Source: Mesoaciditoga sp.
GTDB lineage: Bacteria > Thermotogota > Thermotogae > Mesoaciditogales > Mesoaciditogaceae
Length of the DNA: 64,000 bases
Direction: 5' to 3'
Assembly: GCA_002878315.1 (NCBI GenBank)
Contig: PNIW01000011.1
Span: 1 to 64,000, forward strand
This document shows positions 1-64,000 of the stretch, in pieces. Every line of letters begins with the position of its first letter. Position 1 is the first letter of the stretch. The notes beneath the pieces were generated by a model. The model was not told the DNA's origin, searched no databases, and saw only the letters and a list, made by a program, of their open reading frames with translations. Position numbers and translations under genes: made by a program.

Positions 1-98
1 TGGCCCGCCGATCTCTCTGGTAGGTCGCTCGAGGGATACGGTAACGTATCTCCAAGATAGATGATCATCCACGACAGAATCCGGCTTACAGTTCCATT
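1..98 (+). ncRNA. rnpB: RNase P RNA, 3' end only (5' part outside window)
   Basis: This is the catalytic RNA of RNase P, which matures tRNA 5' ends; only its 3' portion lies in the window. Seen directly: TAGGTCGCTCGAG, then a stem-loop GGGATACGGTAACGTATCTCC, then AGATAGATGAtcatCCACGACAGAATCCGGCTTACAG. The order and wording match the 3' third of bacterial RNase P RNA, including the universally conserved ACAGAATCCGGCTTA block and the GGTAAC-capped hairpin as remembered from Thermotoga. The exact 3' end is uncertain because the pairing 5' strand of helix P1 is not present; I place it just after CTTACAGTTCC. No protein is plausible here. Confidence 0.93.
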
Positions 99-122
99 TC
101 CTCATTGATTTTAGGAGGTCGC

Positions 123-1241
123 ATGATCTGGTCATTCTGGTTACTTGAATTTTCAATATATCTTCCAATGGCTTTTTTTACCTTCATAGGAAATTACTTC
201 AATCAATTGGGCTTTTCAGACCTTCAAAATGGAATCCTCGGCAGCACTGCCGCGATAATCATTCTTTTGTCCAATCCTTTCTGGATGCGTGTTTCAGACA
301 AAAGGGTCAAAAATGCAGTCCTTACCTTTATCTCCTTCGTGACTGCTTTTTCCATATGGCTTATATATATTTTTAGAAATTTCTGGGCCATCTTTTTGAT
401 CTCGTTGTTGGTAGGCTTTCTGTGGACTTCGATAATTCCGATCGCGGAATCGATGGCAAGTTACAACGCCAGCAAATTCGGATTTTCCTTTGGTAAAGCC
501 CGTATGATGGGATCCTTGGGATACGCGATTGTAATGTTGATTTTCGGATATGTAACAGATCATTTTTTGTTCTTCCTTATAGGCTCTCTCTCATTTGCTT
601 TCATAGGTGTATCTTCTCTTCTCGTTCCCAAGACGCAGGGATACAATATGAATCAAAAAGTGAGTTTCTCTTTTAAAAATTTGCCTCCTCAATTTTACAG
701 AATGCTCGTTTTTGAAATACTTATTCTCTCTTCAAATGCTTTTGGCCTTTATTTTATGCCAGTTTTCATGCGCGCAAGGGGATATCCCATCTCCTTTGCC
801 GGTATATCAATAGCAGTTCAGGCTTTAGCCGAAATACCATTTTTCTTTTTTGCCGATAGAATAATAAAAAAATTAGGAGTCAAGAAAATGCTTGTGATAG
901 GATCGATTATGTTCGGAATCAGATGGATTCTTACATTCTTAATTACGAACCCCGTTGCGATCGTTGCTATCCAGTCTTTCGAATTTTTTAACTGGGTAGC
1001 CATATATTACGCAGTCTTCTATTACGTTAATTCAAAGATTTCGCCATTCAACAGATCTGATGCCCATGCACTTTTCTGGATGACGACAAGCGGTCTCTCC
1101 ATGATTTTCGGTGATGTTTTCGGAGGATGGATATCAAATACGTTGGGTGTCGCAAACGGATATCTTTTTTTTGGATTATTCTCTCTCGGTATAGGATTGA
1201 TCTATGCAATATTAGAAAAATCTCCGGATCTGTCAAATTAG
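123..1241 (+). CDS. MFS transporter (MFS_1-like family)
   Basis: A 372-residue, 12-TM major facilitator superfamily permease. The N-terminus (WSFWLLEFSIYLPMAFF) and the internal loop FWMRVSDKR after TM2 resemble the MFS_1-like / nucleoside-proton-symporter branch. The tracked ORF begins at a TTG that lies upstream of the ribosome-binding site; AGGAGG at 113–118 precedes the ATG at 123, so I moved the start there. It follows rnpB with about 25 bases between them and may share its transcript. Its stop overlaps the stop of the opposite-strand methyltransferase by 4 bases. The substrate cannot be told from the sequence. Confidence 0.85.
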   Translation: MIWSFWLLEFSIYLPMAFFTFIGNYFNQLGFSDLQNGILGSTAAIIILLSNPFWMRVSDKRVKNAVLTFISFVTAFSIWLIYIFRNFWAIFLISLLVGFLWTSIIPIAESMASYNASKFGFSFGKARMMGSLGYAIVMLIFGYVTDHFLFFLIGSLSFAFIGVSSLLVPKTQGYNMNQKVSFSFKNLPPQFYRMLVFEILILSSNAFGLYFMPVFMRARGYPISFAGISIAVQALAEIPFFFFADRIIKKLGVKKMLVIGSIMFGIRWILTFLITNPVAIVAIQSFEFFNWVAIYYAVFYYVNSKISPFNRSDAHALFWMTTSGLSMIFGDVFGGWISNTLGVANGYLFFGLFSLGIGLIYAILEKSPDLSN

Positions 1242-1885
1242 AATCTATCTAACAGAATTGGTGGATGTAATTTAAATCCTCCTATCTTTCCACCTTTTTT
1301 CCCTTCGACGAAGATCATCTTTGAATCAACGCCAGATTTTCCATAGATCGGCGTTACTGCCTTTGGCACCATATTGTGTTTTACAAATACATTGATATCG
1401 AGTATCCAGTTTTTCGGAGAAGTTATCGCGAAAAATTCATGTCCGTATTTCAATATACTCTTTGCCGCCACAACGAAATCTTCGAAATCATCAACATTTC
1501 TTTCGAAGAATCTTTTGTTTTCCTCACTTTTCTTTCCATCGTTGTGAAAGGGTGGATTGAACACGACACAATCCACGCTTTCGTATCCCAAAATCTTAGC
1601 GGCATCTCTTACATCGGCATTTATTATCCTTATTCGATCTGTTAGACCATTCATCTGGACGATCTCACGCGCAATCTCACAGGACTTTTCATTTATTTCT
1701 ATTCCAATCAATTCCCTGATAGGATTCAATTTGGCCATTATAACAAGGACAACACCATTACCGCTACCAAGTTCGACGACTCTCGAAACTTTTGTCCCTA
1801 TCTTCGGAAGAGTTCCAAGCAGGATCGAGGCATGTGTATGTTTTGACTCCATATTCTGGGGAGTTAAAAATTCTGGAACATTCAT
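1238..1885 (-). CDS. SAM-dependent methyltransferase, TrmN6/YfiC-like (small-methyltransferase domain)
   Basis: A 215-residue class I methyltransferase. The SAM-binding loop VVELGSGNGVV lies near residue 35 and the catalytic NPPF (VVFNPPFHNDGK) near residue 110. The (N/D)PPF/Y signature is used by N6-adenine and N-methyl transferases, and family resemblance points to the tRNA1(Val) adenine-37 N6-methyltransferase group, although other small-MTS substrates are possible. The tracked start is TTG; the ATG three bases further in has AAGGAGG seven bases upstream and is preferred. It is a stand-alone minus-strand gene converging on the MFS gene, with a roughly 200-base intergenic region behind it. 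Confidence 0.78.
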   Translation of the reverse strand: MNVPEFLTPQNMESKHTHASILLGTLPKIGTKVSRVVELGSGNGVVLVIMAKLNPIRELIGIEINEKSCEIAREIVQMNGLTDRIRIINADVRDAAKILGYESVDCVVFNPPFHNDGKKSEENKRFFERNVDDFEDFVVAAKSILKYGHEFFAITSPKNWILDINVFVKHNMVPKAVTPIYGKSGVDSKMIFVEGKKGGKIGGFKLHPPILLDRF

Positions 1886-2021
1886 CAAACAACCTCCTTC
1901 AAATCAATTATACTTAATTCAAAATCAAAAATAACATGAAGATAACAAAAGGAAAATGAACGTCAAATTGGATTTTTGCCATTTTTTGCCAGTAACAATC
2001 TTATTCCGACAAAAAATAGGT

Positions 2022-2050
2022 TTGAAACTCTGGAAAGGAATGGTTATAAT
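2022..2050 (+). promoter_or_regulatory. Sigma-A-type promoter for the deoR–ABC cluster
   Basis: TTGAAA at 2022–2027 and a perfect TATAAT at 2045–2050 are separated by exactly 17 bases, so transcription should start near 2057, about 54 bases before the GTG of the DeoR gene. The rest of the gap after the methyltransferase (1886–2021) holds nothing I recognise. Confidence 0.8.
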
Positions 2051-2088
2051 GATCATAAATCAATCATATTTGATCAATAAAATGATCG
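2050..2088 (+). promoter_or_regulatory. Putative operator: three TGATCA/TGATCG repeats
   Basis: TGATCA occurs at 2050–2055 and 2071–2076 (21 bases apart, two helical turns) and TGATCG at 2083–2088. The first copy touches the -10 hexamer and the others lie across the start site and early leader. Clustered short repeats in this position directly upstream of a DeoR-family gene suggest an autoregulatory operator. The binding protein is inferred, not shown. Confidence 0.5.
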
Positions 2089-2110
2089 TAATTGTAAAAA
2101 AGGTGATGCT

Positions 2111-2875
2111 GTGAACAAATCAGAAAGAATCAAAAGAATATTTGAGGTCATCTCGCAGGAAGGAAATGCGTCGACGAAGTACCTCGCAGAACTGCTTGGT
2201 GTCTCCGAAGCTACCGTGAGACGGGACATAGTTAATCTTGAATCAGACGGAGAAATACCCATGAGAAGGGTAAGAGGCGGGGTAATTTTTTCACTCGAAA
2301 AATCTGGATTCGAGCCCATGTTTGATCTTAAATTGTCGAACATGATCGAAGAGAAAAAAAAGATAGCAAGAATAGCCCTTGATCAGATCGATGACGGAGA
2401 TTCAATCTTTCTCGATTCGGGAACGACGATATATTACCTTGCAAAGATAATGGGAAGCAAAAAAGGCATTAAGGCAGTCGTTGTCGATCTCAGGGTTGCC
2501 GAAGAACTTTCGAAGCATCCCAACATAAGAACGATCGTAGCGTGCGGAGAAGTAAGGGCGGGATATTACAGCATAGGTGGAAATGAAACGGTTAACTTTT
2601 TAAAACAATTTCACGTTGAAAAGGCTTTTATAGCGACAGATGGATGGAATTTAACGGGAACTTTTAATTCATCCGATTTCGAAGTTGAAATTAAAAGAAG
2701 GATGATAGATCTCTCTGATAAAAGATATCTTCTCGCCGATCATTCAAAGTATGGCAAAAATGCCTTCATAAAGGTTGCAGATCTTGGAGTTTTCGATTTT
2801 CTAATTACGGACATGGATTTGCCGAAGAATATTGTAGAATCTTTGAACAAGATTGGAATAAAGATTTTATGCTAA
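2111..2875 (+). CDS. DeoR-family transcriptional regulator
   Basis: A 254-residue regulator. Residues 1–55 form the DeoR winged helix (SERIKRIFEVI, then LAELLGVSEATVRRDIVNLE). The remainder is the ISOCOT-fold sensor domain (IFLDSGTTIYYLA, FIATDGWNLTGTF, LLADHSKYGK), which binds phosphorylated sugars in this family. The start is GTG behind AGGTGAT. It heads the cluster and is followed after 16 bases by the BtpA-family gene. It most likely represses the downstream kinase, dehydrogenase and transporter genes until a sugar or polyol phosphate accumulates. That role is inferred from family and position. Confidence 0.9.
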   Translation: MNKSERIKRIFEVISQEGNASTKYLAELLGVSEATVRRDIVNLESDGEIPMRRVRGGVIFSLEKSGFEPMFDLKLSNMIEEKKKIARIALDQIDDGDSIFLDSGTTIYYLAKIMGSKKGIKAVVVDLRVAEELSKHPNIRTIVACGEVRAGYYSIGGNETVNFLKQFHVEKAFIATDGWNLTGTFNSSDFEVEIKRRMIDLSDKRYLLADHSKYGKNAFIKVADLGVFDFLITDMDLPKNIVESLNKIGIKILC

Positions 2876-2891
2876 GAAAGGAGCATGAAAA

Positions 2892-3689
2892 ATGAAAGTT
2901 AAAGATCTCTTCAATACAGAAAAACCCGTCATAGGAATGGTGCATTTCCCACCTTTACCCGGTTCACCTCTTTACGATGATGAAAAGGGCATGAAATACA
3001 TAAAAGAAAGGGTTAAAAATGACCTTATCTCTCTTCAGGAAGGAAAGATAGACGGGTTTATTTTTTGCAATGAAAATGATAGGCCGTACAAACTTGAAGC
3101 GAATTACATTACCGTAGCCTCAATGAGTGCGATCATAGGAGAATTAAAAGATACGATAAAGATTCCCTTTGGAGTGGATGTTCTGTGGGATCCATCTGCC
3201 GCAATTTCAATAGCAAAGGCCACGGGAGCAAAATTCGTAAGAGAAATAATCACAGGTACCTACGTCTCAGACATGGGACTTTGGAATACGAATGTTGGCG
3301 ATCTTTACAGGTATAAAAAGTTAATAGATGGGAAAGACATATCCGTATTTTTCAACATCTCAGCCGAATTCGCTTACAATCTTGATAGACGTCCAATCGA
3401 AGAAATTGCAAGAAGCGTTGCTTTCTCGTCCCTCGCAGACGTTATCCTTGTCTCCGGTCCTATGACGGGCGTTGCGCCCGAGATCGAAACTCTGAAAAGG
3501 GTAAAAGAAAAGATCGATGTGCCTGTTTTTGTAAACACAGGCGTCAACATTAAAAATGTTGCCGAACTTTTAAAAATAGCGGATGGGGCGATAGTGGGAA
3601 CGAGTTTGAAAAAAGATGGAATCACATGGAATCCCATAGACAAAGAAAGAGTCATCGATTTCATGAAAGAGGTAAATAAAATAAGATGA
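2892..3689 (+). CDS. BtpA/SgcQ-family TIM-barrel protein
   Basis: A 265-residue protein of the BtpA family, with MVHFPPLPGSPLY at the N-terminus, GVDVLWDPSAAISIAKATGA in the middle, and NTGVNIKNVAEL and GAIVGTSLKKDG near the C-terminus. Members were named from a photosystem I biogenesis factor, but in non-photosynthetic bacteria (for example SgcQ) they sit in sugar operons and are presumed phosphate-binding aldolase- or epimerase-like TIM barrels. The C-terminal DGAIVGTSLK segment resembles a phosphate-binding loop. The start has AGGAG upstream, and the last 4 bases overlap the kinase start (ATGA). The reaction is unknown. Confidence 0.88.
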   Translation: MKVKDLFNTEKPVIGMVHFPPLPGSPLYDDEKGMKYIKERVKNDLISLQEGKIDGFIFCNENDRPYKLEANYITVASMSAIIGELKDTIKIPFGVDVLWDPSAAISIAKATGAKFVREIITGTYVSDMGLWNTNVGDLYRYKKLIDGKDISVFFNISAEFAYNLDRRPIEEIARSVAFSSLADVILVSGPMTGVAPEIETLKRVKEKIDVPVFVNTGVNIKNVAELLKIADGAIVGTSLKKDGITWNPIDKERVIDFMKEVNKIR

Positions 3690-5179
3690 AAGATTTAGCA
3701 CTCGGTATTGATATAGGCACCACCAGTATAAAAATAATGGCTATCGGAAAGGACGAAATCCTCTTCCAAAAGGAAAAGCCACATGATCTCATCTCCCAAA
3801 AAGCGGGCTTTGCGGAAGAGAATTCCAAAATATGGTGGGAAGACTTAAAATCTTTGTTGTTCGAATTAGACAGAAATGGATTTGCCAACAGAATAGCGTC
3901 AATAGGGGTAACCGGAATGGTTCCTGCCCTTGTAATGTTAGATGATAACCTTAAGGTGATAAGAAATGTTATCTTGCAAAATGATTCAAGATCGACAGAA
4001 GAAATAGAATTTTTAAAGAAAACCATAAAAGATGAGGAATTCTTTGAACTTACGGCAAACACGATAAACCAGCAAATAATCTTTCCAAAGATAATGTGGA
4101 TAAGAAAAAATGAACCCCAAAATTTTCAAAAAGCACGCTGGGTGATGGGATCGTATGATTTTATATCGACAAAATTAACGGGAATACCTCATGTGGAATT
4201 GAACTGGGCTTTAGAAAGTGGGATGCTTCTCGTAAAAGAAAAACGATGGTACAAAGATCTTTTAAAAGAGATAGGAATTGAGGAAAAAATTCTGCCTCCC
4301 ATTTTTGAGCCGGCAGAGGTAGTTGGAAAGGTAGGTAAAGAAGTTTCAGAAGAGACAGGATTACCCGCAGGAATCCCCGTCATAGCAGGTTCGGCAGATC
4401 ACATAGCGGCCTCTCTGGCAGCCGGTCTTGTACAGGAAGGTGATCTGCTTCTTAAAGTCGGAGGAGCAGGCGATATAATGTTTGTCACAGATTCTTTCAA
4501 AACGGAAAAGCGCCTCTTCTTTGATTATCACGATATACCTGGCAAATACATTCTAAACGGTTGTATGGCAACAAGCGGATCTCTTATAAAATGGTACATG
4601 AATCTTTTAAATACTGATAATTACGATGAACTTACGAAATTGGCAGAAATGAGTTCGACGGGATCCGAAGGTATCGTGACTTTACCGTATTTTCTCGGAG
4701 AGAAAACGCCTATTTTTGACACAAAAGCGCGCGGTTTGATATTTGGACTCGATCTTCATCATGGAAGGGGAGATATATTCAGATCTCTTCTTGAAAGTGT
4801 TTCCTTCGGCTTTAAAGATCACGTCGAAATTTTAAAAGAGGACGGATTCAAAATAAAAAGAGTTTTCGTCTCAGATGGAGGTGCAAGAAACCCGCTCTGG
4901 CGCCAGATCTTGTCCGATGTGATCGGAATGGATCTAAAATACAAAAAGGAAAAGGAATCTGTCTTTGGAGTGTCGTTGCTCGCGGCATATGCGGCTGGAA
5001 TAATAGACAATTTGTGCTGGCCAGATAAAATGGAAAAATCTGAAATCACACATTTTAATCTTCAAAACCATTTAAAATATGAAAAGTATTATGCCATATA
5101 CAAAAAATTGTACAAATCCTTGAAGCCAATTTATGAAGAACTTTACAATCTCAGGGAGGGGAAAAAAGATGAGATTTGA
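3686..5179 (+). CDS. FGGY-family carbohydrate kinase (xylulokinase-like)
   Basis: A 497-residue sugar kinase of the FGGY fold. The N-terminal phosphate loop is ALGIDIGTTSIKI. GVTGMVPALVMLDD and NDSRSTEE follow in the sugar-binding domain, GSADHIAASLAAGLV marks the central hinge, and GGARNPLWRQILSDVIG is the C-terminal adenosine-binding motif. Its length is normal for xylulokinase, gluconate kinase and relatives. It phosphorylates a pentose, ketose or polyol with ATP in the cytoplasm; the substrate cannot be read from motifs alone. The gene is translationally coupled to the BtpA gene (ATGA), and its end overlaps the dehydrogenase start by 11 bases, so all are co-expressed. Confidence 0.9.
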   Translation: MKDLALGIDIGTTSIKIMAIGKDEILFQKEKPHDLISQKAGFAEENSKIWWEDLKSLLFELDRNGFANRIASIGVTGMVPALVMLDDNLKVIRNVILQNDSRSTEEIEFLKKTIKDEEFFELTANTINQQIIFPKIMWIRKNEPQNFQKARWVMGSYDFISTKLTGIPHVELNWALESGMLLVKEKRWYKDLLKEIGIEEKILPPIFEPAEVVGKVGKEVSEETGLPAGIPVIAGSADHIAASLAAGLVQEGDLLLKVGGAGDIMFVTDSFKTEKRLFFDYHDIPGKYILNGCMATSGSLIKWYMNLLNTDNYDELTKLAEMSSTGSEGIVTLPYFLGEKTPIFDTKARGLIFGLDLHHGRGDIFRSLLESVSFGFKDHVEILKEDGFKIKRVFVSDGGARNPLWRQILSDVIGMDLKYKKEKESVFGVSLLAAYAAGIIDNLCWPDKMEKSEITHFNLQNHLKYEKYYAIYKKLYKSLKPIYEELYNLREGKKDEI

Positions 5180-5948
5180 GAATAAAGTTGTCATGATAAC
5201 TGGATCGGCCAAAGGAATAGGGAAGGCTATAGCAGAAGGGTTTGCACGTGAAGGTGCCTTGCTCGCGCTTACTGATTTAGATGCGAATGAACTTGAAAAA
5301 ACTGCCACAAGTCTGAAAAACATTTCCAAAATGGTCAGATCATATGTACTCGACGTTACAAAATCGAAGATGGTTGAAGAGGTCGTTAAAAATATCATAG
5401 AAGATTTTAAGGTGATAGATATTTTGATAAACAACGCTGGTGTATCGACAATGAATTATTTCTGGGAATTAAAAGAGGAAGAATGGGATTTCAACATGAA
5501 TGTTAACGCCAAGGGTGTCTGGCTTGTGAGCAAATACGTCGCTCCTCACATGATAAAGAGAAGAAAAGGAAAGATAGTCAACACGGCCTCTATGGCTGGA
5601 AAAATAGGGGCGGATCTACTCGCGCATTATTCCGCTTCAAAGTTTGCGGTGGTAGGCTTTACTCAGGCTGCGGCAAAAGAACTTGCCCCGTATGGAATAA
5701 ACGTTAATTCGGTCTGCCCCGGCTTTGTCAAAACCTCCATGCAAGACAGAGAGATCGTCTGGGAGGCGAAATTAAGAGGCGTCGACGATCCGGAAGAGAT
5801 AAGAAGAGGGTACATAAAGCAGACGCCGCTTGGAAGATTGTGCTATCCCGAAGATGTTGCGAAAGTTGTATTGTTTCTCGCATCAGAAGATGCGAACTTC
5901 ATGACTGGTCAGGCGATAAATGTGACCGGTGGCGTGTGCATGCATTGA
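5169..5948 (+). CDS. Short-chain dehydrogenase/reductase (SDR)
   Basis: A 259-residue classical SDR using NAD(P). The cofactor loop TGSAKGIG is near residues 11–18, NNAG near 90, the catalytic YSASK near 155, and the C-terminal TGQAINVTGG is typical. The tracked ORF begins upstream inside the kinase; the ATG at 5169 follows GGGAGGGG and gives the usual MRFENKVVMITG opening. Together with the kinase and transporter it probably oxidises a polyol or reduces a ketose; the direction and substrate are not determinable. It overlaps the kinase by 11 bases and is followed by the phosphatase gene after about 10 bases. Confidence 0.9.
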   Translation: MRFENKVVMITGSAKGIGKAIAEGFAREGALLALTDLDANELEKTATSLKNISKMVRSYVLDVTKSKMVEEVVKNIIEDFKVIDILINNAGVSTMNYFWELKEEEWDFNMNVNAKGVWLVSKYVAPHMIKRRKGKIVNTASMAGKIGADLLAHYSASKFAVVGFTQAAAKELAPYGINVNSVCPGFVKTSMQDREIVWEAKLRGVDDPEEIRRGYIKQTPLGRLCYPEDVAKVVLFLASEDANFMTGQAINVTGGVCMH

Positions 5949-5958
5949 AGGAGGAGAC

Positions 5959-6720
5959 GTGGAAATAATAGAAGTGATGATTGAGGCCGCAAGAAAAGCC
6001 GGAAATATTTTGAAAAATGGATACGAAGGTTCTTACAATATCAAGGTCAAAAGTTCACTGGCAGATCTCGTAACTTCAGTTGATCTTGATTCACAAACCG
6101 CGATCATTGAAGTATTGAAGAACGTTCCAGATATCGAGATTGTGGCCGAGGAATCCGCGCAGGAAATTACGGGAAAAAATGTTTTTTACGTGGATCCTCT
6201 CGATGGCACACTTAATTTTGTGCATGGAATACCTTTCTTTGCAGTTTCAATAGGATACTGGGAAGATGGAACGCCCACGGTAGGGGTCGTTTATGATCCT
6301 CTAAGAGATGAATTATTTTACGGGATAAAAGGCAAAGGCGCATATCTAAATGACAGGAGACTTTCAGTAAGAAAAAAGGAACTTAAGAATTCGATTCTTT
6401 CAACTGGTCTTCCTTACGATCGCCAAAAGGCAATGCGAACCATCGAAGAGACAAAAAATATCCTTCCTTTGGTGCAGGAAGTTAGGATTTTAGGAAGCGC
6501 GGCATTATCTTTGTCCTATCTGGCAGCCGGACGTATAGACGGATACTGGGAAGACGAGATATATCCATGGGATGTTGCGGCGGGAATAGCGATATCCGCA
6601 GAGGTGGGTGTGAAAATCACAAATTTTGAAGGAAATCTTTACGAACTAAAAGACCGCGAAATCGTTTCTGCCCTGCCAGAAATACACGGAGAAATTTTAA
6701 GAACATTGAGAGGATTTTAA
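5959..6720 (+). CDS. Inositol-monophosphatase-family phosphatase
   Basis: A 253-residue metal-dependent sugar or inositol phosphatase. Metal-binding motifs are AEES near residue 65, DPLDGTLNFVHG near 82 and WDVAAGIAI near 203. The family dephosphorylates inositol phosphates, fructose-1,6-bisphosphate, PAP and related small phosphates. The tracked start lies within the SDR coding region; AAGGAGG at 5948–5954 points to the GTG at 5959, although the spacing of 4 bases is tight and the ATG at 5977 cannot be excluded. A phosphatase beside a sugar kinase in one operon is notable. It could finish a pathway by releasing a free sugar, or clear a toxic phosphate. Confidence 0.87.
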   Translation: MEIIEVMIEAARKAGNILKNGYEGSYNIKVKSSLADLVTSVDLDSQTAIIEVLKNVPDIEIVAEESAQEITGKNVFYVDPLDGTLNFVHGIPFFAVSIGYWEDGTPTVGVVYDPLRDELFYGIKGKGAYLNDRRLSVRKKELKNSILSTGLPYDRQKAMRTIEETKNILPLVQEVRILGSAALSLSYLAAGRIDGYWEDEIYPWDVAAGIAISAEVGVKITNFEGNLYELKDREIVSALPEIHGEILRTLRGF

Positions 6721-6796
6721 ATTCAATTAATTTAAGGATAAAACTGGGAGAAATTTTTAATGTTAAAAATGAATAGACTTCAAAGGAGGTGTGATA

Positions 6797-8050
6797 ATGA
6801 GGGGTAAAGTAATTATCTTTGTTGCGCTGATCGTTTTGTTGGCGGTTATAACCGCTATGGCTGATACTTCTTCGGGTTTAACGGGTCCTCAGGGTCCAAT
6901 ACCATCCTGGGATACCGTTGTTCAGATGGCAAAACAGGAAGGTTCCGTATCGTGGTATGCGTACGGTGCCGAATATGACAAACTTTACTTTGAGAGTTTG
7001 ATACCAAAATTCGAAAAGCAATACGGAATAAAGGTGAACTTCATATTCGGAGACTGGTACGCATTTTTGCAAAAACTTCTTACCGAAAAAAAGGCCGGGC
7101 AGAGTGTTGGAGACATGGATCTTGTTTTCACATGGTCAATACCTTTCAACGACGCATGGAATGCTGGCGTTGTCTGGAAATATCCGTGGAGTTACGTTAT
7201 ACCCAACGCGAGGAATATCGTCGATGCCTACCTTCTTCAGTACACGGACATGATCCCGACTAATGGCGCCTTTGTGCCATTTATATGGTGGCAGGTGGCT
7301 TTCCTTTACAACAAGCAGATGGTCAAGAATCCACCTCAATCATGGGATGATCTAATGGCATGGGTGAAAGCGAATCCCGGAAAATTCACCTACTGCGATC
7401 CAAATACTGGCGGTAGCGGTCATACATTCTTGATAACGCTTTCACAGTGGCTTTACGGTTATGACAGGTATTACAATTCTATGGGCCTGCCATACAACAA
7501 AGCGCTCGGATCTGAACTGTGGAATACCGTCGGACCAAAAGGATATTCTCTTTGGGGATACTTAAAAGAATTACAAAAATACATGTACCAGCCTGGCTTT
7601 TATCCTGCCGGAAACTCTGCCGCAATCTCTCTCTTCTCAAAAGGTCAGGTATGGCTTGAACCGCAATGGCTTGACGTTACTGCGTCATGGATAAAACAAG
7701 GATTGTTAGATCCAAACATAGTCGGTCTATATATTCCAAAGCCAACCATGGACGCAGGTGGAATGGATGGTCTCTTTATCCCCTACAATGCTCCTCACAA
7801 ATACGCAGCAATGGTCTTAGCCAATTACCTGCTTTCAAATGAAGTCCAAACTGGTATAGTGCTTGACAGGGGAGGAGCCTTCCCAGTCGTTACGGGGGTT
7901 ATGAACAAGCCGGAGGTCATCCAGGCAATAAAAACGCAGCCTTACTGGGTGCCACTTGATAGTGTAACGAACCCTCTCTGGCTGAGATCTGGTCTATACA
8001 TGGATGAATTGATGAAAGATTGGACACAGATTATAGCTAAATCGCAGTAA
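6797..8050 (+). CDS. ABC transporter extracellular solute-binding protein (family 1 / PotD–AfuA type)
   Basis: A 417-residue exported binding protein. The first 22 residues are a signal peptide (MRGKVIIFVALIVLLAVITAMA) followed by a mature Asp-Thr-Ser start; no lipobox Cys is seen. The body has the Trp- and Tyr-rich layout of family 1 binding proteins (YGIKVNFIFGDWYAF, PQSWDDLMAWVKANPG, FSKGQVWLEPQW). The relatives of its partner ATPase and permeases carry polyamines, iron, thiamine or phosphonates, but the operon context favours a sugar or polyol. The ATG at 6797 lies 7 bases after AAGGAGG; the tracked GTG is too close to it. A 76-base gap upstream shows no terminator. Confidence 0.88.
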   Translation: MRGKVIIFVALIVLLAVITAMADTSSGLTGPQGPIPSWDTVVQMAKQEGSVSWYAYGAEYDKLYFESLIPKFEKQYGIKVNFIFGDWYAFLQKLLTEKKAGQSVGDMDLVFTWSIPFNDAWNAGVVWKYPWSYVIPNARNIVDAYLLQYTDMIPTNGAFVPFIWWQVAFLYNKQMVKNPPQSWDDLMAWVKANPGKFTYCDPNTGGSGHTFLITLSQWLYGYDRYYNSMGLPYNKALGSELWNTVGPKGYSLWGYLKELQKYMYQPGFYPAGNSAAISLFSKGQVWLEPQWLDVTASWIKQGLLDPNIVGLYIPKPTMDAGGMDGLFIPYNAPHKYAAMVLANYLLSNEVQTGIVLDRGGAFPVVTGVMNKPEVIQAIKTQPYWVPLDSVTNPLWLRSGLYMDELMKDWTQIIAKSQ

Positions 8051-8071
8051 TTTAGAGTTTAGAGTAAAGTC

Positions 8072-8098
8072 AGGTCAGGCGTTACGCCTGACCTTTTT
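8072..8098 (+). terminator. Intercistronic terminator/attenuator after the binding-protein gene
   Basis: AGGTCAGGCG, loop TTA, CGCCTGACCT, then TTTT: a perfect 10-bp GC-rich stem with a short U-run, placed 21 bases after the binding-protein stop and directly before the permease ribosome-binding site (AGGAGGG). It should let most transcripts end after the binding protein, or protect its 3' end, so that the binding protein is made in excess over the membrane parts. Confidence 0.85.
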
Positions 8099-8109
8099 AG
8101 GAGGGAAAA

Positions 8110-8979
8110 ATGAAGCCAAAAGTTAAATTTTCCGTTGCATTGTTATATCTTTCTCCGGTTATCATCTTTTATTCATTTATATTTGTTTTACCGTTGATCT
8201 TAGTTTTTCTTCAATCCTTTGGACTTTACAGTTTGGGGTCAACAAAGCCCCCAAAATTCACTTTAGAATATTATTTGAAATTTTTCGATTTGAAAGGGCC
8301 TTATCTCGAAAGTCTATGGTTTAGTTTCTGGAATTCCGCTCTTGCAACGGTGATTATAAGCATCATTTCTTTCTTCCTTGCCATTTTTTTCTACTTCGTT
8401 AATTTCAAAGGCAAATCTTTTATTTCTGCAACGTACAAAATACCTCTATTCATTCCGTATTTGATCTCCGCCTTCGCATGGTGGAATTTACTTTCGCCCG
8501 GAGGATACGTTCAAAGATTGCTTGCCGCAGCAAGAATTGTAAACCCAAACATGTTGCTTGTAAATGATCCTAATGGAATAGGCATTATCGTGGCCAACGT
8601 TTGGATGAATTTCCCGTATATGGTGCTTTTGATCATCGGAACACTTAAAATGATAGATCCAACCCTTATAGAGGCCTCAAGAACTTTAGGATCAACCTTC
8701 TGGAAAAGTGTTTTTAAAATAGTGCTTCCATTGTCAATGCCAGGATTTTTAGCCGGATCAATTCTTTCTTTTATAGGCATGTTCGGTGCCTTCTCAGTTG
8801 CCTTTATTCTCGGAGCGAGTTGGCCACAGTATATGTCAATATCCATATACAACGACGTAACGCAATTTTCTCAATATGGAATGGCATCGGTTCAGTCCGT
8901 TGTTTACATGATAAGCGCAATTTTAATAACTTATCTTTACACAAAAATAATTGCAAAAATTCAGGGTGAAAGAAAATGA
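8110..8979 (+). CDS. ABC transporter permease (first)
   Basis: A 289-residue inner-membrane permease with about six TM helices (LLYLSPVIIFYSFIFVLPLILVF at the start). The cytoplasmic EAA loop that contacts the ATPase is EASRTLGSTFWKSVFKIVLPLSMPG, with the conserved Gly and LP. It follows the attenuator hairpin; its ATG has AGGAGGG upstream. It overlaps the second permease by 4 bases (ATGA). It forms the channel as a heterodimer with the next gene product. Confidence 0.9.
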   Translation: MKPKVKFSVALLYLSPVIIFYSFIFVLPLILVFLQSFGLYSLGSTKPPKFTLEYYLKFFDLKGPYLESLWFSFWNSALATVIISIISFFLAIFFYFVNFKGKSFISATYKIPLFIPYLISAFAWWNLLSPGGYVQRLLAAARIVNPNMLLVNDPNGIGIIVANVWMNFPYMVLLIIGTLKMIDPTLIEASRTLGSTFWKSVFKIVLPLSMPGFLAGSILSFIGMFGAFSVAFILGASWPQYMSISIYNDVTQFSQYGMASVQSVVYMISAILITYLYTKIIAKIQGERK

Positions 8980-9776
8980 AGAGGATATCGATATCCATCG
9001 TGAGCGTGGCGATGGTTTTGATAATATTCTTTCCGGTCTTTGTCATATTCGAATGGGCCTTCAGCACGATATGGTATGGGACATCACTCTTCCCAACCCA
9101 GTTAGGATTTAGATCATTCATCCAGGTTATTCAGGCGGGACTTGGCAAAAGTTTAATTTTGAGTTTTACCATAGCACCGCTTGTCGTTCTTTTTTCAGCG
9201 CTCATAAGTATACCGGCGGCATACATAATAGGGACAAAGGACATAAAATCCAAAAAATTGATAGAAAATCTTTTTCTCATACCCTTAATCGTTCCCCCAA
9301 TTGTAAGTGGAATAGGAATACTATCGATTTACACGCAACTCGGCCTGATAGGAAATTATATGGCCATAGTTTTAGTTCACATGATAGGCGCAACTCCTTA
9401 CATGTTCAGAAGTGTTGAAGCCTCTTTCGAATCGATAGATCCGTCCATTGAAGAGGCCGCAAGAGTTCTTGGAGCAACAAGGTTGAGAACGATATTGAGA
9501 ATATACCTTCCGCTCGTGACACCGGGCTTACTTTCGGGATCGGTCTTTGCCTTTTCATGGTCTTTGAATGAATTTCTCTTAACCTTGCTTTTGGGTCTTC
9601 CGAATATAGTTACACTTCCGGTCTTTCTTTACAGGTACGTTGGAGGTTATTACATATCTCCAGGACCCGCATCAGCGATAAGCGTCTTTTTGATAGTTCC
9701 TTCTTTATTTATAGTGTATTTAATGGAAAAATACATAAAGAGTGAATATGTGGCCGGAGCGGGCATAAAAGGATAA
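8976..9776 (+). CDS. ABC transporter permease (second)
   Basis: A 266-residue, roughly six-TM permease paired with the preceding one. The EAA loop is EEAARVLGATRLRTILRIYLPLVTPG. The N-terminal MKRISISIVSVAMVLIIFFPVFV and the general layout match the PotC/YdcV half of polyamine-type importers. It overlaps the first permease by 4 bases and lies 10 bases before the ATPase gene. Confidence 0.9.
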   Translation: MKRISISIVSVAMVLIIFFPVFVIFEWAFSTIWYGTSLFPTQLGFRSFIQVIQAGLGKSLILSFTIAPLVVLFSALISIPAAYIIGTKDIKSKKLIENLFLIPLIVPPIVSGIGILSIYTQLGLIGNYMAIVLVHMIGATPYMFRSVEASFESIDPSIEEAARVLGATRLRTILRIYLPLVTPGLLSGSVFAFSWSLNEFLLTLLLGLPNIVTLPVFLYRYVGGYYISPGPASAISVFLIVPSLFIVYLMEKYIKSEYVAGAGIKG

Positions 9777-9786
9777 GGAGGATAAG

Positions 9787-10839
9787 ATGTCTACGATCTT
9801 AATTCAGAATCTAAAAAAATATTATGGAAAGGTTTTGGCTTCTTCTATAAAAGAATTAGAGATAAAAGATGGAGAGTTTTTCACACTTCTTGGACCTTCT
9901 GGATGTGGGAAAACAACAACTTTAAGAATGTTAGCCGGATTGATTTCTCCTGACGAAGGAAGGATATTGATAGATGACAAAGATATAACGAATTTTCCTC
10001 CGGAGAAAAGAAATCTAACGATGGTCTTTCAGAATTTTGCACTCTTTCCACATATGAATGTCTTTGACAATGTCGCCTTTGGATTGAGGATGAGACATAT
10101 GCCAGAAAGAGAGATTCAGATCAGGGTAAAAGAGATGCTAAAAATGTTACGAATAGAAGAACTGTCAGACAGACGTATAGAGCAGATCTCCGGCGGACAG
10201 CAACAAAGGGTTGGAGTCGCCCGGGCAATAGCACCCCATCCATCGGTAGTACTTTTCGATGAACCGCTTTCAAATTTAGATGCAAAACTTAGAGAAGAAG
10301 TAAGATATGAACTTAAAGAATTGCAAAAAAAGGTAAATATAACGGCAGTTTACGTAACCCACGATCAGGCAGAAGCAATGACGTTATCTGACAGAATCGC
10401 GATAATGCAGTCGGGAATTATAATTCAGATAGGAAATCCAAAAGAAGTTTATTTCACACCGGTTAATGCCTTCGTCGCTTCTTTTGTCGGAGGAACAAAC
10501 TTCATAGAAGGAGAAATAGAAAAAGAAATTTCACAGGACAGAGTGCTTTTCAGATCAATTGATGGTTTATTAATAGAGGCAAGAAAAGGCATGGTAAGCA
10601 ATTATGATTCTAAAGTTCTACTTGTAAGACCCGAAGCCGTTGAGTTAAAAAAAGCAAACGAAAATGGCATAAAAGGAACCATAGAATCCAAGTTGTATCT
10701 CGGCGGAAGTCTTGAATACAGAATAAGAATAGGGAAGAATTCCACACTAAAAACCTTTGCTTCGTCTGTCAACGACGTTGGAGACGTGAACTCAAATGTG
10801 ACAGTTTTTATAAAAGATGCCGTGGTTATAAAAAGTTAA
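9787..10839 (+). CDS. ABC transporter ATP-binding protein (PotA/MalK type)
   Basis: A 350-residue import ATPase with Walker A GPSGCGKTTT, Q-loop QNFALFPHM, signature ISGGQQQRVG, Walker B VVLFDEPLSNLDA and H-loop YVTHDQAEA. Residues from about 240 on form the C-terminal TOBE/OB domain typical of MalK, PotA and FbpC ATPases. It energises uptake through the two permeases. It closes the operon; its stop overlaps the stop of the convergent msr gene by 4 bases, and no separate terminator is visible on this strand. Confidence 0.93.
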   Translation: MSTILIQNLKKYYGKVLASSIKELEIKDGEFFTLLGPSGCGKTTTLRMLAGLISPDEGRILIDDKDITNFPPEKRNLTMVFQNFALFPHMNVFDNVAFGLRMRHMPEREIQIRVKEMLKMLRIEELSDRRIEQISGGQQQRVGVARAIAPHPSVVLFDEPLSNLDAKLREEVRYELKELQKKVNITAVYVTHDQAEAMTLSDRIAIMQSGIIIQIGNPKEVYFTPVNAFVASFVGGTNFIEGEIEKEISQDRVLFRSIDGLLIEARKGMVSNYDSKVLLVRPEAVELKKANENGIKGTIESKLYLGGSLEYRIRIGKNSTLKTFASSVNDVGDVNSNVTVFIKDAVVIKS

Positions 10840-11696
10840 AAAACCTTTCTTCTAAAATGGCAGTAAGGAGCTTTGCCAGTTTTTTCGTAGTAATTCTGGT
10901 GATACTCCTCGGCTAACCAGAAGTCGGAGGCTCTTTTTATTTGTGTTGCAACTATTCTCCCTTTTTGAATGAGGAATTCTTTTACGGATCCGGCAACACG
11001 TCGCTGTTCTTCGTTAGTGTAAAAAATGACGCTTTTGTACTGTTCGCCAATGTCAGGCCCCTGTCCGTCAAACTGGGAAAAATCATGAATTTCAAAAAAG
11101 AATCTGACAAGTTCTTCGTAACTGACAACTGTACTGTCATATATAACCTCAACCGTCTCGTAATGTCCCGTTAGCCCTGTACAAACCCGATCATACGATG
11201 GGTTCTTTACCTTTCCACCCATATATCCAACGCGCGTATCAAGTACACCTTTGTACTTTTTGAACATATACTCGGATCCCCAAAAACATCCTGCAGCAAA
11301 GAATGCCCTGTTTCTTTGCACCTTTTCGCCTTCGGGTACGAATTCCATTGATACGGAATTGACACAGTGCCTTACATTTTTTGGCGTATATCCTTCGCCT
11401 TCAAAAAGATGACCAAGATGGGCACCACAGTAAGCACATGTTATCTCAATTCTTTTTCCATCGGCATCCAATTGTCTTTTTACAGCACCCGGTATTTCTT
11501 CATCAAAACTCGGCCATCCGCATTCGGATTTAAACTTGCTGTCTGACTCATAAAGTGGTAATCCACATCTTTTACAGACATATAAGCCCTGTTCATAAAA
11601 ATCGTTGTATTTTCCGGTAAAAGGTCTTTCAGTTCCCTTTTTTATTATCACAAATTCCTCGTAAGGATTCAATTCATTCAAAATTTCTTTTTTCAC
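10836..11696 (-). CDS. msrBA: Bifunctional methionine sulfoxide reductase, MsrB–MsrA fusion
   Basis: A 286-residue fusion that repairs both methionine-sulfoxide stereoisomers. Residues about 1–130 are MsrB: structural-zinc pairs CKRC and CAYC, CGWPSF, and catalytic RHCVNSVSMEF. Residues about 140–286 are MsrA with catalytic GCFWGSEY and a late Cys (APYCHF) that could resolve the disulfide. The order is MsrB first. The tracked start is upstream of the ribosome-binding site; AGGAGG followed by GTG at 11696 gives MKKEILNEL. A promoter lies about 30 bases upstream. The enzyme suggests exposure to oxidant despite an anaerobic lifestyle. Confidence 0.93.
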   Translation of the reverse strand: MKKEILNELNPYEEFVIIKKGTERPFTGKYNDFYEQGLYVCKRCGLPLYESDSKFKSECGWPSFDEEIPGAVKRQLDADGKRIEITCAYCGAHLGHLFEGEGYTPKNVRHCVNSVSMEFVPEGEKVQRNRAFFAAGCFWGSEYMFKKYKGVLDTRVGYMGGKVKNPSYDRVCTGLTGHYETVEVIYDSTVVSYEELVRFFFEIHDFSQFDGQGPDIGEQYKSVIFYTNEEQRRVAGSVKEFLIQKGRIVATQIKRASDFWLAEEYHQNYYEKTGKAPYCHFRRKVF

Positions 11697-11727
11697 GAGA
11701 AACCTCCTAATAATAATTATCAATTCT

Positions 11728-11733
11728 ATTATA
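11728..11733 (-). promoter_or_regulatory. -10 element upstream of msrBA
   Basis: On the minus strand TATAAT stands at 11733–11728, about 30 bases before the GTG of msrBA. The -35 region is AT-rich and weak (TTTTTA-like). A separate promoter is likely because a terminator lies directly upstream of it. Confidence 0.5.
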
Positions 11734-11751
11734 TCATAATTAAAGTAAAAT

Positions 11752-11774
11752 AAAAATTCCGGCCATTGCCGGGA
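11752..11774 (-). terminator. Terminator downstream of tRNA-Pro
   Basis: On the minus strand CCGGC-aatg-GCCGG is followed by AATTTTTATTTT, a short GC stem with a U-rich tail, starting about 5 bases after the CCA end of the tRNA. It separates the tRNA transcript from msrBA. Confidence 0.7.
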
Positions 11775-11777
11775 TTT

Positions 11778-11852
11778 TGGTCGGGGCGACTGGGTTTGAA
11801 CCCGCGACCCCCCGTGCCCCAGACAGGTGCGCTACCTCTGCGCTACGCCCCG
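11778..11852 (-). tRNA. tRNA-Pro (anticodon GGG)
   Basis: Read on the minus strand, acceptor CGGGGCG pairs with CGCCCCG, followed by discriminator A and an encoded CCA. The D arm is GCGC-agaggta-GCGC. The anticodon arm is CCTGT-CTGGGGC-ACGGG with GGG at positions 34–36, which decodes CCC and CCU proline codons. The T arm is GCGGG-TTCAAAC-CCAGT, with a G·A mismatch and a G·T pair that make it less regular than usual. Confidence 0.9.
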
Positions 11853-11863
11853 AATACTTAAAA

Positions 11864-11892
11864 AGTATACCACAAGATCTTTCTTAATACAA
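11864..11892 (-). promoter_or_regulatory. Promoter for tRNA-Pro
   Basis: On the minus strand TTGTAT (11892–11887), a 17-base spacer, and TATACT (11869–11864) preceded by TGG (extended -10). The predicted start is a few bases before the tRNA 5' end at 11852. The remaining gap to 11966 shows no further clear feature. Confidence 0.75.
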
Positions 11893-11966
11893 TAGGTATA
11901 TGCATAAAAAGGATTAATTCCACATGCCATTACATGGTACGAAAATAATTTAGCGCCGGTAATTTT

Positions 11967-12512
11967 TTATTGTTGGTTCTCCAAAATTTGACGATAAGTT
12001 ACAGGCCCCAATTTTGGACAAAGCGGGGTACCTAATCTATCGTCCATCGGCATGAAATACAAAAGTGAATCGTCAGAAAAAGCCTGCTTAGCCGTTTTGT
12101 AGTAATTGGATTCTGATACTGGAATTACGCATAACCATAAATTATAATCACCGTATTTTCCGATCTTTTCACTTGTCACAGACACGTATTTGCGAACTCC
12201 GGTTTTAACTATAATCGCAGGCGTTTCCTGGACCTTCAATCCTAAAACAACATATATGTCAGAATTATAATTCAACTTAAACAGAACATCGGCAAAGTGT
12301 TGAAGGGTATTATCAGAGTTGTAAGTTAACATTTCACCTAAGAATGTCAAAGTAACCGGATTGGCCGCTATCCCAAGGACAACAGAACCACCAGTGGCTT
12401 TTAAAGTTAACTGTCCAAAAATATAATTCTCAGCATTCGAAAAATCATCCTTTGAAATGTAATTTGCAAATATAAGTCCAGAGAATATACCTGCCATTAA
12501 AAGAATATTCAT
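11967..12512 (-). CDS. Unknown exported or membrane-anchored protein
   Basis: A 181-residue protein I do not recognise. It opens with a hydrophobic segment (MNILLMAGIFSGLIFANYI) that works as a signal peptide or single anchor, followed by a soluble part with no cysteine pattern or catalytic motif I can name. Its start overlaps the murJ stop by 4 bases, so it is co-transcribed and probably coupled with the lipid II flippase gene, which hints at an envelope role. The C-terminus (KLGPVTYRQILENQQ) gives no clue. Spacing, codon use and the overlap support it as a real gene. Confidence 0.7.
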   Translation of the reverse strand: MNILLMAGIFSGLIFANYISKDDFSNAENYIFGQLTLKATGGSVVLGIAANPVTLTFLGEMLTYNSDNTLQHFADVLFKLNYNSDIYVVLGLKVQETPAIIVKTGVRKYVSVTSEKIGKYGDYNLWLCVIPVSESNYYKTAKQAFSDDSLLYFMPMDDRLGTPLCPKLGPVTYRQILENQQ

Positions 12513-14095
12513 TTCTTGATAAATCTTTTTACCACCATTCTTATTTCATTTCTTCCGAAGAACGTAAAGAGCGTCAAAAATACAGAGATCGCGATTAGGT
12601 CCCTTGATAAGGTATTTAATTTTGAAAGCATGAATAAAAAGATGATCACGTAAATTATAGATGTCATTATCGGTAAAATCGTCTTGATAGAAAAGAACCC
12701 TCTCATTCCAGATATTCCAAGATCGTATATCATCAAAAACAAAAGTAAAAATGAGACTATACTCGAAGAAGCCGCTATGCCTTCTTGTTTTAGCGGGATC
12801 ATCAATATCCAATCGAGGTATGCATTCAAAAAGATCATGGGAACGCTTATTAAAGTCAATCTTAAGGTTTGTTTTTTCGAGATGTATATATTTCCAAGGA
12901 TACCCGTAAGAGGAACGGTTATTATCATCGGCGAATAGGCAACAAGGGTTGAGGCGGTCATAAGAGTCGATTCTGCTGTAAAGGCTCCCCGTTGGTATAT
13001 TATCTTTACTATCAAATCGGCACAGACAATGGTAAAAGCAGTTATCGGGGCAAGGATCTTTATCATTGATTCGAAGATCGTACGTGTTTGAGAAACGATT
13101 GCTTTGCCATTGAAATTGACCGCGTTTTCAGAAAGGCTTGTCAAAGAGGTTGTAAGAATTCCAGAAGTTATAATCCCGTTTATCATTCCAACTATCGTAA
13201 AAGAATAGTTCAATGATGAAATACTTCCAACCTCAAGGCCGCTTGCAAAGGCTCTGTCCACAACACTGTTTATCGTTGCAACCGAAGAAGAAAGCAAAAG
13301 GGGAATGGCAAGGTAAAAGGTATGCTTTATTTCTCCGCGCCCAAATCCGAAGGGAATCTTTCCCCATATCTTTCTTCCATAAAGATACGCCGTAAGACCT
13401 ATCGCTCCCGTTCCAAATTCGAGAGAAAGGGCATAGGATCCCTCTTTGAGAAACGGGTAAAATACAAGCATCGCGGGTATTAGAAAGAGATTTGCCGAAA
13501 ACTGGGCGACAGAATACTGAAAAAACATCCTTTCGGCCCTTAAGAAGGATCCGAAAAGGTTCGACCAGCCATTTAAAAGCGGAAGAAGGGAATATATTCT
13601 AAGGTAATTTTCCGCCATTCTGAATTCTTCTCCTTCAAAGGTAGGGGCAAAGATATGGATGTAAAAAGACGGAAAGATTGCAAGGGTAATCCCGAATAAG
13701 ACAAGAAAGATAGATGTGAAGGTAAGAAGAGATCTCGCGTATTCTATGTGATGATTGTGCCTTTTCTCCTCTATGTAAATTGGCACGGCTATAGATGCAA
13801 ATGCGCCAGCTATTATTCCGGCAACTATATCCGTAGGTCCCAAAGCCACGATAACGGCATCGTACCCTCTACTTGTTCCAAAAAGCATGCCGGCAAGCAT
13901 CTGCCTTACAAAGCCAAGTACCTTCGATCCGGCAACAAAGAGAGTTATCCATACTGTACCGCTTATTATATCCTGTGAAGAGATCCTTCCGTCGTTCGTC
14001 TTTAACACCCTATTTTGATTCGATATTAAACAAAGTATATCAGATTCCATATATTTTGTATAAATTATCAAATAAATTAACGCTTTTTTAAGCAA
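12509..14095 (-). CDS. murJ: Lipid II flippase MurJ (MviN family)
   Basis: A MATE-like (MOP superfamily) membrane protein of up to 528 residues with about 13–14 TM segments. SGTVWITLFVAGSKVLGFVRQ followed by GTSRGYDAV is the typical MurJ N-terminus, and the central cavity Arg-containing segments (FLRAERMFFQ, VVDRAFASGL) are in place. It moves lipid II across the cytoplasmic membrane for peptidoglycan synthesis. The start is uncertain. The tracked TTG at 14095 has no ribosome-binding site; the ATG at 14050 (513 aa) and the GTG at 14008 (499 aa) are closer to the family length but also lack a clear site. It lies divergent from the enolase–mur cluster, which supplies its substrate. Confidence 0.92.
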   Translation of the reverse strand: MLKKALIYLIIYTKYMESDILCLISNQNRVLKTNDGRISSQDIISGTVWITLFVAGSKVLGFVRQMLAGMLFGTSRGYDAVIVALGPTDIVAGIIAGAFASIAVPIYIEEKRHNHHIEYARSLLTFTSIFLVLFGITLAIFPSFYIHIFAPTFEGEEFRMAENYLRIYSLLPLLNGWSNLFGSFLRAERMFFQYSVAQFSANLFLIPAMLVFYPFLKEGSYALSLEFGTGAIGLTAYLYGRKIWGKIPFGFGRGEIKHTFYLAIPLLLSSSVATINSVVDRAFASGLEVGSISSLNYSFTIVGMINGIITSGILTTSLTSLSENAVNFNGKAIVSQTRTIFESMIKILAPITAFTIVCADLIVKIIYQRGAFTAESTLMTASTLVAYSPMIITVPLTGILGNIYISKKQTLRLTLISVPMIFLNAYLDWILMIPLKQEGIAASSSIVSFLLLFLMIYDLGISGMRGFFSIKTILPIMTSIIYVIIFLFMLSKLNTLSRDLIAISVFLTLFTFFGRNEIRMVVKRFIKK

Positions 14096-14139
14096 GCATT
14101 CTCATTTTTATAAGTGGTGGGAGCATGTAACTAAATTAG

Positions 14140-14148
14140 TGTTATAAT
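14140..14148 (+). promoter_or_regulatory. Extended -10 promoter upstream of eno
   Basis: TGT-TATAAT at 14140–14148 is an extended -10 element 32 bases before the eno ATG. The -35 region is poor (GGAGCA at 17-base spacing), as is usual for extended -10 promoters. It probably drives eno and the coupled mur genes. Confidence 0.6.
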
Positions 14149-14180
14149 TAATACCGAATTATTCAAAGGAGGTTTTGAAA

Positions 14181-15467
14181 ATGCATACGGATATAATCGA
14201 TGTAAAGGCAATGGAGATTCTTGACTCGAGAGGAAATCCGACAGTTGAGGTCGATGTGCTTTTAGAAGACGGAACGACCGGAACGGCCATGGTTCCGTCC
14301 GGAGCGTCAACTGGAAAACATGAAGCCCTTGAATTAAGAGATGGTGGAAAGAGGTATGATGGTAAGGGCGTTGAAAAGGCCGTCGAGAATGTCAACGAAA
14401 AGATAGCCCCAAGAGTTGTCGGTTTAAACGTTTTTGATCAAGCATACGTCGACAAAACGATGATAGAACTCGATGGAACACCAAATAAATCTTCTCTCGG
14501 GGCAAATGCGATTTTAGGAGTTTCAATGGCAGTCGCCCGTGCCGCTGCAAATGCCCTTTACATGGATCTTTACGAGTACCTTGGAGGACCAAATGCAAAG
14601 ACGTTACCAGTTCCAATGATGAACGTTATAAATGGCGGAAAACATGCTGACAGTGGCCTTGATATACAGGAATTTTTGATAGTTCCTGCCGGTGCGCCAA
14701 CTTTTAAAGAGGCTTTAAGGTACGGGGCTGAGACCTTCCAGGCGCTGAAATCTATTCTAAAGTCTATGAAGATGGCAACATCCGTTGGCGATGAGGGAGG
14801 ATTCGCGCCGAAGTTAGGTTCAAATGAAGAGGCGATAGAAGTAATCGTGCAGGCCATAGAAAAGGCCGGATACAAACCCGGAAAAGACATATATGTGGCC
14901 ATTGATGCCGCACCAGATTCATTCTACGATGAAACAAAGAAAAAGTATCATTTTGGTGGAAAGGATATAACAACTGATGAATTACTCGATTTTTACAAGA
15001 AGATCGTCGATAAGTATCCGGTAATCTCGATAGAAGATCCATTCTACGAGGAAGACTGGGATGGTTTTGTCAAGATCACAAAAGAACTCGGCAAAAAAAT
15101 CCAGATTATCGGTGATGATCTGTACGTTACCAATGTCAACAGATTAAAAACCGGCGTAGAGAAAAAAGCGACAAATTCTATTCTTATAAAGCTGAACCAG
15201 ATAGGTACCGTTACGGAGACTTTAGATACAATCGAGTATGCGAAAACTCACGGATTTACATGCGTTGTTTCTCACAGATCTGGAGAGACGGAAGATACAT
15301 TCATAGCAGATCTCTCGGTTGGAATGAATACCGGCCTTATAAAAACCGGATCTTTGTCAAGAAGCGAAAGAATAGCAAAATACAACAGACTTCTTAAGAT
15401 AGAGTCAAAACTCGGTTCTGTAGGCCTTTACAAAGGATTAGGCGCATTTTACTCAATCGGAAGATGA
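14181..15467 (+). CDS. eno: Enolase
   Basis: A 428-residue enolase (2-phosphoglycerate to phosphoenolpyruvate, glycolysis). Seen: [17 protein letters not shown] at the N-terminus, the [11 protein letters not shown] loop, [11 protein letters not shown] with the catalytic acid, the Mg ligands in [26 protein letters not shown] and [10 protein letters not shown], the catalytic Lys in [15 protein letters not shown], and [15 protein letters not shown]. The length is standard. The ATG at 14181 follows AAAGGAGG by 8 bases. Its stop overlaps the murE start by 4 bases. Being translationally coupled to murE ties PEP supply, needed by MurA, to wall synthesis. Confidence 0.98.
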
Positions 15468-16921
15468 AATTCTCGAATATAGTAGAATTACTCTCGAAGA
15501 ATGACCTCGTCGTAGGTCATTCTTTGTCATATGATCCAGAAATAAATGAATTCTGTGAAGATTCAAGAAAGACCGGCGAAGGTTCCCTTTTCGCTTGCAT
15601 AAAGGGATCAAGATTTGATTCCCATACTGTCGCAAATGAAACAAAGGCCGCGGCCTTTGTCTGTCAGTATGAAATAAAGACCTCAAAGCCTTACATCATT
15701 GTAAATGATATAAGACGTGCTGTATCTTTAATTGCCTATAATTTTTACGGTCCCTTCGATGACATGAAATTCTTTGCCGTCACGGGCACAAAGGGAAAAA
15801 CAACATCTGCGACTCTCTTTAGTGAGATAGTAAAGGCTTACGGCGATGGATGTGCCCTGATGACAACCGTTGTGAATTCGACGCCTAAGTTCTTTGAACT
15901 TTCAGATCACACAACCCAGTCGCCAATATACTTTGCAAAACTTTTGCAAAGAGCAAAAAGTGAAAGGGCAAAATTCGCCTCCCTCGAGGCTTCTTCTCAA
16001 GGCCTTGAAATGAAGCGACTTGATGGGCTATCATTTGATAGAATAGCCTTTTTAAACCTTACACGTGATCATTTTGATACCCATCTCAATTTTGAAAATT
16101 ATTTCGAGGCAAAGGCCCATCTCATAGATCTTGTAAAACCCGATGGGATCGCATTTATAAATATAGATGCCGGAAAGTGGGCAAAATTGTACGCCCAGCG
16201 CGCCTCTGAGAAGGGAATAAAGGTAATAACTTACGGAAAAAAGGCAGATGTGATCTTCAAGATAAAGAAATCAGACGATAACGGTACAAAATTCGTATTA
16301 AATGTCGATGGAGAGAATATAGATTTCGATACCCCGATAATAGGAGATTTTATGGTCTACGATCTCGTCCCTTCGATTCTTTCAGCGGTGTCATTTGGAA
16401 TTGGCATAGATTTTATAAGAGATGTGGTCAAAAAATTCAGAGGGGTTGAAGGAAGGCTCGAAAGGTACCATGGCAATGGATACGATTTCTACATAGATTA
16501 TGCCCACACACCCGCGGCTCTTGAGGCCGTGCTTAAATTTGTCAAAAAATTGACAAAGGGCCGTCTTATTCTCGTCTTTGGCGCTGGTGGAGACGCTGAC
16601 AGAGGAAAAAGGCCTTTGATGGGATCTATGGCACAGAAATATGCCGATCTTATCTTTCTTACCAATGACAATCCAAAATCCGAAGATCCCATGAAGATAA
16701 TAAACGAGGTTATGAACGGAATATCGGAAAGGGAAAAACTTCGGGTAATTCCGGACAGAAGGATGGCAATAGAGATGGCCCTGAAAGAATGGAGAGATGG
16801 TGACAAGTTGGTGATTGCCGGAAAGGGTCATGAAAGAGTCCAGATCTTCAACGGCTATGAAGTGCCCTTTAAAGATAAAGATGTAGCGTTCGATATTTTG
16901 AAAGGGATGGGGCTTGTTTGA
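15464..16921 (+). CDS. murE: UDP-MurNAc-tripeptide synthetase MurE
   Basis: A 485-residue Mur ligase adding the third amino acid to UDP-MurNAc-L-Ala-D-Glu. The ATP loop is GTKGKTTSA near residue 110, HTTQSP follows, the ligase core is EGRLERYHG, and the C-terminal domain carries the amino-acid-recognition stretch [10 protein letters not shown]. Diaminopimelate enzymes usually read DNPR, Lys enzymes DNPA or DDPR-like forms; DNPK is intermediate, so the residue added cannot be assigned safely. It is coupled to eno (ATGA) and to murF (TTGA). Confidence 0.95.
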
Positions 16922-18138
16922 GGTTGTCTGAAATTTCGAGATTTCTCAATGGAGAACTCATAGGAGAAGACAGAGAAGTAAAAAATTTTAAATCTGATTC
17001 CCGCCAGTGCGGGGCAGACGATCTCTTTTTTGCGCTCAAAGGCCAAAACGCAGACGGCCATGATTTTGTCAAAGAGATTTACTCAAAAGGATCGACTGCC
17101 GTTGTAAGTAAGAGGATAGATTTTTCTCCCTATATTCTTGTCGAAGATGTAAAAAAGGGTATGATCGATTTTGCAAGATCAAAGATAAAGGGATCGCTAA
17201 AAATAGCGATAACGGGCTCAAATGGAAAGACAACGACCAAAGAATTTCTCTTTCACCTTCTTTCAAAACATGGGAGAGTGTTAAAAACAGAGGGAAATCT
17301 AAATACCGACGTCGGCATCTCGTTATCGATTTTGAACGGCATCTCAAATCCAGATTTCTGCGTTATGGAAATGGGCGCGCAAATGCCATTTGATATAGAA
17401 TATCTCTCTTCAACTTTTAATCCGGACATCTCTATAATAACCCTTGCCGGAAGTGCCCATTCTGCTTTCATAGACGTGGTAAAAGAAAAATCCTCGATCG
17501 CAAAACATACAAAGGATTTCGTCATCTACGATGGAGATCCACGGCTTGCCCTCGAAGGAAAGGGCGTCATTTACGATCAATTCGTGCGTCTGAAAGGATA
17601 TGACACTCTTAAAACGATAGTCGAGATAAACGGATCAAGATTGATCCTCGATGGCATTTGGGGAGATGGACAGATAAAAGACCTAAACATGGCCCTCACC
17701 TTGCTTTCACGAATAGGCCTAACTTTTAGCATCTCCGATCTTGAAAATTTAGAGATACCTTCCTCTCGAATGAAGGTAGAAAAAATAGGAGATTATCTGT
17801 TAGTCGATGACACTTACAACGCAAGTCCCGAGTCATTTGAAAATACGGCAAGAACATGCGCAAATCTTGGAAAAGTTGTGTGGATAATAGCACCGATGAA
17901 AGAACTTAAAGAAGATGAAAATTTAAAGAATAAGTTTCTTTCTTTATACGAAGAACTTAAGCCAAAGCATGTTTTCACATTTCAAAATGAGAATTTTTAT
18001 CCATTTGGAATTCCTTACAATTTGGATAAGTTTTTAAATATCTTGGAGAAAAATGATGTTATACTTGTTAAGGGTTCAAGGTTTTATCATATGGAAGATA
18101 TATTAAAGCAGATAAGGGAGGCATTGAAAGCATCTTGA
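16918..18138 (+). CDS. murF: UDP-MurNAc-tripeptide–D-Ala-D-Ala ligase MurF
   Basis: A 406-residue Mur ligase that adds D-Ala-D-Ala. Seen: SDSRQCGADDLFFALKGQNADGHDF in the N-terminal uridine-binding domain, the ATP loop ITGSNGKTTTKEF near residue 105, GNLNTDVGISLSIL, VMEMGAQMPFDIEYL, and DDTYNASPESFENTA in the C-terminal domain. It is about 40–50 residues shorter than typical MurF, with compaction mainly in the central and C-terminal parts. It starts with TTG, overlapping the murE stop as TTGA. The mraY start overlaps its own stop in the same way. Confidence 0.94.
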   Translation: MRLSEISRFLNGELIGEDREVKNFKSDSRQCGADDLFFALKGQNADGHDFVKEIYSKGSTAVVSKRIDFSPYILVEDVKKGMIDFARSKIKGSLKIAITGSNGKTTTKEFLFHLLSKHGRVLKTEGNLNTDVGISLSILNGISNPDFCVMEMGAQMPFDIEYLSSTFNPDISIITLAGSAHSAFIDVVKEKSSIAKHTKDFVIYDGDPRLALEGKGVIYDQFVRLKGYDTLKTIVEINGSRLILDGIWGDGQIKDLNMALTLLSRIGLTFSISDLENLEIPSSRMKVEKIGDYLLVDDTYNASPESFENTARTCANLGKVVWIIAPMKELKEDENLKNKFLSLYEELKPKHVFTFQNENFYPFGIPYNLDKFLNILEKNDVILVKGSRFYHMEDILKQIREALKAS

Positions 18139-19085
18139 GCCATGTTATCGAATTTGTGCTTTCTTTTATCCTTTCACTTTTAACGCTTTATCCTTTTTTG
18201 CTTTTCATGAGAAGAAGGAAGATAGGTCAGCACATAAGACCAGAAGGGCCGAATATGCACAATTACAAAGAGGGAACTCCAACGATGGCCGGTGCTGTAT
18301 TTATACCGGTTGCCGTTTTTGTAGCCCTTATCTTTGACAGCTCTTTGCCTTCTTTGATCCTTGCCATGTCGACGATGGGATTCTGGTTAATAGGACTTGC
18401 AGATGGACTCATCCAGACCTTTTTCAAAAGGGCAAAGGGATTAAGCGGAATCCAAAAACTCTCGCTTCAGATTTTCGTATCTTTAATTGCTTACGTCTTT
18501 GTCGAGATGATCAATCCTCATACGTACGTTTTAATTCCATTTACCTCTTTTGCTGTGAATTTTGGGTGGTTTTATCCGATCTTTACCGTAATCTTTGCGG
18601 CAGGCATGTCCAATGCCTCGAACCTTACCGATGGGCTCGACGGCCTTGCCGGAGGTATATTTTTGATATCTTCTCTTGGCCTTCTTGTTTTTTCGATGCT
18701 CAAAGGTTTACCCATTTCTATGACTTTGAGCATGATGGGAGCCGTCCTTGGATTTTTATTCTATAATGTAAAGCCTGCAAAGATCTTCATGGGAGATGTT
18801 GGTTCTCTTGCCCTCGGGGGTTATATAGGCATTATAGGTATGCTTTACGGTATAGAATTATGGATGATTCTTATCTTTCCAGTCTTTGTAATTGAAGCCT
18901 TAAGTGTTTTGATGCAGGTGACAAGTTACAAGATAAGAAAAAAACGCATCTTTAAAATGAGCCCGATTCACCACCATTTTGAACTGTCCGGTTATTCCGA
19001 ACTCGAGGTAACAACTGGATTTTGGATATCTCAGGCCATCTTCACGGCTGCCATTGTTGGAGGAATATTATGGATTTTGCTTTGA
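18135..19085 (+). CDS. mraY: Phospho-MurNAc-pentapeptide transferase MraY
   Basis: A 316-residue, roughly 10-TM enzyme that makes lipid I on undecaprenyl phosphate. Diagnostic stretches are HNYKEGTPTMAGAVF, ASNLTDGLDGLAGG with catalytic Asp residues, KIFMGDVGSLALGG, and the HHHFEL loop near the C-terminus. The start is TTG in a TTGA overlap with the murF stop; GGGAGG lies 12 bases upstream. It overlaps murD by 16 bases. Confidence 0.96.
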   Translation: MSHVIEFVLSFILSLLTLYPFLLFMRRRKIGQHIRPEGPNMHNYKEGTPTMAGAVFIPVAVFVALIFDSSLPSLILAMSTMGFWLIGLADGLIQTFFKRAKGLSGIQKLSLQIFVSLIAYVFVEMINPHTYVLIPFTSFAVNFGWFYPIFTVIFAAGMSNASNLTDGLDGLAGGIFLISSLGLLVFSMLKGLPISMTLSMMGAVLGFLFYNVKPAKIFMGDVGSLALGGYIGIIGMLYGIELWMILIFPVFVIEALSVLMQVTSYKIRKKRIFKMSPIHHHFELSGYSELEVTTGFWISQAIFTAAIVGGILWILL

Positions 19086-20332
19086 TTGGCTTTGGTGTAA
19101 GCAATAGATCGGTCCTTAATTTTTTGATGGAAAAAAAGATGGGAAATATCTTTGTTTCGGAAAAAAATTCACTCTCAGATGAAGATAAATCATTCTTCTT
19201 AAAACACGGGATAGATTTTGAAGAAAATGGAAATACAGAGCGTGTTTTAAAAAGCGATTTGATAATATACAGTCCTTCTGTAAGACCGGACGATCCTCTT
19301 ATTGAAATGGCAGTAAAGGAGAAACGCGCTATCGGAGAGATAGAATTCGCATGGAGGTACATTCTAAAGAATTCTAAGGTAGTCGCGATAACAGGATCAA
19401 ACGGAAAAACCACGACAGTCTCCCTTACAGATCACATTTTAAAAATTTCAAATATTCCGCATTTTACAGGCGGAAATATAGGAAGGGCGGCAAGCGATAG
19501 AAGAGACGAGCCAATCTCATTGTTGGAGATAAGCAGTTTCCAGTTGATGGGTACCGATACATTCGTACCAGATATCGGAGCCGTGTTGAATATCTCTCCG
19601 AATCATCTCGACTGGCACAAAAGTTTTGAAGAGTACGTAGACTCGAAGATGAAACTCGCCATGTCAAAAACATTCGTCTACAACGCAGATAGCATGATTC
19701 CGAATGTTAATGGAATGAGAATATCGAGAATTTCTGGGGATATAGTTATAGATGATAATGGATTCAAAATAGGCAAAACCTATTTTTCTCTCGACAAGAC
19801 TAAATTGAGAGGAATTCATAACGTTTACAACGCGGCCTTTGCCACTTTTATTGCTGAATTACTTGGCTCTTCCGAGGATCAGATCATGAAAGGACTTGAA
19901 ACCTTTATCCCGCTCGAGCACAGACAGGAGGTTTTCGCAAAGATAGACGGTGTTACGTACGTGAATGATTCAAAATCGACAACTTCCGAATCGACGCTAA
20001 AAGCACTTGAGAATTTTAAAAATCCTATAGTCATAATATGTGGCAGGCCAAAGGAAAAAGATTACTCAAACCTTGCAAAGGGACTAAAGGAAAGATCAAA
20101 ATCCGTCATACTTATGGGGGAAATGATTCCAGTAATTGAGCCCCTTCTTAATGGAACGCGCTATTTCAAAGTCAGTTCGATGGAAGAGGCGGTAACAATG
20201 GCAAAGAAAATAGCTGAAGATGGTGACTTTGTGCTTTTGAGTCCGGCGGCAACATCTTTTGATATGTTTAAAAATTACGAAGAGCGCGGAAGGGAATTCA
20301 AAAGGATCGTCTATGGAAAAGTCAACGAGTAG
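19070..20332 (+). CDS. murD: UDP-MurNAc-L-alanine–D-glutamate ligase MurD
   Basis: A 420-residue Mur ligase adding D-Glu. The N-terminal Rossmann part is ALIGFGVSNRSVL, the ATP loop ITGSNGKTTTVSL lies near residue 105, NISPNHLDWHKSFEEYVDSK near 180, HRQEVFAKIDGVTYVNDSKSTTSES near 290, and LSPAATSFDMFKNYEERGREF at the end. The tracked ORF starts inside mraY in another context; the ATG at 19070 has GGAGGA 6 bases upstream and fits the family N-terminus. Its 3' end overlaps ftsW by 20 bases. Confidence 0.96.
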   Translation: MDFALIGFGVSNRSVLNFLMEKKMGNIFVSEKNSLSDEDKSFFLKHGIDFEENGNTERVLKSDLIIYSPSVRPDDPLIEMAVKEKRAIGEIEFAWRYILKNSKVVAITGSNGKTTTVSLTDHILKISNIPHFTGGNIGRAASDRRDEPISLLEISSFQLMGTDTFVPDIGAVLNISPNHLDWHKSFEEYVDSKMKLAMSKTFVYNADSMIPNVNGMRISRISGDIVIDDNGFKIGKTYFSLDKTKLRGIHNVYNAAFATFIAELLGSSEDQIMKGLETFIPLEHRQEVFAKIDGVTYVNDSKSTTSESTLKALENFKNPIVIICGRPKEKDYSNLAKGLKERSKSVILMGEMIPVIEPLLNGTRYFKVSSMEEAVTMAKKIAEDGDFVLLSPAATSFDMFKNYEERGREFKRIVYGKVNE

Positions 20333-21398
20333 AATACTTATATTGCTTTCGATAATTTCTGCGATAGGACTTATCACACTCTACAGTGCAAGTTACATAA
20401 TGACGTATAGGTATCCATACCCTCCACCGGACTATTATCTTATTCATCAGATAGTCGCTATGGTTGTGGGTGTGGCGTTCATGATCTTTTTCAGCCTTTT
20501 TGATTACAGAAAGCATGAATCGTACACCGGAATTTATTACATACTGACAATTGTGGCGCTTATTGCCGTTTTTTTCTCAAGCCGTGTTGCCGGATCGCAC
20601 AGATGGATCTCGATAGGATCTTATTCCATTCAAAGTTCCGAGTTTGCAAAGATCTTTCTGCTTGTGTACCTTGCCGCTTACGTGAATAGAAAGAATGGAG
20701 AGATAGGTACCTTCAAAGAAGGAATAGTAGATCCTATAATCAGGCTTTTTCCCATTTATTTGCTTGTATTTTTTGAGCCCGACTTAGGGACTACGATACT
20801 GCTCTTTCTTATAACCCTTGTAGTTCTTTACATTGCAGGGGCAAAATTGCTCCATGTGCTCGGCGTAATCGGTCTTGGAGTGTTAGGCATTCTTGGAGCC
20901 TACGCAACAGGGCTTTTGCACGCATATCAAGCGGAAAGGCTAACATCATTTTTCACGTACCTTATAACCGGTAGTTCTAATTATCAGGCAAATATGGCCC
21001 TATCGGCGATAAACAGTGGTGGACTGTTTGGAAGTGGGCCGGGCGGATCTATCTACAAATTCTTCTTGCCAGTCCAGTTTAGCGATTTCATCTTCGCCGT
21101 CTTTGGAGAGGAATTTGGACTGATCGGAATAATTTTAATAATGATTCTCTACTACATGCTGATAAGAGAGATAGTCCATATCTCTTTGAGGGTCAACGAT
21201 ATATTCGCAAAGGTTTACATAACAGGATATGCATTCCTGATCGGCATACAGGTATTGTTCAATGCAGGCGTCTCTCTTGGTATTCTTCCCGTCACAGGTG
21301 TAACATTGCCATTCTTCAGTTATGGAGGAAGTTCTATAATAGCGTTGCTTGCGGGATTGGGGATCGTGATAAACATTGCCTACTCGAACAGAGATTAA
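20313..21398 (+). CDS. ftsW: FtsW (SEDS-family peptidoglycan polymerase of the divisome)
   Basis: A 361-residue SEDS membrane protein with about 10 TM helices. Seen: SSRVAGSHRWISIGSYSIQSSEFAKI, FFEPDLGTTI, GLFGSGPGGSIYKFFLPVQFSDFIFAVFGEEFG and TGVTLPFFSYGGSS. Its position between murD and murG identifies it as FtsW rather than RodA. It polymerises glycan strands with a partner class B PBP, not encoded here. The ATG at 20313 follows AAAGGA and lies within the end of murD; the longer tracked ORF would sit entirely inside murD coding sequence. Confidence 0.93.
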   Translation: MEKSTSRILILLSIISAIGLITLYSASYIMTYRYPYPPPDYYLIHQIVAMVVGVAFMIFFSLFDYRKHESYTGIYYILTIVALIAVFFSSRVAGSHRWISIGSYSIQSSEFAKIFLLVYLAAYVNRKNGEIGTFKEGIVDPIIRLFPIYLLVFFEPDLGTTILLFLITLVVLYIAGAKLLHVLGVIGLGVLGILGAYATGLLHAYQAERLTSFFTYLITGSSNYQANMALSAINSGGLFGSGPGGSIYKFFLPVQFSDFIFAVFGEEFGLIGIILIMILYYMLIREIVHISLRVNDIFAKVYITGYAFLIGIQVLFNAGVSLGILPVTGVTLPFFSYGGSSIIALLAGLGIVINIAYSNRD

Positions 21399-22410
21399 AG
21401 GGATCTTTGCCGCCGGAGTTACAGGAGGTCACATATATCCGGCCGTGGCCGTGGCCGATGAACTTTCAAAGATCGTAAACCTAAAGGCACTCTTTATTGG
21501 AACGGGACGCGGGGCGGAATCCAGGATATTCAAAAATTTTAAATACGAGTACATCCAGATTCCAGCCATTGGTAGCGATGCATCGAGAATAAAATATATT
21601 TACAAAAACACAATGGCTATTCTGAAGATATCAAGATTGATAAATAAATTCTCTCCGGATTTTCTTTTTACGACTGGCGGATACATAGGAGGAATAACCG
21701 GATATGTAGCGCACAAGAAAGGCATTCCAATTTTTCTTCATGAATCAAATGTCCAGCCGGGCATATCGACCAAAAAACTCTCTGCCTACTCGGTAATATC
21801 TTTTTGTGCCTTTGAGGAGACGACAAAGTTTCTGCAGAATGCTTTCTTTTCTGGAATGCCTGTAAGGCAGGGATTTGAATCAGAAAGGGATCCGGAATTT
21901 TCAAGAAAATATCCGTCTATGAAGGTTCTTGCATTCGGAGGGAGCGAAGGATCAAACGTTATCGACACAATAGTAGACAATCTCTCCAAAAAAATGAAAG
22001 AAATAACATTTTTTCACATAGGACCTTCGAAGATTGAAAATGAAAATGTAATAAATTTCGATTATTACGAGGATATTCCGTATTTGATGAGAAATTGCGA
22101 TGTGATAATATCACGTGCCGGAGCGAGTACAATGGCAGAAATAATTCAGAGTGCCAGACCCGCGATTTTAGTGCCATGGAAGGGATCTCTCAACGGCCAT
22201 CAAGAACTGAACGCGAGATACCTCGAAAAAATGGGAGGAGTTTTTGTAATCGATGAAGAAAACATCGATTACGATCAAATAATTTCTGTAATTCAAAAAC
22301 TCTCGCAAAAAGATTTTTACAAAATTGTGTCGGACAATCTCAAAAAATTACGCCCTGTCTCTAATCCTTCTGTAACCATAGCAAGGATGATTATCGAAAA
22401 AGTATCCTGA
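21376..22410 (+). CDS. murG: UDP-GlcNAc:lipid I N-acetylglucosaminyltransferase MurG
   Basis: A 344-residue GT-B glycosyltransferase making lipid II at the inner face of the membrane. The glycine-rich loop is AAGVTGGHIYPAVAVADEL, then FTTGGYIGGI, IPIFLHESNVQPG, AFGGSEGSNVID and VIISRAGASTMAEI with PWKGSLNGHQELNARYL. The tracked TTG start overlaps ftsW by 23 bases. An internal ATT at 21394 would also preserve the first loop, so the N-terminus is uncertain by about six residues. It is the last gene before the terminator; murC, murB, ddl and fts genes do not follow. Confidence 0.95.
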   Translation: MPTRTEIKGIFAAGVTGGHIYPAVAVADELSKIVNLKALFIGTGRGAESRIFKNFKYEYIQIPAIGSDASRIKYIYKNTMAILKISRLINKFSPDFLFTTGGYIGGITGYVAHKKGIPIFLHESNVQPGISTKKLSAYSVISFCAFEETTKFLQNAFFSGMPVRQGFESERDPEFSRKYPSMKVLAFGGSEGSNVIDTIVDNLSKKMKEITFFHIGPSKIENENVINFDYYEDIPYLMRNCDVIISRAGASTMAEIIQSARPAILVPWKGSLNGHQELNARYLEKMGGVFVIDEENIDYDQIISVIQKLSQKDFYKIVSDNLKKLRPVSNPSVTIARMIIEKVS

Positions 22411-22413
22411 TCT

Positions 22414-22439
22414 AAAAAGGCCCCGATTGGGGCCTTTTT
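22414..22439. terminator. Bidirectional rho-independent terminator between murG and the chemoreceptor gene
   Basis: AAAAAGGCCCC-gatt-GGGGCCTTTTT: a 6-bp G+C stem continued by A/T pairs, with a U-run on both strands. It lies 3 bases after the murG stop and 11 bases beyond the end of the convergent chemoreceptor gene, so it serves both. Confidence 0.93.
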
Positions 22440-22450
22440 GATTTATACCT

Positions 22451-24415
22451 TCATATTTTGAACTTCTTTAAAGTCTCCTCTAATTCATTTGAAAGACTTA
22501 TGAGATCTTCAACGAGTTTGAGATTTTCCCTTGATTCAGAAGATGTGGCGGAGATTTTCTTGGTTATGCCTTCCATCTTGGATGCTATATTCGAAACGGC
22601 CTTTGTCGCCATATCCATAGCGCTGGCCATCTCCTCGGCACTGGCGCTTTCTTCTTGGGAAGCGGCAGCAACAGACTCTATTTTTTCTGTGATTCCTTTT
22701 ACCTGATTGAGTATTTTGGAAAGTTCCGCTGAAACCTCATCTATACCTTTGGAGGTTCTTTCCACAGACTCAAGAGTCTTGTTAGTCTCATCTGAAACGC
22801 GGGAAGATTTTGCCATGATCTCTTCAAGAATCTGAGAAATTCTCTGTGTGGAACTCTTTGAACTTTCGGCGAGTTTCCTAATTTCGTCTGCCACTACGGC
22901 AAAGCCCTTGCCGGCATCTCCTGCCCTTGCGGCCTCTATTGCGGCATTCAAAGCAAGAAGATTGGTCTGTTCGGCTATTTTGTTTATCTCGTTGACGATC
23001 TGACCTATATTTCCACTCATCTCTGCAAGAGACTTGACGCTTTCGGCACTTTCCTGGCTGACGTTGACGATCTCTGTGAAATCCTTTTTCATATTTTCTA
23101 TGGCTCTGCTACCACTTTCGGCTCCCGAAGAGATCTGTTGGGATTGTTCGGCTATCTCCTGAATCGCCTTTGCCGTATTCTGGGCCGCAGATGAAACTTC
23201 TTCAACAGAGGCAGAGGTCTCCTCGACAGAGGCAGAAAGATTTTGGGTATCTGAATTCATATCTTTGACAGTTTCAGAAAGACTTTCAAGGGTAGATGAG
23301 ATATTTTCGGCCGAAGATGAGAGTTTCCCGGATCCGCTGGAGACCCGGCCCGAGGCTTCTTCTATTTTCTTTAAAGTATCTTTAAGAAGTTTGAATACCT
23401 TATTCAACTCATTCTGGATCTGGGCTATCTCATCCTTGCCTTTAACATCGAAACTGGCAGAAAGATCCCCATTTGATACTTTCTGAATGACAGGAATTAG
23501 ATCTTTCACAGGCTTTGTAAAGGCATACTTTGAAATGAGAATTCCCGCAAGGAAAGCGAGTACTATTATAATCAATCCAATCACAATTAGAGTTATCATC
23601 TCTGCAACTACGGTACCTGTCATCTCAACCAGAGGCATCATGAGGATAATCTTACCGACATGTGTTGTAAATAAATAGGCGGCTTTCTGGGTACCATCTT
23701 CTTCGAAGTTAAGATTTCCATTTTTGATGGAATTGATCTTTGACCACCATGATTGATTTGTGATATTCATCCCCACATCTTGAGGCTGAGAGGCGAAGTT
23801 TATGATCCCTTTATTCTCAACCCATATCTCAACATTTTTGCCATTGTATTTGTAATTGGATATGTAACTTTCCAACTGGGCAGGTTTGAGATAAAATCCC
23901 ACGACACCTGTAATGTTTCCGTCCTCACCGATTATAGCCTTTGTCATAAGTATCTGTGTCTTGTGTGAACTGGAATCAGTGACAAGATTAGTGTAGATTC
24001 CTGTCGAGTTAAGCGTTAGATTGTACCAGTCTCCGGTCGTTATCTGAACGTTTGATGGAGACGTATAAACCTTTCCGTTCTTTAAGATCACGAATATGCT
24101 ATTTATTTCAGGATATGCATTTCTAAAAGAATCGAAGGTCTTTAGCATCCATACATCTTCCTGATTTTTATCTGTGTAAACTCCTTTTACATTGGGATCA
24201 TTTGAAAGATAATTCAAAACGTTTGAATAATCTGAAAAGTAAAGATTCACGTAATCGGATAAATTCTTTGTCGAGGTGGAAATTCCATTTCTTATTTCTT
24301 TGCTTACATTGCCATACATTGAAAATGCCGAATAAATGATAAGAATCGCAACCGGTATAACGGTCACAAGAACGACAAAGACCATGAATTTTGAAGTGAA
24401 TTTAAAGTTTTTCAT
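22451..24415 (-). CDS. Methyl-accepting chemotaxis protein (dCache sensor)
   Basis: A 654-residue transmembrane chemoreceptor. TM1 lies near residues 7–30. An extracellular double-Cache-like sensor follows (about 35–270; [40 protein letters not shown]). TM2 is near 275–300, then a HAMP segment, and a long coiled-coil signalling domain with the hairpin tip [42 protein letters not shown]. It reports small organic ligands to CheA/CheW, which are not in this window. AAGGAGG six bases before the ATG at 24415 decides the start. It is preceded by a leader of nearly 200 bases with unusual structure. Confidence 0.95.
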
Positions 24416-24443
24416 TTCTATCCTCCTTATGTGCAGATTTAAC

Positions 24444-24550
24444 TTAAACAAAATTCAAACTCCGAACCGTTGCTCCGGAAGATGTCCCACTCGCTGTCTG
24501 GCCCTCGCAGCGAAGCGAGAACCATCTTGGAGGCATACTGCCCTCCTCCT
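24444..24550 (-). other. GC-rich structured leader element upstream of the chemoreceptor gene
   Basis: The 193-base gap 24416–24608 contains a block visibly richer in G+C than its surroundings. Helices seen: CTCC-gg-AAGATG (24473–24484) with CATCTTGGAG (24523–24532), 10 bp with a 2-base bulge, enclosing CTCGC (24504–24508)/GCGAG (24515–24519). On the minus strand a reading frame of 30 codons (ATG at 24536, stop at 24444) starts 8 bases after AGGAGG and opens MPPRWFSLRCEG. It does not match a riboswitch consensus I know. It could be a regulatory leader, a small ORF, or a dispersed palindromic repeat. Confidence 0.5.
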
Positions 24551-24608
24551 AATAAATATTTGGCTTTTAAAGTGAGTTCGGTATATATTCAAATTTTATC
24601 ATAATTAT

Positions 24609-25214
24609 CTACAATTCGATCAATCTCCCTTCTTCGATTATCCATTCACCGACGTCTTTGTGATCAAAATTCACAGATAAATTTTCGGGAACAAAAGCCT
24701 TTATCGCTACAAATTCCTTAAAATCAGGAGGAGAGATAATGTATCCGTGCTTTTGTATGAAATACCTTATTCTGTCAAAGTCCTTGTAGGCACATTTTAT
24801 CTCTACAATTTTACCTATCAAAAACCGTTTTTTCACCGCAGATTCAAGGACCTTTTTTGCCATGTGATTGTAAGCGTCTATTAATCCCCTTATTCCTAAT
24901 TTTTTACCGCCAAAATATCTCGAAACGATAACTGCCACATTTTCAACATCCGATGATCTTATCGCATCCATTATAGGCCTGCCGGCGCTGTTTGCAGGCT
25001 CACCGGCATCGGAATAAAACTGCAAATTTCCTATCTTGTATGCCCAACAATTGTGGGTAGCGTCTTTAAACTCCTGAGAAACTTTAAAAATGACATTTTT
25101 AGCCATCTCTTCATTCTCTATGTAAGATGCTGTCGAGATAAAAAGGGACCTATCGATCTTTTCTTCTATCCTATTTTCTGCAATGGAAATGAAATACTCA
25201 AAACCATCCTTCAT
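24609..25214 (-). CDS. YigZ/IMPACT-family protein (UPF0029)
   Basis: A 201-residue member of the IMPACT/YigZ family. The N-terminal domain carries SLFISTASYIENEEMA and HNCWAYKIG, then the hallmark FYSDAGEPANSAGRPIM and VIVSRYFGGKKLGIRGLIDAY; residues from about 130 on are the small C-terminal ferredoxin-like domain. Eukaryotic IMPACT affects GCN2 signalling; the bacterial role is unclear, with nucleic-acid or ribosome-linked functions proposed. It overlaps tmcAL by 4 bases (ATGA) and is the last gene of the long minus-strand run before the chemoreceptor leader. Confidence 0.92.
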   Translation of the reverse strand: MKDGFEYFISIAENRIEEKIDRSLFISTASYIENEEMAKNVIFKVSQEFKDATHNCWAYKIGNLQFYSDAGEPANSAGRPIMDAIRSSDVENVAVIVSRYFGGKKLGIRGLIDAYNHMAKKVLESAVKKRFLIGKIVEIKCAYKDFDRIRYFIQKHGYIISPPDFKEFVAIKAFVPENLSVNFDHKDVGEWIIEEGRLIEL

Positions 25215-26428
25215 ATCACAACTGGTTTTCTGAAATCATCTTCACAATTTTGCGATTTAAAGTAAAGCCTGTAAAAATTGGAGACTTTAAGATCGTATTT
25301 CATCTGATCTTGAGCGAGGGCTACATCTATTCCTTTAGATTTAAGCGCGTTTTTAAATCCAGACATATTTGAAATCACCGGAATCGATGATCTGTCAGAT
25401 ATGGCCCGTAATACCTCCCTTGATCCATGTCTGAATCCCAAAAGCCTCAGATATTGCGGTCCGTGATCGTTAGATCTGAGGACCAATTCTCTATCAACAT
25501 CGAAGATCGCGTATATCATCCTTCTTTTTATCCTCGTAAAGGTAAATCTCTTTGTCTTGACAGATTCGAGAAATTCTTTTAGATTTGCACTTTTACATGC
25601 CGAAATGAAAAATCTTTCGGCAATTCCTTCGTTAAACCCATAGATTCCTTCAAGACCCTCTCTCTCGAGAATCAAAACCTTCTTTCTTAAAAAATCAAAA
25701 AGGTCTTCCGGAAAAACAGGACCGCGTCCTTCTTCAAATTCACGCCTGAGTATTTCGAAGGAAAAATCGGGAAGGCCGCGAATTCCCGATCCCTGAAATA
25801 TCGCTTTTCTTATGGCAGTAGCGCTTGGAATTTCTGACATTCTCTCATCGTTGTAATCAGAACCTATTCTCTTTATCGTGTGAGGCTTTATACGCGATCT
25901 AAGTTTTTGGAGGGCAACAATGTACTCTATTCCGAGTATATTGTTGGAATATCTCATGTTATCAGATTTTTCTTCCAGCATACCCGATATCGCAAATCTT
26001 CTAGCATTTGGAAAGGATAGCCCCTTTTTTAAATGTTCTTTCAATCTTTTCTTGAACTCTTCAGGCTCTTCGACTATCACAGAGGCAATCTCGGAAATAC
26101 TCTCAATGTCATTGCTTTCAGATCCGAAGACGAGATCGTCTACGACATTCATCGAGTTAAGCAGTCCGACTGCTCCCGTTGCAAAACCACTTGCATCCTG
26201 AAAGGCATAAATGGAAGGAATTTCAAAGATAGCGTCTACACCCGCACGCAAAGCCATCTCGGCCCGGGCGAATTTATCGATGATGGCAGGCTCTCCCCTT
26301 TGGACAAAATTCCCGCTCATAACGGCCACGACAAAATCCGGTTTTACAAGGCTTATGGCATTTTTCAAATGGTAAAGATGGCCATTGTGAAATGGATTGT
26401 ATTCAACGATTATTCCAAGTACTTTCAT
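25211..26428 (-). CDS. tmcAL: tRNA(Met) cytidine acetate ligase TmcAL (YlbM family)
   Basis: A 405-residue nucleotidyltransferase-fold enzyme. The N-terminus GIIVEYNPFHNGHLYHL carries the HxGH-type ATP motif, followed by VVAVMSGNFVQRGEPAIIDKFARAEMAL, which is diagnostic. The enzyme activates acetate with ATP to form N4-acetylcytidine at C34 of elongator tRNA(Met). The length fits the family. It is coupled to yigZ and to the upstream membrane-protein gene by 4-base overlaps. Confidence 0.94.
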   Translation of the reverse strand: MKVLGIIVEYNPFHNGHLYHLKNAISLVKPDFVVAVMSGNFVQRGEPAIIDKFARAEMALRAGVDAIFEIPSIYAFQDASGFATGAVGLLNSMNVVDDLVFGSESNDIESISEIASVIVEEPEEFKKRLKEHLKKGLSFPNARRFAISGMLEEKSDNMRYSNNILGIEYIVALQKLRSRIKPHTIKRIGSDYNDERMSEIPSATAIRKAIFQGSGIRGLPDFSFEILRREFEEGRGPVFPEDLFDFLRKKVLILEREGLEGIYGFNEGIAERFFISACKSANLKEFLESVKTKRFTFTRIKRRMIYAIFDVDRELVLRSNDHGPQYLRLLGFRHGSREVLRAISDRSSIPVISNMSGFKNALKSKGIDVALAQDQMKYDLKVSNFYRLYFKSQNCEDDFRKPVVI

Positions 26429-26889
26429 GACTTATTCACTATAAAAATAAGATCGAGTATGGATAGGATCGCCATTAATCCGGAATACAAAAATACCATA
26501 AATCCAATAAAATACATCAATGGATTCTCACTTTGAACCCTCAAGAACTCAAATTCGAACCAGTTGGTTCCATACATGATCATCTCGATCGTTTCAAAAA
26601 AAACCGCAACGGAATTCGATATGGCCGCAATAGAAGAATAAAGGTATCCACCGTATCCATCCGAAAGTCTTTTGACCGTGGATATTTGAATCGCTATTCC
26701 ACCCACGATCATCGAGATAAAAATAGCGACGAAGAATCTTGAAAGATAAAGATTCATCCCGAAGAATTGATTCATCGAGAAGGACATAGAAATAATAGTC
26801 AAAAAGATTATGAGTATATACCCCCCCAAAAAGATTTCGACCTCTCCGGCAAAGAGATTAACAAAAGTTCTAAATGTTCTCAAGTTCAA
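26425..26889 (-). CDS. Small unknown membrane protein (about 4 TM)
   Basis: A 154-residue hydrophobic protein that I do not recognise. Predicted TM segments lie near residues 18–38 (FLGGYILIIFLTIISMSFSM), 48–68 (FFVAIFISMIVGGIAIQI), 82–102 and 125–150. The loops carry few charges and there is no cysteine or metal-binding motif. It lies between the acylphosphatase and tmcAL genes with 4-base overlaps on both sides, so it is certainly translated with them; this context suggests no specific role. Confidence 0.7.
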   Translation of the reverse strand: MNLRTFRTFVNLFAGEVEIFLGGYILIIFLTIISMSFSMNQFFGMNLYLSRFFVAIFISMIVGGIAIQISTVKRLSDGYGGYLYSSIAAISNSVAVFFETIEMIMYGTNWFEFEFLRVQSENPLMYFIGFMVFLYSGLMAILSILDLIFIVNKS

Positions 26890-27155
26890 AACACCTCAAA
26901 ATCTTTGTATCCTTTTACAGATGTTTCTATAACCTCAACAGACTCAACATTTGAAAAAGCATTTCCATCTCTTAAATATCCTTCAAGCGCTCTCAAACTT
27001 TCCTCCTCGCCCTCTGCCACGACCTTCACAGAGCCATCATCGAGATTTTCAACGTACCCTTTAACACCTAAAGTTTTTGCACGCGCGCGCACAAAGGACC
27101 TAAAGCCTACACCCTGAACGTATCCCTTCACGATATATATTCTCGATACTATCAT
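26886..27155 (-). CDS. acyP: Acylphosphatase
   Basis: An 89-residue acylphosphatase, a ferredoxin-like fold that hydrolyses carboxyl-phosphate bonds such as acetyl phosphate and 1,3-bisphosphoglycerate. The active-site Arg is in GYVQGVGFRSFVRARA and the catalytic Asn in GYVENLDDGSVKVVAEG. The length is typical. It overlaps both neighbours by 4 bases. Confidence 0.95.
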   Translation of the reverse strand: MIVSRIYIVKGYVQGVGFRSFVRARAKTLGVKGYVENLDDGSVKVVAEGEEESLRALEGYLRDGNAFSNVESVEVIETSVKGYKDFEVF

Positions 27156-27937
27156 ATCTCTCCCATAGTTTTAAGAAAATCTATAGCCCTCAAAACTCCT
27201 TTCCCGTCCTCATTATCCGTTATATATTTTGCACTTACCAAACTTTTTTCATTTCCAGGTCTCATGGCAAAACTTATGCCAACGCTTTTGAGTAGTTCGG
27301 CATCATTTTCCCCATCTCCGAAGGCAATCGCCTCATCGAGAGAAAAGCCTATCTTTTGTGATAAAAATTCGACCGCGAATTTTTTGTTGATGCCTCTTTT
27401 CACAAATTCAAGGTAAAGTTCTGAAGACGTAAAAACATCTACATTGTTAGATATATCCTTTGCCTTTTGTTTTAAAGATCTGATTTTTTCTGGAAAGCCG
27501 AAGGCTAATATCTTGTAAACGCAACCTTTTTTTGTGATCTCTTTAAGATCTGAAATGACATTGTACCCTATTCCAGATTGATCTGAATAGGCCCTTGCAA
27601 ATTCGTTGTCTTCTTCAACATAGAGTACATCGTCAACATATATTTGACGGTGGACATCATTCATTCTTAAAAAGTCTATTACCTTTACTGAATTCTCGTA
27701 ATCGAGGCAAAATTTGTAAAGTTCATCATAACTTATAAGGGATCCGTTGTAAGCGATCTTTATTCCGGACAGATCGTAATTGTCCAAAAGAATTTCCATT
27801 GAAGAAAGCATTCTTCCCGAAGCAAATATGACGATCTTTGATTTTGAAAGTTCATCTATCGCATCTCTTAATTCTTTCGAGATTTTGGAATTAACGAAGA
27901 TAGTTCCGTCAAGATCAAAGATCAAAACACGCTTCAC
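27152..27937 (-). CDS. HAD-superfamily (Cof-type, IIB) phosphatase
   Basis: A 261-residue HAD hydrolase with motif I FDLDGTIF, motif II FASGRML, Lys of motif III near KKFAVEFL, and motif IV AFGDGENDAELLK. A type IIB cap lies between motifs II and III, as in Cof/YidA proteins that dephosphorylate sugar phosphates, FMN and related compounds. It overlaps fliY and the acylphosphatase by 4 bases each, so it is expressed with the flagellar genes, which is probably positional rather than functional. Confidence 0.9.
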   Translation of the reverse strand: MKRVLIFDLDGTIFVNSKISKELRDAIDELSKSKIVIFASGRMLSSMEILLDNYDLSGIKIAYNGSLISYDELYKFCLDYENSVKVIDFLRMNDVHRQIYVDDVLYVEEDNEFARAYSDQSGIGYNVISDLKEITKKGCVYKILAFGFPEKIRSLKQKAKDISNNVDVFTSSELYLEFVKRGINKKFAVEFLSQKIGFSLDEAIAFGDGENDAELLKSVGISFAMRPGNEKSLVSAKYITDNEDGKGVLRAIDFLKTMGEI

Positions 27938-28983
27938 TTTAGTGAATAAAGCCTTTCTTTTTTATTGAGTATCTGGGTAATCTTAACGCCAAAGTTTTCG
28001 CCGACAACAACGACTTCTCCTTTCGCTATCTGTTTCCCGTTTACAAGAATGTCCACAGGTTCTCCCGTGAGCTTGTCAAGTTCAACAAGAGATCCAACTC
28101 CAAGTTCGAGTACCTGTTTGAGGCTCATTTTAGTTCTTCCAAGTTCGACGGAAAGTTCAAGAGGTATATCAAGAAGTAATTCTATCTTTTGAGGCTGAAC
28201 CTGTAAATCCTTTTCATCGCTGAATTCCTGAAATTCAACCTTTCTTACGGGCTTTTCAGACTTATCTGCCATTTGGGGGGTCTCTTCGGACCTTTCGATC
28301 TTCGAATTCTCAACTCTTGACATATTACTTTTACCAACTTCTCCAATGAGAAATTTGGAGAAGTTCTTTGCAAATGACGGAGACATCAATTCAATCAGAG
28401 ATCCCTCGACGAGATTGTTTACCTTCATCTTGAACTTGACAGTAACGATGTCCTGACCATCGTATACCGGAGGAAATTTCACATTCGGATCTGTGAAATC
28501 AATTTTTTCTATCTTTGGAGGTGAAATCTCGACAGATTCTTTCATGATCTCCGAAAGAGATGTAGCCGCCGATCCCATCATTTGATTCATCGCTTCGGCA
28601 ATGGCACTTAACTTTATATCGTCAAGTTCGTCTTTTACGTCTTGGCCAGTTCCTCCCATCATTATATCCGCGATGACAGCAACAACGTGTGGCTCGAGAA
28701 CAAAAACATTCGTTCCTTGAAGCGTTTTTACATAATCAATGCTTGTGGCAATCTTCATTCCTTTGAAAAGTTTTCTAAAATCATCCATGGTCGTTTCATA
28801 AACTTCGGGAGTTGTTATCTCAACTCTTTTGCCTACGATCGTCGAAATAGCGGTCGCGGCCGCTCCCATCGATATATTGCCAAGTTCTCCTATCGCATCC
28901 TTTTCCAATTCCGTAAGAATTGTCGTTGAACCTTTAAGCAAAGAATCTATCTCTTCCTGAGACATTTTATCCGCCATTTTCAT
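27934..28983 (-). CDS. fliY: Flagellar switch phosphatase FliY (CheC–FliN fusion)
   Basis: A 349-residue C-ring protein. Residues about 7–20 (MSQEEIDSLLKG) are the FliM-like CheY-P-binding peptide. Residues 25–210 form a CheC/FliM-like domain with two CheC helices carrying Glu/Asn (EKDAIGELGNISMGAAATAI and LSAIAEAMNQMMGSAATSL) for dephosphorylating CheY-P. The last 80 residues are the FliN/SpoA domain (LLDIPLELSVELGRTKMSLKQVL … GEVVVVGENFGVKI). It sets rotation direction. The ATG at 28983 follows AAGGAGA and lies within the end of fliM (17-base overlap). Confidence 0.95.
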   Translation of the reverse strand: MKMADKMSQEEIDSLLKGSTTILTELEKDAIGELGNISMGAAATAISTIVGKRVEITTPEVYETTMDDFRKLFKGMKIATSIDYVKTLQGTNVFVLEPHVVAVIADIMMGGTGQDVKDELDDIKLSAIAEAMNQMMGSAATSLSEIMKESVEISPPKIEKIDFTDPNVKFPPVYDGQDIVTVKFKMKVNNLVEGSLIELMSPSFAKNFSKFLIGEVGKSNMSRVENSKIERSEETPQMADKSEKPVRKVEFQEFSDEKDLQVQPQKIELLLDIPLELSVELGRTKMSLKQVLELGVGSLVELDKLTGEPVDILVNGKQIAKGEVVVVGENFGVKITQILNKKERLYSLK

Positions 28984-29962
28984 CTATCTCCTTGTTCAAA
29001 ACCTCTGTAATCCGGACAGCGTTAAAGCCTTTATGGGTTCCGAGAGAACAGAGAAATTTTTCCCTTCCATTGACATAAAGAGAGGCAGGTTCATCTATAT
29101 GCCTTTGGAGCATTATAACATCTCCAACCTCAAGGTTCAAAAGTTCCGAAAGATTTATGATCGTCTTCCCTATCACGACACGCAAATCGAGCTTTGCATT
29201 GTTGAGCAATGAGATTATATCTTCTCTTAACTGGGCAGGCTTAATCTGTTTTTCCTGTTTAAAATAAGATTCCGCGTACAATTTTGGGGCTATCATCTCA
29301 AGAAGGGAGGATGGCCAGCACACATTCATAAATCCTTCTATCTCACCTATCTTCATGTCCAAAGTCACAACGACAACCATCTCATTAGCCGGAACGACTT
29401 GCACGAATTGTGGATTGTTTTCTATCGAAACAAGGTTTGGCGTAAAAGAGTAAATGCTCGACCAGGAATCTTTGAGTATCGAAAGAATTCTTATGATCTC
29501 ATTCCTCATCAAAGAATTTTCTATCTCCGTCAAAGGCCTTATCTTTTGATAAAGACCTCCTCCGCCTCCGAGAAGTTTATCTATTATTGAAAATATTACC
29601 TTCAAATTTATCTCTATAACAACATTCCCATTCAATTCCTCTGCCGTAAAGACAAAGAGAAAACTTGGCGAAGATATAGACCTTATGAATTCATTGTACG
29701 TTATCTGATCCGTCGAGGCTTTGGTTATATCAACAAAAGACCTGAGGCGCGCGGAAAAATAATTTGACACTCCACGCGCAAAATTCTCATGAACCATTTC
29801 AATAGTTCTTATCTGTTCTTTAGAAAACTTGCTCGGTCTCGTGAAATCGTAAGGTTTTACTTTTTTTGTCTCTTCTACCTTTACTTCTTCGGCAGAAAGA
29901 TCGCCGGCCGCAAGGGCCTTAAGTAAAGTATCAACCTCATTCTGACTTAAGATATCGGCCAT
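28967..29962 (-). CDS. fliM: Flagellar motor switch protein FliM
   Basis: A 331-residue C-ring protein: N-terminal CheY-P-binding peptide (ILSQNEVDTLLKAL), middle domain with GGG-rich loop (KLLGGGGGLYQKI), and C-terminal SpoA domain (LRVVIGKTIINLSELLNLEVGDVIML). The tracked TTG start lies in fliL; the ATG at 29962, 4 bases after the fliL stop, gives MADILSQ, the normal family opening, although its ribosome-binding site is weak. Confidence 0.95.
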   Translation of the reverse strand: MADILSQNEVDTLLKALAAGDLSAEEVKVEETKKVKPYDFTRPSKFSKEQIRTIEMVHENFARGVSNYFSARLRSFVDITKASTDQITYNEFIRSISSPSFLFVFTAEELNGNVVIEINLKVIFSIIDKLLGGGGGLYQKIRPLTEIENSLMRNEIIRILSILKDSWSSIYSFTPNLVSIENNPQFVQVVPANEMVVVVTLDMKIGEIEGFMNVCWPSSLLEMIAPKLYAESYFKQEKQIKPAQLREDIISLLNNAKLDLRVVIGKTIINLSELLNLEVGDVIMLQRHIDEPASLYVNGREKFLCSLGTHKGFNAVRITEVLNKEIDENGG

Positions 29963-29966
29963 AATA

Positions 29967-30446
29967 TCACGTCGATGCAACTGCCTTTATGTACATGTAA
30001 ACCTGTAAGACTCCCAAAGGCGCTTTGTCTCCAGTATAGCCCGTTATCTGATCGACCAAATCGGCTATTTGCTGTTTTAAAGTTTGAAAACCATCGGGAT
30101 TTAAAATCTCATTTGCGCTCTTTGAAAGGATAAGCATCTGAATGCCATCCATTATCTGAGGAGTATCTATTCCTATCTCTTGGCTGCACTGGGCACTTCC
30201 GACCAAAAAGGTCAAACTATCAACAACGAGCACCTGATTCCCGCCACGCAAAGGGAAGGTTTGATTGGATCCAGATCTTATGAGTATGGCCATCGTTCTC
30301 GACAACTGGCTTGTCACCTTTTGCTGGGCAGGAGGGGCATTAAGATATTTGACGATGATAAAGGTGCCAATCATCGAAATACCTGCCGATAGCACCACGG
30401 CTATAAGGATAAGCATAAGACCGGATCTTTTCTTCTCTTCCGCCAT
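29967..30446 (-). CDS. fliL: Flagellar basal-body-associated protein FliL
   Basis: A 159-residue single-TM protein (KRSGLMLILIAVVLSAGISMIGTFIIVKYL) with a periplasmic stomatin/SPFH-like domain, which in FliL surrounds the stator plug. Its place between motB and fliM and its length support the call, although the sequence is divergent. Its ATG abuts the motB stop directly. Confidence 0.85.
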   Translation of the reverse strand: MAEEKKRSGLMLILIAVVLSAGISMIGTFIIVKYLNAPPAQQKVTSQLSRTMAILIRSGSNQTFPLRGGNQVLVVDSLTFLVGSAQCSQEIGIDTPQIMDGIQMLILSKSANEILNPDGFQTLKQQIADLVDQITGYTGDKAPLGVLQVYMYIKAVAST

Positions 30447-31307
30447 TCAATCACCTTGATTTCTTATCAATATATCAACCCTGTTGTAAGATAAATTTAT
30501 CTGTTCTGTCATCTTGTTCAACTCATCGTTGAGAATTTTAGACTTCATCGCAAGTTCTTCGTAAGAGATCTGACCTGCCGCATATTCCTGTCTAAGAGCC
30601 TGTAATTTCTGAGTTATCGAAAATGTTTGCGACTTTATCGCTTGCTCGGCAGGCACATCTCCCCTTCCAATCGCGATGAATCTATTAGGATTATACCAGT
30701 AATTTGGATCGAATTGTCCACTCATTACTTCAGAAACAAGTTCATTGGCTCTCTTGTTCTTCAAATCATTAAGGAAAAATGAGACAACAGCGGCGCTCAA
30801 ACTCCATTTTGAAGGATATATCGAATCTTTCGGAAGCGGTTCGGTAGAGGTATAACCGTAAACCCATAAAGGGTTCGTGGAATGTTCTATTATTATCTCT
30901 CCTATCTTTGCAAGCAAATCTTTCGCCAAAGATGAAAGGTTTGCCGATCCCGGTTCAAAAAAAGCGGCATTATGAAGTTCAACGAGCAGGCCTTCATTTG
31001 TCTGCTCTATGGTTATCATTCCTTTATATTCCGGATTTGCCTGAATCTGAATTATAGATTGCCTGATGCCCGGATTAGAGGTTATGAGAGGTTCCTGGCT
31101 CATACTCTTCCCGCCAACAAGAATGCCCGGAGGAGAACTCATTATTGTTTGAAAACCGTAAGACACTTGCTGGAACTTTCCGGGACTTATAGTCGCCATT
31201 GAAAATAATGTCACAAAAAATCCCATCATCAAGGAATTCATGTCTGAAAAGGTTATCATCCAAAGTGGAGCGCTTTCCTTGAATTCTTCAGGCTTTCTAC
31301 GAGCCAC
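30447..31307 (-). CDS. motB: Flagellar motor stator protein MotB
   Basis: A 286-residue stator subunit. PLWMITFSDMNSLMMGFFVTLFSM is the single TM helix with the ion-binding Asp. The periplasmic OmpA-like peptidoglycan-binding domain spans about 120–230 (FFEPGSANLSSLAKDLLAKI, NRFIAIGRGDVPA), followed by a coiled-coil-like tail. The tracked ATG lies further up; GGGAGGT points to the GTG at 31307 (MARRKPEEF), 11 bases inside the motA end. Confidence 0.93.
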   Translation of the reverse strand: MARRKPEEFKESAPLWMITFSDMNSLMMGFFVTLFSMATISPGKFQQVSYGFQTIMSSPPGILVGGKSMSQEPLITSNPGIRQSIIQIQANPEYKGMITIEQTNEGLLVELHNAAFFEPGSANLSSLAKDLLAKIGEIIIEHSTNPLWVYGYTSTEPLPKDSIYPSKWSLSAAVVSFFLNDLKNKRANELVSEVMSGQFDPNYWYNPNRFIAIGRGDVPAEQAIKSQTFSITQKLQALRQEYAAGQISYEELAMKSKILNDELNKMTEQINLSYNRVDILIRNQGD

Positions 31308-32100
31308 CTGCCACACCTCCCTCCGCAACCTGAGGAGAAACTGAACTTTCGTAGGATTTAAGTTCTTTTTCGTTCAAAAATCCTTTTAACTTTTCTTCGA
31401 GAATTCTCGGATTATCTCCGGCCTGAATGGAGAGAATGCCCTCCAAAATCATTCTCCTGTATCTCATTTCCATCTGCAAACGACGTGCGAGTTTCTCACC
31501 CATTGGCATGAAAAAGACGTAAGCCAAAAACGCTCCCATGAAGGTAGTCGTCAAAGCGATGGCAAATGAAGGTCCAACTGCGGATGGATCGTTAAGGCTT
31601 CCGAGCATTTTGACAAGACCTATAATAGTTCCAACCATTCCAAATGAAGGAGCAACAGTCGCTCCGTACGCAAACATATTTCGGTACATCATGGCCTCTT
31701 CTTCTCTGAGATCGAGATCCGTTTCCATCATGGATTTTAAAAGTTCAGGATCTATTCCATCGACGACCATCTGTAAGCCTTTCTTCATGAAAGGATCTTC
31801 TATCTTTTCGACATCCTGCTCGAGAGAGAGTAAGCCTTCCCTTCTTGCCTTTTCAGAGGAGGTCACAAGTTCCCTGATCGTGCTGTTCATGTCATTGGGC
31901 TTGTAAAAAAAGATTCCCATCAAAACTTTGAATATATCCATAACCCTTTCTATTGGATAAGCAACAAATAGAGATCCAAGCGTTCCTCCAAAGACGATGG
32001 CAATAGAGGTTATATCCATAAAAAGTCTTAAATCGCTTCCGATCCCTATCATAATGGCAAGAAGAGCCAATCCCACCCCTATAAAACTCGCAAGATCCAA
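31297..32100 (-). CDS. motA: Flagellar motor stator protein MotA
   Basis: A 267-residue stator subunit with four TM helices. The cytoplasmic loop carries charged residues (SSEKARREGLLSLEQDVEKIEDPFMKKGLQMVVDG) that contact FliG, and TM3 has the signature PSFGMVGTIIGLVKML. The start is TTG behind GAAGGTGAG, two bases after the flbD stop. Together with MotB it forms the ion channel that drives rotation. Confidence 0.95.
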   Translation of the reverse strand: MDLASFIGVGLALLAIMIGIGSDLRLFMDITSIAIVFGGTLGSLFVAYPIERVMDIFKVLMGIFFYKPNDMNSTIRELVTSSEKARREGLLSLEQDVEKIEDPFMKKGLQMVVDGIDPELLKSMMETDLDLREEEAMMYRNMFAYGATVAPSFGMVGTIIGLVKMLGSLNDPSAVGPSFAIALTTTFMGAFLAYVFFMPMGEKLARRLQMEMRYRRMILEGILSIQAGDNPRILEEKLKGFLNEKELKSYESSVSPQVAEGGVAGGS

Positions 32101-32102
32101 AT

Positions 32103-32312
32103 TTACTCACCTTCTTTCGGAAGAACGAGGATGCTCCCAATCTTCCTTTTGTATTCTATCACCAACCTTACAACCTCTTCAACGGGCTCTTTGACAAGGT
32201 ATTTTTTCCCGTTGAAGAGTGTTATAACCGTATCGGGTTTTGCCTCGACTGTTTCTATGTACTCGGCATTTAAAACAAAACTTTCACCGCTAAGATGGGT
32301 AAGATTTATCAT
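32103..32312 (-). CDS. flbD: Flagellar protein FlbD
   Basis: A 69-residue protein of the FlbD family: MINLTHLSGESFVLNAEYIETVE and the DTVITLFNGKKYLVKEPVEEVV core. It is found next to motA in Firmicutes, spirochaetes and Thermotogota; its precise role is unknown. It lies between flgE and motA with gaps of 6 and 2 bases. Confidence 0.93.
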   Translation of the reverse strand: MINLTHLSGESFVLNAEYIETVEAKPDTVITLFNGKKYLVKEPVEEVVRLVIEYKRKIGSILVLPKEGE

Positions 32313-32318
32313 ATCATA

Positions 32319-34040
32319 TTATGGTGTCTGCTTTAAGTTGTCAAGTTGGGATAGCATGGCGTCTGCGGTTGTTATAACTCTGGCATTGGCATCAAAACTT
32401 CTTTCAGCGATTATCATATTGGTAAATTCCTGGGCAAGATCCACGTTGGACATCTCGAGTGCGCCCGGTATAAAGGTACCGCGTCCTCCAGTGCCTGCCG
32501 TTCCAACCTGAGGAACGCCGCTGTTTGCCGATTCAGAATAAAGAGAGTTTCCCACCGCATTAAGGCCTGACGGATTGTTGAAATTTGCCAGAGCAACTTG
32601 ACCAAGCGTGTCGGTAAGACCATTTGAGAAAGTTCCTATTATCTGTCCATTCTGATTTATGGCAAAAGATTGCAAAGTTCCCTGGGCATTTCCATTTTGC
32701 TGAGTTATGGCTGCCGAAGAAGAACCGGCCATATCTGTCACAGAGGTAAAGTCAATCTGAGATTTAACGGTGGCCGCCCCATCTGAAGGAGTGAAAGATA
32801 TACCTGTAGGGGCGTTCGCGTTTGTAAGTTGGCCATTGTTAAGAGCAAAATTTCCAACCATTCTACCGGAAGAGTTGAATTCTAAAATTCCAAAATTGCT
32901 ACTCGTTGCAGATCCGCTCGACGTTACAAGATTTACAGGCGTACCATTTGCAAGCCTTGCATCCCATGCCCACGCCGTATTGGTGCCTGTACCCCATGTA
33001 GTTGATGTGCCGGATCCACTTACAGTCCCGAGATTGGTGAAATCTATGTATATGGTGTAAGGATTTCCAAGAGAATCATATATCTGAGTCGAGGTCGTAT
33101 AAACAGGATTTGTATATCCTGCCGTGACGGTATTTGCCGTGTTGTCAGATTCGGCAAAGGATATGGGCCCGGACGTCGGAAGCGTTATGGCGGCTCCGCT
33201 TGCCGTGCTTGCGGAAGTCGTAGAAAGTGAATAAGTTCCATTCGAGTTGTTGATGTAGATATTCTTGGCCGAATCGTTTACAACATTTCCATACTGATCA
33301 AGAGTTATATTTCCGGATATTTTGGTTCCCACAGAACCTGCCGGCCCATTTACAATCGTGGCCGTCCAGTTATAAACTCTCGACGTTGAAAATGGGTTGA
33401 AATTATTCGTTTGCGGGGAAAATGTGAACTGAACGGTGTATTGTTTCCCGCTGGCATCCGTCACTGTTATGGTAGTCGGTTGAATGCCCGATGAAGAATC
33501 TATATTCCCGCCGACTATCATCTGGGATGTCGCCTTCGCATTCATCGTTGTATTAGCACTTATTTGAATAGGAGCAATAGGCGCGTTGGTATCAACATAC
33601 CTTTGACCTGTCGGACTGACGGCAGATTCCCACCCAAGAACTTTGTAACCTGTTCCAGCTTGGACAAGGGTTCCATTCTGATCAAGGCTAAAATTTCCGG
33701 CCCTCGTGTAATAATTCCCATTTCCATTGTTAACTATGAAAAATCCATCTCCCTGAATTGCGAGATCCGTACTTTTTCCCGTATTTTGGAAACTTCCCTG
33801 CGTCATCAATTGATCTATCGATGCTATCTGCGTTCCGAGACCTACCTGTGTAGGGTTAACTCCTCCTAAATTTCCCTGTGGTGCTCTCGCCGCGCTCAGA
33901 AGTTGTGAAAGCGCTGTAGAAAAAGTGACGCGAGACGCTTTAAATCCAACAGTATTGGAGTTTGCGATGTTATTTCCGATAACATCCATCTCCGTTTGCA
34001 TGCCTTCAAGGCCGCTTATTCCGCTGTAAAGTGCTCTCAT
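32319..34040 (-). CDS. flgE: Flagellar hook protein FlgE
   Basis: A 573-residue hook subunit. The N-terminal rod-family helix is MRALYSGISGLEGMQTEMDVIGNNIANSNTVGFK, TQGSFQNTGKSTDLAIQGDGFFIV is in D1, and the C-terminal helix is SNVDLAQEFTNMIIAERSFDANARVITTADAMLSQL. The large middle is Ser/Thr/Asn-rich and variable. It is longer than the E. coli FlgE of about 400 residues, with the extra length in the exposed D2/D3 region. It overlaps flgD by 4 bases. Confidence 0.95.
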   Translation of the reverse strand: MRALYSGISGLEGMQTEMDVIGNNIANSNTVGFKASRVTFSTALSQLLSAARAPQGNLGGVNPTQVGLGTQIASIDQLMTQGSFQNTGKSTDLAIQGDGFFIVNNGNGNYYTRAGNFSLDQNGTLVQAGTGYKVLGWESAVSPTGQRYVDTNAPIAPIQISANTTMNAKATSQMIVGGNIDSSSGIQPTTITVTDASGKQYTVQFTFSPQTNNFNPFSTSRVYNWTATIVNGPAGSVGTKISGNITLDQYGNVVNDSAKNIYINNSNGTYSLSTTSASTASGAAITLPTSGPISFAESDNTANTVTAGYTNPVYTTSTQIYDSLGNPYTIYIDFTNLGTVSGSGTSTTWGTGTNTAWAWDARLANGTPVNLVTSSGSATSSNFGILEFNSSGRMVGNFALNNGQLTNANAPTGISFTPSDGAATVKSQIDFTSVTDMAGSSSAAITQQNGNAQGTLQSFAINQNGQIIGTFSNGLTDTLGQVALANFNNPSGLNAVGNSLYSESANSGVPQVGTAGTGGRGTFIPGALEMSNVDLAQEFTNMIIAERSFDANARVITTADAMLSQLDNLKQTP

Positions 34041-34741
34041 AAAATCACTCCCGTATTAGATGTTGCACTACCTGAAGAAATTTGGGTTATCTGAGAAACT
34101 GGATAGGCCGTTCCATTGACAACTACATAGACCTGCCCATTTTCTATTTGAACTGATTGAACAACTCCGGAACTTGTACCGCTTAAAAGTAATTTAGTTC
34201 CATCTGACTCTAAAGCCTGTATCTGATATGTATAAGTACCATCCTGAACCTGAATTCCATTTGAATTAAGTCCATTCCACTGGTAGGTATGCATTCCGGC
34301 CTTCATATGTCCAAGATTTATCGTATTTACTGTATTTCCATTCGAATCTGTTATTTTAAGCGTAACGTAAGCGCTTGATGGAAGGTTAAAGCCGATCTGG
34401 CCGGGCTGGCCTGCGATGACATCGACGGTATTATTACTTGTCGAGACCGTCTTTCCTATTAGAGATGCAGACTGTAACTGGACGAAATTGGAGAAATTAT
34501 TTTGAAACTGTGTAAAAGCGTGGGCAAGATTTGTTGTCTGTTCGAGAGCCGTAAATTGAGCAAGTTGAGCGACAAACTGGGTATTGTCCATTGGATTCAA
34601 TGGATCCTGATTTTGAAGTTCTGTAACGAGCAATTTTAAAAAAGCATTTTCTCCGAGTTGATTTGAAGATCCGCTAACATTTTGAGTTGAGTTTATGCTG
34701 CCCACAGATATGGTCGGATTAACTGGGTTTACGCTTAACAA
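34037..34741 (-). CDS. flgD: Hook assembly scaffold FlgD
   Basis: A 234-residue hook-capping protein. Seen: LGENAFLKLLVTELQNQDPLNPMDNTQFVAQLAQFTALEQ, the diagnostic N-terminal block, then the FLIG-like domain (LKITDSNGNTV, YQWNGLNSNGIQVQDGTYTYQI). AAGGAGG places the start at the TTG at 34741; the tracked GTG is only one base after the site. The fliK stop is 3 bases upstream. Confidence 0.93.
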   Translation of the reverse strand: MLSVNPVNPTISVGSINSTQNVSGSSNQLGENAFLKLLVTELQNQDPLNPMDNTQFVAQLAQFTALEQTTNLAHAFTQFQNNFSNFVQLQSASLIGKTVSTSNNTVDVIAGQPGQIGFNLPSSAYVTLKITDSNGNTVNTINLGHMKAGMHTYQWNGLNSNGIQVQDGTYTYQIQALESDGTKLLLSGTSSGVVQSVQIENGQVYVVVNGTAYPVSQITQISSGSATSNTGVIL

Positions 34742-34743
34742 GA

Positions 34744-36381
34744 TCACACCTCCTTTTTGAAAAACTCGCTGAATTTTTCCCTTTCTTGATTCTGCTTCCT
34801 GTTCCTTTCATCTTTTCTTTGATTGTCTTCATTTGAATTGTTTTGATACCATTCCTGTCCATTTATCTGGACATTTACGATGTTGAAATTCAAATTCGAA
34901 AGTCTGTCCACTATAACAGGCATAGCGCTTTTCAGCATTTCTTGCGTTTTATCATTTGCCGAATTGATTATCAGCATTGTCCTTCCACCGTCTTCGGTAA
35001 GGGAAATCTCAACCCTTCCTAAAGAAGGGGGATTAAGTTGAATCTCTACTTTAACTGGCAATTTTTGATCCTTCAAAGATTTGGCGATAAAATCCGTTAT
35101 TCTTGAAAAAGGTACAGGATCGCCACTTTCATCCGGCACACTTCTGGTCGGTACCTCTCCTCTTGATGATTGTGGCAAAGATTCGTAAACTTTTGCATCG
35201 ATGATCGGACTGTACTTTGCATTTTTTTCATCTATTTCTACCTTAAAATTTCGGATTGAAAAAGTCTCTTTGATCAGGTTTTGAATCTTAACGCTTACGC
35301 TATCAAAAAGTTTTTGATCCGGTGTGTTATTGAAATTGGACATATTGGACATGTCTGAAAGATCGGTCTGAATTCTGATCGGCTGGCCGGCATTTTTTGC
35401 CTCTGTAAATAAATTCTCCAAATTCAAATTGCTTATACGATCCGAGAAACTAAGATTCGAAGAACTGAAATTAACATTTTCTTGATAAATCTTGGGATCT
35501 GTATTAAGGGTTTGAGATGTTTTGACCTGATTTTTTATTTTGTCCTCTTTGATCTGCACCTCATCGGAAACTCCCATACGAATATGTGTTTTGGAAGCAC
35601 CTGCCTTTGTTTCATCTTTGATCTTTTCCAAATCGTTCTTCGAATCCGGCAAAAATTTGACAGAAGGATTGATGGGAATTCCCGGGAAAGATTTTTTTAA
35701 TGAACTGTCAGATTTATCTAAATAAGGCGAATTGGCTATGACTTTTGAGGATGGCTTCGCATCAGAATTTGAAAGTATGTCGAAGAGATCTTTGCTTTTT
35801 TCATTCTCAAAGTTATCGCTATTTGCTTTATCTTTAATTTGAAGTGAATTTTGGTTGTTATCTGTCATTTTCGGTTTGTCTATTTTTTGACTGTCAATGA
35901 CTTTTTGATTGTCGGTAATCTTTTCATTGTCTATAACTTTCTGATTTATCGCTTCCAAATTTTTCGTTATTATTTCATCTTTTATAACCGGTGCATTTTG
36001 AACTTTTTTTGGCTTTTGTGTGTTTTGTTCTTTGTCTTTCGAATCTTGAACTATCGTTTTGGAAGTCTCTTCCGGTAAAATATAACCAAGTAAAGATACT
36101 TCCTGAGATATCTTTTGGGCCTTATCTTTTTCTGGATTACTTTTATCTTCTACATCTAATTTTTCAGTACTTTTCGAATCACCCTTTTTTGATAATTCAA
36201 ATTTATCCTTTTGAGGTAATAAGGTAAGCAACAGAATATCTGATTTGTCTTTTACATCGTCTTTTTTATCAGATCCATTAATTTTAGAAAGAATCTCGAA
36301 GATAGATCCTTTTGAAGCAGTTTTGTTTTTTTCACAACCTCTCTCAACAGGTTGATTGACATTCATGCTTACGGGATTCAT
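34744..36381 (-). CDS. fliK: Flagellar hook-length control protein FliK
   Basis: A 545-residue secreted ruler. Residues 1 to about 330 are Lys/Asp/Ser-rich, low in structure and locally repetitive (NQKVIDNEK, DNQKVIDSQK), as is normal for the ruler part. Residues about 420–510 form the compact Flg_hook domain with KVEIQLNPPSLGRVEISL. The start ATG overlaps the preceding stop (ATGA). Confidence 0.9.
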   Translation of the reverse strand: MNPVSMNVNQPVERGCEKNKTASKGSIFEILSKINGSDKKDDVKDKSDILLLTLLPQKDKFELSKKGDSKSTEKLDVEDKSNPEKDKAQKISQEVSLLGYILPEETSKTIVQDSKDKEQNTQKPKKVQNAPVIKDEIITKNLEAINQKVIDNEKITDNQKVIDSQKIDKPKMTDNNQNSLQIKDKANSDNFENEKSKDLFDILSNSDAKPSSKVIANSPYLDKSDSSLKKSFPGIPINPSVKFLPDSKNDLEKIKDETKAGASKTHIRMGVSDEVQIKEDKIKNQVKTSQTLNTDPKIYQENVNFSSSNLSFSDRISNLNLENLFTEAKNAGQPIRIQTDLSDMSNMSNFNNTPDQKLFDSVSVKIQNLIKETFSIRNFKVEIDEKNAKYSPIIDAKVYESLPQSSRGEVPTRSVPDESGDPVPFSRITDFIAKSLKDQKLPVKVEIQLNPPSLGRVEISLTEDGGRTMLIINSANDKTQEMLKSAMPVIVDRLSNLNFNIVNVQINGQEWYQNNSNEDNQRKDERNRKQNQEREKFSEFFKKEV

Positions 36382-37022
36382 TTTGTCACCTTTGTCAAAT
36401 TTTCTATAATTGCAGATGCCATGGAAGGATTTGTCTGGGAAATGGCCTGAAGAACAGATCCGGCAACCTGTGGGGAGAGGTTTACCATCGCATCTACGAT
36501 AACATTAATCGGGACATTTGAAGTCGCAAGTACATGTCCAATCTGGGACGGATTGCTGTTCGTTATCCATTGATCGAGTGTCTGAATTCTCTTTTGATAA
36601 CTTTGATATTCTGCAACCTGTGCATTGAATTGCTGGACCTTTCTTTCGAAAGCCGTCTGCGATGCTTTAAGTGAGGCCTCCAAAGATGTCAACTGGGCTT
36701 GAATATTTGCAAGTTGGATCTCTTTTGCTTCCAAAGAGGCTTCTTTGGTATTTAAAACATTTTGAAATGCATCTATTCTTGACTCTAAAAGGGTCTGGTA
36801 TGGAATGACTCTTAATGGTTCATACTTTACACTGTTGCCGATGAAAGGTACCATCTTCAGTATTGAGGCGGCATAACTTTTGACGTCTGCAAAAGGTGTA
36901 ACCCCGTACAACTGGAGTTTATTCATCTCGAAATAGAAATAACTTATCCCGATCGAAAGTACAAGAAATGTAAAAATAATCAGGAAAACCCAAAAAATCA
37001 AAAGACCACGTTTTTTGGCCAT
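36378..37022 (-). CDS. MotE-like membrane coiled-coil protein of the flagellar operon
   Basis: A 214-residue protein with one N-terminal TM helix (LLIFWVFLIIFTFLVLSIGISYFYF), a long coiled coil at about 85–155 (TKEASLEAKEIQLANIQAQLTSLEASLKASQ), and a C-terminal helical domain (VPINVIVDAMVNLSPQVAGSVLQAI) like the MgtE-N/MotE domain. MotE proteins are chaperones or partners of stator or FliG-type components. AGGAGGG sets the start at the ATG at 37022. It is the first flagellar gene of the run. The 79-base gap to the upstream MFS gene (37023–37101) holds an imperfect 17-base palindrome (GATTCAAATTTCGAATC) but no clear promoter. Confidence 0.7.
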   Translation of the reverse strand: MAKKRGLLIFWVFLIIFTFLVLSIGISYFYFEMNKLQLYGVTPFADVKSYAASILKMVPFIGNSVKYEPLRVIPYQTLLESRIDAFQNVLNTKEASLEAKEIQLANIQAQLTSLEASLKASQTAFERKVQQFNAQVAEYQSYQKRIQTLDQWITNSNPSQIGHVLATSNVPINVIVDAMVNLSPQVAGSVLQAISQTNPSMASAIIENLTKVTK

Positions 37023-37101
37023 CCATTTCCCTCCTGAAATATAATTCAATCTCATCGATGAAATATCCTAAGGATTCAAATTTCGAATCTCCATTTAGAT
37101 T

Positions 37102-38283
37102 TTATTCGGATTTTTTGAAAAAATACCAGTAAAGCAGGGCATTTGCAAATTGAAAAATCGCGGCGATGAATATAGGAGCCTCCATCATAGAGTAATCCAT
37201 AAAATATCCGCTCGCGGCAGGACCTATTGAAGAGGTTACTTGCTGGGGCAAATTGCTGAGCGCTGCCATTGAGGCTCTTTCTTCTTCTTTGGTCTGTCCC
37301 ATTGTAAATGATTGTCTGAGGGGTATCCCTGCAGATACAAAAAACATTCTCAAAAGGTAAAAGATCCCGGCCAGTAAAAATGATGGCATTAAAGCCATAA
37401 ACACAAGCATTATCGCGCCAATCGCCCTGACCCAGACAATCGTTTTAACGGTGCCAAAGAATCTTGCAAGACGTGCGGAAGATATAGAAGAAATGGCTCG
37501 TGCAATGTTGGAGAAGACATAAATTACGCTTATGAGCTCTGCTCCGACACCATACCTTACAAAAAACCAGTACACGAGTATCGGCCCACTGAAAAATCCT
37601 GTTCCAAGGCCATTTACGGCATTCGTAATGGAAAATTTTCCAAGCAATTTCCATGAGAGTTTAAAAGTACTTTGACGTTTTGGCCTTCCTTTGTCTTCAT
37701 GAACAAATAATGTTATAAAGAACGTAGAAATGTAGACAAAAAATGCAACTCCCATCAAAAGCAAATATCCTCCACGCCATCCATCTTTGAAAATGCTCGA
37801 AATATACGGAAGGAATATCGCCAGAACATAACCTATTGTACTTCCTATCGCACCAAAGAATGAAAATGTCCCAAAGACGTCATTTCGAAATTTCGCATCG
37901 GAACTTTCCGCTATAAGTGCCTGCTGTGCGGCGCCGGCAGCGCCACCGCCTCCTCCACCCCTTATAGTGCCTATAGAAACAAAAAACATCAAAGGCAAAA
38001 GTTCAGTCGTAAAGAAAAAGCCCATTACACTTATGGCATTTATAATCGTCATGACAAGAATAACGGGCTTTCTCCCATGTTTGTCGGCAAAGAATCCAAC
38101 GACTACTGAAAAGATTATCCCAACAATAACGGAAAGAGTAAATGTCACTCCTATTTGAATGCCTGAAAAGCCCAATTTCGAAAGATATATAGGCACTATA
38201 ATCGTCAATGACGCCTGTGCGACGCTTCTTAAAAACCTCCTTATCATAAGCAGGGATAAATTTCTATTCAACCATTTTCTCAT
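37102..38283 (-). CDS. MFS transporter
   Basis: A 393-residue, 12-TM permease. The loop after TM2 is GFFADKHGRKPVILV, the standard MFS motif A, and a Gly-rich run (GGGGGGAAGAAQQAL) lies in TM4. GGAGATCAGA before the second ATG suggests a start at 38283 rather than the tracked 38295. It follows the DHA2 transporter gene by about 25 bases and belongs to the marR group; the substrate is unknown, with efflux likely from context. Confidence 0.85.
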   Translation of the reverse strand: MRKWLNRNLSLLMIRRFLRSVAQASLTIIVPIYLSKLGFSGIQIGVTFTLSVIVGIIFSVVVGFFADKHGRKPVILVMTIINAISVMGFFFTTELLPLMFFVSIGTIRGGGGGGAAGAAQQALIAESSDAKFRNDVFGTFSFFGAIGSTIGYVLAIFLPYISSIFKDGWRGGYLLLMGVAFFVYISTFFITLFVHEDKGRPKRQSTFKLSWKLLGKFSITNAVNGLGTGFFSGPILVYWFFVRYGVGAELISVIYVFSNIARAISSISSARLARFFGTVKTIVWVRAIGAIMLVFMALMPSFLLAGIFYLLRMFFVSAGIPLRQSFTMGQTKEEERASMAALSNLPQQVTSSIGPAASGYFMDYSMMEAPIFIAAIFQFANALLYWYFFKKSE

Positions 38284-38307
38284 TCTGATCTCCATTTTTA
38301 GATTTCC

Positions 38308-39771
38308 CTATTTTGCGTGTTCTCTCGACAGATTGGACGAACTTGCATCTTTCCAAACAGGAGTTGGTCCCCTCATGTAGGAGATGACGGCGGCGCCGAT
38401 ACTTATTATAAAGGATATGAAAAATGCGAGACGCAAATCAGAGATAAAAGTATCGACAAATATGCCCTTTCCACCGATCTGGGCACCTATAAAGAGCGCA
38501 TCCATAGCCTGAGGAGTAAGGCCGGAAGAAAGAATCGCGAATGCCATTGCGATACTTACAAGAGAACCTGCATTGTTCATCATCGTTCTTGTCCCTGCCG
38601 CTATTCCTCTCCTGTCTGGAGGCACCATACTCATTATCGTGTTTGTATTCGGAGAGTTAAACATGCCAGATCCGAATCCCACGACAGTTCCCCATATTAT
38701 AACCTCCGCAATCGACATATCAACCCTTGTAAAGATGGCAAAGCCTAAAAGGCCTACTCCTGTTATCAAAAGCCCAAGAGTGCTGAGTATTCTCGATCCA
38801 TATCTGTCAGAAAGCCTTCCACTTATTGGTGCCATTATCATCATGGCAACAGCAAAGGGTATCAGATAAATACTCGCGGTAAATGGATCCATGTTTTTGA
38901 TGCCGAGAAGGTAAAAGATGAGCAAAAACATCAAGGCGCCCCTCGAAATTCCATTCATCAGATTGGAACTGTACGCAAATGCCTGCACTCTTGTCTTAAA
39001 AAGCCTTAGATCTAACATCGGATATTTTACCTTTGATTCTATGTAAACAAATAAAGGTATAAGGATCGCGGCAAGAATAAAGAAGGTTATTACAATGGGA
39101 GATGTCCAGCCACCAAAGCCTCCCTCGGTCAGGGCATAAAGCAAAAAGAACAACCCAGAGGTGAAGGAGATAGCGCCAAGCCAGTCAAATTTTTCTCCTT
39201 TAGGTATTGGAGCGATGTCTTTTATTTGAATCCATGCCCATATAGTTACAAGCGCACCGAATGGCACATTCATGTAAAAGATCCATCTCCATCCGATGGC
39301 TGTTGTCAGCAATCCGCCTATTATAGGTCCAAAAGCAGATCCAACGGCAAGGACCATTCCGTTTATTCCGAGTGCCATTCCGAGCTCCCCTTTTGGAAAG
39401 GCGTCTGTAACTATTGCCGTACTGTTTGCCATTATTAAAGATCCACCAATGGCCTGAATAATTCTCATTACAAGAAGTTCAACTCCGCTTTGAGAAAGGC
39501 CGGCAAAAAGTGATGCAATGGTGAAAATCGCTGCGCCAAGAACGAATAGACGTTTTCTTCCTATCATGTCTGCCACACGTCCGATTGACGGAACAAGTAC
39601 CGTGGTCGCCAACATATAACTCATCAAAACCCAGATTATTGTTATCATCGGAGCGTTAAGACCCTCTGCGATGTTTGGAAGTGCTATCAAAAGGGCCGTT
39701 CCAGTCATGATTCCAAGCAAAAGGCCTAAACTTGTGGCCGAAAGTGCAAGCCATTTATACTGAACTTTCAT
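38308..39771 (-). CDS. DHA2-family (EmrB/QacA-type) drug efflux MFS transporter
   Basis: A 487-residue, 14-TM exporter. Motif A after TM2 is GRVADMIGRKRLFVLG; motif C in TM5 is NGMVLAVGSAFGPIIGGLLTTAIGWRWIFYMNVPFG, the diagnostic antiporter stretch. It exports hydrophobic or cationic toxic compounds using proton motive force. AAGGGG precedes the ATG. It lies in an operon with MarR, which probably controls it. Confidence 0.92.
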   Translation of the reverse strand: MKVQYKWLALSATSLGLLLGIMTGTALLIALPNIAEGLNAPMITIIWVLMSYMLATTVLVPSIGRVADMIGRKRLFVLGAAIFTIASLFAGLSQSGVELLVMRIIQAIGGSLIMANSTAIVTDAFPKGELGMALGINGMVLAVGSAFGPIIGGLLTTAIGWRWIFYMNVPFGALVTIWAWIQIKDIAPIPKGEKFDWLGAISFTSGLFFLLYALTEGGFGGWTSPIVITFFILAAILIPLFVYIESKVKYPMLDLRLFKTRVQAFAYSSNLMNGISRGALMFLLIFYLLGIKNMDPFTASIYLIPFAVAMMIMAPISGRLSDRYGSRILSTLGLLITGVGLLGFAIFTRVDMSIAEVIIWGTVVGFGSGMFNSPNTNTIMSMVPPDRRGIAAGTRTMMNNAGSLVSIAMAFAILSSGLTPQAMDALFIGAQIGGKGIFVDTFISDLRLAFFISFIISIGAAVISYMRGPTPVWKDASSSNLSREHAK

Positions 39772-39775
39772 TCGA

Positions 39776-40456
39776 TCAACCCCTTTTTATGAGCATTTTG
39801 TAAAATTCTTTGACCTTTTCCGAAGCATCGGGTTTCAAAGGCATTCCATGGCCGCTTAACATGATATCGTACTCGATCTTTGTAAGTTTTTCCATAGACT
39901 TTATCGCAAGTACCATATCTGGCGTGAATTGCTCGGGAGGACCCTGAAGTTTTCCGTCAATGTATCTCAATTCGTCTCCAACAAAGATAACTTTTCTTTC
40001 TTTGCTGTAAAGTGAGATACTGCCAGGTGTGTGGCCGGGATTGTGAATAACAGTAAAACCATCAACAGTATCTCCTTCTCTGAGGAGAATATCCGGCTCG
40101 ACGTAATTTACCTTCATGAATGTTGACGCCATTTTCATCGCAGCGCCGGTAAATCCTTTTGGTGATGGAAACTTTTCCTTTCCTGTCACGTATGGTTCGT
40201 CCTTTTCATGAACGTAAAGTTTTGCACCTGTGATCCTTTTCAAATCGTAAGCATTTCCCATGTGATCCACGTGGCAGTGTGTAAGGACTATCTTTAAAAT
40301 ATCAGATGGATTCTTACCAATCGATTTTACATAATCAAGGATCTTGTTTAATTGACCCGGCATGCCGGTATCTATCACTGTTAAATTATCTCCGAAGAGG
40401 ATATAAACGTTTGCATTTGTTCCATCTACAAGGTGAATGCCACTTGTTATCTCCAC
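39776..40456 (-). CDS. Metallo-beta-lactamase-fold hydrolase
   Basis: A 226-residue MBL-fold protein. The metal site is THCHVDHMGN (HxHxDH), with later ligands in NPGHTPGSIS, GDELRY and LSGHGMPL. The closest look is to glyoxalase II / generic thioester or lactone hydrolases; there is no beta-lactamase-specific feature. The start is GTG behind AAGGAGG, two bases after the marR stop. Co-expression with efflux pumps suggests a role in detoxification, by inference only. Confidence 0.88.
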   Translation of the reverse strand: MEITSGIHLVDGTNANVYILFGDNLTVIDTGMPGQLNKILDYVKSIGKNPSDILKIVLTHCHVDHMGNAYDLKRITGAKLYVHEKDEPYVTGKEKFPSPKGFTGAAMKMASTFMKVNYVEPDILLREGDTVDGFTVIHNPGHTPGSISLYSKERKVIFVGDELRYIDGKLQGPPEQFTPDMVLAIKSMEKLTKIEYDIMLSGHGMPLKPDASEKVKEFYKMLIKRG

Positions 40457-40458
40457 AA

Positions 40459-40923
40459 TTATTCCTCCTTTTTACCTTTATTCTCGAAATCCTTTAAAAC
40501 TTCGGCAGTCTCTTTTATTATTGAAAAAGCATTAAGGAGCTTTTCAAATTGTTCATCTGAAAGCGCACTTAATTTTTCATTGACATATTCTCTCATTGCT
40601 CTTTCTATCTCGATAGCCTTTTCCATCCCCTTTTCCGTTAATTCTATGAAAACAGCCCTTCTATCCTCATCTGTTCTATATCTTTTGACGTATCCTGCCT
40701 TCACAAGCGCATCCGTTGCGGCTGTAATAGTACTTTTGACAAATCCGTATTTGTTTTCTATTTCAGACATCTGGGCACGGTTTTGAGAATGTCTTTTCAT
40801 AAAAATAAGAATTGACGCAGATGTCTTAGGTAGTTTTGTCTTTGAATAATCAAAACTCTTAAAGACTATCTTTGAAAAAGCCGAATAAGCCATTAAAAGG
40901 TCTTCCGGGACTTCACGCTTCAT
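40459..40923 (-). CDS. MarR-family transcriptional regulator
   Basis: A 154-residue winged-helix dimer. The recognition region is MSEIENKYGFVKSTITAATDALVKAGYV and the wing RYRTDEDRRAVFIELTEKG. It heads the operon with the MBL protein and two exporters, the usual arrangement for a ligand-relieved repressor. GGGGGTG six bases before the ATG at 40923 favours that start over the tracked GTG. A palindrome over its own promoter is a candidate binding site. Confidence 0.92.
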   Translation of the reverse strand: MKREVPEDLLMAYSAFSKIVFKSFDYSKTKLPKTSASILIFMKRHSQNRAQMSEIENKYGFVKSTITAATDALVKAGYVKRYRTDEDRRAVFIELTEKGMEKAIEIERAMREYVNEKLSALSDEQFEKLLNAFSIIKETAEVLKDFENKGKKEE

Positions 40924-40982
40924 TCTTTTCACCCCCACTTCAATATCATATAATTCATTTTTGAACTTTTTGCTTTTGAATT

Positions 40983-41017
40983 ATTTAATTTTATATTAAA
41001 TTGGTATTTAAAATCAA
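40983..41017 (-). promoter_or_regulatory. Promoter and palindromic operator of the marR operon
   Basis: On the minus strand TTGATT (41017–41012), a 16-base spacer and TATAAA (40995–40990) form a promoter about 67 bases before the marR ATG. A 19-base palindrome, ATTTAAT-tttat-ATTAAAT (40983–41001), covers the -10. Its size and place suit a MarR dimer acting as autorepressor. Confidence 0.6.
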
Positions 41018-41127
41018 ATCAGTTTGCCCTTGTAATTTTATTTGACGTGATAGATTGTTCCATTTCGAACTTCAAAAATTTTAAAATAAAGCCAACAAAA
41101 TAGGGCTAAAGTGTAAAATTAAACTGA

Positions 41128-41169
41128 TATAATTAACTGGTTTATATCACAAAACATTTTTTGTGATAT
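41128..41169 (+). promoter_or_regulatory. apt promoter region with a 26-base palindrome
   Basis: TATAAT lies at 41128–41133 (weak -35). Just downstream is ATATCACAAAA-catt-TTTTGTGATAT (41144–41169), perfect 11-bp arms. As DNA it is an operator candidate with a TGTGA half-site like CRP/FNR-type sites; as RNA it would be a stem in the apt leader. The rest of the 40924–41210 gap is AT-rich with nothing else clear. Confidence 0.55.
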
Positions 41170-41210
41170 CATACTTTATGTGTAAATTCGATCGGGAGGA
41201 AGTGTAAACT

Positions 41211-41726
41211 TTGGTAGAACTTAAATCATACATACGTGATATCCAGAACTTTCCAAAGGAAGGGGTTGTTTTTAAAGATATAACTCCTCTTTTGAAAGAT
41301 CCGAAAGCTTTTGCATTTGCCATAGAAGAAATGTCTAAATTGGCCGCGCAGTTCAATCCTCAAAAGATCGTCGCGGCAGAGGCACGCGGTTTTATCTTCG
41401 CGGCTCCTATCGCTTACAATTTAAAAGCTGGTTTTGTTCCAATAAGGAAACCAGGCAAGTTACCTTATTTCACCATAAATGAAGAATATTACCTTGAGTA
41501 TGCCAAATCAAAAATTGAAATGCACGTTGATGCGATCGATCCAAATGAAAGGGTTGTAATAGTCGATGATATACTTGCAACGGGTGGAACTTCTCTCGCC
41601 ATGGCTCATCTCGTTGAAAAATTAGGTGGAATAGTCAGTGGAATGGTTTTCCTTGGTGAACTTTCTTTTCTTGAACCGAGAAAGAATCTCAGAAATTATG
41701 AGGTCAAAACACTTTTGACATATTAG
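41211..41726 (+). CDS. apt: Adenine phosphoribosyltransferase
   Basis: A 171-residue type I phosphoribosyltransferase that salvages adenine to AMP. Seen: YIRDIQNFPKEGVVFKDITPLLKDP, AAEARGFIFAAPIAY, PIRKPGKLPY, and the PRPP loop VVIVDDILATGGTSLAM. Its length matches the family. The start is TTG; GGGAGG lies about 12 bases upstream, rather far, but no closer start gives the family N-terminus. pgi follows after 24 bases. Confidence 0.96.
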   Translation: MVELKSYIRDIQNFPKEGVVFKDITPLLKDPKAFAFAIEEMSKLAAQFNPQKIVAAEARGFIFAAPIAYNLKAGFVPIRKPGKLPYFTINEEYYLEYAKSKIEMHVDAIDPNERVVIVDDILATGGTSLAMAHLVEKLGGIVSGMVFLGELSFLEPRKNLRNYEVKTLLTY

Positions 41727-41750
41727 TTGTTCCGAAGGGAGGAATTCATT

Positions 41751-43121
41751 TTGAAATTCGATTTCACCAATGCTTTTGGTGAGAATTTGTCTGATGGTGT
41801 CAGATATGAAGATATAAAAGGAATAACCGGAAGATTACATTCTTTTCTCGAAAATTTCAGGCAAAATCCTCCAGGATTTTCCAAAGTATTCAGCGATCTA
41901 TCTCACGTAGACAGCATTCTTAAGATGGCGGAAAGATGCAAAAATTTTGAGAATTTCGTGCTTGTAGGTATAGGCGGATCTGCCCTTGGAAATCAGGCCA
42001 TTCAGGGAGCCCTCCGTCATCCCATGTGGAACAGTTTGCCACGAGAAAAAAGAAATAATCTTCCAAGATTCTTCGTGATGGACAACGTTGATCCAGAGCA
42101 AATCGGATCGATCCTCGATGTCATCGATCCGGCCGAAAGCGTCTTCAACGTGGTAAGTAAGTCGGGTTCAACCGCCGAAACTATGAGCAATTATCTGATC
42201 GTAAGAGGCCTTCTCGAAACGCGTGGTCTCAACCCCAAAGATCACATTATTTTCACAACTGATCCAGTCGAAGGGGTCTTAAGAAAGATCGCCATAGATG
42301 AAGATATTCCTGTTTTAGACATCCCATCAAATGTTGGTGGGAGATTCAGCGTCCTTACGTCTGTCGGCCTCTTAAGCGCGGCATCGTTAGGTGTCGATAT
42401 AAAGAAGATGTTAGACGGTGCTCAGGAAGAATTAGACAGGTTCAAAGAAGAAGACGATACCTTCAAAAATCCAGTACTCTTGAATGCCGCTATTCATTAC
42501 CTTTATTCCCAGAAAGGTAAGTCTATATCCGTTATGATGCCATATTCAAATGCCCTTTACACGCTTGCGGACTGGTACAGACAATTGTGGGCTGAATCGT
42601 TGGGAAAGGAAAAATCTCTTACAGGCGAGACTGTACATGCCGGACAAACACCCATAAAGTCTCTTGGAACAATAGATCAGCACTCTCAGGTTCAACTTTA
42701 CATGGAAGGACCAAATGACAAGGTAATAACATTTCTTAGAGTCGAAAATTTCAGAAGGAAATTAAAAATACCCGTAATTCATCAGGACAGGAAAGAACTT
42801 TCTTATCTTTGCGGTCATGACCTTGAAGAACTCATAAATTACGAACAGGAAGCTACCGGTCTTGCCCTTCTCGAACATGGAAGGCCAAATCTGACAATTT
42901 CCTTTGAGTCCATAGATGAAGTTGAAATCGGGAGATTCTTCGGGTATTACGAGATTCTCGTTACCGCCATGGGATTTTTGTACAACATAAATACCTTTGA
43001 TCAGCCCGGCGTTGAACTCGGAAAGAAAAATACCTACGCCTTGATGAACAGAAAGGGATACGAAAGTCAGAAGGCACACATTGAAGATTTAAAGAAAAAC
43101 CTAAAAACCTTTAAAATCTAA
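41751..43121 (+). CDS. pgi: Glucose-6-phosphate isomerase
   Basis: A 456-residue phosphoglucose isomerase of the shorter bacterial type. Seen: VLVGIGGSALGNQAIQGAL, NVVSKSGSTAETMSNYLI, VGGRFSVLTSVGLLSAA and MPYSNALYTLADWYRQLWAESLGK, with the catalytic Glu/His/Lys region HAGQTPIKSLGTIDQHSQVQLY. It interconverts glucose-6-P and fructose-6-P. AAGGGAGG directs the start to the TTG at 41751; the tracked start would read through that site. Confidence 0.96.
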   Translation: MKFDFTNAFGENLSDGVRYEDIKGITGRLHSFLENFRQNPPGFSKVFSDLSHVDSILKMAERCKNFENFVLVGIGGSALGNQAIQGALRHPMWNSLPREKRNNLPRFFVMDNVDPEQIGSILDVIDPAESVFNVVSKSGSTAETMSNYLIVRGLLETRGLNPKDHIIFTTDPVEGVLRKIAIDEDIPVLDIPSNVGGRFSVLTSVGLLSAASLGVDIKKMLDGAQEELDRFKEEDDTFKNPVLLNAAIHYLYSQKGKSISVMMPYSNALYTLADWYRQLWAESLGKEKSLTGETVHAGQTPIKSLGTIDQHSQVQLYMEGPNDKVITFLRVENFRRKLKIPVIHQDRKELSYLCGHDLEELINYEQEATGLALLEHGRPNLTISFESIDEVEIGRFFGYYEILVTAMGFLYNINTFDQPGVELGKKNTYALMNRKGYESQKAHIEDLKKNLKTFKI

Positions 43122-43135
43122 GGAGATGAGAGACC

Positions 43136-44437
43136 TTGTTGGTCTGGAGGTTTAAAGGAGGAGTCCATCCTCCCACCAAAAAACTGGCAAAGGATTCCAG
43201 TATCGAGAATCTAAAGGCATCAAAGAGATATTCTCTTTTTGTCGCTCAAAACTCTGGCAATCCTCCTAAATTACTGGTTCAGGCCGGAAGTGAGGTAAAG
43301 ACCGGTCAAAAAATAGCAGAGGCAGACGGTTTTGTTTCCGTTCCTCTTCATTCGCCCGTAACAGGGAAGGTGGTCGAGATAAAAAAAGAAAAGCATCCTG
43401 TTACAGGAAGGCCGGCAGATGTTGTCGTCATCGAAAGAACGGGAGAAGACGAATGGGTAAAATTGAGTGCAAAGCCTTACACAGAATACACTCCTGATGA
43501 GATAAAAAAAAGGGTTGCAGAAGCCGGAATTGTTGGGCTAGGAGGGGCGACCTTCCCGACACATGTTAAACTTTCTCCTTCAAAAAAGGTAGATACAGTT
43601 ATATTAAATGGTGCCGAATGCGAGCCATATTTAACAATAGACCAGCGTATGATGGTCGAACATCCAGATGAGATATGTAAAGGCGGCGTTGCCATTGCAA
43701 AAGCCGTGGGCGCGGCGAAGATCTTTGTTGGAATAGAAGAGAATAAACCCGATGCGATTGAAAGTATGAAAAAAGCAGGTAGCGCTTTTGGGATCGAAGT
43801 TGTTGCGCTTCCGACGAAATATCCACAGGGATCAGAAAAACATCTTATTTATGCAATAACCAAAAAGCAGGTACCATCCGGTGGCCTTCCAATGGATGTC
43901 GGCGTTGTGGTCGACAATGTCTCAACAGCGAGGGCAATTTATCGAGCGCTTGAATTTGGAGAACCACTTATAGAAAGAGGTCTAACCTTAACGGGAGAAG
44001 GCGTAAAAAACCAAAAGAATGTCATTGCAAGAATAGGAACACCGGTCTCCGATCTTTTGGATTACGCAGAAGTAAGCGTTGAAAGTGCTCGTGTCATACT
44101 CGGTGGTCCTATGACGGGAATTGCCTTAGAATCTCTTGAGATAGGAATTTCGAAGGGCACATCTGGAATAACAGTTTTGCCCGAAGGAATAGTGAAAAAA
44201 CCCGCAGAGACAAATTGCATAAGATGTTACAGGTGCGTTGAAGCGTGCCCGACAAATCTCGAACCTTATTTGCTTTACAAGATGTTTAAGAAAAAGATGT
44301 TCAACGAGATGAAAGAAGAACATCTTATGGATTGTATAGAGTGCGGCTCTTGCGCTTATGTGTGCCCTGCAAATATAGATCACGTCAAAGCCTTTAAGAC
44401 CGCTAAACTTGTGGTTAGAACTCTCGGTAGGAGATGA
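43136..44437 (+). CDS. rnfC: Rnf complex subunit RnfC
   Basis: A 433-residue peripheral subunit of the ion-translocating ferredoxin:NAD+ oxidoreductase. The N-terminal part is FKGGVHPPTKKLAKDSSIE, the NADH/FMN-binding stretch GGATFPTHVKLS and LNGAECEPYLTIDQRMM, and two 4Fe-4S motifs stand near the C-terminus (CIRCYRCVEACP and CIECGSCAYVCP). The start is one of two tandem TTG codons behind AAGGAGATGAG. It heads the rnfCDGEAB operon 14 bases after pgi. Confidence 0.96.
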   Translation: MLVWRFKGGVHPPTKKLAKDSSIENLKASKRYSLFVAQNSGNPPKLLVQAGSEVKTGQKIAEADGFVSVPLHSPVTGKVVEIKKEKHPVTGRPADVVVIERTGEDEWVKLSAKPYTEYTPDEIKKRVAEAGIVGLGGATFPTHVKLSPSKKVDTVILNGAECEPYLTIDQRMMVEHPDEICKGGVAIAKAVGAAKIFVGIEENKPDAIESMKKAGSAFGIEVVALPTKYPQGSEKHLIYAITKKQVPSGGLPMDVGVVVDNVSTARAIYRALEFGEPLIERGLTLTGEGVKNQKNVIARIGTPVSDLLDYAEVSVESARVILGGPMTGIALESLEIGISKGTSGITVLPEGIVKKPAETNCIRCYRCVEACPTNLEPYLLYKMFKKKMFNEMKEEHLMDCIECGSCAYVCPANIDHVKAFKTAKLVVRTLGRR

Positions 44438-44441
44438 TCTT

Positions 44442-45431
44442 ATGAAATTACTGACAGGTCCAGCTCCTCACATTCATGAAAATATATCAACAAGAAGGAT
44501 AATGTTAGATGTTCTCATAGCCCTAACTCCTTCGGCCATTCTTGCCGTTTTGATGTGGGGATGGTATATGCTGCTTTTGGAAATCGGATCGATGGCTTTT
44601 GCGGAATTTCTTGAATTTTTCGTCATGAGAGTCTTCAGAAAGAAGAAAGATTTTGTCCCGGATCTTTCGGCTTCCGTTACAGCGCTTTTGCTTGTATTCA
44701 ATGTTCCTGCCGGTATATCGTGGTGGACAATGGCTTCAGGCATTTTGGTTGCCATAATAATAGGAAAGGAAATATTCGGAGGCATAGGTAACAATCCTTT
44801 CAATCCTGCATTAGTTGGTCGTCTTTTCATGTACATATCATTTCCTGTCGCTATGATAACATGGCCCCAGGTTAACTGGCTTCACTTTTGGACTCCCGCA
44901 TACGATGTGGCCACTACCGCAACGCCACTTGGAGAGGCCAAACTGCACGGAGTTGCAGCGGCAACGCAATTGTTCCATGGTTTAACGTGGAATTCATTTC
45001 TCGGACTAATCCCGGGATCCGCTGGTGAGACAAGCGCTTTGCTTTTGATAATAGGTTTCCTTTATCTGTGGTGGAGAAAGATAGTATCATACGAAATACC
45101 TGTGGCCTATATAGGAACAACATTTGTACTTTCTGCTCTTTTCTGGTTTGCCAATCCTTCCGCTTATTACGATCCTTTAACTTCGATAATGGTTGGTGGT
45201 TTAATGTTAGGTGCCCTCTTTATGGCGACAGATCCGGTCACAAGTCCTGTTACACCTCTTGGAAAATGGATCTTTGGAATAGGGGCTGGCGTTATAACTG
45301 TACTTATAAGGTATATAGGTGCATACCCTGAAGGCGTTAACTTTGCCATAATTCTAATGAATGCGCTTGTACCATTCATAAACCAGTTCACAAAAAGAAG
45401 GGTCTTCGGGACGGTGAAAGAAAATGGCTAA
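44442..45431 (+). CDS. rnfD: Rnf complex subunit RnfD
   Basis: A 329-residue membrane subunit with about 9–10 TM helices and a covalent FMN. Seen: GPAPHIHENISTRRIMLDVLIALTP, FGGIGNNPFNPALVGRLFMYISFP, and the flavinylation region DVATTATPLGEAKL. AGGAGATGATCTT sets the ATG at 44442, 4 bases after the rnfC stop; the tracked upstream start lies inside rnfC. Confidence 0.95.
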   Translation: MKLLTGPAPHIHENISTRRIMLDVLIALTPSAILAVLMWGWYMLLLEIGSMAFAEFLEFFVMRVFRKKKDFVPDLSASVTALLLVFNVPAGISWWTMASGILVAIIIGKEIFGGIGNNPFNPALVGRLFMYISFPVAMITWPQVNWLHFWTPAYDVATTATPLGEAKLHGVAAATQLFHGLTWNSFLGLIPGSAGETSALLLIIGFLYLWWRKIVSYEIPVAYIGTTFVLSALFWFANPSAYYDPLTSIMVGGLMLGALFMATDPVTSPVTPLGKWIFGIGAGVITVLIRYIGAYPEGVNFAIILMNALVPFINQFTKRRVFGTVKENG

Positions 45432-46143
45432 TCATGTCAAGATTGCTTTAATTTTAACGACTGTGATGGTCGTAATAGGAGTTATACTTGCCGGTGTTTA
45501 TCTTATGACGTACACTCCCATTGTCAAGGCTGACTTGAACGCCAAGTTTGAGGCTATAAAGTTTGTGCTTACAGATCAAACGACAGGACAACTGCTTGTA
45601 AATCAGGATGAGATTCCTAAAACAATTGATCAACTTAACGCTAAAATATGGAAATCAAATTCTTCCGGCGTGCTTTACTCTAACCCCAAACTGCCCGGAT
45701 ATGTACTTTCTCCCGCTTACCTTTTCAAGGGAAAGGACGGAAGCAACATCTACGTCTTAACGGGTTACGGTATAGGCTTTGGTGGGAGAGTTGTAACCGT
45801 TGCGTCTTTTATCCAGCAATCAGACGGGAAATTTTTCGAAAATGCCATAGATGTTATAGATTTCGCAAATGAAACACCGGGGCTTGGTGCAAAGATAAAC
45901 GATCCGGATGTCAGAAGCAGATTTTTCGATATACCAAATTCAGGCTTTAAAGATGGGATAAGGGTAAACAAAGACGCAGATCTTTTTCCTCTGCCTTCAA
46001 ATTACAAATCTGAAATTCCAACTTACAAAAAAGAAGGGATTGTCGTTACGAGCGACGTTATGACCGGAGCGACGATAACTCCGCGTTCTGTTGCAAACAC
46101 ATTGAATGCCATGTATGAATTCCTTGAAAAGGAGGTAAAGTGA
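45424..46143 (+). CDS. rnfG: Rnf complex subunit RnfG
   Basis: A 239-residue subunit with one N-terminal TM helix (ALILTTVMVVIGVILAGVYLM) and an extracytoplasmic FMN-binding domain. The covalent FMN site is VTSDVMTGATITPRSVANTL, where the TGAT-I-T motif supplies the Thr. Upstream GYGIGFGGRVVTVASF and ETPGLGAKI are typical. It overlaps rnfD by 8 bases and touches rnfE. Confidence 0.95.
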   Translation: MANHVKIALILTTVMVVIGVILAGVYLMTYTPIVKADLNAKFEAIKFVLTDQTTGQLLVNQDEIPKTIDQLNAKIWKSNSSGVLYSNPKLPGYVLSPAYLFKGKDGSNIYVLTGYGIGFGGRVVTVASFIQQSDGKFFENAIDVIDFANETPGLGAKINDPDVRSRFFDIPNSGFKDGIRVNKDADLFPLPSNYKSEIPTYKKEGIVVTSDVMTGATITPRSVANTLNAMYEFLEKEVK

Positions 46144-46781
46144 TGGCTAATCAAAATGGCGAAACTAATTTGGCCGTATTAACGGCTGGATGGATAAAAC
46201 AAAATCCGACATTTGTTCAAGTTTTAGGAATGTGTCCGGTACTCGCCGTTTCAACAAGCGCCGAAAATGCCCTTGGAATGGGTCTCGCGACTTTAGGAGT
46301 CCTTGCAATTTCGAATTTGTTCATCTCATTTGTAAGAAATATAATCCCGAATGAAATAAGAATTCCCGTCTACATATCAATAATAGCGGCATTTGTTACG
46401 ATGGTAAATCTCTTAATGCACGGTTATACATATAGTTTGTGGGTAAGCCTTGGAATATACATACCTTTGATAGTCGTCAACTGCGTTCCGCTTGGGCGTG
46501 CCGAAGCATTTGCCTCCAAACATGGCCCGTGGAAATCTTTTCTTGATGGCCTTGGTATGGGCATAGGTTTTCTTGGAGCCATAATGTTAATAGGAATAAC
46601 AAGAGAACTTTTCGATGCCGGTACGATCTTTGGATATCATATCTGGTCTTCGGCTTACAACGTCTTTGTCGTGGCACTTCCTCCTGGAGCATTTTTGGTC
46701 ATAGGGCTTTACATGGGGCTTTTCAGATACATAGGAAAGATGAGAAGCCAGAAGAAAGTTCAAGGAGATGAAAGCAAATGA
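46143..46781 (+). CDS. rnfE: Rnf complex subunit RnfE
   Basis: A 212-residue, 6-TM subunit: NPTFVQVLGMCPVLAVSTSAENALGMG, RNIIPNEIRIPVYISIIAAFVT and YIPLIVVNCVPLGRAEAFA. The Cys residues in the LGMCP and VNCVP segments are the conserved pair that, with RnfA, bind a membrane-buried iron centre. AAGGAGG puts the start at the ATG at 46143, on the rnfG stop. Confidence 0.95.
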   Translation: MANQNGETNLAVLTAGWIKQNPTFVQVLGMCPVLAVSTSAENALGMGLATLGVLAISNLFISFVRNIIPNEIRIPVYISIIAAFVTMVNLLMHGYTYSLWVSLGIYIPLIVVNCVPLGRAEAFASKHGPWKSFLDGLGMGIGFLGAIMLIGITRELFDAGTIFGYHIWSSAYNVFVVALPPGAFLVIGLYMGLFRYIGKMRSQKKVQGDESK

Positions 46782-47368
46782 ATGCAAATTTTGGTGAACT
46801 TTTTGCTTTGATGTTTTCTGCAATGCTTGTTTACAACTTTTTACTTTCAAGATTCCTTGGTATGTGTTCTTTCTTTGGGGTTTCTCAAAAGATAGACACG
46901 GCAGTTGGAATGTCGATAGCCGTTATATTCGTCATGGTCGTTTCGGGCATATCTGCATGGGTACTTAACCTTTTACTTGTGGCATGGCACATCGAATTTT
47001 TGCAAATCCTCGTTTTCGTGCTTGTAATAGCTGCTCTTGTCCAGTTCATAGAGATCTTCGTTAAAAAGACGAATCCCGTACTTTACAATGCGCTCGGAAT
47101 ATATCTTCCTCTCATAACCACAAACTGCGCCGTTCTCGGAGTCGTGTTTTTGAATTTGAACCAGAATTACGATTTTCTCCAAACGATTTTTAACACGGTT
47201 GGATCTGCTTTGGGATATGCGCTTGCAATTATTCTCTTTGCGTCGATAAGAGAAAGATTGAGCATAGACGAACTTCCTCCTGTCTTTGAAGGAATGCCTG
47301 CCGCTTTCATAACGGCCTTTGTTCTTTCGATGGGTTTCATGGCATTTAACGGTATGATAAAGGCGTGA
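46778..47368 (+). CDS. rnfA: Rnf complex subunit RnfA
   Basis: A 196-residue, 6-TM subunit in inverted topology to RnfE: NFLLSRFLGMCSFFGVSQKIDTAVGM and YLPLITTNCAVLGVVFLN, with the matching Cys pair in LGMCS and TNCAV. It overlaps rnfE by 4 bases (ATGA) and rnfB by 4 (GTGA). Confidence 0.95.
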   Translation: MNANFGELFALMFSAMLVYNFLLSRFLGMCSFFGVSQKIDTAVGMSIAVIFVMVVSGISAWVLNLLLVAWHIEFLQILVFVLVIAALVQFIEIFVKKTNPVLYNALGIYLPLITTNCAVLGVVFLNLNQNYDFLQTIFNTVGSALGYALAIILFASIRERLSIDELPPVFEGMPAAFITAFVLSMGFMAFNGMIKA

Positions 47369-47691
47369 GTGACATGATGACATTTGTTTATTCTATTTTG
47401 ATACTTGGAATAATGGGTTTTGGAATAGGTTTAGCACTTTCTGTGGCTGCGAAAAAATTCGAAGTTAAAGAAGATCCAAAAGTTGAAGAGATAATCAACG
47501 TCCTCCCGGGTGCTAATTGTGGAATGTGCGGCTACGCTGGATGTGCGGCTTACGCTCACGCAATTGTTGAACAAAATGCATCCTTTGATCTTTGCGTACC
47601 GGGAAGAAAGGCCGGTGTGGCCGATAAAATAAAAGAGATAATGTCGGCACCTCAACCAACACCGCAGAATGAAAAAGTTAACGAGAAATAA
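47365..47691 (+). CDS. rnfB: Rnf complex subunit RnfB, short form lacking ferredoxin domains
   Basis: A protein of only about 108 residues. An N-terminal TM helix (FVYSILILGIMGFGIGLALSVAA) is followed by the single four-Cys iron-sulfur domain NVLPGANCGMCGYAGCAAYAHAIVEQNASFDLCVPG (CxxCx4Cx16C). It then ends in a Pro/Gln-rich tail. Usual RnfB proteins continue with two or more 4Fe-4S ferredoxin motifs and run to about 180–330 residues. No frameshifted continuation follows; a hairpin begins 6 bases after the stop. The start is GTG at 47365 or ATG at 47374. Electron entry from ferredoxin must then use other clusters or a separate protein. Confidence 0.9.
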   Translation: MSDMMTFVYSILILGIMGFGIGLALSVAAKKFEVKEDPKVEEIINVLPGANCGMCGYAGCAAYAHAIVEQNASFDLCVPGRKAGVADKIKEIMSAPQPTPQNEKVNEK

Positions 47692-47697
47692 TTGAAA

Positions 47698-47720
47698 AGA
47701 GGACAGGTACCCTGTCCTCT
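47698..47720 (+). terminator. Hairpin after rnfB (terminator or attenuator)
   Basis: AGAGGACAGG-tac-CCTGTCCTCT is a perfect 10-bp stem. The following bases (CTGCTAAATTTTC) are only weakly U-rich, so it may be an mRNA-stabilising end or partial terminator between the rnf genes and the AhpD-like gene. Confidence 0.65.
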
Positions 47721-47749
47721 CTGCTAAATTTTCAACGGGGGTGATATAC

Positions 47750-48097
47750 ATGTCAAAACTTGAAGAGTTCAAAGTTTATCGTCAGAAAATGAATGAAAAG
47801 ATTTTAAATCAGGGAACCATCTCTACCAAAAGATTTTTCAATCTCGATTCCGCAGTGTATGAAAACGGCGCTCTTTCTAAAAAAACAAAAGAACTTTTAG
47901 GTCTTGTCGCTTCAATGGTTTTAAGATGCGACGATTGCATAACATACCATATAATCGAATGTGTAAAAGAAGGATTGAGCGATGCCGAGATCTTTGAGGC
48001 CTTCGATGTTGGTCTTATTGTGGGGGGATCGATAGTCATTCCGCATTTAAGAAGGGCCGTTGAAACCCTTGAAGAGGTAAGAAAATACGAAGAGTGA
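47750..48097 (+). CDS. Carboxymuconolactone decarboxylase-family (AhpD-like) protein
   Basis: A 115-residue alpha-helical CMD-family protein. The redox motif is VLRCDDCITYHIIECVKEG (CxxCxxxH), the AhpD-type active site, and DVGLIVGGSIVIPHLRRA follows. Members reduce peroxides through lipoyl or thioredoxin partners, or remain uncharacterised. GGGGGTG before the ATG at 47750 sets the start. It follows the rnfB hairpin and converges with the clamp-like gene one base away. Confidence 0.88.
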   Translation: MSKLEEFKVYRQKMNEKILNQGTISTKRFFNLDSAVYENGALSKKTKELLGLVASMVLRCDDCITYHIIECVKEGLSDAEIFEAFDVGLIVGGSIVIPHLRRAVETLEEVRKYEE

Positions 48098-48098
48098 A

Positions 48099-49124
48099 TC
48101 ACTTCTCGATTTTGACGATAAGGAGAGACTGAAGCCCTTTAAAAACAAGATATTCATGATTGAGACCAACATTTACATATTTTTCATTCAAACGCGAGAA
48201 AAACCTTTGAAATTTCATAGGACTTATGGCTACTTTTAATGTCTTACCCCACTCGATGGGGTAATTGTACTCGTACGCTGAGATTGCCGAGATAACGATG
48301 AACTTTATCATGTCTGAAAGTTCTAAATATCCTCTTCCTCCATTTCTTCTTTGAAATCTTGCCGCAAGTGTTGATCCTTCCTTAAGCGCTTTCACAGGGA
48401 CTTCAAAATCAGAAACATCGAAGTTAAGAAATTCATTTATTTTGCCTGTATCCGAAGGTGTAGAACAGATCGACATTATCCCATCTGAAAATCTTATCCC
48501 GATCTTACTTGAATAGCCAATCTCGATTTTATCTTCTCTTATGGCATCAAGAGTTTTTACAAGATGTCTTACGCTTTCGTAAGGAATTTCTGCCGAAAAA
48601 GGGTCACCTTTGAATTCCATAAAGCCTATGCCTGTGTGGCCATAATCTTCGGAAGCACAGAGAAATTTCCCAAATCCGGTACCAATAAAGATCATCTGGC
48701 CTTCTCTCGATATTATACTTCCAAGATCGAGTACTTTTTTAAACTGTGACGTGTATATTTTATCCTGAGTTTCGATGTGATCGGACTTTCGCGGATTTGA
48801 AACTAACGGATGGAGAATGGATATTATCTCCGTTCCACTTGAAATCTGGAGATTGGATCCAAAATTCATTCTTACCTCTTCGCTTTTTTCTCTGAGTAAC
48901 AATTTCAGATCGTCGAGAGGAACAGTGTAAAATCCATCAAAAGGCTCGATTGGGGCGATTTCAAGATCAACTGAGAGGCATCCATCTGTACCGTAGGCCA
49001 TAAGCGTTGAAAGGTTCGTGTAAAAATATACCCTTCTCATCGAAGGCTCTATCGTACCGCTTACCCTGTCGAAAATCCTTACGAATCTTTTGAATTTAGA
49101 CTGATCTATTCTTATTTCCGGCAT
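48099..49124 (-). CDS. Divergent three-domain sliding-clamp-like (DnaN/PCNA-fold) protein
   Basis: A 341-residue protein with no strong motif, but a layout that follows the bacterial beta clamp. Residues about 1–125: FKRFVRIFDRVSGTIEPSMRRVYFY, then LMAYGTDGCLSVDL, FYTVPLDDLKLLLRE and LQISSGTEIISIL. Residues about 130–235: FKKVLDLGSIISREGQMIFIGTG, SAEIPYESVRHLVKTLDAI and IGIRFSDGIMSICSTP. Residues about 240–341: VPVKALKEGSTLAARF through AISPMKFQRFF and YLVFKGLQSLLIV. The ATDG-like loop and the vP-helix order are those of DnaN. Conventional DnaN is about 365 residues and much better conserved, so this is likely a paralog. It overlaps the upstream membrane-protein gene by 29 bases. The fold assignment is inference. 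Confidence 0.55.
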   Translation of the reverse strand: MPEIRIDQSKFKRFVRIFDRVSGTIEPSMRRVYFYTNLSTLMAYGTDGCLSVDLEIAPIEPFDGFYTVPLDDLKLLLREKSEEVRMNFGSNLQISSGTEIISILHPLVSNPRKSDHIETQDKIYTSQFKKVLDLGSIISREGQMIFIGTGFGKFLCASEDYGHTGIGFMEFKGDPFSAEIPYESVRHLVKTLDAIREDKIEIGYSSKIGIRFSDGIMSICSTPSDTGKINEFLNFDVSDFEVPVKALKEGSTLAARFQRRNGGRGYLELSDMIKFIVISAISAYEYNYPIEWGKTLKVAISPMKFQRFFSRLNEKYVNVGLNHEYLVFKGLQSLLIVKIEK

Positions 49125-49539
49125 GTTCTCGATCCCTTAAGGCTATTGGAATCACGATGAGGCCAATGATAATGGCCAAAATCATAGAGCCAAACCTTTC
49201 GTACATGAGCAAGAATATCGTGATTCCGACCAAAGTCCAGCCAGATATTTTAAAAAACAACTTCAAAAAAAGATCGGAAAGCACAAAGGATATAACGGCA
49301 AAACTCAAAAGATAGATAAACTGAGGCGCAAGAGAAATGCCTTCTTTTGCCCAAAGTAAAAAGATTATGAGGTAAAGGAAGATAAATGTTATCTGGGAAG
49401 TTCTGAAATGAATTCCTTTATGAAATATGAGAGACAGTATCTCGGCAATGACAAAGACTATCCATACAGTCCATTCAAAATGAAAAAAGGATATGGCAAA
49501 ATACAAAAAAAATCCGGCAAGAACTCCAGAAAGGATCAC
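49096..49539 (-). CDS. Small unknown membrane protein (about 5 TM)
   Basis: A 147-residue hydrophobic protein. TM-like segments are GVLAGFFLYFAISFF, WTVWIVFVIAEILSLIF, ITFIFLYLIIFLLWA, FIYLLSFAVISFVLSDLFL and MILAIIIGLIVIPIAL. It has no motif I recognise. It lies between the YchF-like gene (ATGA overlap) and the clamp-like gene (29-base overlap), so it is co-translated with both. Confidence 0.68.
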   Translation of the reverse strand: MILSGVLAGFFLYFAISFFHFEWTVWIVFVIAEILSLIFHKGIHFRTSQITFIFLYLIIFLLWAKEGISLAPQFIYLLSFAVISFVLSDLFLKLFFKISGWTLVGITIFLLMYERFGSMILAIIIGLIVIPIALRDREHAGNKNRSV

Positions 49540-50582
49540 ACGCTAAACCTCACATTCACTATATCTCCATCCTCGACTATAGAATCTTTTCCTTCAAGTC
49601 TCATAAGCCCATTTGCCTTTATCTCTTTCATTGATCCGAGTCTTTTAAGATCTTCGAATTTCACAACCTCGGCCCTTATGAATCCTCTCTCAAGGTCGGT
49701 ATGGATCTTTCCGGCCGCCTCTTTGAATGTCGTGCCTCGCTTTATAGTCCACGCTTTTACCTCATCTTCTCCGGCCGTAAAGAATGAAATAAGTCCAAGG
49801 CTTGAGTAAAGTACCTTTGAAAGCCTTTCGATCCCGCTTTCCGTAAGACCAAGATCCTTTAAAAACTCATACTTTTCATCTTCCTCAAGTTCGTTTATCT
49901 CCATTTCGAGTTTTCCGCAGACTTCGATCACGGAAAAGTTATTTTCATTCGCTATCCTTTGAATTCCTTCCTTTCCCCTGTAATCGTGCGATCTAAAGGA
50001 TTTCTCATCAAGATTAACCACGATAACGGATTCCAATAAGGTAAAAAAGGAGAAGGAATTCAAAATTTTCTTCTCTTCCTCATTTAAATCTGCTAATTTT
50101 ACGAACTTCCCTTCATTTAAAACACTTAAAGATTTTTCAAGCGCTTTGAGTTGAAGTTCTTCATTTGGAGACAATTTTCTCTTGGCGTTTTTCAATTTTT
50201 CAACGTTAGATTCGGCTATTTCAAGGTCTCTCACGAGTAATTCGTCTCTTAAATACTGACCTTCCTTTGCCGGATCGCTGAAATAAGATGGCACAGATTC
50301 ATCTTCAAAGGCCCTTATGACCCATAAAATTGCGTCCACATTTTGGATCTTCATCAATATCTGGTTCTTATCCTTTCTCGATAACTCCGGAGAAAGGCCA
50401 GGCAGATCTACAAGTTCAATGGTCGCGTAGGTCGTCTTTTTTGGATTGAACATCTTAGAGAGAAAATCTATCCTTTCATCGTGAATCTTCGCAACGCCAA
50501 GATTCTCTGTCTGATTTCCGGCAAGCAACCTGAAAACAGTTGTCTTTCCGGAATAGGGAGCACCGTATATTCCAACTTTCAA
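49536..50582 (-). CDS. YchF/Obg-like P-loop GTPase/ATPase
   Basis: A 348-residue protein of the YchF branch. G1 is IYGAPYSGKTTVF, G3 IELVDLPGLSP, and the G4 region VVNLDEKS replaces NKxD as in YchF, which prefers ATP. A coiled-coil insertion follows G3 (LEIAESNVEKLKNAKRKL), and the C-terminus is a TGS domain (TTFKEAAGKIHTDLERGFIRAEVV, GLMRLEGKDSIVEDGDIVNVRF). YchF proteins bind ribosomes and affect stress responses. It is slightly shorter and more divergent than typical YchF (363 aa), so it may be a paralog. It overlaps the S4 gene by 4 bases. Confidence 0.85.
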   Translation of the reverse strand: MKVGIYGAPYSGKTTVFRLLAGNQTENLGVAKIHDERIDFLSKMFNPKKTTYATIELVDLPGLSPELSRKDKNQILMKIQNVDAILWVIRAFEDESVPSYFSDPAKEGQYLRDELLVRDLEIAESNVEKLKNAKRKLSPNEELQLKALEKSLSVLNEGKFVKLADLNEEEKKILNSFSFFTLLESVIVVNLDEKSFRSHDYRGKEGIQRIANENNFSVIEVCGKLEMEINELEEDEKYEFLKDLGLTESGIERLSKVLYSSLGLISFFTAGEDEVKAWTIKRGTTFKEAAGKIHTDLERGFIRAEVVKFEDLKRLGSMKEIKANGLMRLEGKDSIVEDGDIVNVRFSV

Positions 50583-50824
50583 TTCTTATCACCCCGGTAT
50601 ATCTCAAAGTAATTTCCCTTTTCATTCTTTTCGGGAAGAGCCGTCACTTTTATCGTAACGGTCTCATTCTTCATCTTTATCGTAAGAATATCGCCCACTT
50701 TCACATCGTAAGAAGGCTTTAGCGTCCTTCCATTTTTTGTGACGCCGCCAAGTTCTATTACTTCCTGAGAAATGGTTCTTCTCTTTATGATCCCGCAAAC
50801 TTTCAAAAATTTATCAAGTCTCAT
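50579..50824 (-). CDS. S4-domain RNA-binding protein, RqcP/Hsp15-like
   Basis: An 81-residue S4 protein: MRLDKFLKVCGIIKRRTISQEVI, then KNGRTLKPSYDVKVGDILTIKM. This matches the pattern of RqcP (YabO), which stabilises the P-site tRNA on obstructed 50S subunits during alanine tailing, and the related Hsp15. It overlaps ribokinase by 11 bases and the YchF-like gene by 4. Pairing of two ribosome-associated factors suggests a translation-quality theme. Confidence 0.88.
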   Translation of the reverse strand: MRLDKFLKVCGIIKRRTISQEVIELGGVTKNGRTLKPSYDVKVGDILTIKMKNETVTIKVTALPEKNEKGNYFEIYRGDKN

Positions 50825-51710
50825 ATATTTTTAAAAACTCCTCTATTTCTTTTCTCGATGGAAATGATGAGCCGGCTCCCCTTCTCGTTACTGAAATGGC
50901 AGAGGCCGCCATCGCGAAATAACAGGCAGCTTCAAGATCCTTCCCTTCCGAAAGGCCGACTGCCAATGTTCCGTTAAAACAATCTCCCGCTCCCGTGGTG
51001 TCAACAGCATCAACTTTGAAGGCTTTAAGATTGAGGATCTCTTCATCCCTTAAAATATAGACGCCCTTTCCACCGGCCTTAACTATTACCTTAGGCCCCG
51101 CCTGTTCGATCGCGATGATCTTCTCTTTTAAATCTTTGCCATTTGCTATTTGCGAGATCTCTATTTCATTCGGGGTTATGTAATCGACATACTTTAGGAT
51201 CCCGCCCGAGAGGTGAGAGGCCGGCGCCGGATCGAGTATGACCTTTACATTAGCATCATGGGCGAGATGGGCCGCATATTCGACGACATCTTTTGAAATT
51301 TCAAACTGGATCAAAAGAAAACTGGCCTTTTTTATGATATCTAAATTTTTATCGACAAAGTCTTTGTCTATCCTGTCATTCGCCCCGCCATCAAGGATTA
51401 TTGAATTTTCACCATTTCCATCTACCCATATGCTTGCAACGCCTGATGACCCTTTAATCTTCAAAATTCTTTCTGTTCTGACACCTGATTTTTTGAGAGA
51501 ATCGACCAGGAAATCTCCAAATATGTCGTCTCCGACAGCGCCTATCATAAAAACCTCTCCGCCGCTCTTTCCGGCGGCCACAGCCTGATTTGCACCCTTT
51601 CCTCCCTGGTGAATCTCAAATCCCTTTCCTCTTATAGTCTCTCCAGGACCGGGAAATCTTTTCGTAAAACTCACAAGATCTACATTGATGCTTCCAAGAA
51701 CCGCTATCAT
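50814..51710 (-). CDS. rbsK: Ribokinase (PfkB family)
   Basis: A 298-residue PfkB-type sugar kinase: AVLGSINVDLVSFTKRFPGPGET at the N-terminus, GGKGANQAVAAGKSGG, and the C-terminal anion hole/catalytic DTTGAGDCFNGTLAVGL. The motif set fits ribokinase (D-ribose to ribose-5-P), although other PfkB sugars cannot be excluded. The tracked ORF extends upstream without cause; GGAG 7 bases before the ATG at 51710 gives the family N-terminus. Confidence 0.92.
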   Translation of the reverse strand: MIAVLGSINVDLVSFTKRFPGPGETIRGKGFEIHQGGKGANQAVAAGKSGGEVFMIGAVGDDIFGDFLVDSLKKSGVRTERILKIKGSSGVASIWVDGNGENSIILDGGANDRIDKDFVDKNLDIIKKASFLLIQFEISKDVVEYAAHLAHDANVKVILDPAPASHLSGGILKYVDYITPNEIEISQIANGKDLKEKIIAIEQAGPKVIVKAGGKGVYILRDEEILNLKAFKVDAVDTTGAGDCFNGTLAVGLSEGKDLEAACYFAMAASAISVTRRGAGSSFPSRKEIEEFLKIYET

Positions 51711-51732
51711 ACAATCACTCCATTTCCGTGAA

Positions 51733-51767
51733 ATTATAACACATACGATATGGTACGTTGATATGTG
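51733..51767 (-). promoter_or_regulatory. Promoter of the rbsK group with inverted repeat
   Basis: On the minus strand TGT-TATAAT (TATAAT at 51738–51733) is an extended -10 element 23 bases before the rbsK ATG. CACATA (51740–51745) and TATGTG (51762–51767) form 6-bp arms across the -10/-35 interval and may be an operator. Confidence 0.5.
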
Positions 51768-52022
51768 AATACGGAGATAATTTGCGCCTCCAAACGTCAT
51801 TTGTAAAACGTAGAAGTGGCTTAAATGACAATTTCAGTTTTATCTTACGCTCACGTCTTAAGATCATATCGCTATGAAATACTGTTACTTCGATCCGTTT
51901 TGAATTTATGAAAAATATGATATGATTATCTCAGCGATAAAAAGAGAAGGATCCCAGATCAAAGCGGAGGCTTAACCCTTGTAAGATGTAAGTTAAAAAC
52001 CAAATGAAAGGGGGTAAGTCTC
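51768..52022 (+). other. Intergenic leader with inverted repeats before the peptide gene
   Basis: This noncoding stretch holds GTCATTT (51796–51802)/AAATGAC (51823–51829), ATCTTA (51842–51847)/TAAGAT (51859–51864), a possible promoter TTGAAT (51900–51905) with TATGAT (51921–51926) at a short 15-base spacing, and CCCTT (51976–51980), which could pair with AAGGG (52008–52012) in the ribosome-binding site of the peptide gene. No known riboswitch consensus is recognised. Confidence 0.4.
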
Positions 52023-52112
52023 ATGAAAGAAAAAATATTCAAACTCGCTATCGTTGCCGGTGGACTTCTCAGTTTAATCCTTGCCGCCGTCGGAAGTTCA
52101 AAATGGTGGTAA
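52023..52112 (+). CDS. 29-residue hydrophobic membrane peptide (untracked small ORF)
   Basis: ATG at 52023 follows AAAGGGGG; the stop TAA is at 52110. The peptide begins with a basic stretch MKEKIFK, then one hydrophobic helix (LAIVAGGLLSLILAAVG), and ends SSKWW. It has no cysteine, so it is not a typical AgrD-type thiolactone precursor. It lies 17 bases before the HD-GYP gene and both have good ribosome-binding sites, which strongly suggests it is translated as part of that operon. It could be a one-TM regulator of the following membrane proteins or a secreted signal precursor; the function is unknown. Confidence 0.72.
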   Translation: MKEKIFKLAIVAGGLLSLILAAVGSSKWW

Positions 52113-52129
52113 GTTGAAGAGGTGAAGAC

Positions 52130-53401
52130 GTGTCATTATCGCTGAAGTTTTACATAGCAATTATCGCAATTATTGCTGGGGTGCTAATAGGCACCCTCCT
52201 CTTCTTTGAACCTATCGAGCCGTGGTGGATCATCGTCTTATGGGGCCTAAGCGGATGGGTTGCCGACGCCTTCCCCGTTGAGGTCAGAAAGATAAACGGA
52301 AACATATGGATCATAGGATTGAGCATGACCTTTAATCTTTCTGCGGCAGTCCTCTTTTCTCCGATAAGTGCAATGATAATAGGCGCCATTGCAGCAACAT
52401 CTCTAAATGAAATGAAAATTACACAATGGTACAAAATACTTTTTAATGTCTCACAAATCTCGATAGCAACCTTCGCGGCAGCCTTTATATACAGATGCTT
52501 TCCCGTCAATTTGGCAATAGTTAAGATCTTCGCCATCGCAATAGCAATAGCTATTTATGCTATCGTTAACAACTCATTTGTCGCCGGCGCCATAAGCCTT
52601 GCAACAAAGAAGAAGTTCAAATGGATTCTAAAGGACGTTCTCATAGACTTTTTTGGACTTAGCATCTTCATTTCTCTGGCAATTTCGTACCTTGCAATAT
52701 ATTTATATCCCTACGTTCATTTTTATGTCGTCTTTGTCATACTCGGTCCTTTGTTAGGAATAAGATTTGTAATAGATCTTTACAGAAAATTTCTCAACAC
52801 AAAATTAGAGGCCATGTATGCCCTGACGAAGGCACTCGAGGAAAAAGATCCGTACACGGCCGGCCATAGCGAGCGCGTGAGTTTGTATTGCGAGGTCATA
52901 GCTGAGAAGGTCGGAATATACGGAAAGCATCTCGACGATTTGAAGATCGCGGCCCAATTGCATGATGTTGGCAAGATCGGCGTAAGAGATCTCGTCCTCA
53001 ATAAACCAGAAAGGCTTACGCTTATAGAATACGAGGAGGTAAAGAGACATCCTATAGACGGTGCAAATATAATTTCCCAGATACCCGCTTTTGAAAGGAT
53101 CGTCGGATGGGTAAGGTACCACCATGAAAGATGGGATGGTACAGGTTATCCGGAAGGATTAAAGGGGGAGGATATCCCTTTAGAAGCGAGAATAATAGGA
53201 ATATGTGATGTCTACGATGCTCTGACTACCAAAAGATCTTACCGAGAAGAGTTCTCCCATGATGAGGCTTTGAAGATGATACTTTCAGAAAAAGGGAAGG
53301 CCTTTGATCCAAAACTCGTAGATGTACTCATCGAAAGCGCTGATGAATTTGATAAGATAAGAATAGAACACGCGCCAGTCTATCCCGGTGTGGAGAAATG
53401 A
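52130..53401 (+). CDS. Membrane-bound HD-GYP cyclic-di-GMP phosphodiesterase
   Basis: A 423-residue protein. Residues 1 to about 220 form about eight TM helices of a MASE-like sensor (IAIIAIIAGVLIGTLLFF; AMIIGAIAATSLNEMKITQWYKILFNVSQ). Residues about 230–400 are HD-GYP: DPYTAGHSERVSLYC, LHDVGKIGVRD, RHPIDGANI and HHERWDGTGYPEGLKG. All metal ligands and the GYP loop are present, so it should hydrolyse c-di-GMP or a related dinucleotide. The start is GTG behind GAGGTGA. It overlaps the DUF5317-like gene by 4 bases. No GGDEF domain is fused to it. Confidence 0.92.
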   Translation: MSLSLKFYIAIIAIIAGVLIGTLLFFEPIEPWWIIVLWGLSGWVADAFPVEVRKINGNIWIIGLSMTFNLSAAVLFSPISAMIIGAIAATSLNEMKITQWYKILFNVSQISIATFAAAFIYRCFPVNLAIVKIFAIAIAIAIYAIVNNSFVAGAISLATKKKFKWILKDVLIDFFGLSIFISLAISYLAIYLYPYVHFYVVFVILGPLLGIRFVIDLYRKFLNTKLEAMYALTKALEEKDPYTAGHSERVSLYCEVIAEKVGIYGKHLDDLKIAAQLHDVGKIGVRDLVLNKPERLTLIEYEEVKRHPIDGANIISQIPAFERIVGWVRYHHERWDGTGYPEGLKGEDIPLEARIIGICDVYDALTTKRSYREEFSHDEALKMILSEKGKAFDPKLVDVLIESADEFDKIRIEHAPVYPGVEK

Positions 53402-53922
53402 TATACATATACGTGATTGTTGCAGCGATTGTAACTTCTTTGATCTTCAAAAGAAATATCTGGAATCCTCTCAATACCAATTTCAAATGGTTTTATCTTG
53501 TATTTATTCCATTTATCCTTGAACTGATAGCAGTTTTTGGAAATTTTGATTTTTCCAATTACCTTACCTCGACCGCTTACGTGATCTTGATAATCTTTTG
53601 CCTGGCAAATTGGCACATAAAAGGGTTCCCTTTCATAACTATAGGCGCAATCTCAAATACGGTCGTAATACTTTTGAACGGAGGAAGAATGCCTCTATCG
53701 AAAAAAACCCTTGTGCTTGCGGGCCTTCCGCCAGATACAATGGATCCAAAACACGTTTTGATAGGACCTGCTACCATTTTACCATTCATGGGAGACATAA
53801 TCCCGGTGAATTTTTTGGGCCTTCATTATGCCTGCAGCATAGGTGATCTCTTCGTCTACACCGGGCTTTTCCTTTTGATATATCTCAACGCAAAAAGAGA
53901 TGTTAAAAATAGTAAGGCCTAA
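53398..53922 (+). CDS. DUF5317-like membrane protein
   Basis: A 174-residue protein with about five TM segments (YIYVIVAAIVTSLIF; FYLVFIPFILELIAVF; AYVILIIFCLANW; ITIGAISNTVVILLNGGRMPLS; IGDLFVYTGLFLLIYL). The GGRMP loop after the fourth segment and the DPKHVLIGPATILPFMGDIIP stretch are what I associate with the DUF5317 family. Its function is unknown. It is translationally coupled to the HD-GYP gene (ATGA), so the two probably act together in the membrane. Confidence 0.75.
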   Translation: MIYIYVIVAAIVTSLIFKRNIWNPLNTNFKWFYLVFIPFILELIAVFGNFDFSNYLTSTAYVILIIFCLANWHIKGFPFITIGAISNTVVILLNGGRMPLSKKTLVLAGLPPDTMDPKHVLIGPATILPFMGDIIPVNFLGLHYACSIGDLFVYTGLFLLIYLNAKRDVKNSKA

Positions 53923-53927
53923 AAAAT

Positions 53928-54027
53928 ACAGGGTGGAAAGATCTTTCGAACCCCTGTTGATTACACAGGTCATGAATGCCATCACTGTCACAAAGCGCAT
54001 GTCTGCCGACTAAATTTGGCCATGACC
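53928..54027 (+). other. Structured noncoding segment between DUF5317-like gene and metG
   Basis: Immediately after the stop, ACAGGGT-g-GAAAG-at-CTTTC-ga-ACCCCTGT (53928–53957) can form a long hairpin. It is followed by GGTCATG-aat-GCC (53968–53980) pairing with GGC-CATGACC (54018–54027). There is no U-run. Further on, AGAATTAAAAT/ATTTTcAATTCT (54076–54102) makes an AT-rich stem. The first hairpin may end the upstream transcript; the second domain looks like RNA folding beyond a terminator but matches no consensus I know. 54103–54162 shows nothing clear. Confidence 0.45.
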
Positions 54028-54162
54028 TATAACCAATGGCGTTGTAAAAAGAGAGAAGTCAATAGATCTAATTGAGAATTAAAATTTGTCAATTTTCAAT
54101 TCTACATGTCATCCGCTACGTGCCATTCTTTCATCTCCATAATTCGAAATTTGAATTTTCTT

Positions 54163-54171
54163 TGGTATAAT
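54163..54171 (+). promoter_or_regulatory. Extended -10 promoter for metG
   Basis: TGG-TATAAT at 54163–54171 with a poor -35 (TTCGAA at 17-base spacing). It starts a leader of about 70 bases that contains TGCGC-tttgt-GCGCA (around 54204–54218) before the metG start. Confidence 0.6.
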
Positions 54172-54250
54172 AATAATCGAAAGTGAATATGTGTCCGGGA
54201 TATGCGCTTTGTGCGCAAAGGTTATGTATTTAATCGAAGAGGTGAAGAAT

Positions 54251-56137
54251 TTGTCGAAGACTTTTTACGTCACAACTCCCATATATTACGTTAATTCAGA
54301 TCCACACATAGGATCCGCTTACACGACCATAGTAGCAGACGTTGTCGCGCGTTACAAACGCATGATGGGATATGATACCTTCTTTCTTACCGGAACTGAT
54401 GAACATGGTCAAAAGATAATGAGAGCGGCAAAAGAGAAGGGGATGGACACGAAAAAATTCGTGGACGATCTTGCCCAGAGGTTCATTCAACTTTGGAAAG
54501 ATCTTGAAATTTCCAATGATCTCTTTATAAGGACGACAGACGATTATCACGTAAAGACTGTTCAAGATTTCTTTCAAAAGATGTATGACAATGGAGACAT
54601 ATACCCTGGGAAGTACGAAGGATGGTATTGCGTTCACGATGAAACTTTCTGGACTGAGAAGGATATAGGACCCGATAAATTGTGTCCTGTCTGCCACAGA
54701 CCGTTAGAGCACGTTGAGGAGGAAAATTATTTTTTCAGACTCTCAAAGTACACAAAACCTCTCCTCGATCATTTCAAAGATCATCCGGATTTCGTAGAGC
54801 CTGATTTCAGAAGAAACGAGATGTTGAGGATTCTCGAAGAAGGGCTTGAGGATATAAGCGTTTCCCGCACCTCCTTCGACTGGGGAATTCCTCTGCCTTT
54901 CGATAAAAAACATGTCATATACGTATGGTTTGATGCCCTTATAAATTACGTGTCGGCCATAGGTTACGGAAGAGATAACGAGAAGTTCAACAGGTACTGG
55001 CCTGCCGATGTGCATTTCGTCGGAAAGGAGATAAATCGCTTTCATTCCCTTATATGGCCTGCCATGCTTATGAGTGTTGGACTTCCACTTCCCAAAAAGA
55101 TCTTTGCCCATGGATGGTTAACGGTCAATGGAGAAAAGATTTCAAAATCCAAGGGAAATGCGGTCGATCCCCGTCTGCTTGTTAATGCCTATGGGCTTGA
55201 TGCGGTCAAGTATTACCTTCTGAGGGACATAACCTTTGGAAATGATGGGGATTTTTCCGAGGATAATTTGATAGTTAGAATAAATGCCGATCTGGCAAAT
55301 GATCTTGGGAATCTTGTCCACAGAACATTATCGATGGTAAAGCAAAATTTCGCAGAAATTCCAGATCCTTCCGAAGAAGAGAAAATAGACGTTGATTTAA
55401 AAGATCTACTTTTGAAAACGATAGACGATTATTTTTCTTACATGGATAGTTTTAAATTCACCGAAGCACTGATTTCGATATGGAACCTTGTTAAGTTCTC
55501 TAACAAATACATAGACATGACTGAACCATGGCTTCTCGCAAGAGATCCTGCAAAAAAAGAGAGACTCGGGACCGTGCTTTACAATCTTGTAGATGTTATA
55601 AGAAACATATCGATAATGATCTCCCCGATCATGGTAAAGACATCTAAATCGCTGATCGATAGAATAAATCAGGACTTGGATGTAGAAATGCTTGGATGGC
55701 ACAAAACAAAAAAGGCAAAGATAGAGGTCGGCGAGCCTTTGTTTCCGAGAATAGACACAAAAGTATGGAAAAAGGTGATAAAAATGGCAGAAACGGAAGA
55801 AAGTCAAAGAAAGGAAGAAATAAGCATAGAGGATTTTGCAAAGATCGATCTGAGGGTTGCAAGGATAAAGAAAGCAGAAAGAATTCCAAAATCCGAAAAA
55901 CTCGTAAAGTTGCTTCTCGACGTTGGTGGAGAAGAAAGACAGATCGTTGCCGGCATAGGACTTGTCTATACCCCAGAATCTTTGATAGGAAGAGAAATAA
56001 TCATCATCTACAATCTTAAACCTACAAAGTTGATGGGCGTTGAATCGAATGGGATGCTTCTGGCGGCAAAGGATGGAGAAAAGTTGAGAATTTTAACCGT
56101 CGATGGCTTTGTCGAGACCGGAGCAAAAATATCTTGA
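54251..56137 (+). CDS. metG: Methionyl-tRNA synthetase with C-terminal tRNA-binding domain
   Basis: A 628-residue class I synthetase. The ATP motif is DPHIGSAYTT (HIGH), the anticodon-side KISKSKGN is the KMSKS loop, GTDEHGQKI is the family block, and residues about 520–628 form the OB-fold tRNA-binding domain (FAKIDLRVARIKKAERIPKSEKLVKL). The zinc knuckle reads CVHDE…CPVC, with Asp where the second Cys usually stands. GAGGTGA directs the start to the TTG at 54251 (MSKTFYVTTPIYYVN); the tracked ATG upstream lacks a site. gyrA follows after 10 bases. Confidence 0.96.
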   Translation: MSKTFYVTTPIYYVNSDPHIGSAYTTIVADVVARYKRMMGYDTFFLTGTDEHGQKIMRAAKEKGMDTKKFVDDLAQRFIQLWKDLEISNDLFIRTTDDYHVKTVQDFFQKMYDNGDIYPGKYEGWYCVHDETFWTEKDIGPDKLCPVCHRPLEHVEEENYFFRLSKYTKPLLDHFKDHPDFVEPDFRRNEMLRILEEGLEDISVSRTSFDWGIPLPFDKKHVIYVWFDALINYVSAIGYGRDNEKFNRYWPADVHFVGKEINRFHSLIWPAMLMSVGLPLPKKIFAHGWLTVNGEKISKSKGNAVDPRLLVNAYGLDAVKYYLLRDITFGNDGDFSEDNLIVRINADLANDLGNLVHRTLSMVKQNFAEIPDPSEEEKIDVDLKDLLLKTIDDYFSYMDSFKFTEALISIWNLVKFSNKYIDMTEPWLLARDPAKKERLGTVLYNLVDVIRNISIMISPIMVKTSKSLIDRINQDLDVEMLGWHKTKKAKIEVGEPLFPRIDTKVWKKVIKMAETEESQRKEEISIEDFAKIDLRVARIKKAERIPKSEKLVKLLLDVGGEERQIVAGIGLVYTPESLIGREIIIIYNLKPTKLMGVESNGMLLAAKDGEKLRILTVDGFVETGAKIS

Positions 56138-56147
56138 GGTGTAAATA

Positions 56148-58577
56148 ATGGAGGAAATAAAAAGATCTATTTCTGAAGAACTCGTCGAGTCTTACATGAA
56201 TTACTCGATGAGCGTAATAATAGGAAGGGCTATTCCTGACGTGAGAGATGGCCTAAAACCTGTCCAGAGAAGAATTCTCTTCTCGATGAATGAATTAAAC
56301 CTTAAAAATAATGGACCAACCAAAAAAAGCGCGAGAATAGTTGGAGAGGTCATGGGAAAGTACCATCCACACGGTGATATGGCTATATACGACGCGCTTG
56401 TGAGAATGGCCCAGGACTTCACGATGAGATATCCGCTTGTCCACGGTCAGGGAAATTTTGGATCGATAGACAGGGATCCGCCTGCGGCCTCGAGGTATAC
56501 TGAGGCAAAACTTTCAAAGATCGCCGAAGAAATGCTCGAAGACATAGAAGAAAATACAGTTGACATGGTACCAAATTTTGATGAAACTCTTAAAGAGCCG
56601 GTCGTCCTCCCGTCAAAGATCCCACAGTTATTGCTTAACGGAGCGTCCGGAATCGCTGTCGGAATGGCAACTTCCATACCTCCCCACAACATAGGAGAGG
56701 TGGCAGATCTTATTTCGAAATTCATAGACAATCCCGAGATGACAGATGATGAGGTCGCATCTCTTTTAAAGGGACCGGATTTTCCGACAGGCGGGATCTT
56801 AATGGATTCCGAAGCGATAAGAAATATATACAGAACCGGACGCGGATCGATCGTTATTAGATCGAGAACATCGATAGAAGAATACAAAAACAGAAGCAGA
56901 ATCATCGTGACAGAGATTCCTTATGGTGTATCAAAGGCTTCCTTAATAGAGCAAATCGCCGAATATGCCAAAAATTCAAAGGAAAACATCATTTCAGATA
57001 TACGCGACGAATCTGACAAAGAAGGGCTTAGAATTGTCATAGAAATAGCGAGAAATGCCGATGCGAATATAGTACTAAACAGATTATTAAAACATACCGC
57101 TCTTGAGACCCATTTCGCAGTTCAGATGCTTGTCATAGATCACGGAAAGCCAAGACTGATGAATTTAAAGCAGATAATAAAGGCTTTCACAGATCACAGG
57201 TACGAGGTAATAAAAAGAAGAAGTGAATACGAATTCGAAAAATTTTCGAAAAGGGCCCATATAGTCGAAGGACTGATAAAGGCATCGAGGGCGATTGGAA
57301 CGGTCGTTGACATAGTCAAAAATTCACGCGATCTTGAGAGCGCGATAGATAGCCTTATGAAGATACTCGAAGTTTCAAAAGAGCAGGCCGAGGCGATAAT
57401 GGACATGAAACTTCAAAGGCTTACCACACTTGAGCATGCGAAATTAGACGAAGAATATAAAAATCTCATAGAGAATATGGGGAAACTCCACACATTGTTA
57501 GGCTCTGACAGGATGATAATGGAAGAAATAAAGAAGGATATGGAGTACATAAAGTCAAAATACGGTGATCCAAGAAGAAGTGAAATCTCACAAAATACGG
57601 AAAATATAAACATAGAAGATCTTATCCCGGACGATGAAATAGTCGTCACAATAACCCATAACGGTTACGTATCGGCCACAAAACTCGAAAGTTACAAGAT
57701 GCAGTCAAGAGGTGGAAAAGGAAATATCTCGATCCGTACCCGGGAGGACGATTACGTCGAGCACACATTTGTAACGACCAAGTTGAGTTATACTGGCTTC
57801 ATAACCAATCTTGGGAAATTCTACTTCATAAAGAATTACAATTTTCAGGAAAATGAGAAAGGTTCAAAGGGAAAACTCATATTGAATTATTTCAACCTTT
57901 CTCCCAACGAAAAGGTCAAATCGATAATTTCGATAGGTCACACTCTCGATCCTTCAAGGGACATGTGGATAGCGACGAAATCGGGAAAGATAAAGAGAAT
58001 TTCTCTAAGTGAATTTTCGTTCAGGGCAAATGGTGTGCTTGCGATAAAGTTAGAAGATGGAGATGAAGTTGTAGATAGCGCACTTACGGACACGAATGAA
58101 AAGAATATAATCGCGCTTTCAACCCTGAAAGGCTTCGTAAACGCATTCAAAGATGAAGATGTAAGAAAGATGGGAAGAATGGCCATGGGAATCAGGGGAA
58201 TAAAATTGCGCGAAGGAGACGAAGTAGTTTCCATGATAGTTTTAAAAGAAGATGAGGTGAACAAGGTCCAGTTATTAACTATAACTGAAAAGGGACTTGG
58301 AAAGAGAAGTCCATTCTCTGATTATCCTATTCATAAAAGAGGATCGCATGGCGTAAGAAATCTCAGGTTAACGGCAAAAAATGGACTTGTCGTATCAACT
58401 GCCAAAGTTTTAGAAAATGATGAGATAATAGCCGTAACTGCAAATGGAAAGGCAATAAGGTTCAAAGTCTCGGATCTGTCCATAACGAGCAGAAACACGC
58501 AGGGATTCAGATGCGTTGATCTCGATCCCGAAGACAAGGTCGTTGCATTTACGCTTTTGAGGGGGATAGATTCTTGA
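56148..58577 (+). CDS. gyrA: DNA gyrase subunit A
   Basis: An 809-residue type IIA topoisomerase subunit. Seen: [50 protein letters not shown], the active-site Tyr in [34 protein letters not shown], and the C-terminal beta-pinwheel repeats. The GyrA box reads QSRGGKG; the usual Q(R/K)RGG(R/K)G has a basic second residue. The presence of a box and the length favour gyrase over ParC. truA is coupled to its end by a TTGA overlap. Confidence 0.95.
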
Positions 58578-59353
58578 AAGTTGTTTGCGTCGTCGAATAC
58601 GATGGAACGAATTTTCACGGTTCTCAGTTCCATCCAAATGTCAGAACCGTTCAGGGGGAATTCGACGATGCCCTTGAAAAGATATTGAAGATGCGTTTAA
58701 GAACGGATCTTGCGGGAAGAACGGATACCGGAGTCCATGCCAATTACCAGGTATTTTCATTCGATTACATAAACAGAAGAATGAATGAGAAGAATTTCAA
58801 AGAAGCCTTTAATTCGTTGCTTCCTTCCGATATGCGGGTTAAAGAGGTTTGGTTTGCGCCGGACGATTTCAACCCAAGAAACAGCGCCGTCAAAAGAATA
58901 TACCATTATTTCATACACAATTCGAAGGAAAGAAGTGTTTTCTTAAGAGACAGAATATGGTGGTTTCCCTATCCTTTAGACGTTGAAAAGATGCGTCAGG
59001 CGGCAACCTACCTTGAGGGAGTACATGACTTTACCTCATTTGCATCGATAGACAAAGATGATGACAGAAGCCCTGTCAGGACGATATACAGAATTAGGAT
59101 CTTGAAAAAACATGATTACATACTTTTAAGATTTGAGGGAAAGTCTTTTCTTAGAAGAATGGTAAGGAACATGGTGGGAACCCTTGTCAGGGTTGGAACC
59201 GGAGACTGGCCACCTGAAAAGGTCAAAGAACTACTCGAATTGAAAGACAGAAGTAAGGCAGCCGCCACGGCTCCACCACACGGCCTTTACCTTTATAAAG
59301 TGTGTTTTGAACAAAATGAAAAAGGACGGGTCTATGAAAAAGAGACTCGATGA
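58574..59353 (+). CDS. truA: tRNA pseudouridine(38–40) synthase TruA
   Basis: A 259-residue pseudouridine synthase. The catalytic Asp is in [43 protein letters not shown] is the N-terminal block, and [24 protein letters not shown] the C-terminal one. The start is TTG overlapping the gyrA stop; GAGGGGG precedes it. It overlaps tlyA by 20 bases. Confidence 0.96.
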
Positions 59354-60119
59354 ATTGTTGCTTTTGCGCGGTCTGTGCGAGACAAGAAGCAAGGCGAAGG
59401 ATGAGATATTGCGCGGGAAGGTTTACGTAAATGGTGTCCAGATCTTAAAGGGCGGGAAGATGGTAGAAGAAGATGCGATAATCACAATTGAAGATAAAAT
59501 CTACGTTTCCCGCGGCGCTTACAAACTCATAAAAGCACTCGACGAATTCAAAATAACGCTTGATGGAAAGGTATGCTGCGATATAGGAGCATCAACCGGA
59601 GGATTCACGCAGGTGATGTTAGAACGTGGTGCGAAAAGAGTTTACGCTATAGACGTCGCAAGCGGTGAATTTAGACTCAAAGATCCTAAAATAGTGCTTA
59701 TGGAAAAGACAAATGCACGTTTTCTAAAGAAAGAAGATTTCGATCTACTGCCCGATTTTATAGCCTGTGATTTATCCTTTATATCTTTGAAAAAAATCCT
59801 ACCCGTGATAAGGGAAATATTGAAAGAAGACGGAATGGCCGTCTGTCTTTTAAAACCACAGTTTGAAGTCGGGCCTGGAAGGGTTCGGGATGGAATCGTT
59901 AAGTCAAAAGATTTGCATTTAGAGACGATAAGGGATATTTTGAACTTTGCAAATGATTTGAACTTTAAAGTCAGCGGATTGACATTTTCGCCGATTAAAG
60001 GAGGAAGTGGTAACATAGAATTCTTGATCGAATTGAACGGAAAGGATAAACCTTTCGATATTGAAAGGGTAGTTGAATTTGCGTGGAAAATGGAGGGAAG
60101 TCAGGATGTCCATTGTTGA
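59334..60119 (+). CDS. tlyA: TlyA-family rRNA 2'-O-methyltransferase
   Basis: A 261-residue protein with an N-terminal S4 domain ([34 protein letters not shown]) followed by an FtsJ-like methyltransferase ([46 protein letters not shown]). TlyA proteins 2'-O-methylate 16S and/or 23S rRNA. AAGGACGG places the start at the ATG at 59334, within the end of truA. The 3' end overlaps secA by 14 bases. Confidence 0.94.
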
Positions 60120-62574
60120 TAAGATTTTCGATCCAAACAGAAGATTTTTAAAAAGGGCATCAAAGATCGTTGAACATATAAATGAACTTGAAGAAGATGT
60201 CAAGAAACTTAATGATTCGGATTTTACAAATAAGACGCGGGAATTCAAGGAAAGGCTTTCTAAGGGAGAGACTTTAGACGATCTTTTACCCGAGGCCTTT
60301 GCGCTTGTTAGAGAAGCATCAAGAAGGGCAATAGGCATGAGGCCATTTGATGTTCAGATTATAGGAGCGATAGCCCTTCATGAGGGTAAGGTGGCCGAGA
60401 TGAAAACGGGAGAAGGAAAAACTCTCGTTGCGGTTATGCCAGCCTACCTTAACGCACTCGAGGGAAAGGGCGTCCATGTTGTAACGGTCAACGATTATCT
60501 CGCAAAAAGAGACGCTAACTGGATGAAACCAGCTTACGAACTGCTTGGTCTTAGCGTCGGGTTTTTGCAGTCCGAGATGGATCAGGATCAAAGAAGGGCC
60601 CAGTACAATTGCGATATAACCTACGGTACCAATACCGAGATGGGGTTTGATTATCTTAGAGACAATCTCGCCTACCTACCCGAACAAAGAGTTCAAAGAG
60701 GCCACAATTACGCGATCATAGACGAAGTCGACAGCATTTTGATAGATGAGGCAAGAACGCCTTTGATAATTTCAGGACCGGCCGAGAATTCCTCAAGGCT
60801 TTACAAACAATTCGCCTCTCTCGCTAAAAAATTGAAAAAAGATGAGGATTTCAAAATAGACGAAAAGCAAAGAACGGTCTCTTTGACAGAAGCGGGCATA
60901 AAAAAGATAGAAGACTTGCTTGGAATTCAAAATCTTTACGACCCATCAAATATAGAATACAATTTTCACATATTGAATGCTCTCAGAGCGCTCCATCTTT
61001 ACAAAAAAGATGTCGATTACATAGTGCGCGGGAATGAGGTCGTCATAGTCGATGAATTCACCGGTAGAATACTCGAAGGCAGAAGATACAGCGAAGGCCT
61101 TCACCAGGCAATAGAGGCAAAGGAAAATGTCCAAATAAAGGAAGAATCGATAACATACGCTACTATAACCCTTCAGAATTACTTTCTCATGTACAAAAAG
61201 ATAGCCGGCATGACGGGAACGGCTTACACGGAACGTGAAGAGTTCGATCAGATTTATAAAATGAAGGTCGTTGTGATACCAACGAATAAGCCAATGATAA
61301 GAAAGGACATGGATGACCTTATCTACAGGACAGAAGAAGAAAAATACAATGCCATAATAGAAGAAGTCACAAAAAGGTATCAAAAGGGTCAGCCTGTGCT
61401 TATAGGAACAACTTCAATAGAAAAGAATGAAAAACTCAGCGCTATGCTCAAAAGAAAGGGCATACCGCACGAGGTTCTAAACGCTAAAAATCACGAAAAA
61501 GAAGCAGAGATAATAGCAAAGGCAGGCCAGAAGGGATCTGTGACAGTTGCGACTAACATGGCCGGCCGTGGTGTTGATATAAAACTTGGAGAAGGCGTCG
61601 TTGAACTTGGAGGTCTTTTCGTACTCGGCACGGAAAGGCACGAATCGCGCCGTATAGACAATCAGTTGCGTGGCCGTTCCGGACGTCAGGGAGATCCTGG
61701 GGAATCGAGGTTTTACATATCAACAGAGGACAATCTCTTGAGAATCTTTGGTGGAGACAGAATGAAGTCCTTGATGAATACGCTAAAGATCGCTCCCGGT
61801 CAGCCTATAGAGCATCCTATGCTTTCAAGGTTAATAGAGCAGGCACAAAAGAAAGTCGAGGGAATGCATTTTTCCATAAGAAAGCATTTGCTCGAACTCG
61901 ATTCAGTCCTTGACAGACAAAGAAATGCCGTTTATTCTCACAGAAACTGGATTCTTGATGGCACAGATGTTAGAGAACATCTTACGGAAATCTTTGAAGA
62001 CGTCGTGGACAGAAGAATTCAAAATTATCTCTCCTCTAAAGATCCAGACGAATGGGACTGGGAGAGTTTCTCCAATGAACTTTCCTCAATCTTTCCATTC
62101 TTCTCTTTGGACGGCAAATCAAAAGATGACATCGAGGAATTGAAATCACAAATAATGGAAGATCTGAAAAAGAATTACGATGCAAAGGTCTCAGAAATCG
62201 GGGAGGAGAGATTCCCACAAATTCTCAAATATGTCATGCTCAAGGTCATAGATGAGAGATGGAGATTGCATCTACAGGAAGTTGATATGCTGAAAGAATC
62301 GATAAATCTGCGCGCCTACGGTCAAAAGGATCCGGTCATAGAATTCAAAAAGGAAAGTTATCAAAGGTTTGAAGAGATGGTCGATGGAATGTACGACGAT
62401 ATCTCTTCGATAGTCTTTAGAATCGTCATGATAGATGAGCAAAAAGAGAAAGAACGCGCAAGAAAGAGATTCTCAGTTCTTCAAACGCAGCATTCCGATT
62501 TTACTCTTTCCAACGGAAAAAAAGATGAAAAAGCCGAAGAGGCAAAAAAGAAGAGAATGCGCGTTAAAAGATGA
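60106..62574 (+). CDS. secA: Preprotein translocase ATPase SecA
   Basis: An 822-residue motor for Sec export. Walker A is [20 protein letters not shown], the DEAD-like box [40 protein letters not shown] and [16 protein letters not shown] in NBD2, then the helical scaffold and wing. It ends in a Lys/Arg-rich tail (KKKRMRVKR) and has no C-terminal Cys-His zinc motif, the usual SecB-binding site. GGAGG before the ATG at 60106 sets the start. Confidence 0.97.
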
Positions 62575-62586
62575 AAGGGTGATTAG

Positions 62587-63699
62587 GTGATAAATTACGA
62601 TCTAAAAGTTAAAGTAGAGGACATTCAAAAAAGATTCGGTGAACTTGTAAAGGTCTTCGATGAAAAAGCCGTAAAAGGTGAGATAGAGAATTTAGAGAGT
62701 AAAACGACGGCAAATGGTTTCTGGGACGATTCGCAATCGGCCCAGGAGACTCTTAAAAAGTTAAAAGATCTCAAGGAAAAGTACGATTTATTTCAAAAGA
62801 TGAAGTCAAAGATGGAAGAGGTAGATGTAGGTCTTGAACTTGCAGATGAGGATGAAGAATTCGCGCAGAATCTTGAAGAGGTTGTCGAAGACGCAAAAGA
62901 AATCATAGAAAGATTTGAACTCATAATGATGCTTAATGGCAGATTTGACGATCTCAATTGCTACCTTTCAATTCATCCCGGAGCAGGAGGAACGGAATCT
63001 CACGACTGGGCACAGATGCTTTTGAGAATGTACACGAGATGGGCCGAAAGGAAACATTTTGAAATAGAAGAGATAGACATCCAGCCAGGCGAAGAGGCCG
63101 GAATAAACAGCGCAACATTGCTTATAAAGGGTGAATACGCTTATGGATTTTTGAAATATGAAAGGGGTGTTCACAGGCTTGTAAGAATCTCTCCATTTGA
63201 CGCGGCAAAAAGAAGACATACATCTTTTGCCTCTGTCAATGTTCTACCGGAGTTAAAGGAAGATATAGAGATTGAGATAAAGGACGAAGATTTAAGAATA
63301 GACACCTATAGAGCCTCGGGCGCCGGAGGACAACATGTCAACAGAACAGATTCGGCCGTAAGAATAACGCATATTCCAACCGGGATAGTGGTAGAATGTC
63401 AGAATGAAAGGTCACAGTTTCAAAATAAAGAGACGGCTATGAGAATTTTAAAGGCAAGACTTTATCAATTAGAGGTTGAAAAGAGACAGGCCGAACTTCA
63501 AAAGATACAGGGCACATTGAAAGAAATTGGATGGGGAAGCCAGATAAGATCCTACGTCTTTCAACCATATACCATGGTCAAGGATCACAGGACAAATTAC
63601 GAAACCGGAAATATTCAAGCAGTCATGGATGGGGAAATAGATGATTTTATCTACGCAGAACTTGTCTTTTTCGCAAGAAATGGGGGTAATGAATTTTGA
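62587..63699 (+). CDS. prfB: Peptide chain release factor 2
   Basis: A 370-residue class I release factor for UGA/UAA. The GGQ hydrolysis motif is [17 protein letters not shown] and the stop-codon-reading tripeptide is SPF in [17 protein letters not shown], which identifies RF2 rather than RF1 (PxT). The frame is continuous from GTG at 62587; there is no in-frame TGA or CTTTGA near codon 25, so the programmed +1 frameshift found in many bacteria is absent here. AAAGGGTGAT lies upstream. Confidence 0.95.
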
Positions 63700-63721
63700 T
63701 CTACATTGCCAATAAGACAAT

Positions 63722-64000
63722 ATGAAAAGGGTTATGGTAATGGTTGGCCAGAATGATGAAGATTATGGCCAGCGTTTGACTTATGTGAAAGTAAGAGAAT
63801 TATTGAGATCCAAAAATGTCGAAAGTGTATACCCAAAATTTTCCATTCACACCATGGCAATGATGCCATTTTACGATGGATTGATTGTCAGCGGAAAATT
63901 AAAGGGATACTTCGAAAGTTCTGTGATGATAGATCTCGCACTTGAATTCGGCAAAGAAGTTTTTCTATTTGGACTCAACCTTGAAGAGTCCGAAAGAAGA
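63722..64000 (+). CDS. Unidentified protein, N-terminal 93 residues (runs off window)
   Basis: Open from ATG at 63722 to the window edge without a stop. It begins MKRVMVMVGQNDEDYGQRLTY and contains FYDGLIVSGKLKGYFE and LEFGKEVFLFGLNLEES. Alternation of hydrophobic strands and the 'd-lIvSGk' segment followed by 'gKevflfG' faintly recall GT-B-like polysaccharide pyruvyl transferases (CsaB type), but the normal N-terminal GNxGDE signature is missing, so I give no function. The ribosome-binding site is weak. It lies 22 bases after prfB. Confidence 0.6.
   Translation, partial: MKRVMVMVGQNDEDYGQRLTYVKVRELLRSKNVESVYPKFSIHTMAMMPFYDGLIVSGKLKGYFESSVMIDLALEFGKEVFLFGLNLEESERR

Follow-up and report, generated by a model that had tools for sequence, protein, structure and literature searches.

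A candidate peptide-signaling module linking a short Trp-tailed peptide, a MASE9-HD-GYP membrane protein and DUF5317 in Mesoaciditoga and other bacteria

The window analyzed here, 64,000 nucleotides of contig PNIW01000011.1 from Mesoaciditoga sp., contains a locus that may encode a three-part peptide-signaling module, in which an exported or displayed peptide with a Trp-containing tail is sensed by a MASE9 membrane domain and controls an HD-GYP domain, with DUF5317 as an obligate partner; the probability of this reading is estimated at about 0.5. In the proposed pathway, the precursor would insert N-in/C-out by means of a signal-peptide-like leader and expose a short tail containing Trp to the exterior. 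The tail would probably be released after a conserved Ala/Gly site, with signal peptidase I or DUF5317 making the cut. The MASE9 membrane domain would recognize the tail (SSKWW in the window), and recognition would alter how the HD-GYP domain fused to it hydrolyzes c-di-GMP or a related cyclic dinucleotide. The obligate partner, DUF5317, would most likely act on the precursor from the outer side of the membrane. Export, cleavage, binding, the sense in which activity would change and the function of DUF5317 are inferred.

The initial annotation placed an unlisted 29-codon open reading frame (ORF) with its own Shine-Dalgarno sequence before a GTG-started HD-GYP gene that is coupled to a third gene by ATGA. 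The sequence bears out these coordinates (Table 1): the stop codon of the peptide is 17 bases from the GTG start, and the 423-aa HD-GYP ORF and the 174-aa DUF5317 ORF overlap by ATGA at 53398. A terminator-like stem-loop of eight pairs (window 52178-52197) lies about 50 bases into the HD-GYP coding sequence and may be due to chance, three such sites being present in the region against 1.8 expected.

Table 1. Features of the candidate module, in positions of the window.
Feature	Position	Strand	Evidence
Candidate 29-aa peptide precursor gene MKEKIFKLAIVAGGLLSLILAAVGSSKWW, ATG to TAA	52023..52112	+	42/103 Thermotogota genomes and other phyla; pN/pS 0.10 in genus
Shine-Dalgarno sequence AAAGGGGG of peptide gene	52007..52014	+	Sequence; kept across genus
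Codons of predicted signal tail SSKWW, after conserved small residue Gly24 (inferred cleavage site)	52095..52109	+	Tail pattern
Shine-Dalgarno region GAAGAGGTGA of HD-GYP gene	52117..52126	+	Sequence
MASE9-HD-GYP membrane protein, 423 aa, GTG start	52130..53401	+	Pfam MASE9 and HD_5; HD-GYP residues intact; structure matches
Part of MASE9 sensor domain matched by Pfam, residues 62-212; model ECF-S-component-like	52313..52765	+	Pfam; structure comparison
Predicted HD-GYP phosphodiesterase domain, residues 233-396	52826..53317	+	Pfam; structure matches
DUF5317 membrane protein, 174 aa, ATGA-coupled; Asn87, Met98-Pro99, Asp133, Gly149-Asp150 invariant	53398..53922	+	Pfam; homolog alignment

HD-GYP orthologs were collected from 61 genomes, and the DNA upstream of each was read for a small ORF. 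A similar peptide, mostly of 25-36 residues, precedes the MASE9-HD-GYP gene throughout Thermotogota (e.g., MKKLWKVFLIMGSFLALLISAVGNIELW), and the pN/pS of its frame (Nei-Gojobori counts) is 0.10, 0.22, 0.22, 0.36, 0.13 and 0.16 in six clades, the value for the genus of the window being approximately 0.10. Judged by these substitution patterns, the peptide ORF is a real gene under purifying selection. When an automatic upstream criterion was applied to 260 unrelated control genes from the window and the fetched loci, there were three matches, two of which were true MASE9-HD-GYP loci, for a false-positive rate of about 1/258; the upstream small ORF is far above chance. No family in Pfam or NCBIfam matched the peptides, and no Rfam family matched the locus. 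Conservation of a small ORF upstream of orthologous HD-GYP genes and coding selection on the 29-codon frame were the two checks set beforehand by the initial annotation, and both came out in its favor. The core of its proposal of an undescribed signaling unit composed of a peptide, a membrane HD-GYP protein and DUF5317 is supported in this respect, and its choice between a peptide that gates the sensor and one that is exported as a signal is a matter of inference.

A profile built from 26 peptides (threshold E<1e-5) found the peptide in 42 of 103 Thermotogota genomes, just upstream of MASE9 genes by coordinates, with one locus per carrier genome, sometimes of two or three tandem copies, and in drafts sometimes split over contigs. 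MASE9 and DUF5317 are each also present in 42/103 genomes, nearly the same ones; where they disagree, the genome is a draft that is of low completeness or interrupted by contig ends. MASE9 matches two of 14 named control genomes, Thermotoga maritima and Thermus composti, and DUF5317 matches those two and no others. In the family that contains Pseudothermotoga (L061-L070), DUF5317 is encoded immediately after panC, elsewhere in the chromosome than the peptide and HD-GYP genes, yet it is present; the distribution of genomes shared even where DUF5317 is unlinked, together with purifying selection in six clades, argues for the module. Beyond Thermotogota, DUF5317 was found in 12 of approximately 287 sampled genomes from other phyla, in 39/50 genomes of one further phylum and in 63/111 genomes of another, which is probably Deinococcota on the basis of its gene content and the Thermus composti control. 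A scan of genome contigs with one DUF5317 alignment gave matches in Thermotogota only, and an earlier, broader alignment was without a conserved stretch; in plasmid and phage collections, DUF5317 was found on one Natranaerobius plasmid and in zero phage. Short DUF5317-like proteins (123 and 128 aa) with no adjacent HD-GYP gene are encoded in two related genomes (L072:4766-5137, in a phage-like neighborhood, and L073:184-570), and some Thermus-like genomes have a second, divergent DUF5317, preceded by a short HD-GYP-like ORF in L183 and with no such ORF adjacent in L184.

Outside Thermotogota, a locus was considered assessable if it had a MASE9-HD-GYP gene linked to DUF5317 and enough upstream DNA. 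A small ORF of the peptide kind, preceded by a Shine-Dalgarno sequence, is present in 49/49 such loci (examples are MKAKVLKALFVLASLLLAGGAHFRW, MKINKAKLISFLISVMALLLAGGAKFRW, MARLVSILLGLLAIVLASGAGFSWR, MKKLAFKIATLIAALVALAVAAGADTTWQ and MKMKKLIARVLVLLGSLIALGLAAGAGFHWK), a partly manual count, since several ORFs were recovered only on visual inspection, owing to an HD-GYP start annotated too far upstream or to Tyr or Phe in place of Trp; set against about 1/258 controls, it favors the module reading. The named carriers are Thermosipho, Pseudothermotoga, Thermotoga maritima, Thermus and Natranaerobius (Bacillota), the last of which has a plasmid-borne peptide of 28 residues, MNKVVLILVTLLGVVLAGGASFTWGGGG, that is absent from the gene table. 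On this plasmid, from Natranaerobius thermophilus (L089, NZ_CP144220.1 28317-38550), the trio is decayed, with the MASE9-HD-GYP and DUF5317 frames each split. One genome that lacks DUF5317 has two MASE9-like HD-GYP genes, one starting at a contig end, and neither is preceded by such a peptide. In L202 (approximately 1150-1215), where a MASE9-HD-GYP gene lies at the end of a contig, the upstream DNA has an odd small ORF ending in Trp, MWLLDLIINLLGKGGDTDW, preceded by a Shine-Dalgarno sequence and without a typical leader; DUF5317 was not found in that genome. When cross-phylum peptide profiles were searched against 2,917 and 1,950 small ORFs, true peptides dominated the tops of the lists with best E values of only 0.004-0.05; with profile similarity this weak, common descent across phyla rests mainly on position and anatomy. 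By its position and co-occurrence, the peptide is linked in several phyla with both MASE9-HD-GYP and DUF5317.

An alignment of 88 peptides, made without supervision, was used to count anatomical features. The hydrophobic core is preceded by Lys or Arg in 86/88, the tail directly follows Ala or Gly in all 88, and the residue preceding this site is Val or Gly in 87. Trp occupies tail position +4 in 64/88, the others having mostly Leu, Phe, Val, Ile or Tyr, and the observation in the initial annotation of a Trp-containing tail holds nearly always and across phyla. The tail is mostly of 4-6 residues, or 11 in Thermosipho-type peptides; some are of only 4 residues, which is short for a pheromone and counts against a signal module. 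The peptide is thus predicted to consist of a signal-peptide-like leader, a small-residue site and a short tail. With leader/tail splits chosen by pattern, and so less independent than the alignment of 88, tails usually differ more than leaders between related species: 0.53 versus 0.08, 0.60 versus 0.14, 0.31 versus 0.17, and 0.50 versus 0.25 in the family of the window. A fifth group shows the same tendency, with tail and leader differences of 0.78 and 0.54, the automatic split being misplaced for some of its members, and group f2 is reversed (tail 0.16, leader 0.24), which counts against a signal.

Tandem copies within a genome show the opposite pattern. In L076 there are three with the same tail, NVTWW, and leaders that are 56% different; in the related L077, two copies share SITWW with leaders 65% different; and in L016, NLEWW occurs twice with leaders 52% different. 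The shared tails are written with different synonymous codons (AAC GTA ACT, AAC GTG ACG and AAT GTA ACC). On this ground, recent gene conversion is rejected as the cause of the identical tails in L076 and L016, but it may account for the nearly identical copies in L021, L075 and L122. A tail that is constant within a genome and usually variable between species is the signature predicted of a signal precursor, and identity of tandem tails despite diverged leaders favors the tail as the part that is recognized. This pattern also bears on the main rival reading, which is possible though tentative, that the peptide stays intact as a subunit spanning the membrane once, a regulatory microprotein that gates the HD-GYP enzyme through binding to MASE9 in cis, with Trp anchoring it at the outer interface and DUF5317 as a third subunit. 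The length, the Lys-containing N-terminus, the hydrophobic core and the C-terminal aromatic residue fit one membrane span, and the peptide is always encoded beside the sensor gene; however, a helix packed on MASE9 should be conserved over its full length, whereas tandem leaders diverge by 52-65% beside identical tails, and the alternating small residues ending in Ala/Gly resemble a signal peptidase site.

Tandem copies and spacing are also relevant to the very improbable alternative that the small ORF is a cis leader peptide controlling transcription or translation of the HD-GYP gene. The ORF is directly upstream, at 17 bases in the window, and candidate intrinsic-terminator-like hairpins occur between the peptide stop and the HD-GYP gene at one locus in Thermotogota and at many of the loci assigned putatively to Deinococcota. 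Such a hairpin would be expected if the peptide were needed in excess, and a leader peptide does not account for an amino-acid sequence that is conserved with low pN/pS, or for tandem copies and a peptide-to-HD-GYP spacing of approximately 16 to 190 bases, which are ill-suited to an attenuator. A riboswitch or attenuator was rejected for want of an Rfam match and because the spacing varies too much.

The 423-aa protein matches MASE9 (E 5.8e-14, 52.9 bits, cut-off 24.3) and HD_5 (2.1e-37, 128.9 bits) in Pfam, in agreement with the membrane HD-GYP protein of the initial annotation, although the eight membrane helices counted there are replaced in the AlphaFold model by about six, followed by a long linker helix. 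The motif residues H278 and D279, H331, H332 and E333, and G339, Y340 and P341 are invariant, and the structure of the HD-GYP half matches HD-GYP phosphodiesterases, one of them bound to c-di-GMP. GGDEF genes are present in 16/16 genomes tested, with eight in the genome of the window. The modeled membrane half, MASE9, resembles ECF S components (TmRibU, 4hzu_S and others) with probabilities of 0.98-1.0, TM scores (target) of 0.52-0.68 and E values from 0.09 to about 1, and the weakness of these E values counts against the module. The ECF S component fold binds small ligands, and an S-component-like MASE9 fold would suit a short peptide ligand, which is not proof of one. Coevolution of the tail with MASE9 had a raw partial r of 0.44, but permuting within clades gave p=0.67, which is not significant, and it is not counted as evidence for a signal. 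In favor of the module are the Ala/Gly site, the Trp at +4, the identical tandem tails, the S-component-like MASE9 model, the intact HD-GYP residues and the occurrence of GGDEF genes. In the literature covered, which excludes most subscription journals, no paper linked MASE9-HD-GYP to a peptide or to DUF5317, none on MASE9 was relevant, and none concerned HD-GYP proteins with ECF S components.

The third protein, called "DUF5317-like" at the outset, belongs to the family outright: its Pfam match to DUF5317 (PF17248) has an E value of 2.7e-29 and 102.6 bits against a cut-off of 25. Residues G83, N87, M98, P99, D133, G149 and D150 are invariant in 92 homologs, among which there is no invariant Cys or His, and by positive-inside reasoning D133 and D150 would lie outside the cell. 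Nothing was found in support of the transporter function suggested in the initial annotation; the topology and invariant Asp fit an extracytoplasmic enzyme better, if weakly. We hypothesize that DUF5317 is a membrane aspartyl protease acting on the precursor. The DUF5317 model (pLDDT 72) has no fold match in the PDB, and in profile comparison its SxGD aligns on the NxAD motif of LspA better than all 60 shuffles do, but at a probability of only 23%, values that count against the module and, with no Pfam match, make kinship with LspA a hint at most. Like LspA (signal peptidase II, Peptidase_A8), DUF5317 is a small polytopic membrane protein, with an invariant SxGDxxxxxG aligned on the catalytic NxAD; unlike LspA, it has neither an NxxDR motif nor a Peptidase_A8 match, and the peptide has no lipobox Cys. 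The literature covered contained no paper on DUF5317.

In Agr systems, the AgrD precursor, the AgrB membrane peptidase and the AgrC membrane receptor kinase function together, and the signal part varies between strains (PMC12312760). The candidate module resembles Agr in co-encoding a short ribosomal precursor that has a membrane-active leader, a small polytopic partner and a polytopic receptor, but its tails are mostly of 4-6 residues (11 in some) with no conserved ring Cys/Ser and no charged C-terminal extension of 14-15 residues; DUF5317 has no AgrB family match in Pfam and, unlike the Cys protease AgrB, no invariant Cys/His; and the output is HD-GYP rather than the histidine kinase of AgrC. 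Precursor anatomy, the partner and the absence of an AgrD family match for the peptides in NCBIfam rule out membership in Agr. A WW motif is carried by the type-II XIPs of streptococcal ComS (PMC5131902), and XIP is reported to act on the cytosolic regulator ComR after entering the cell (PMC6211226). Like ComS, the precursor is very short and hydrophobic and its predicted signal is the C-terminal few residues, but the candidate receptor encoded next to it is an HD-GYP protein of the membrane, and the DUF5317 partner is always present; no sequence homology is claimed. Precursors of Rgg/SHP and enterococcal iCF10/PrgQ systems are of the same short hydrophobic type with a C-terminal signal. The domain architecture and catalytic motif residues are those of other MASE9-HD-GYP phosphodiesterases; this one differs from those described in the literature covered in being tied to a peptide and DUF5317. 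There is a real chance that this putative new form of peptide signaling is of a separate kind.

A bolder reading, that bacteria of many phyla secrete ultrashort Trp-tailed pheromones, sensed directly by MASE9-HD-GYP and matured by DUF5317 as a new family of membrane proteases, is put forward as a speculative possibility. The peptide anatomy would be identical if the tail were instead a reporter of envelope status, with DUF5317 or signal peptidase activity or the state of the membrane setting the amount of free tail, and MASE9 reading the envelope rather than the population. The named carriers have no known common social behavior, as such a reporter would allow, but tails that are usually more variable between species than leaders are better suited to private signals, and the envelope explanation is considered unlikely.

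If the module reading is correct, which short synthetic peptides make easy to test in laboratory thermophiles, MASE9 and DUF5317 would acquire both a ligand and a role, a family of peptides too short for annotation to capture would be added, and signaling between cells or from the envelope would connect to the turnover of cyclic dinucleotides directly, with no kinase or transcription factor in between. If the pheromone reading is true, peptide signaling would enter second-messenger control in one step, for example in Thermotogota and Deinococcota.
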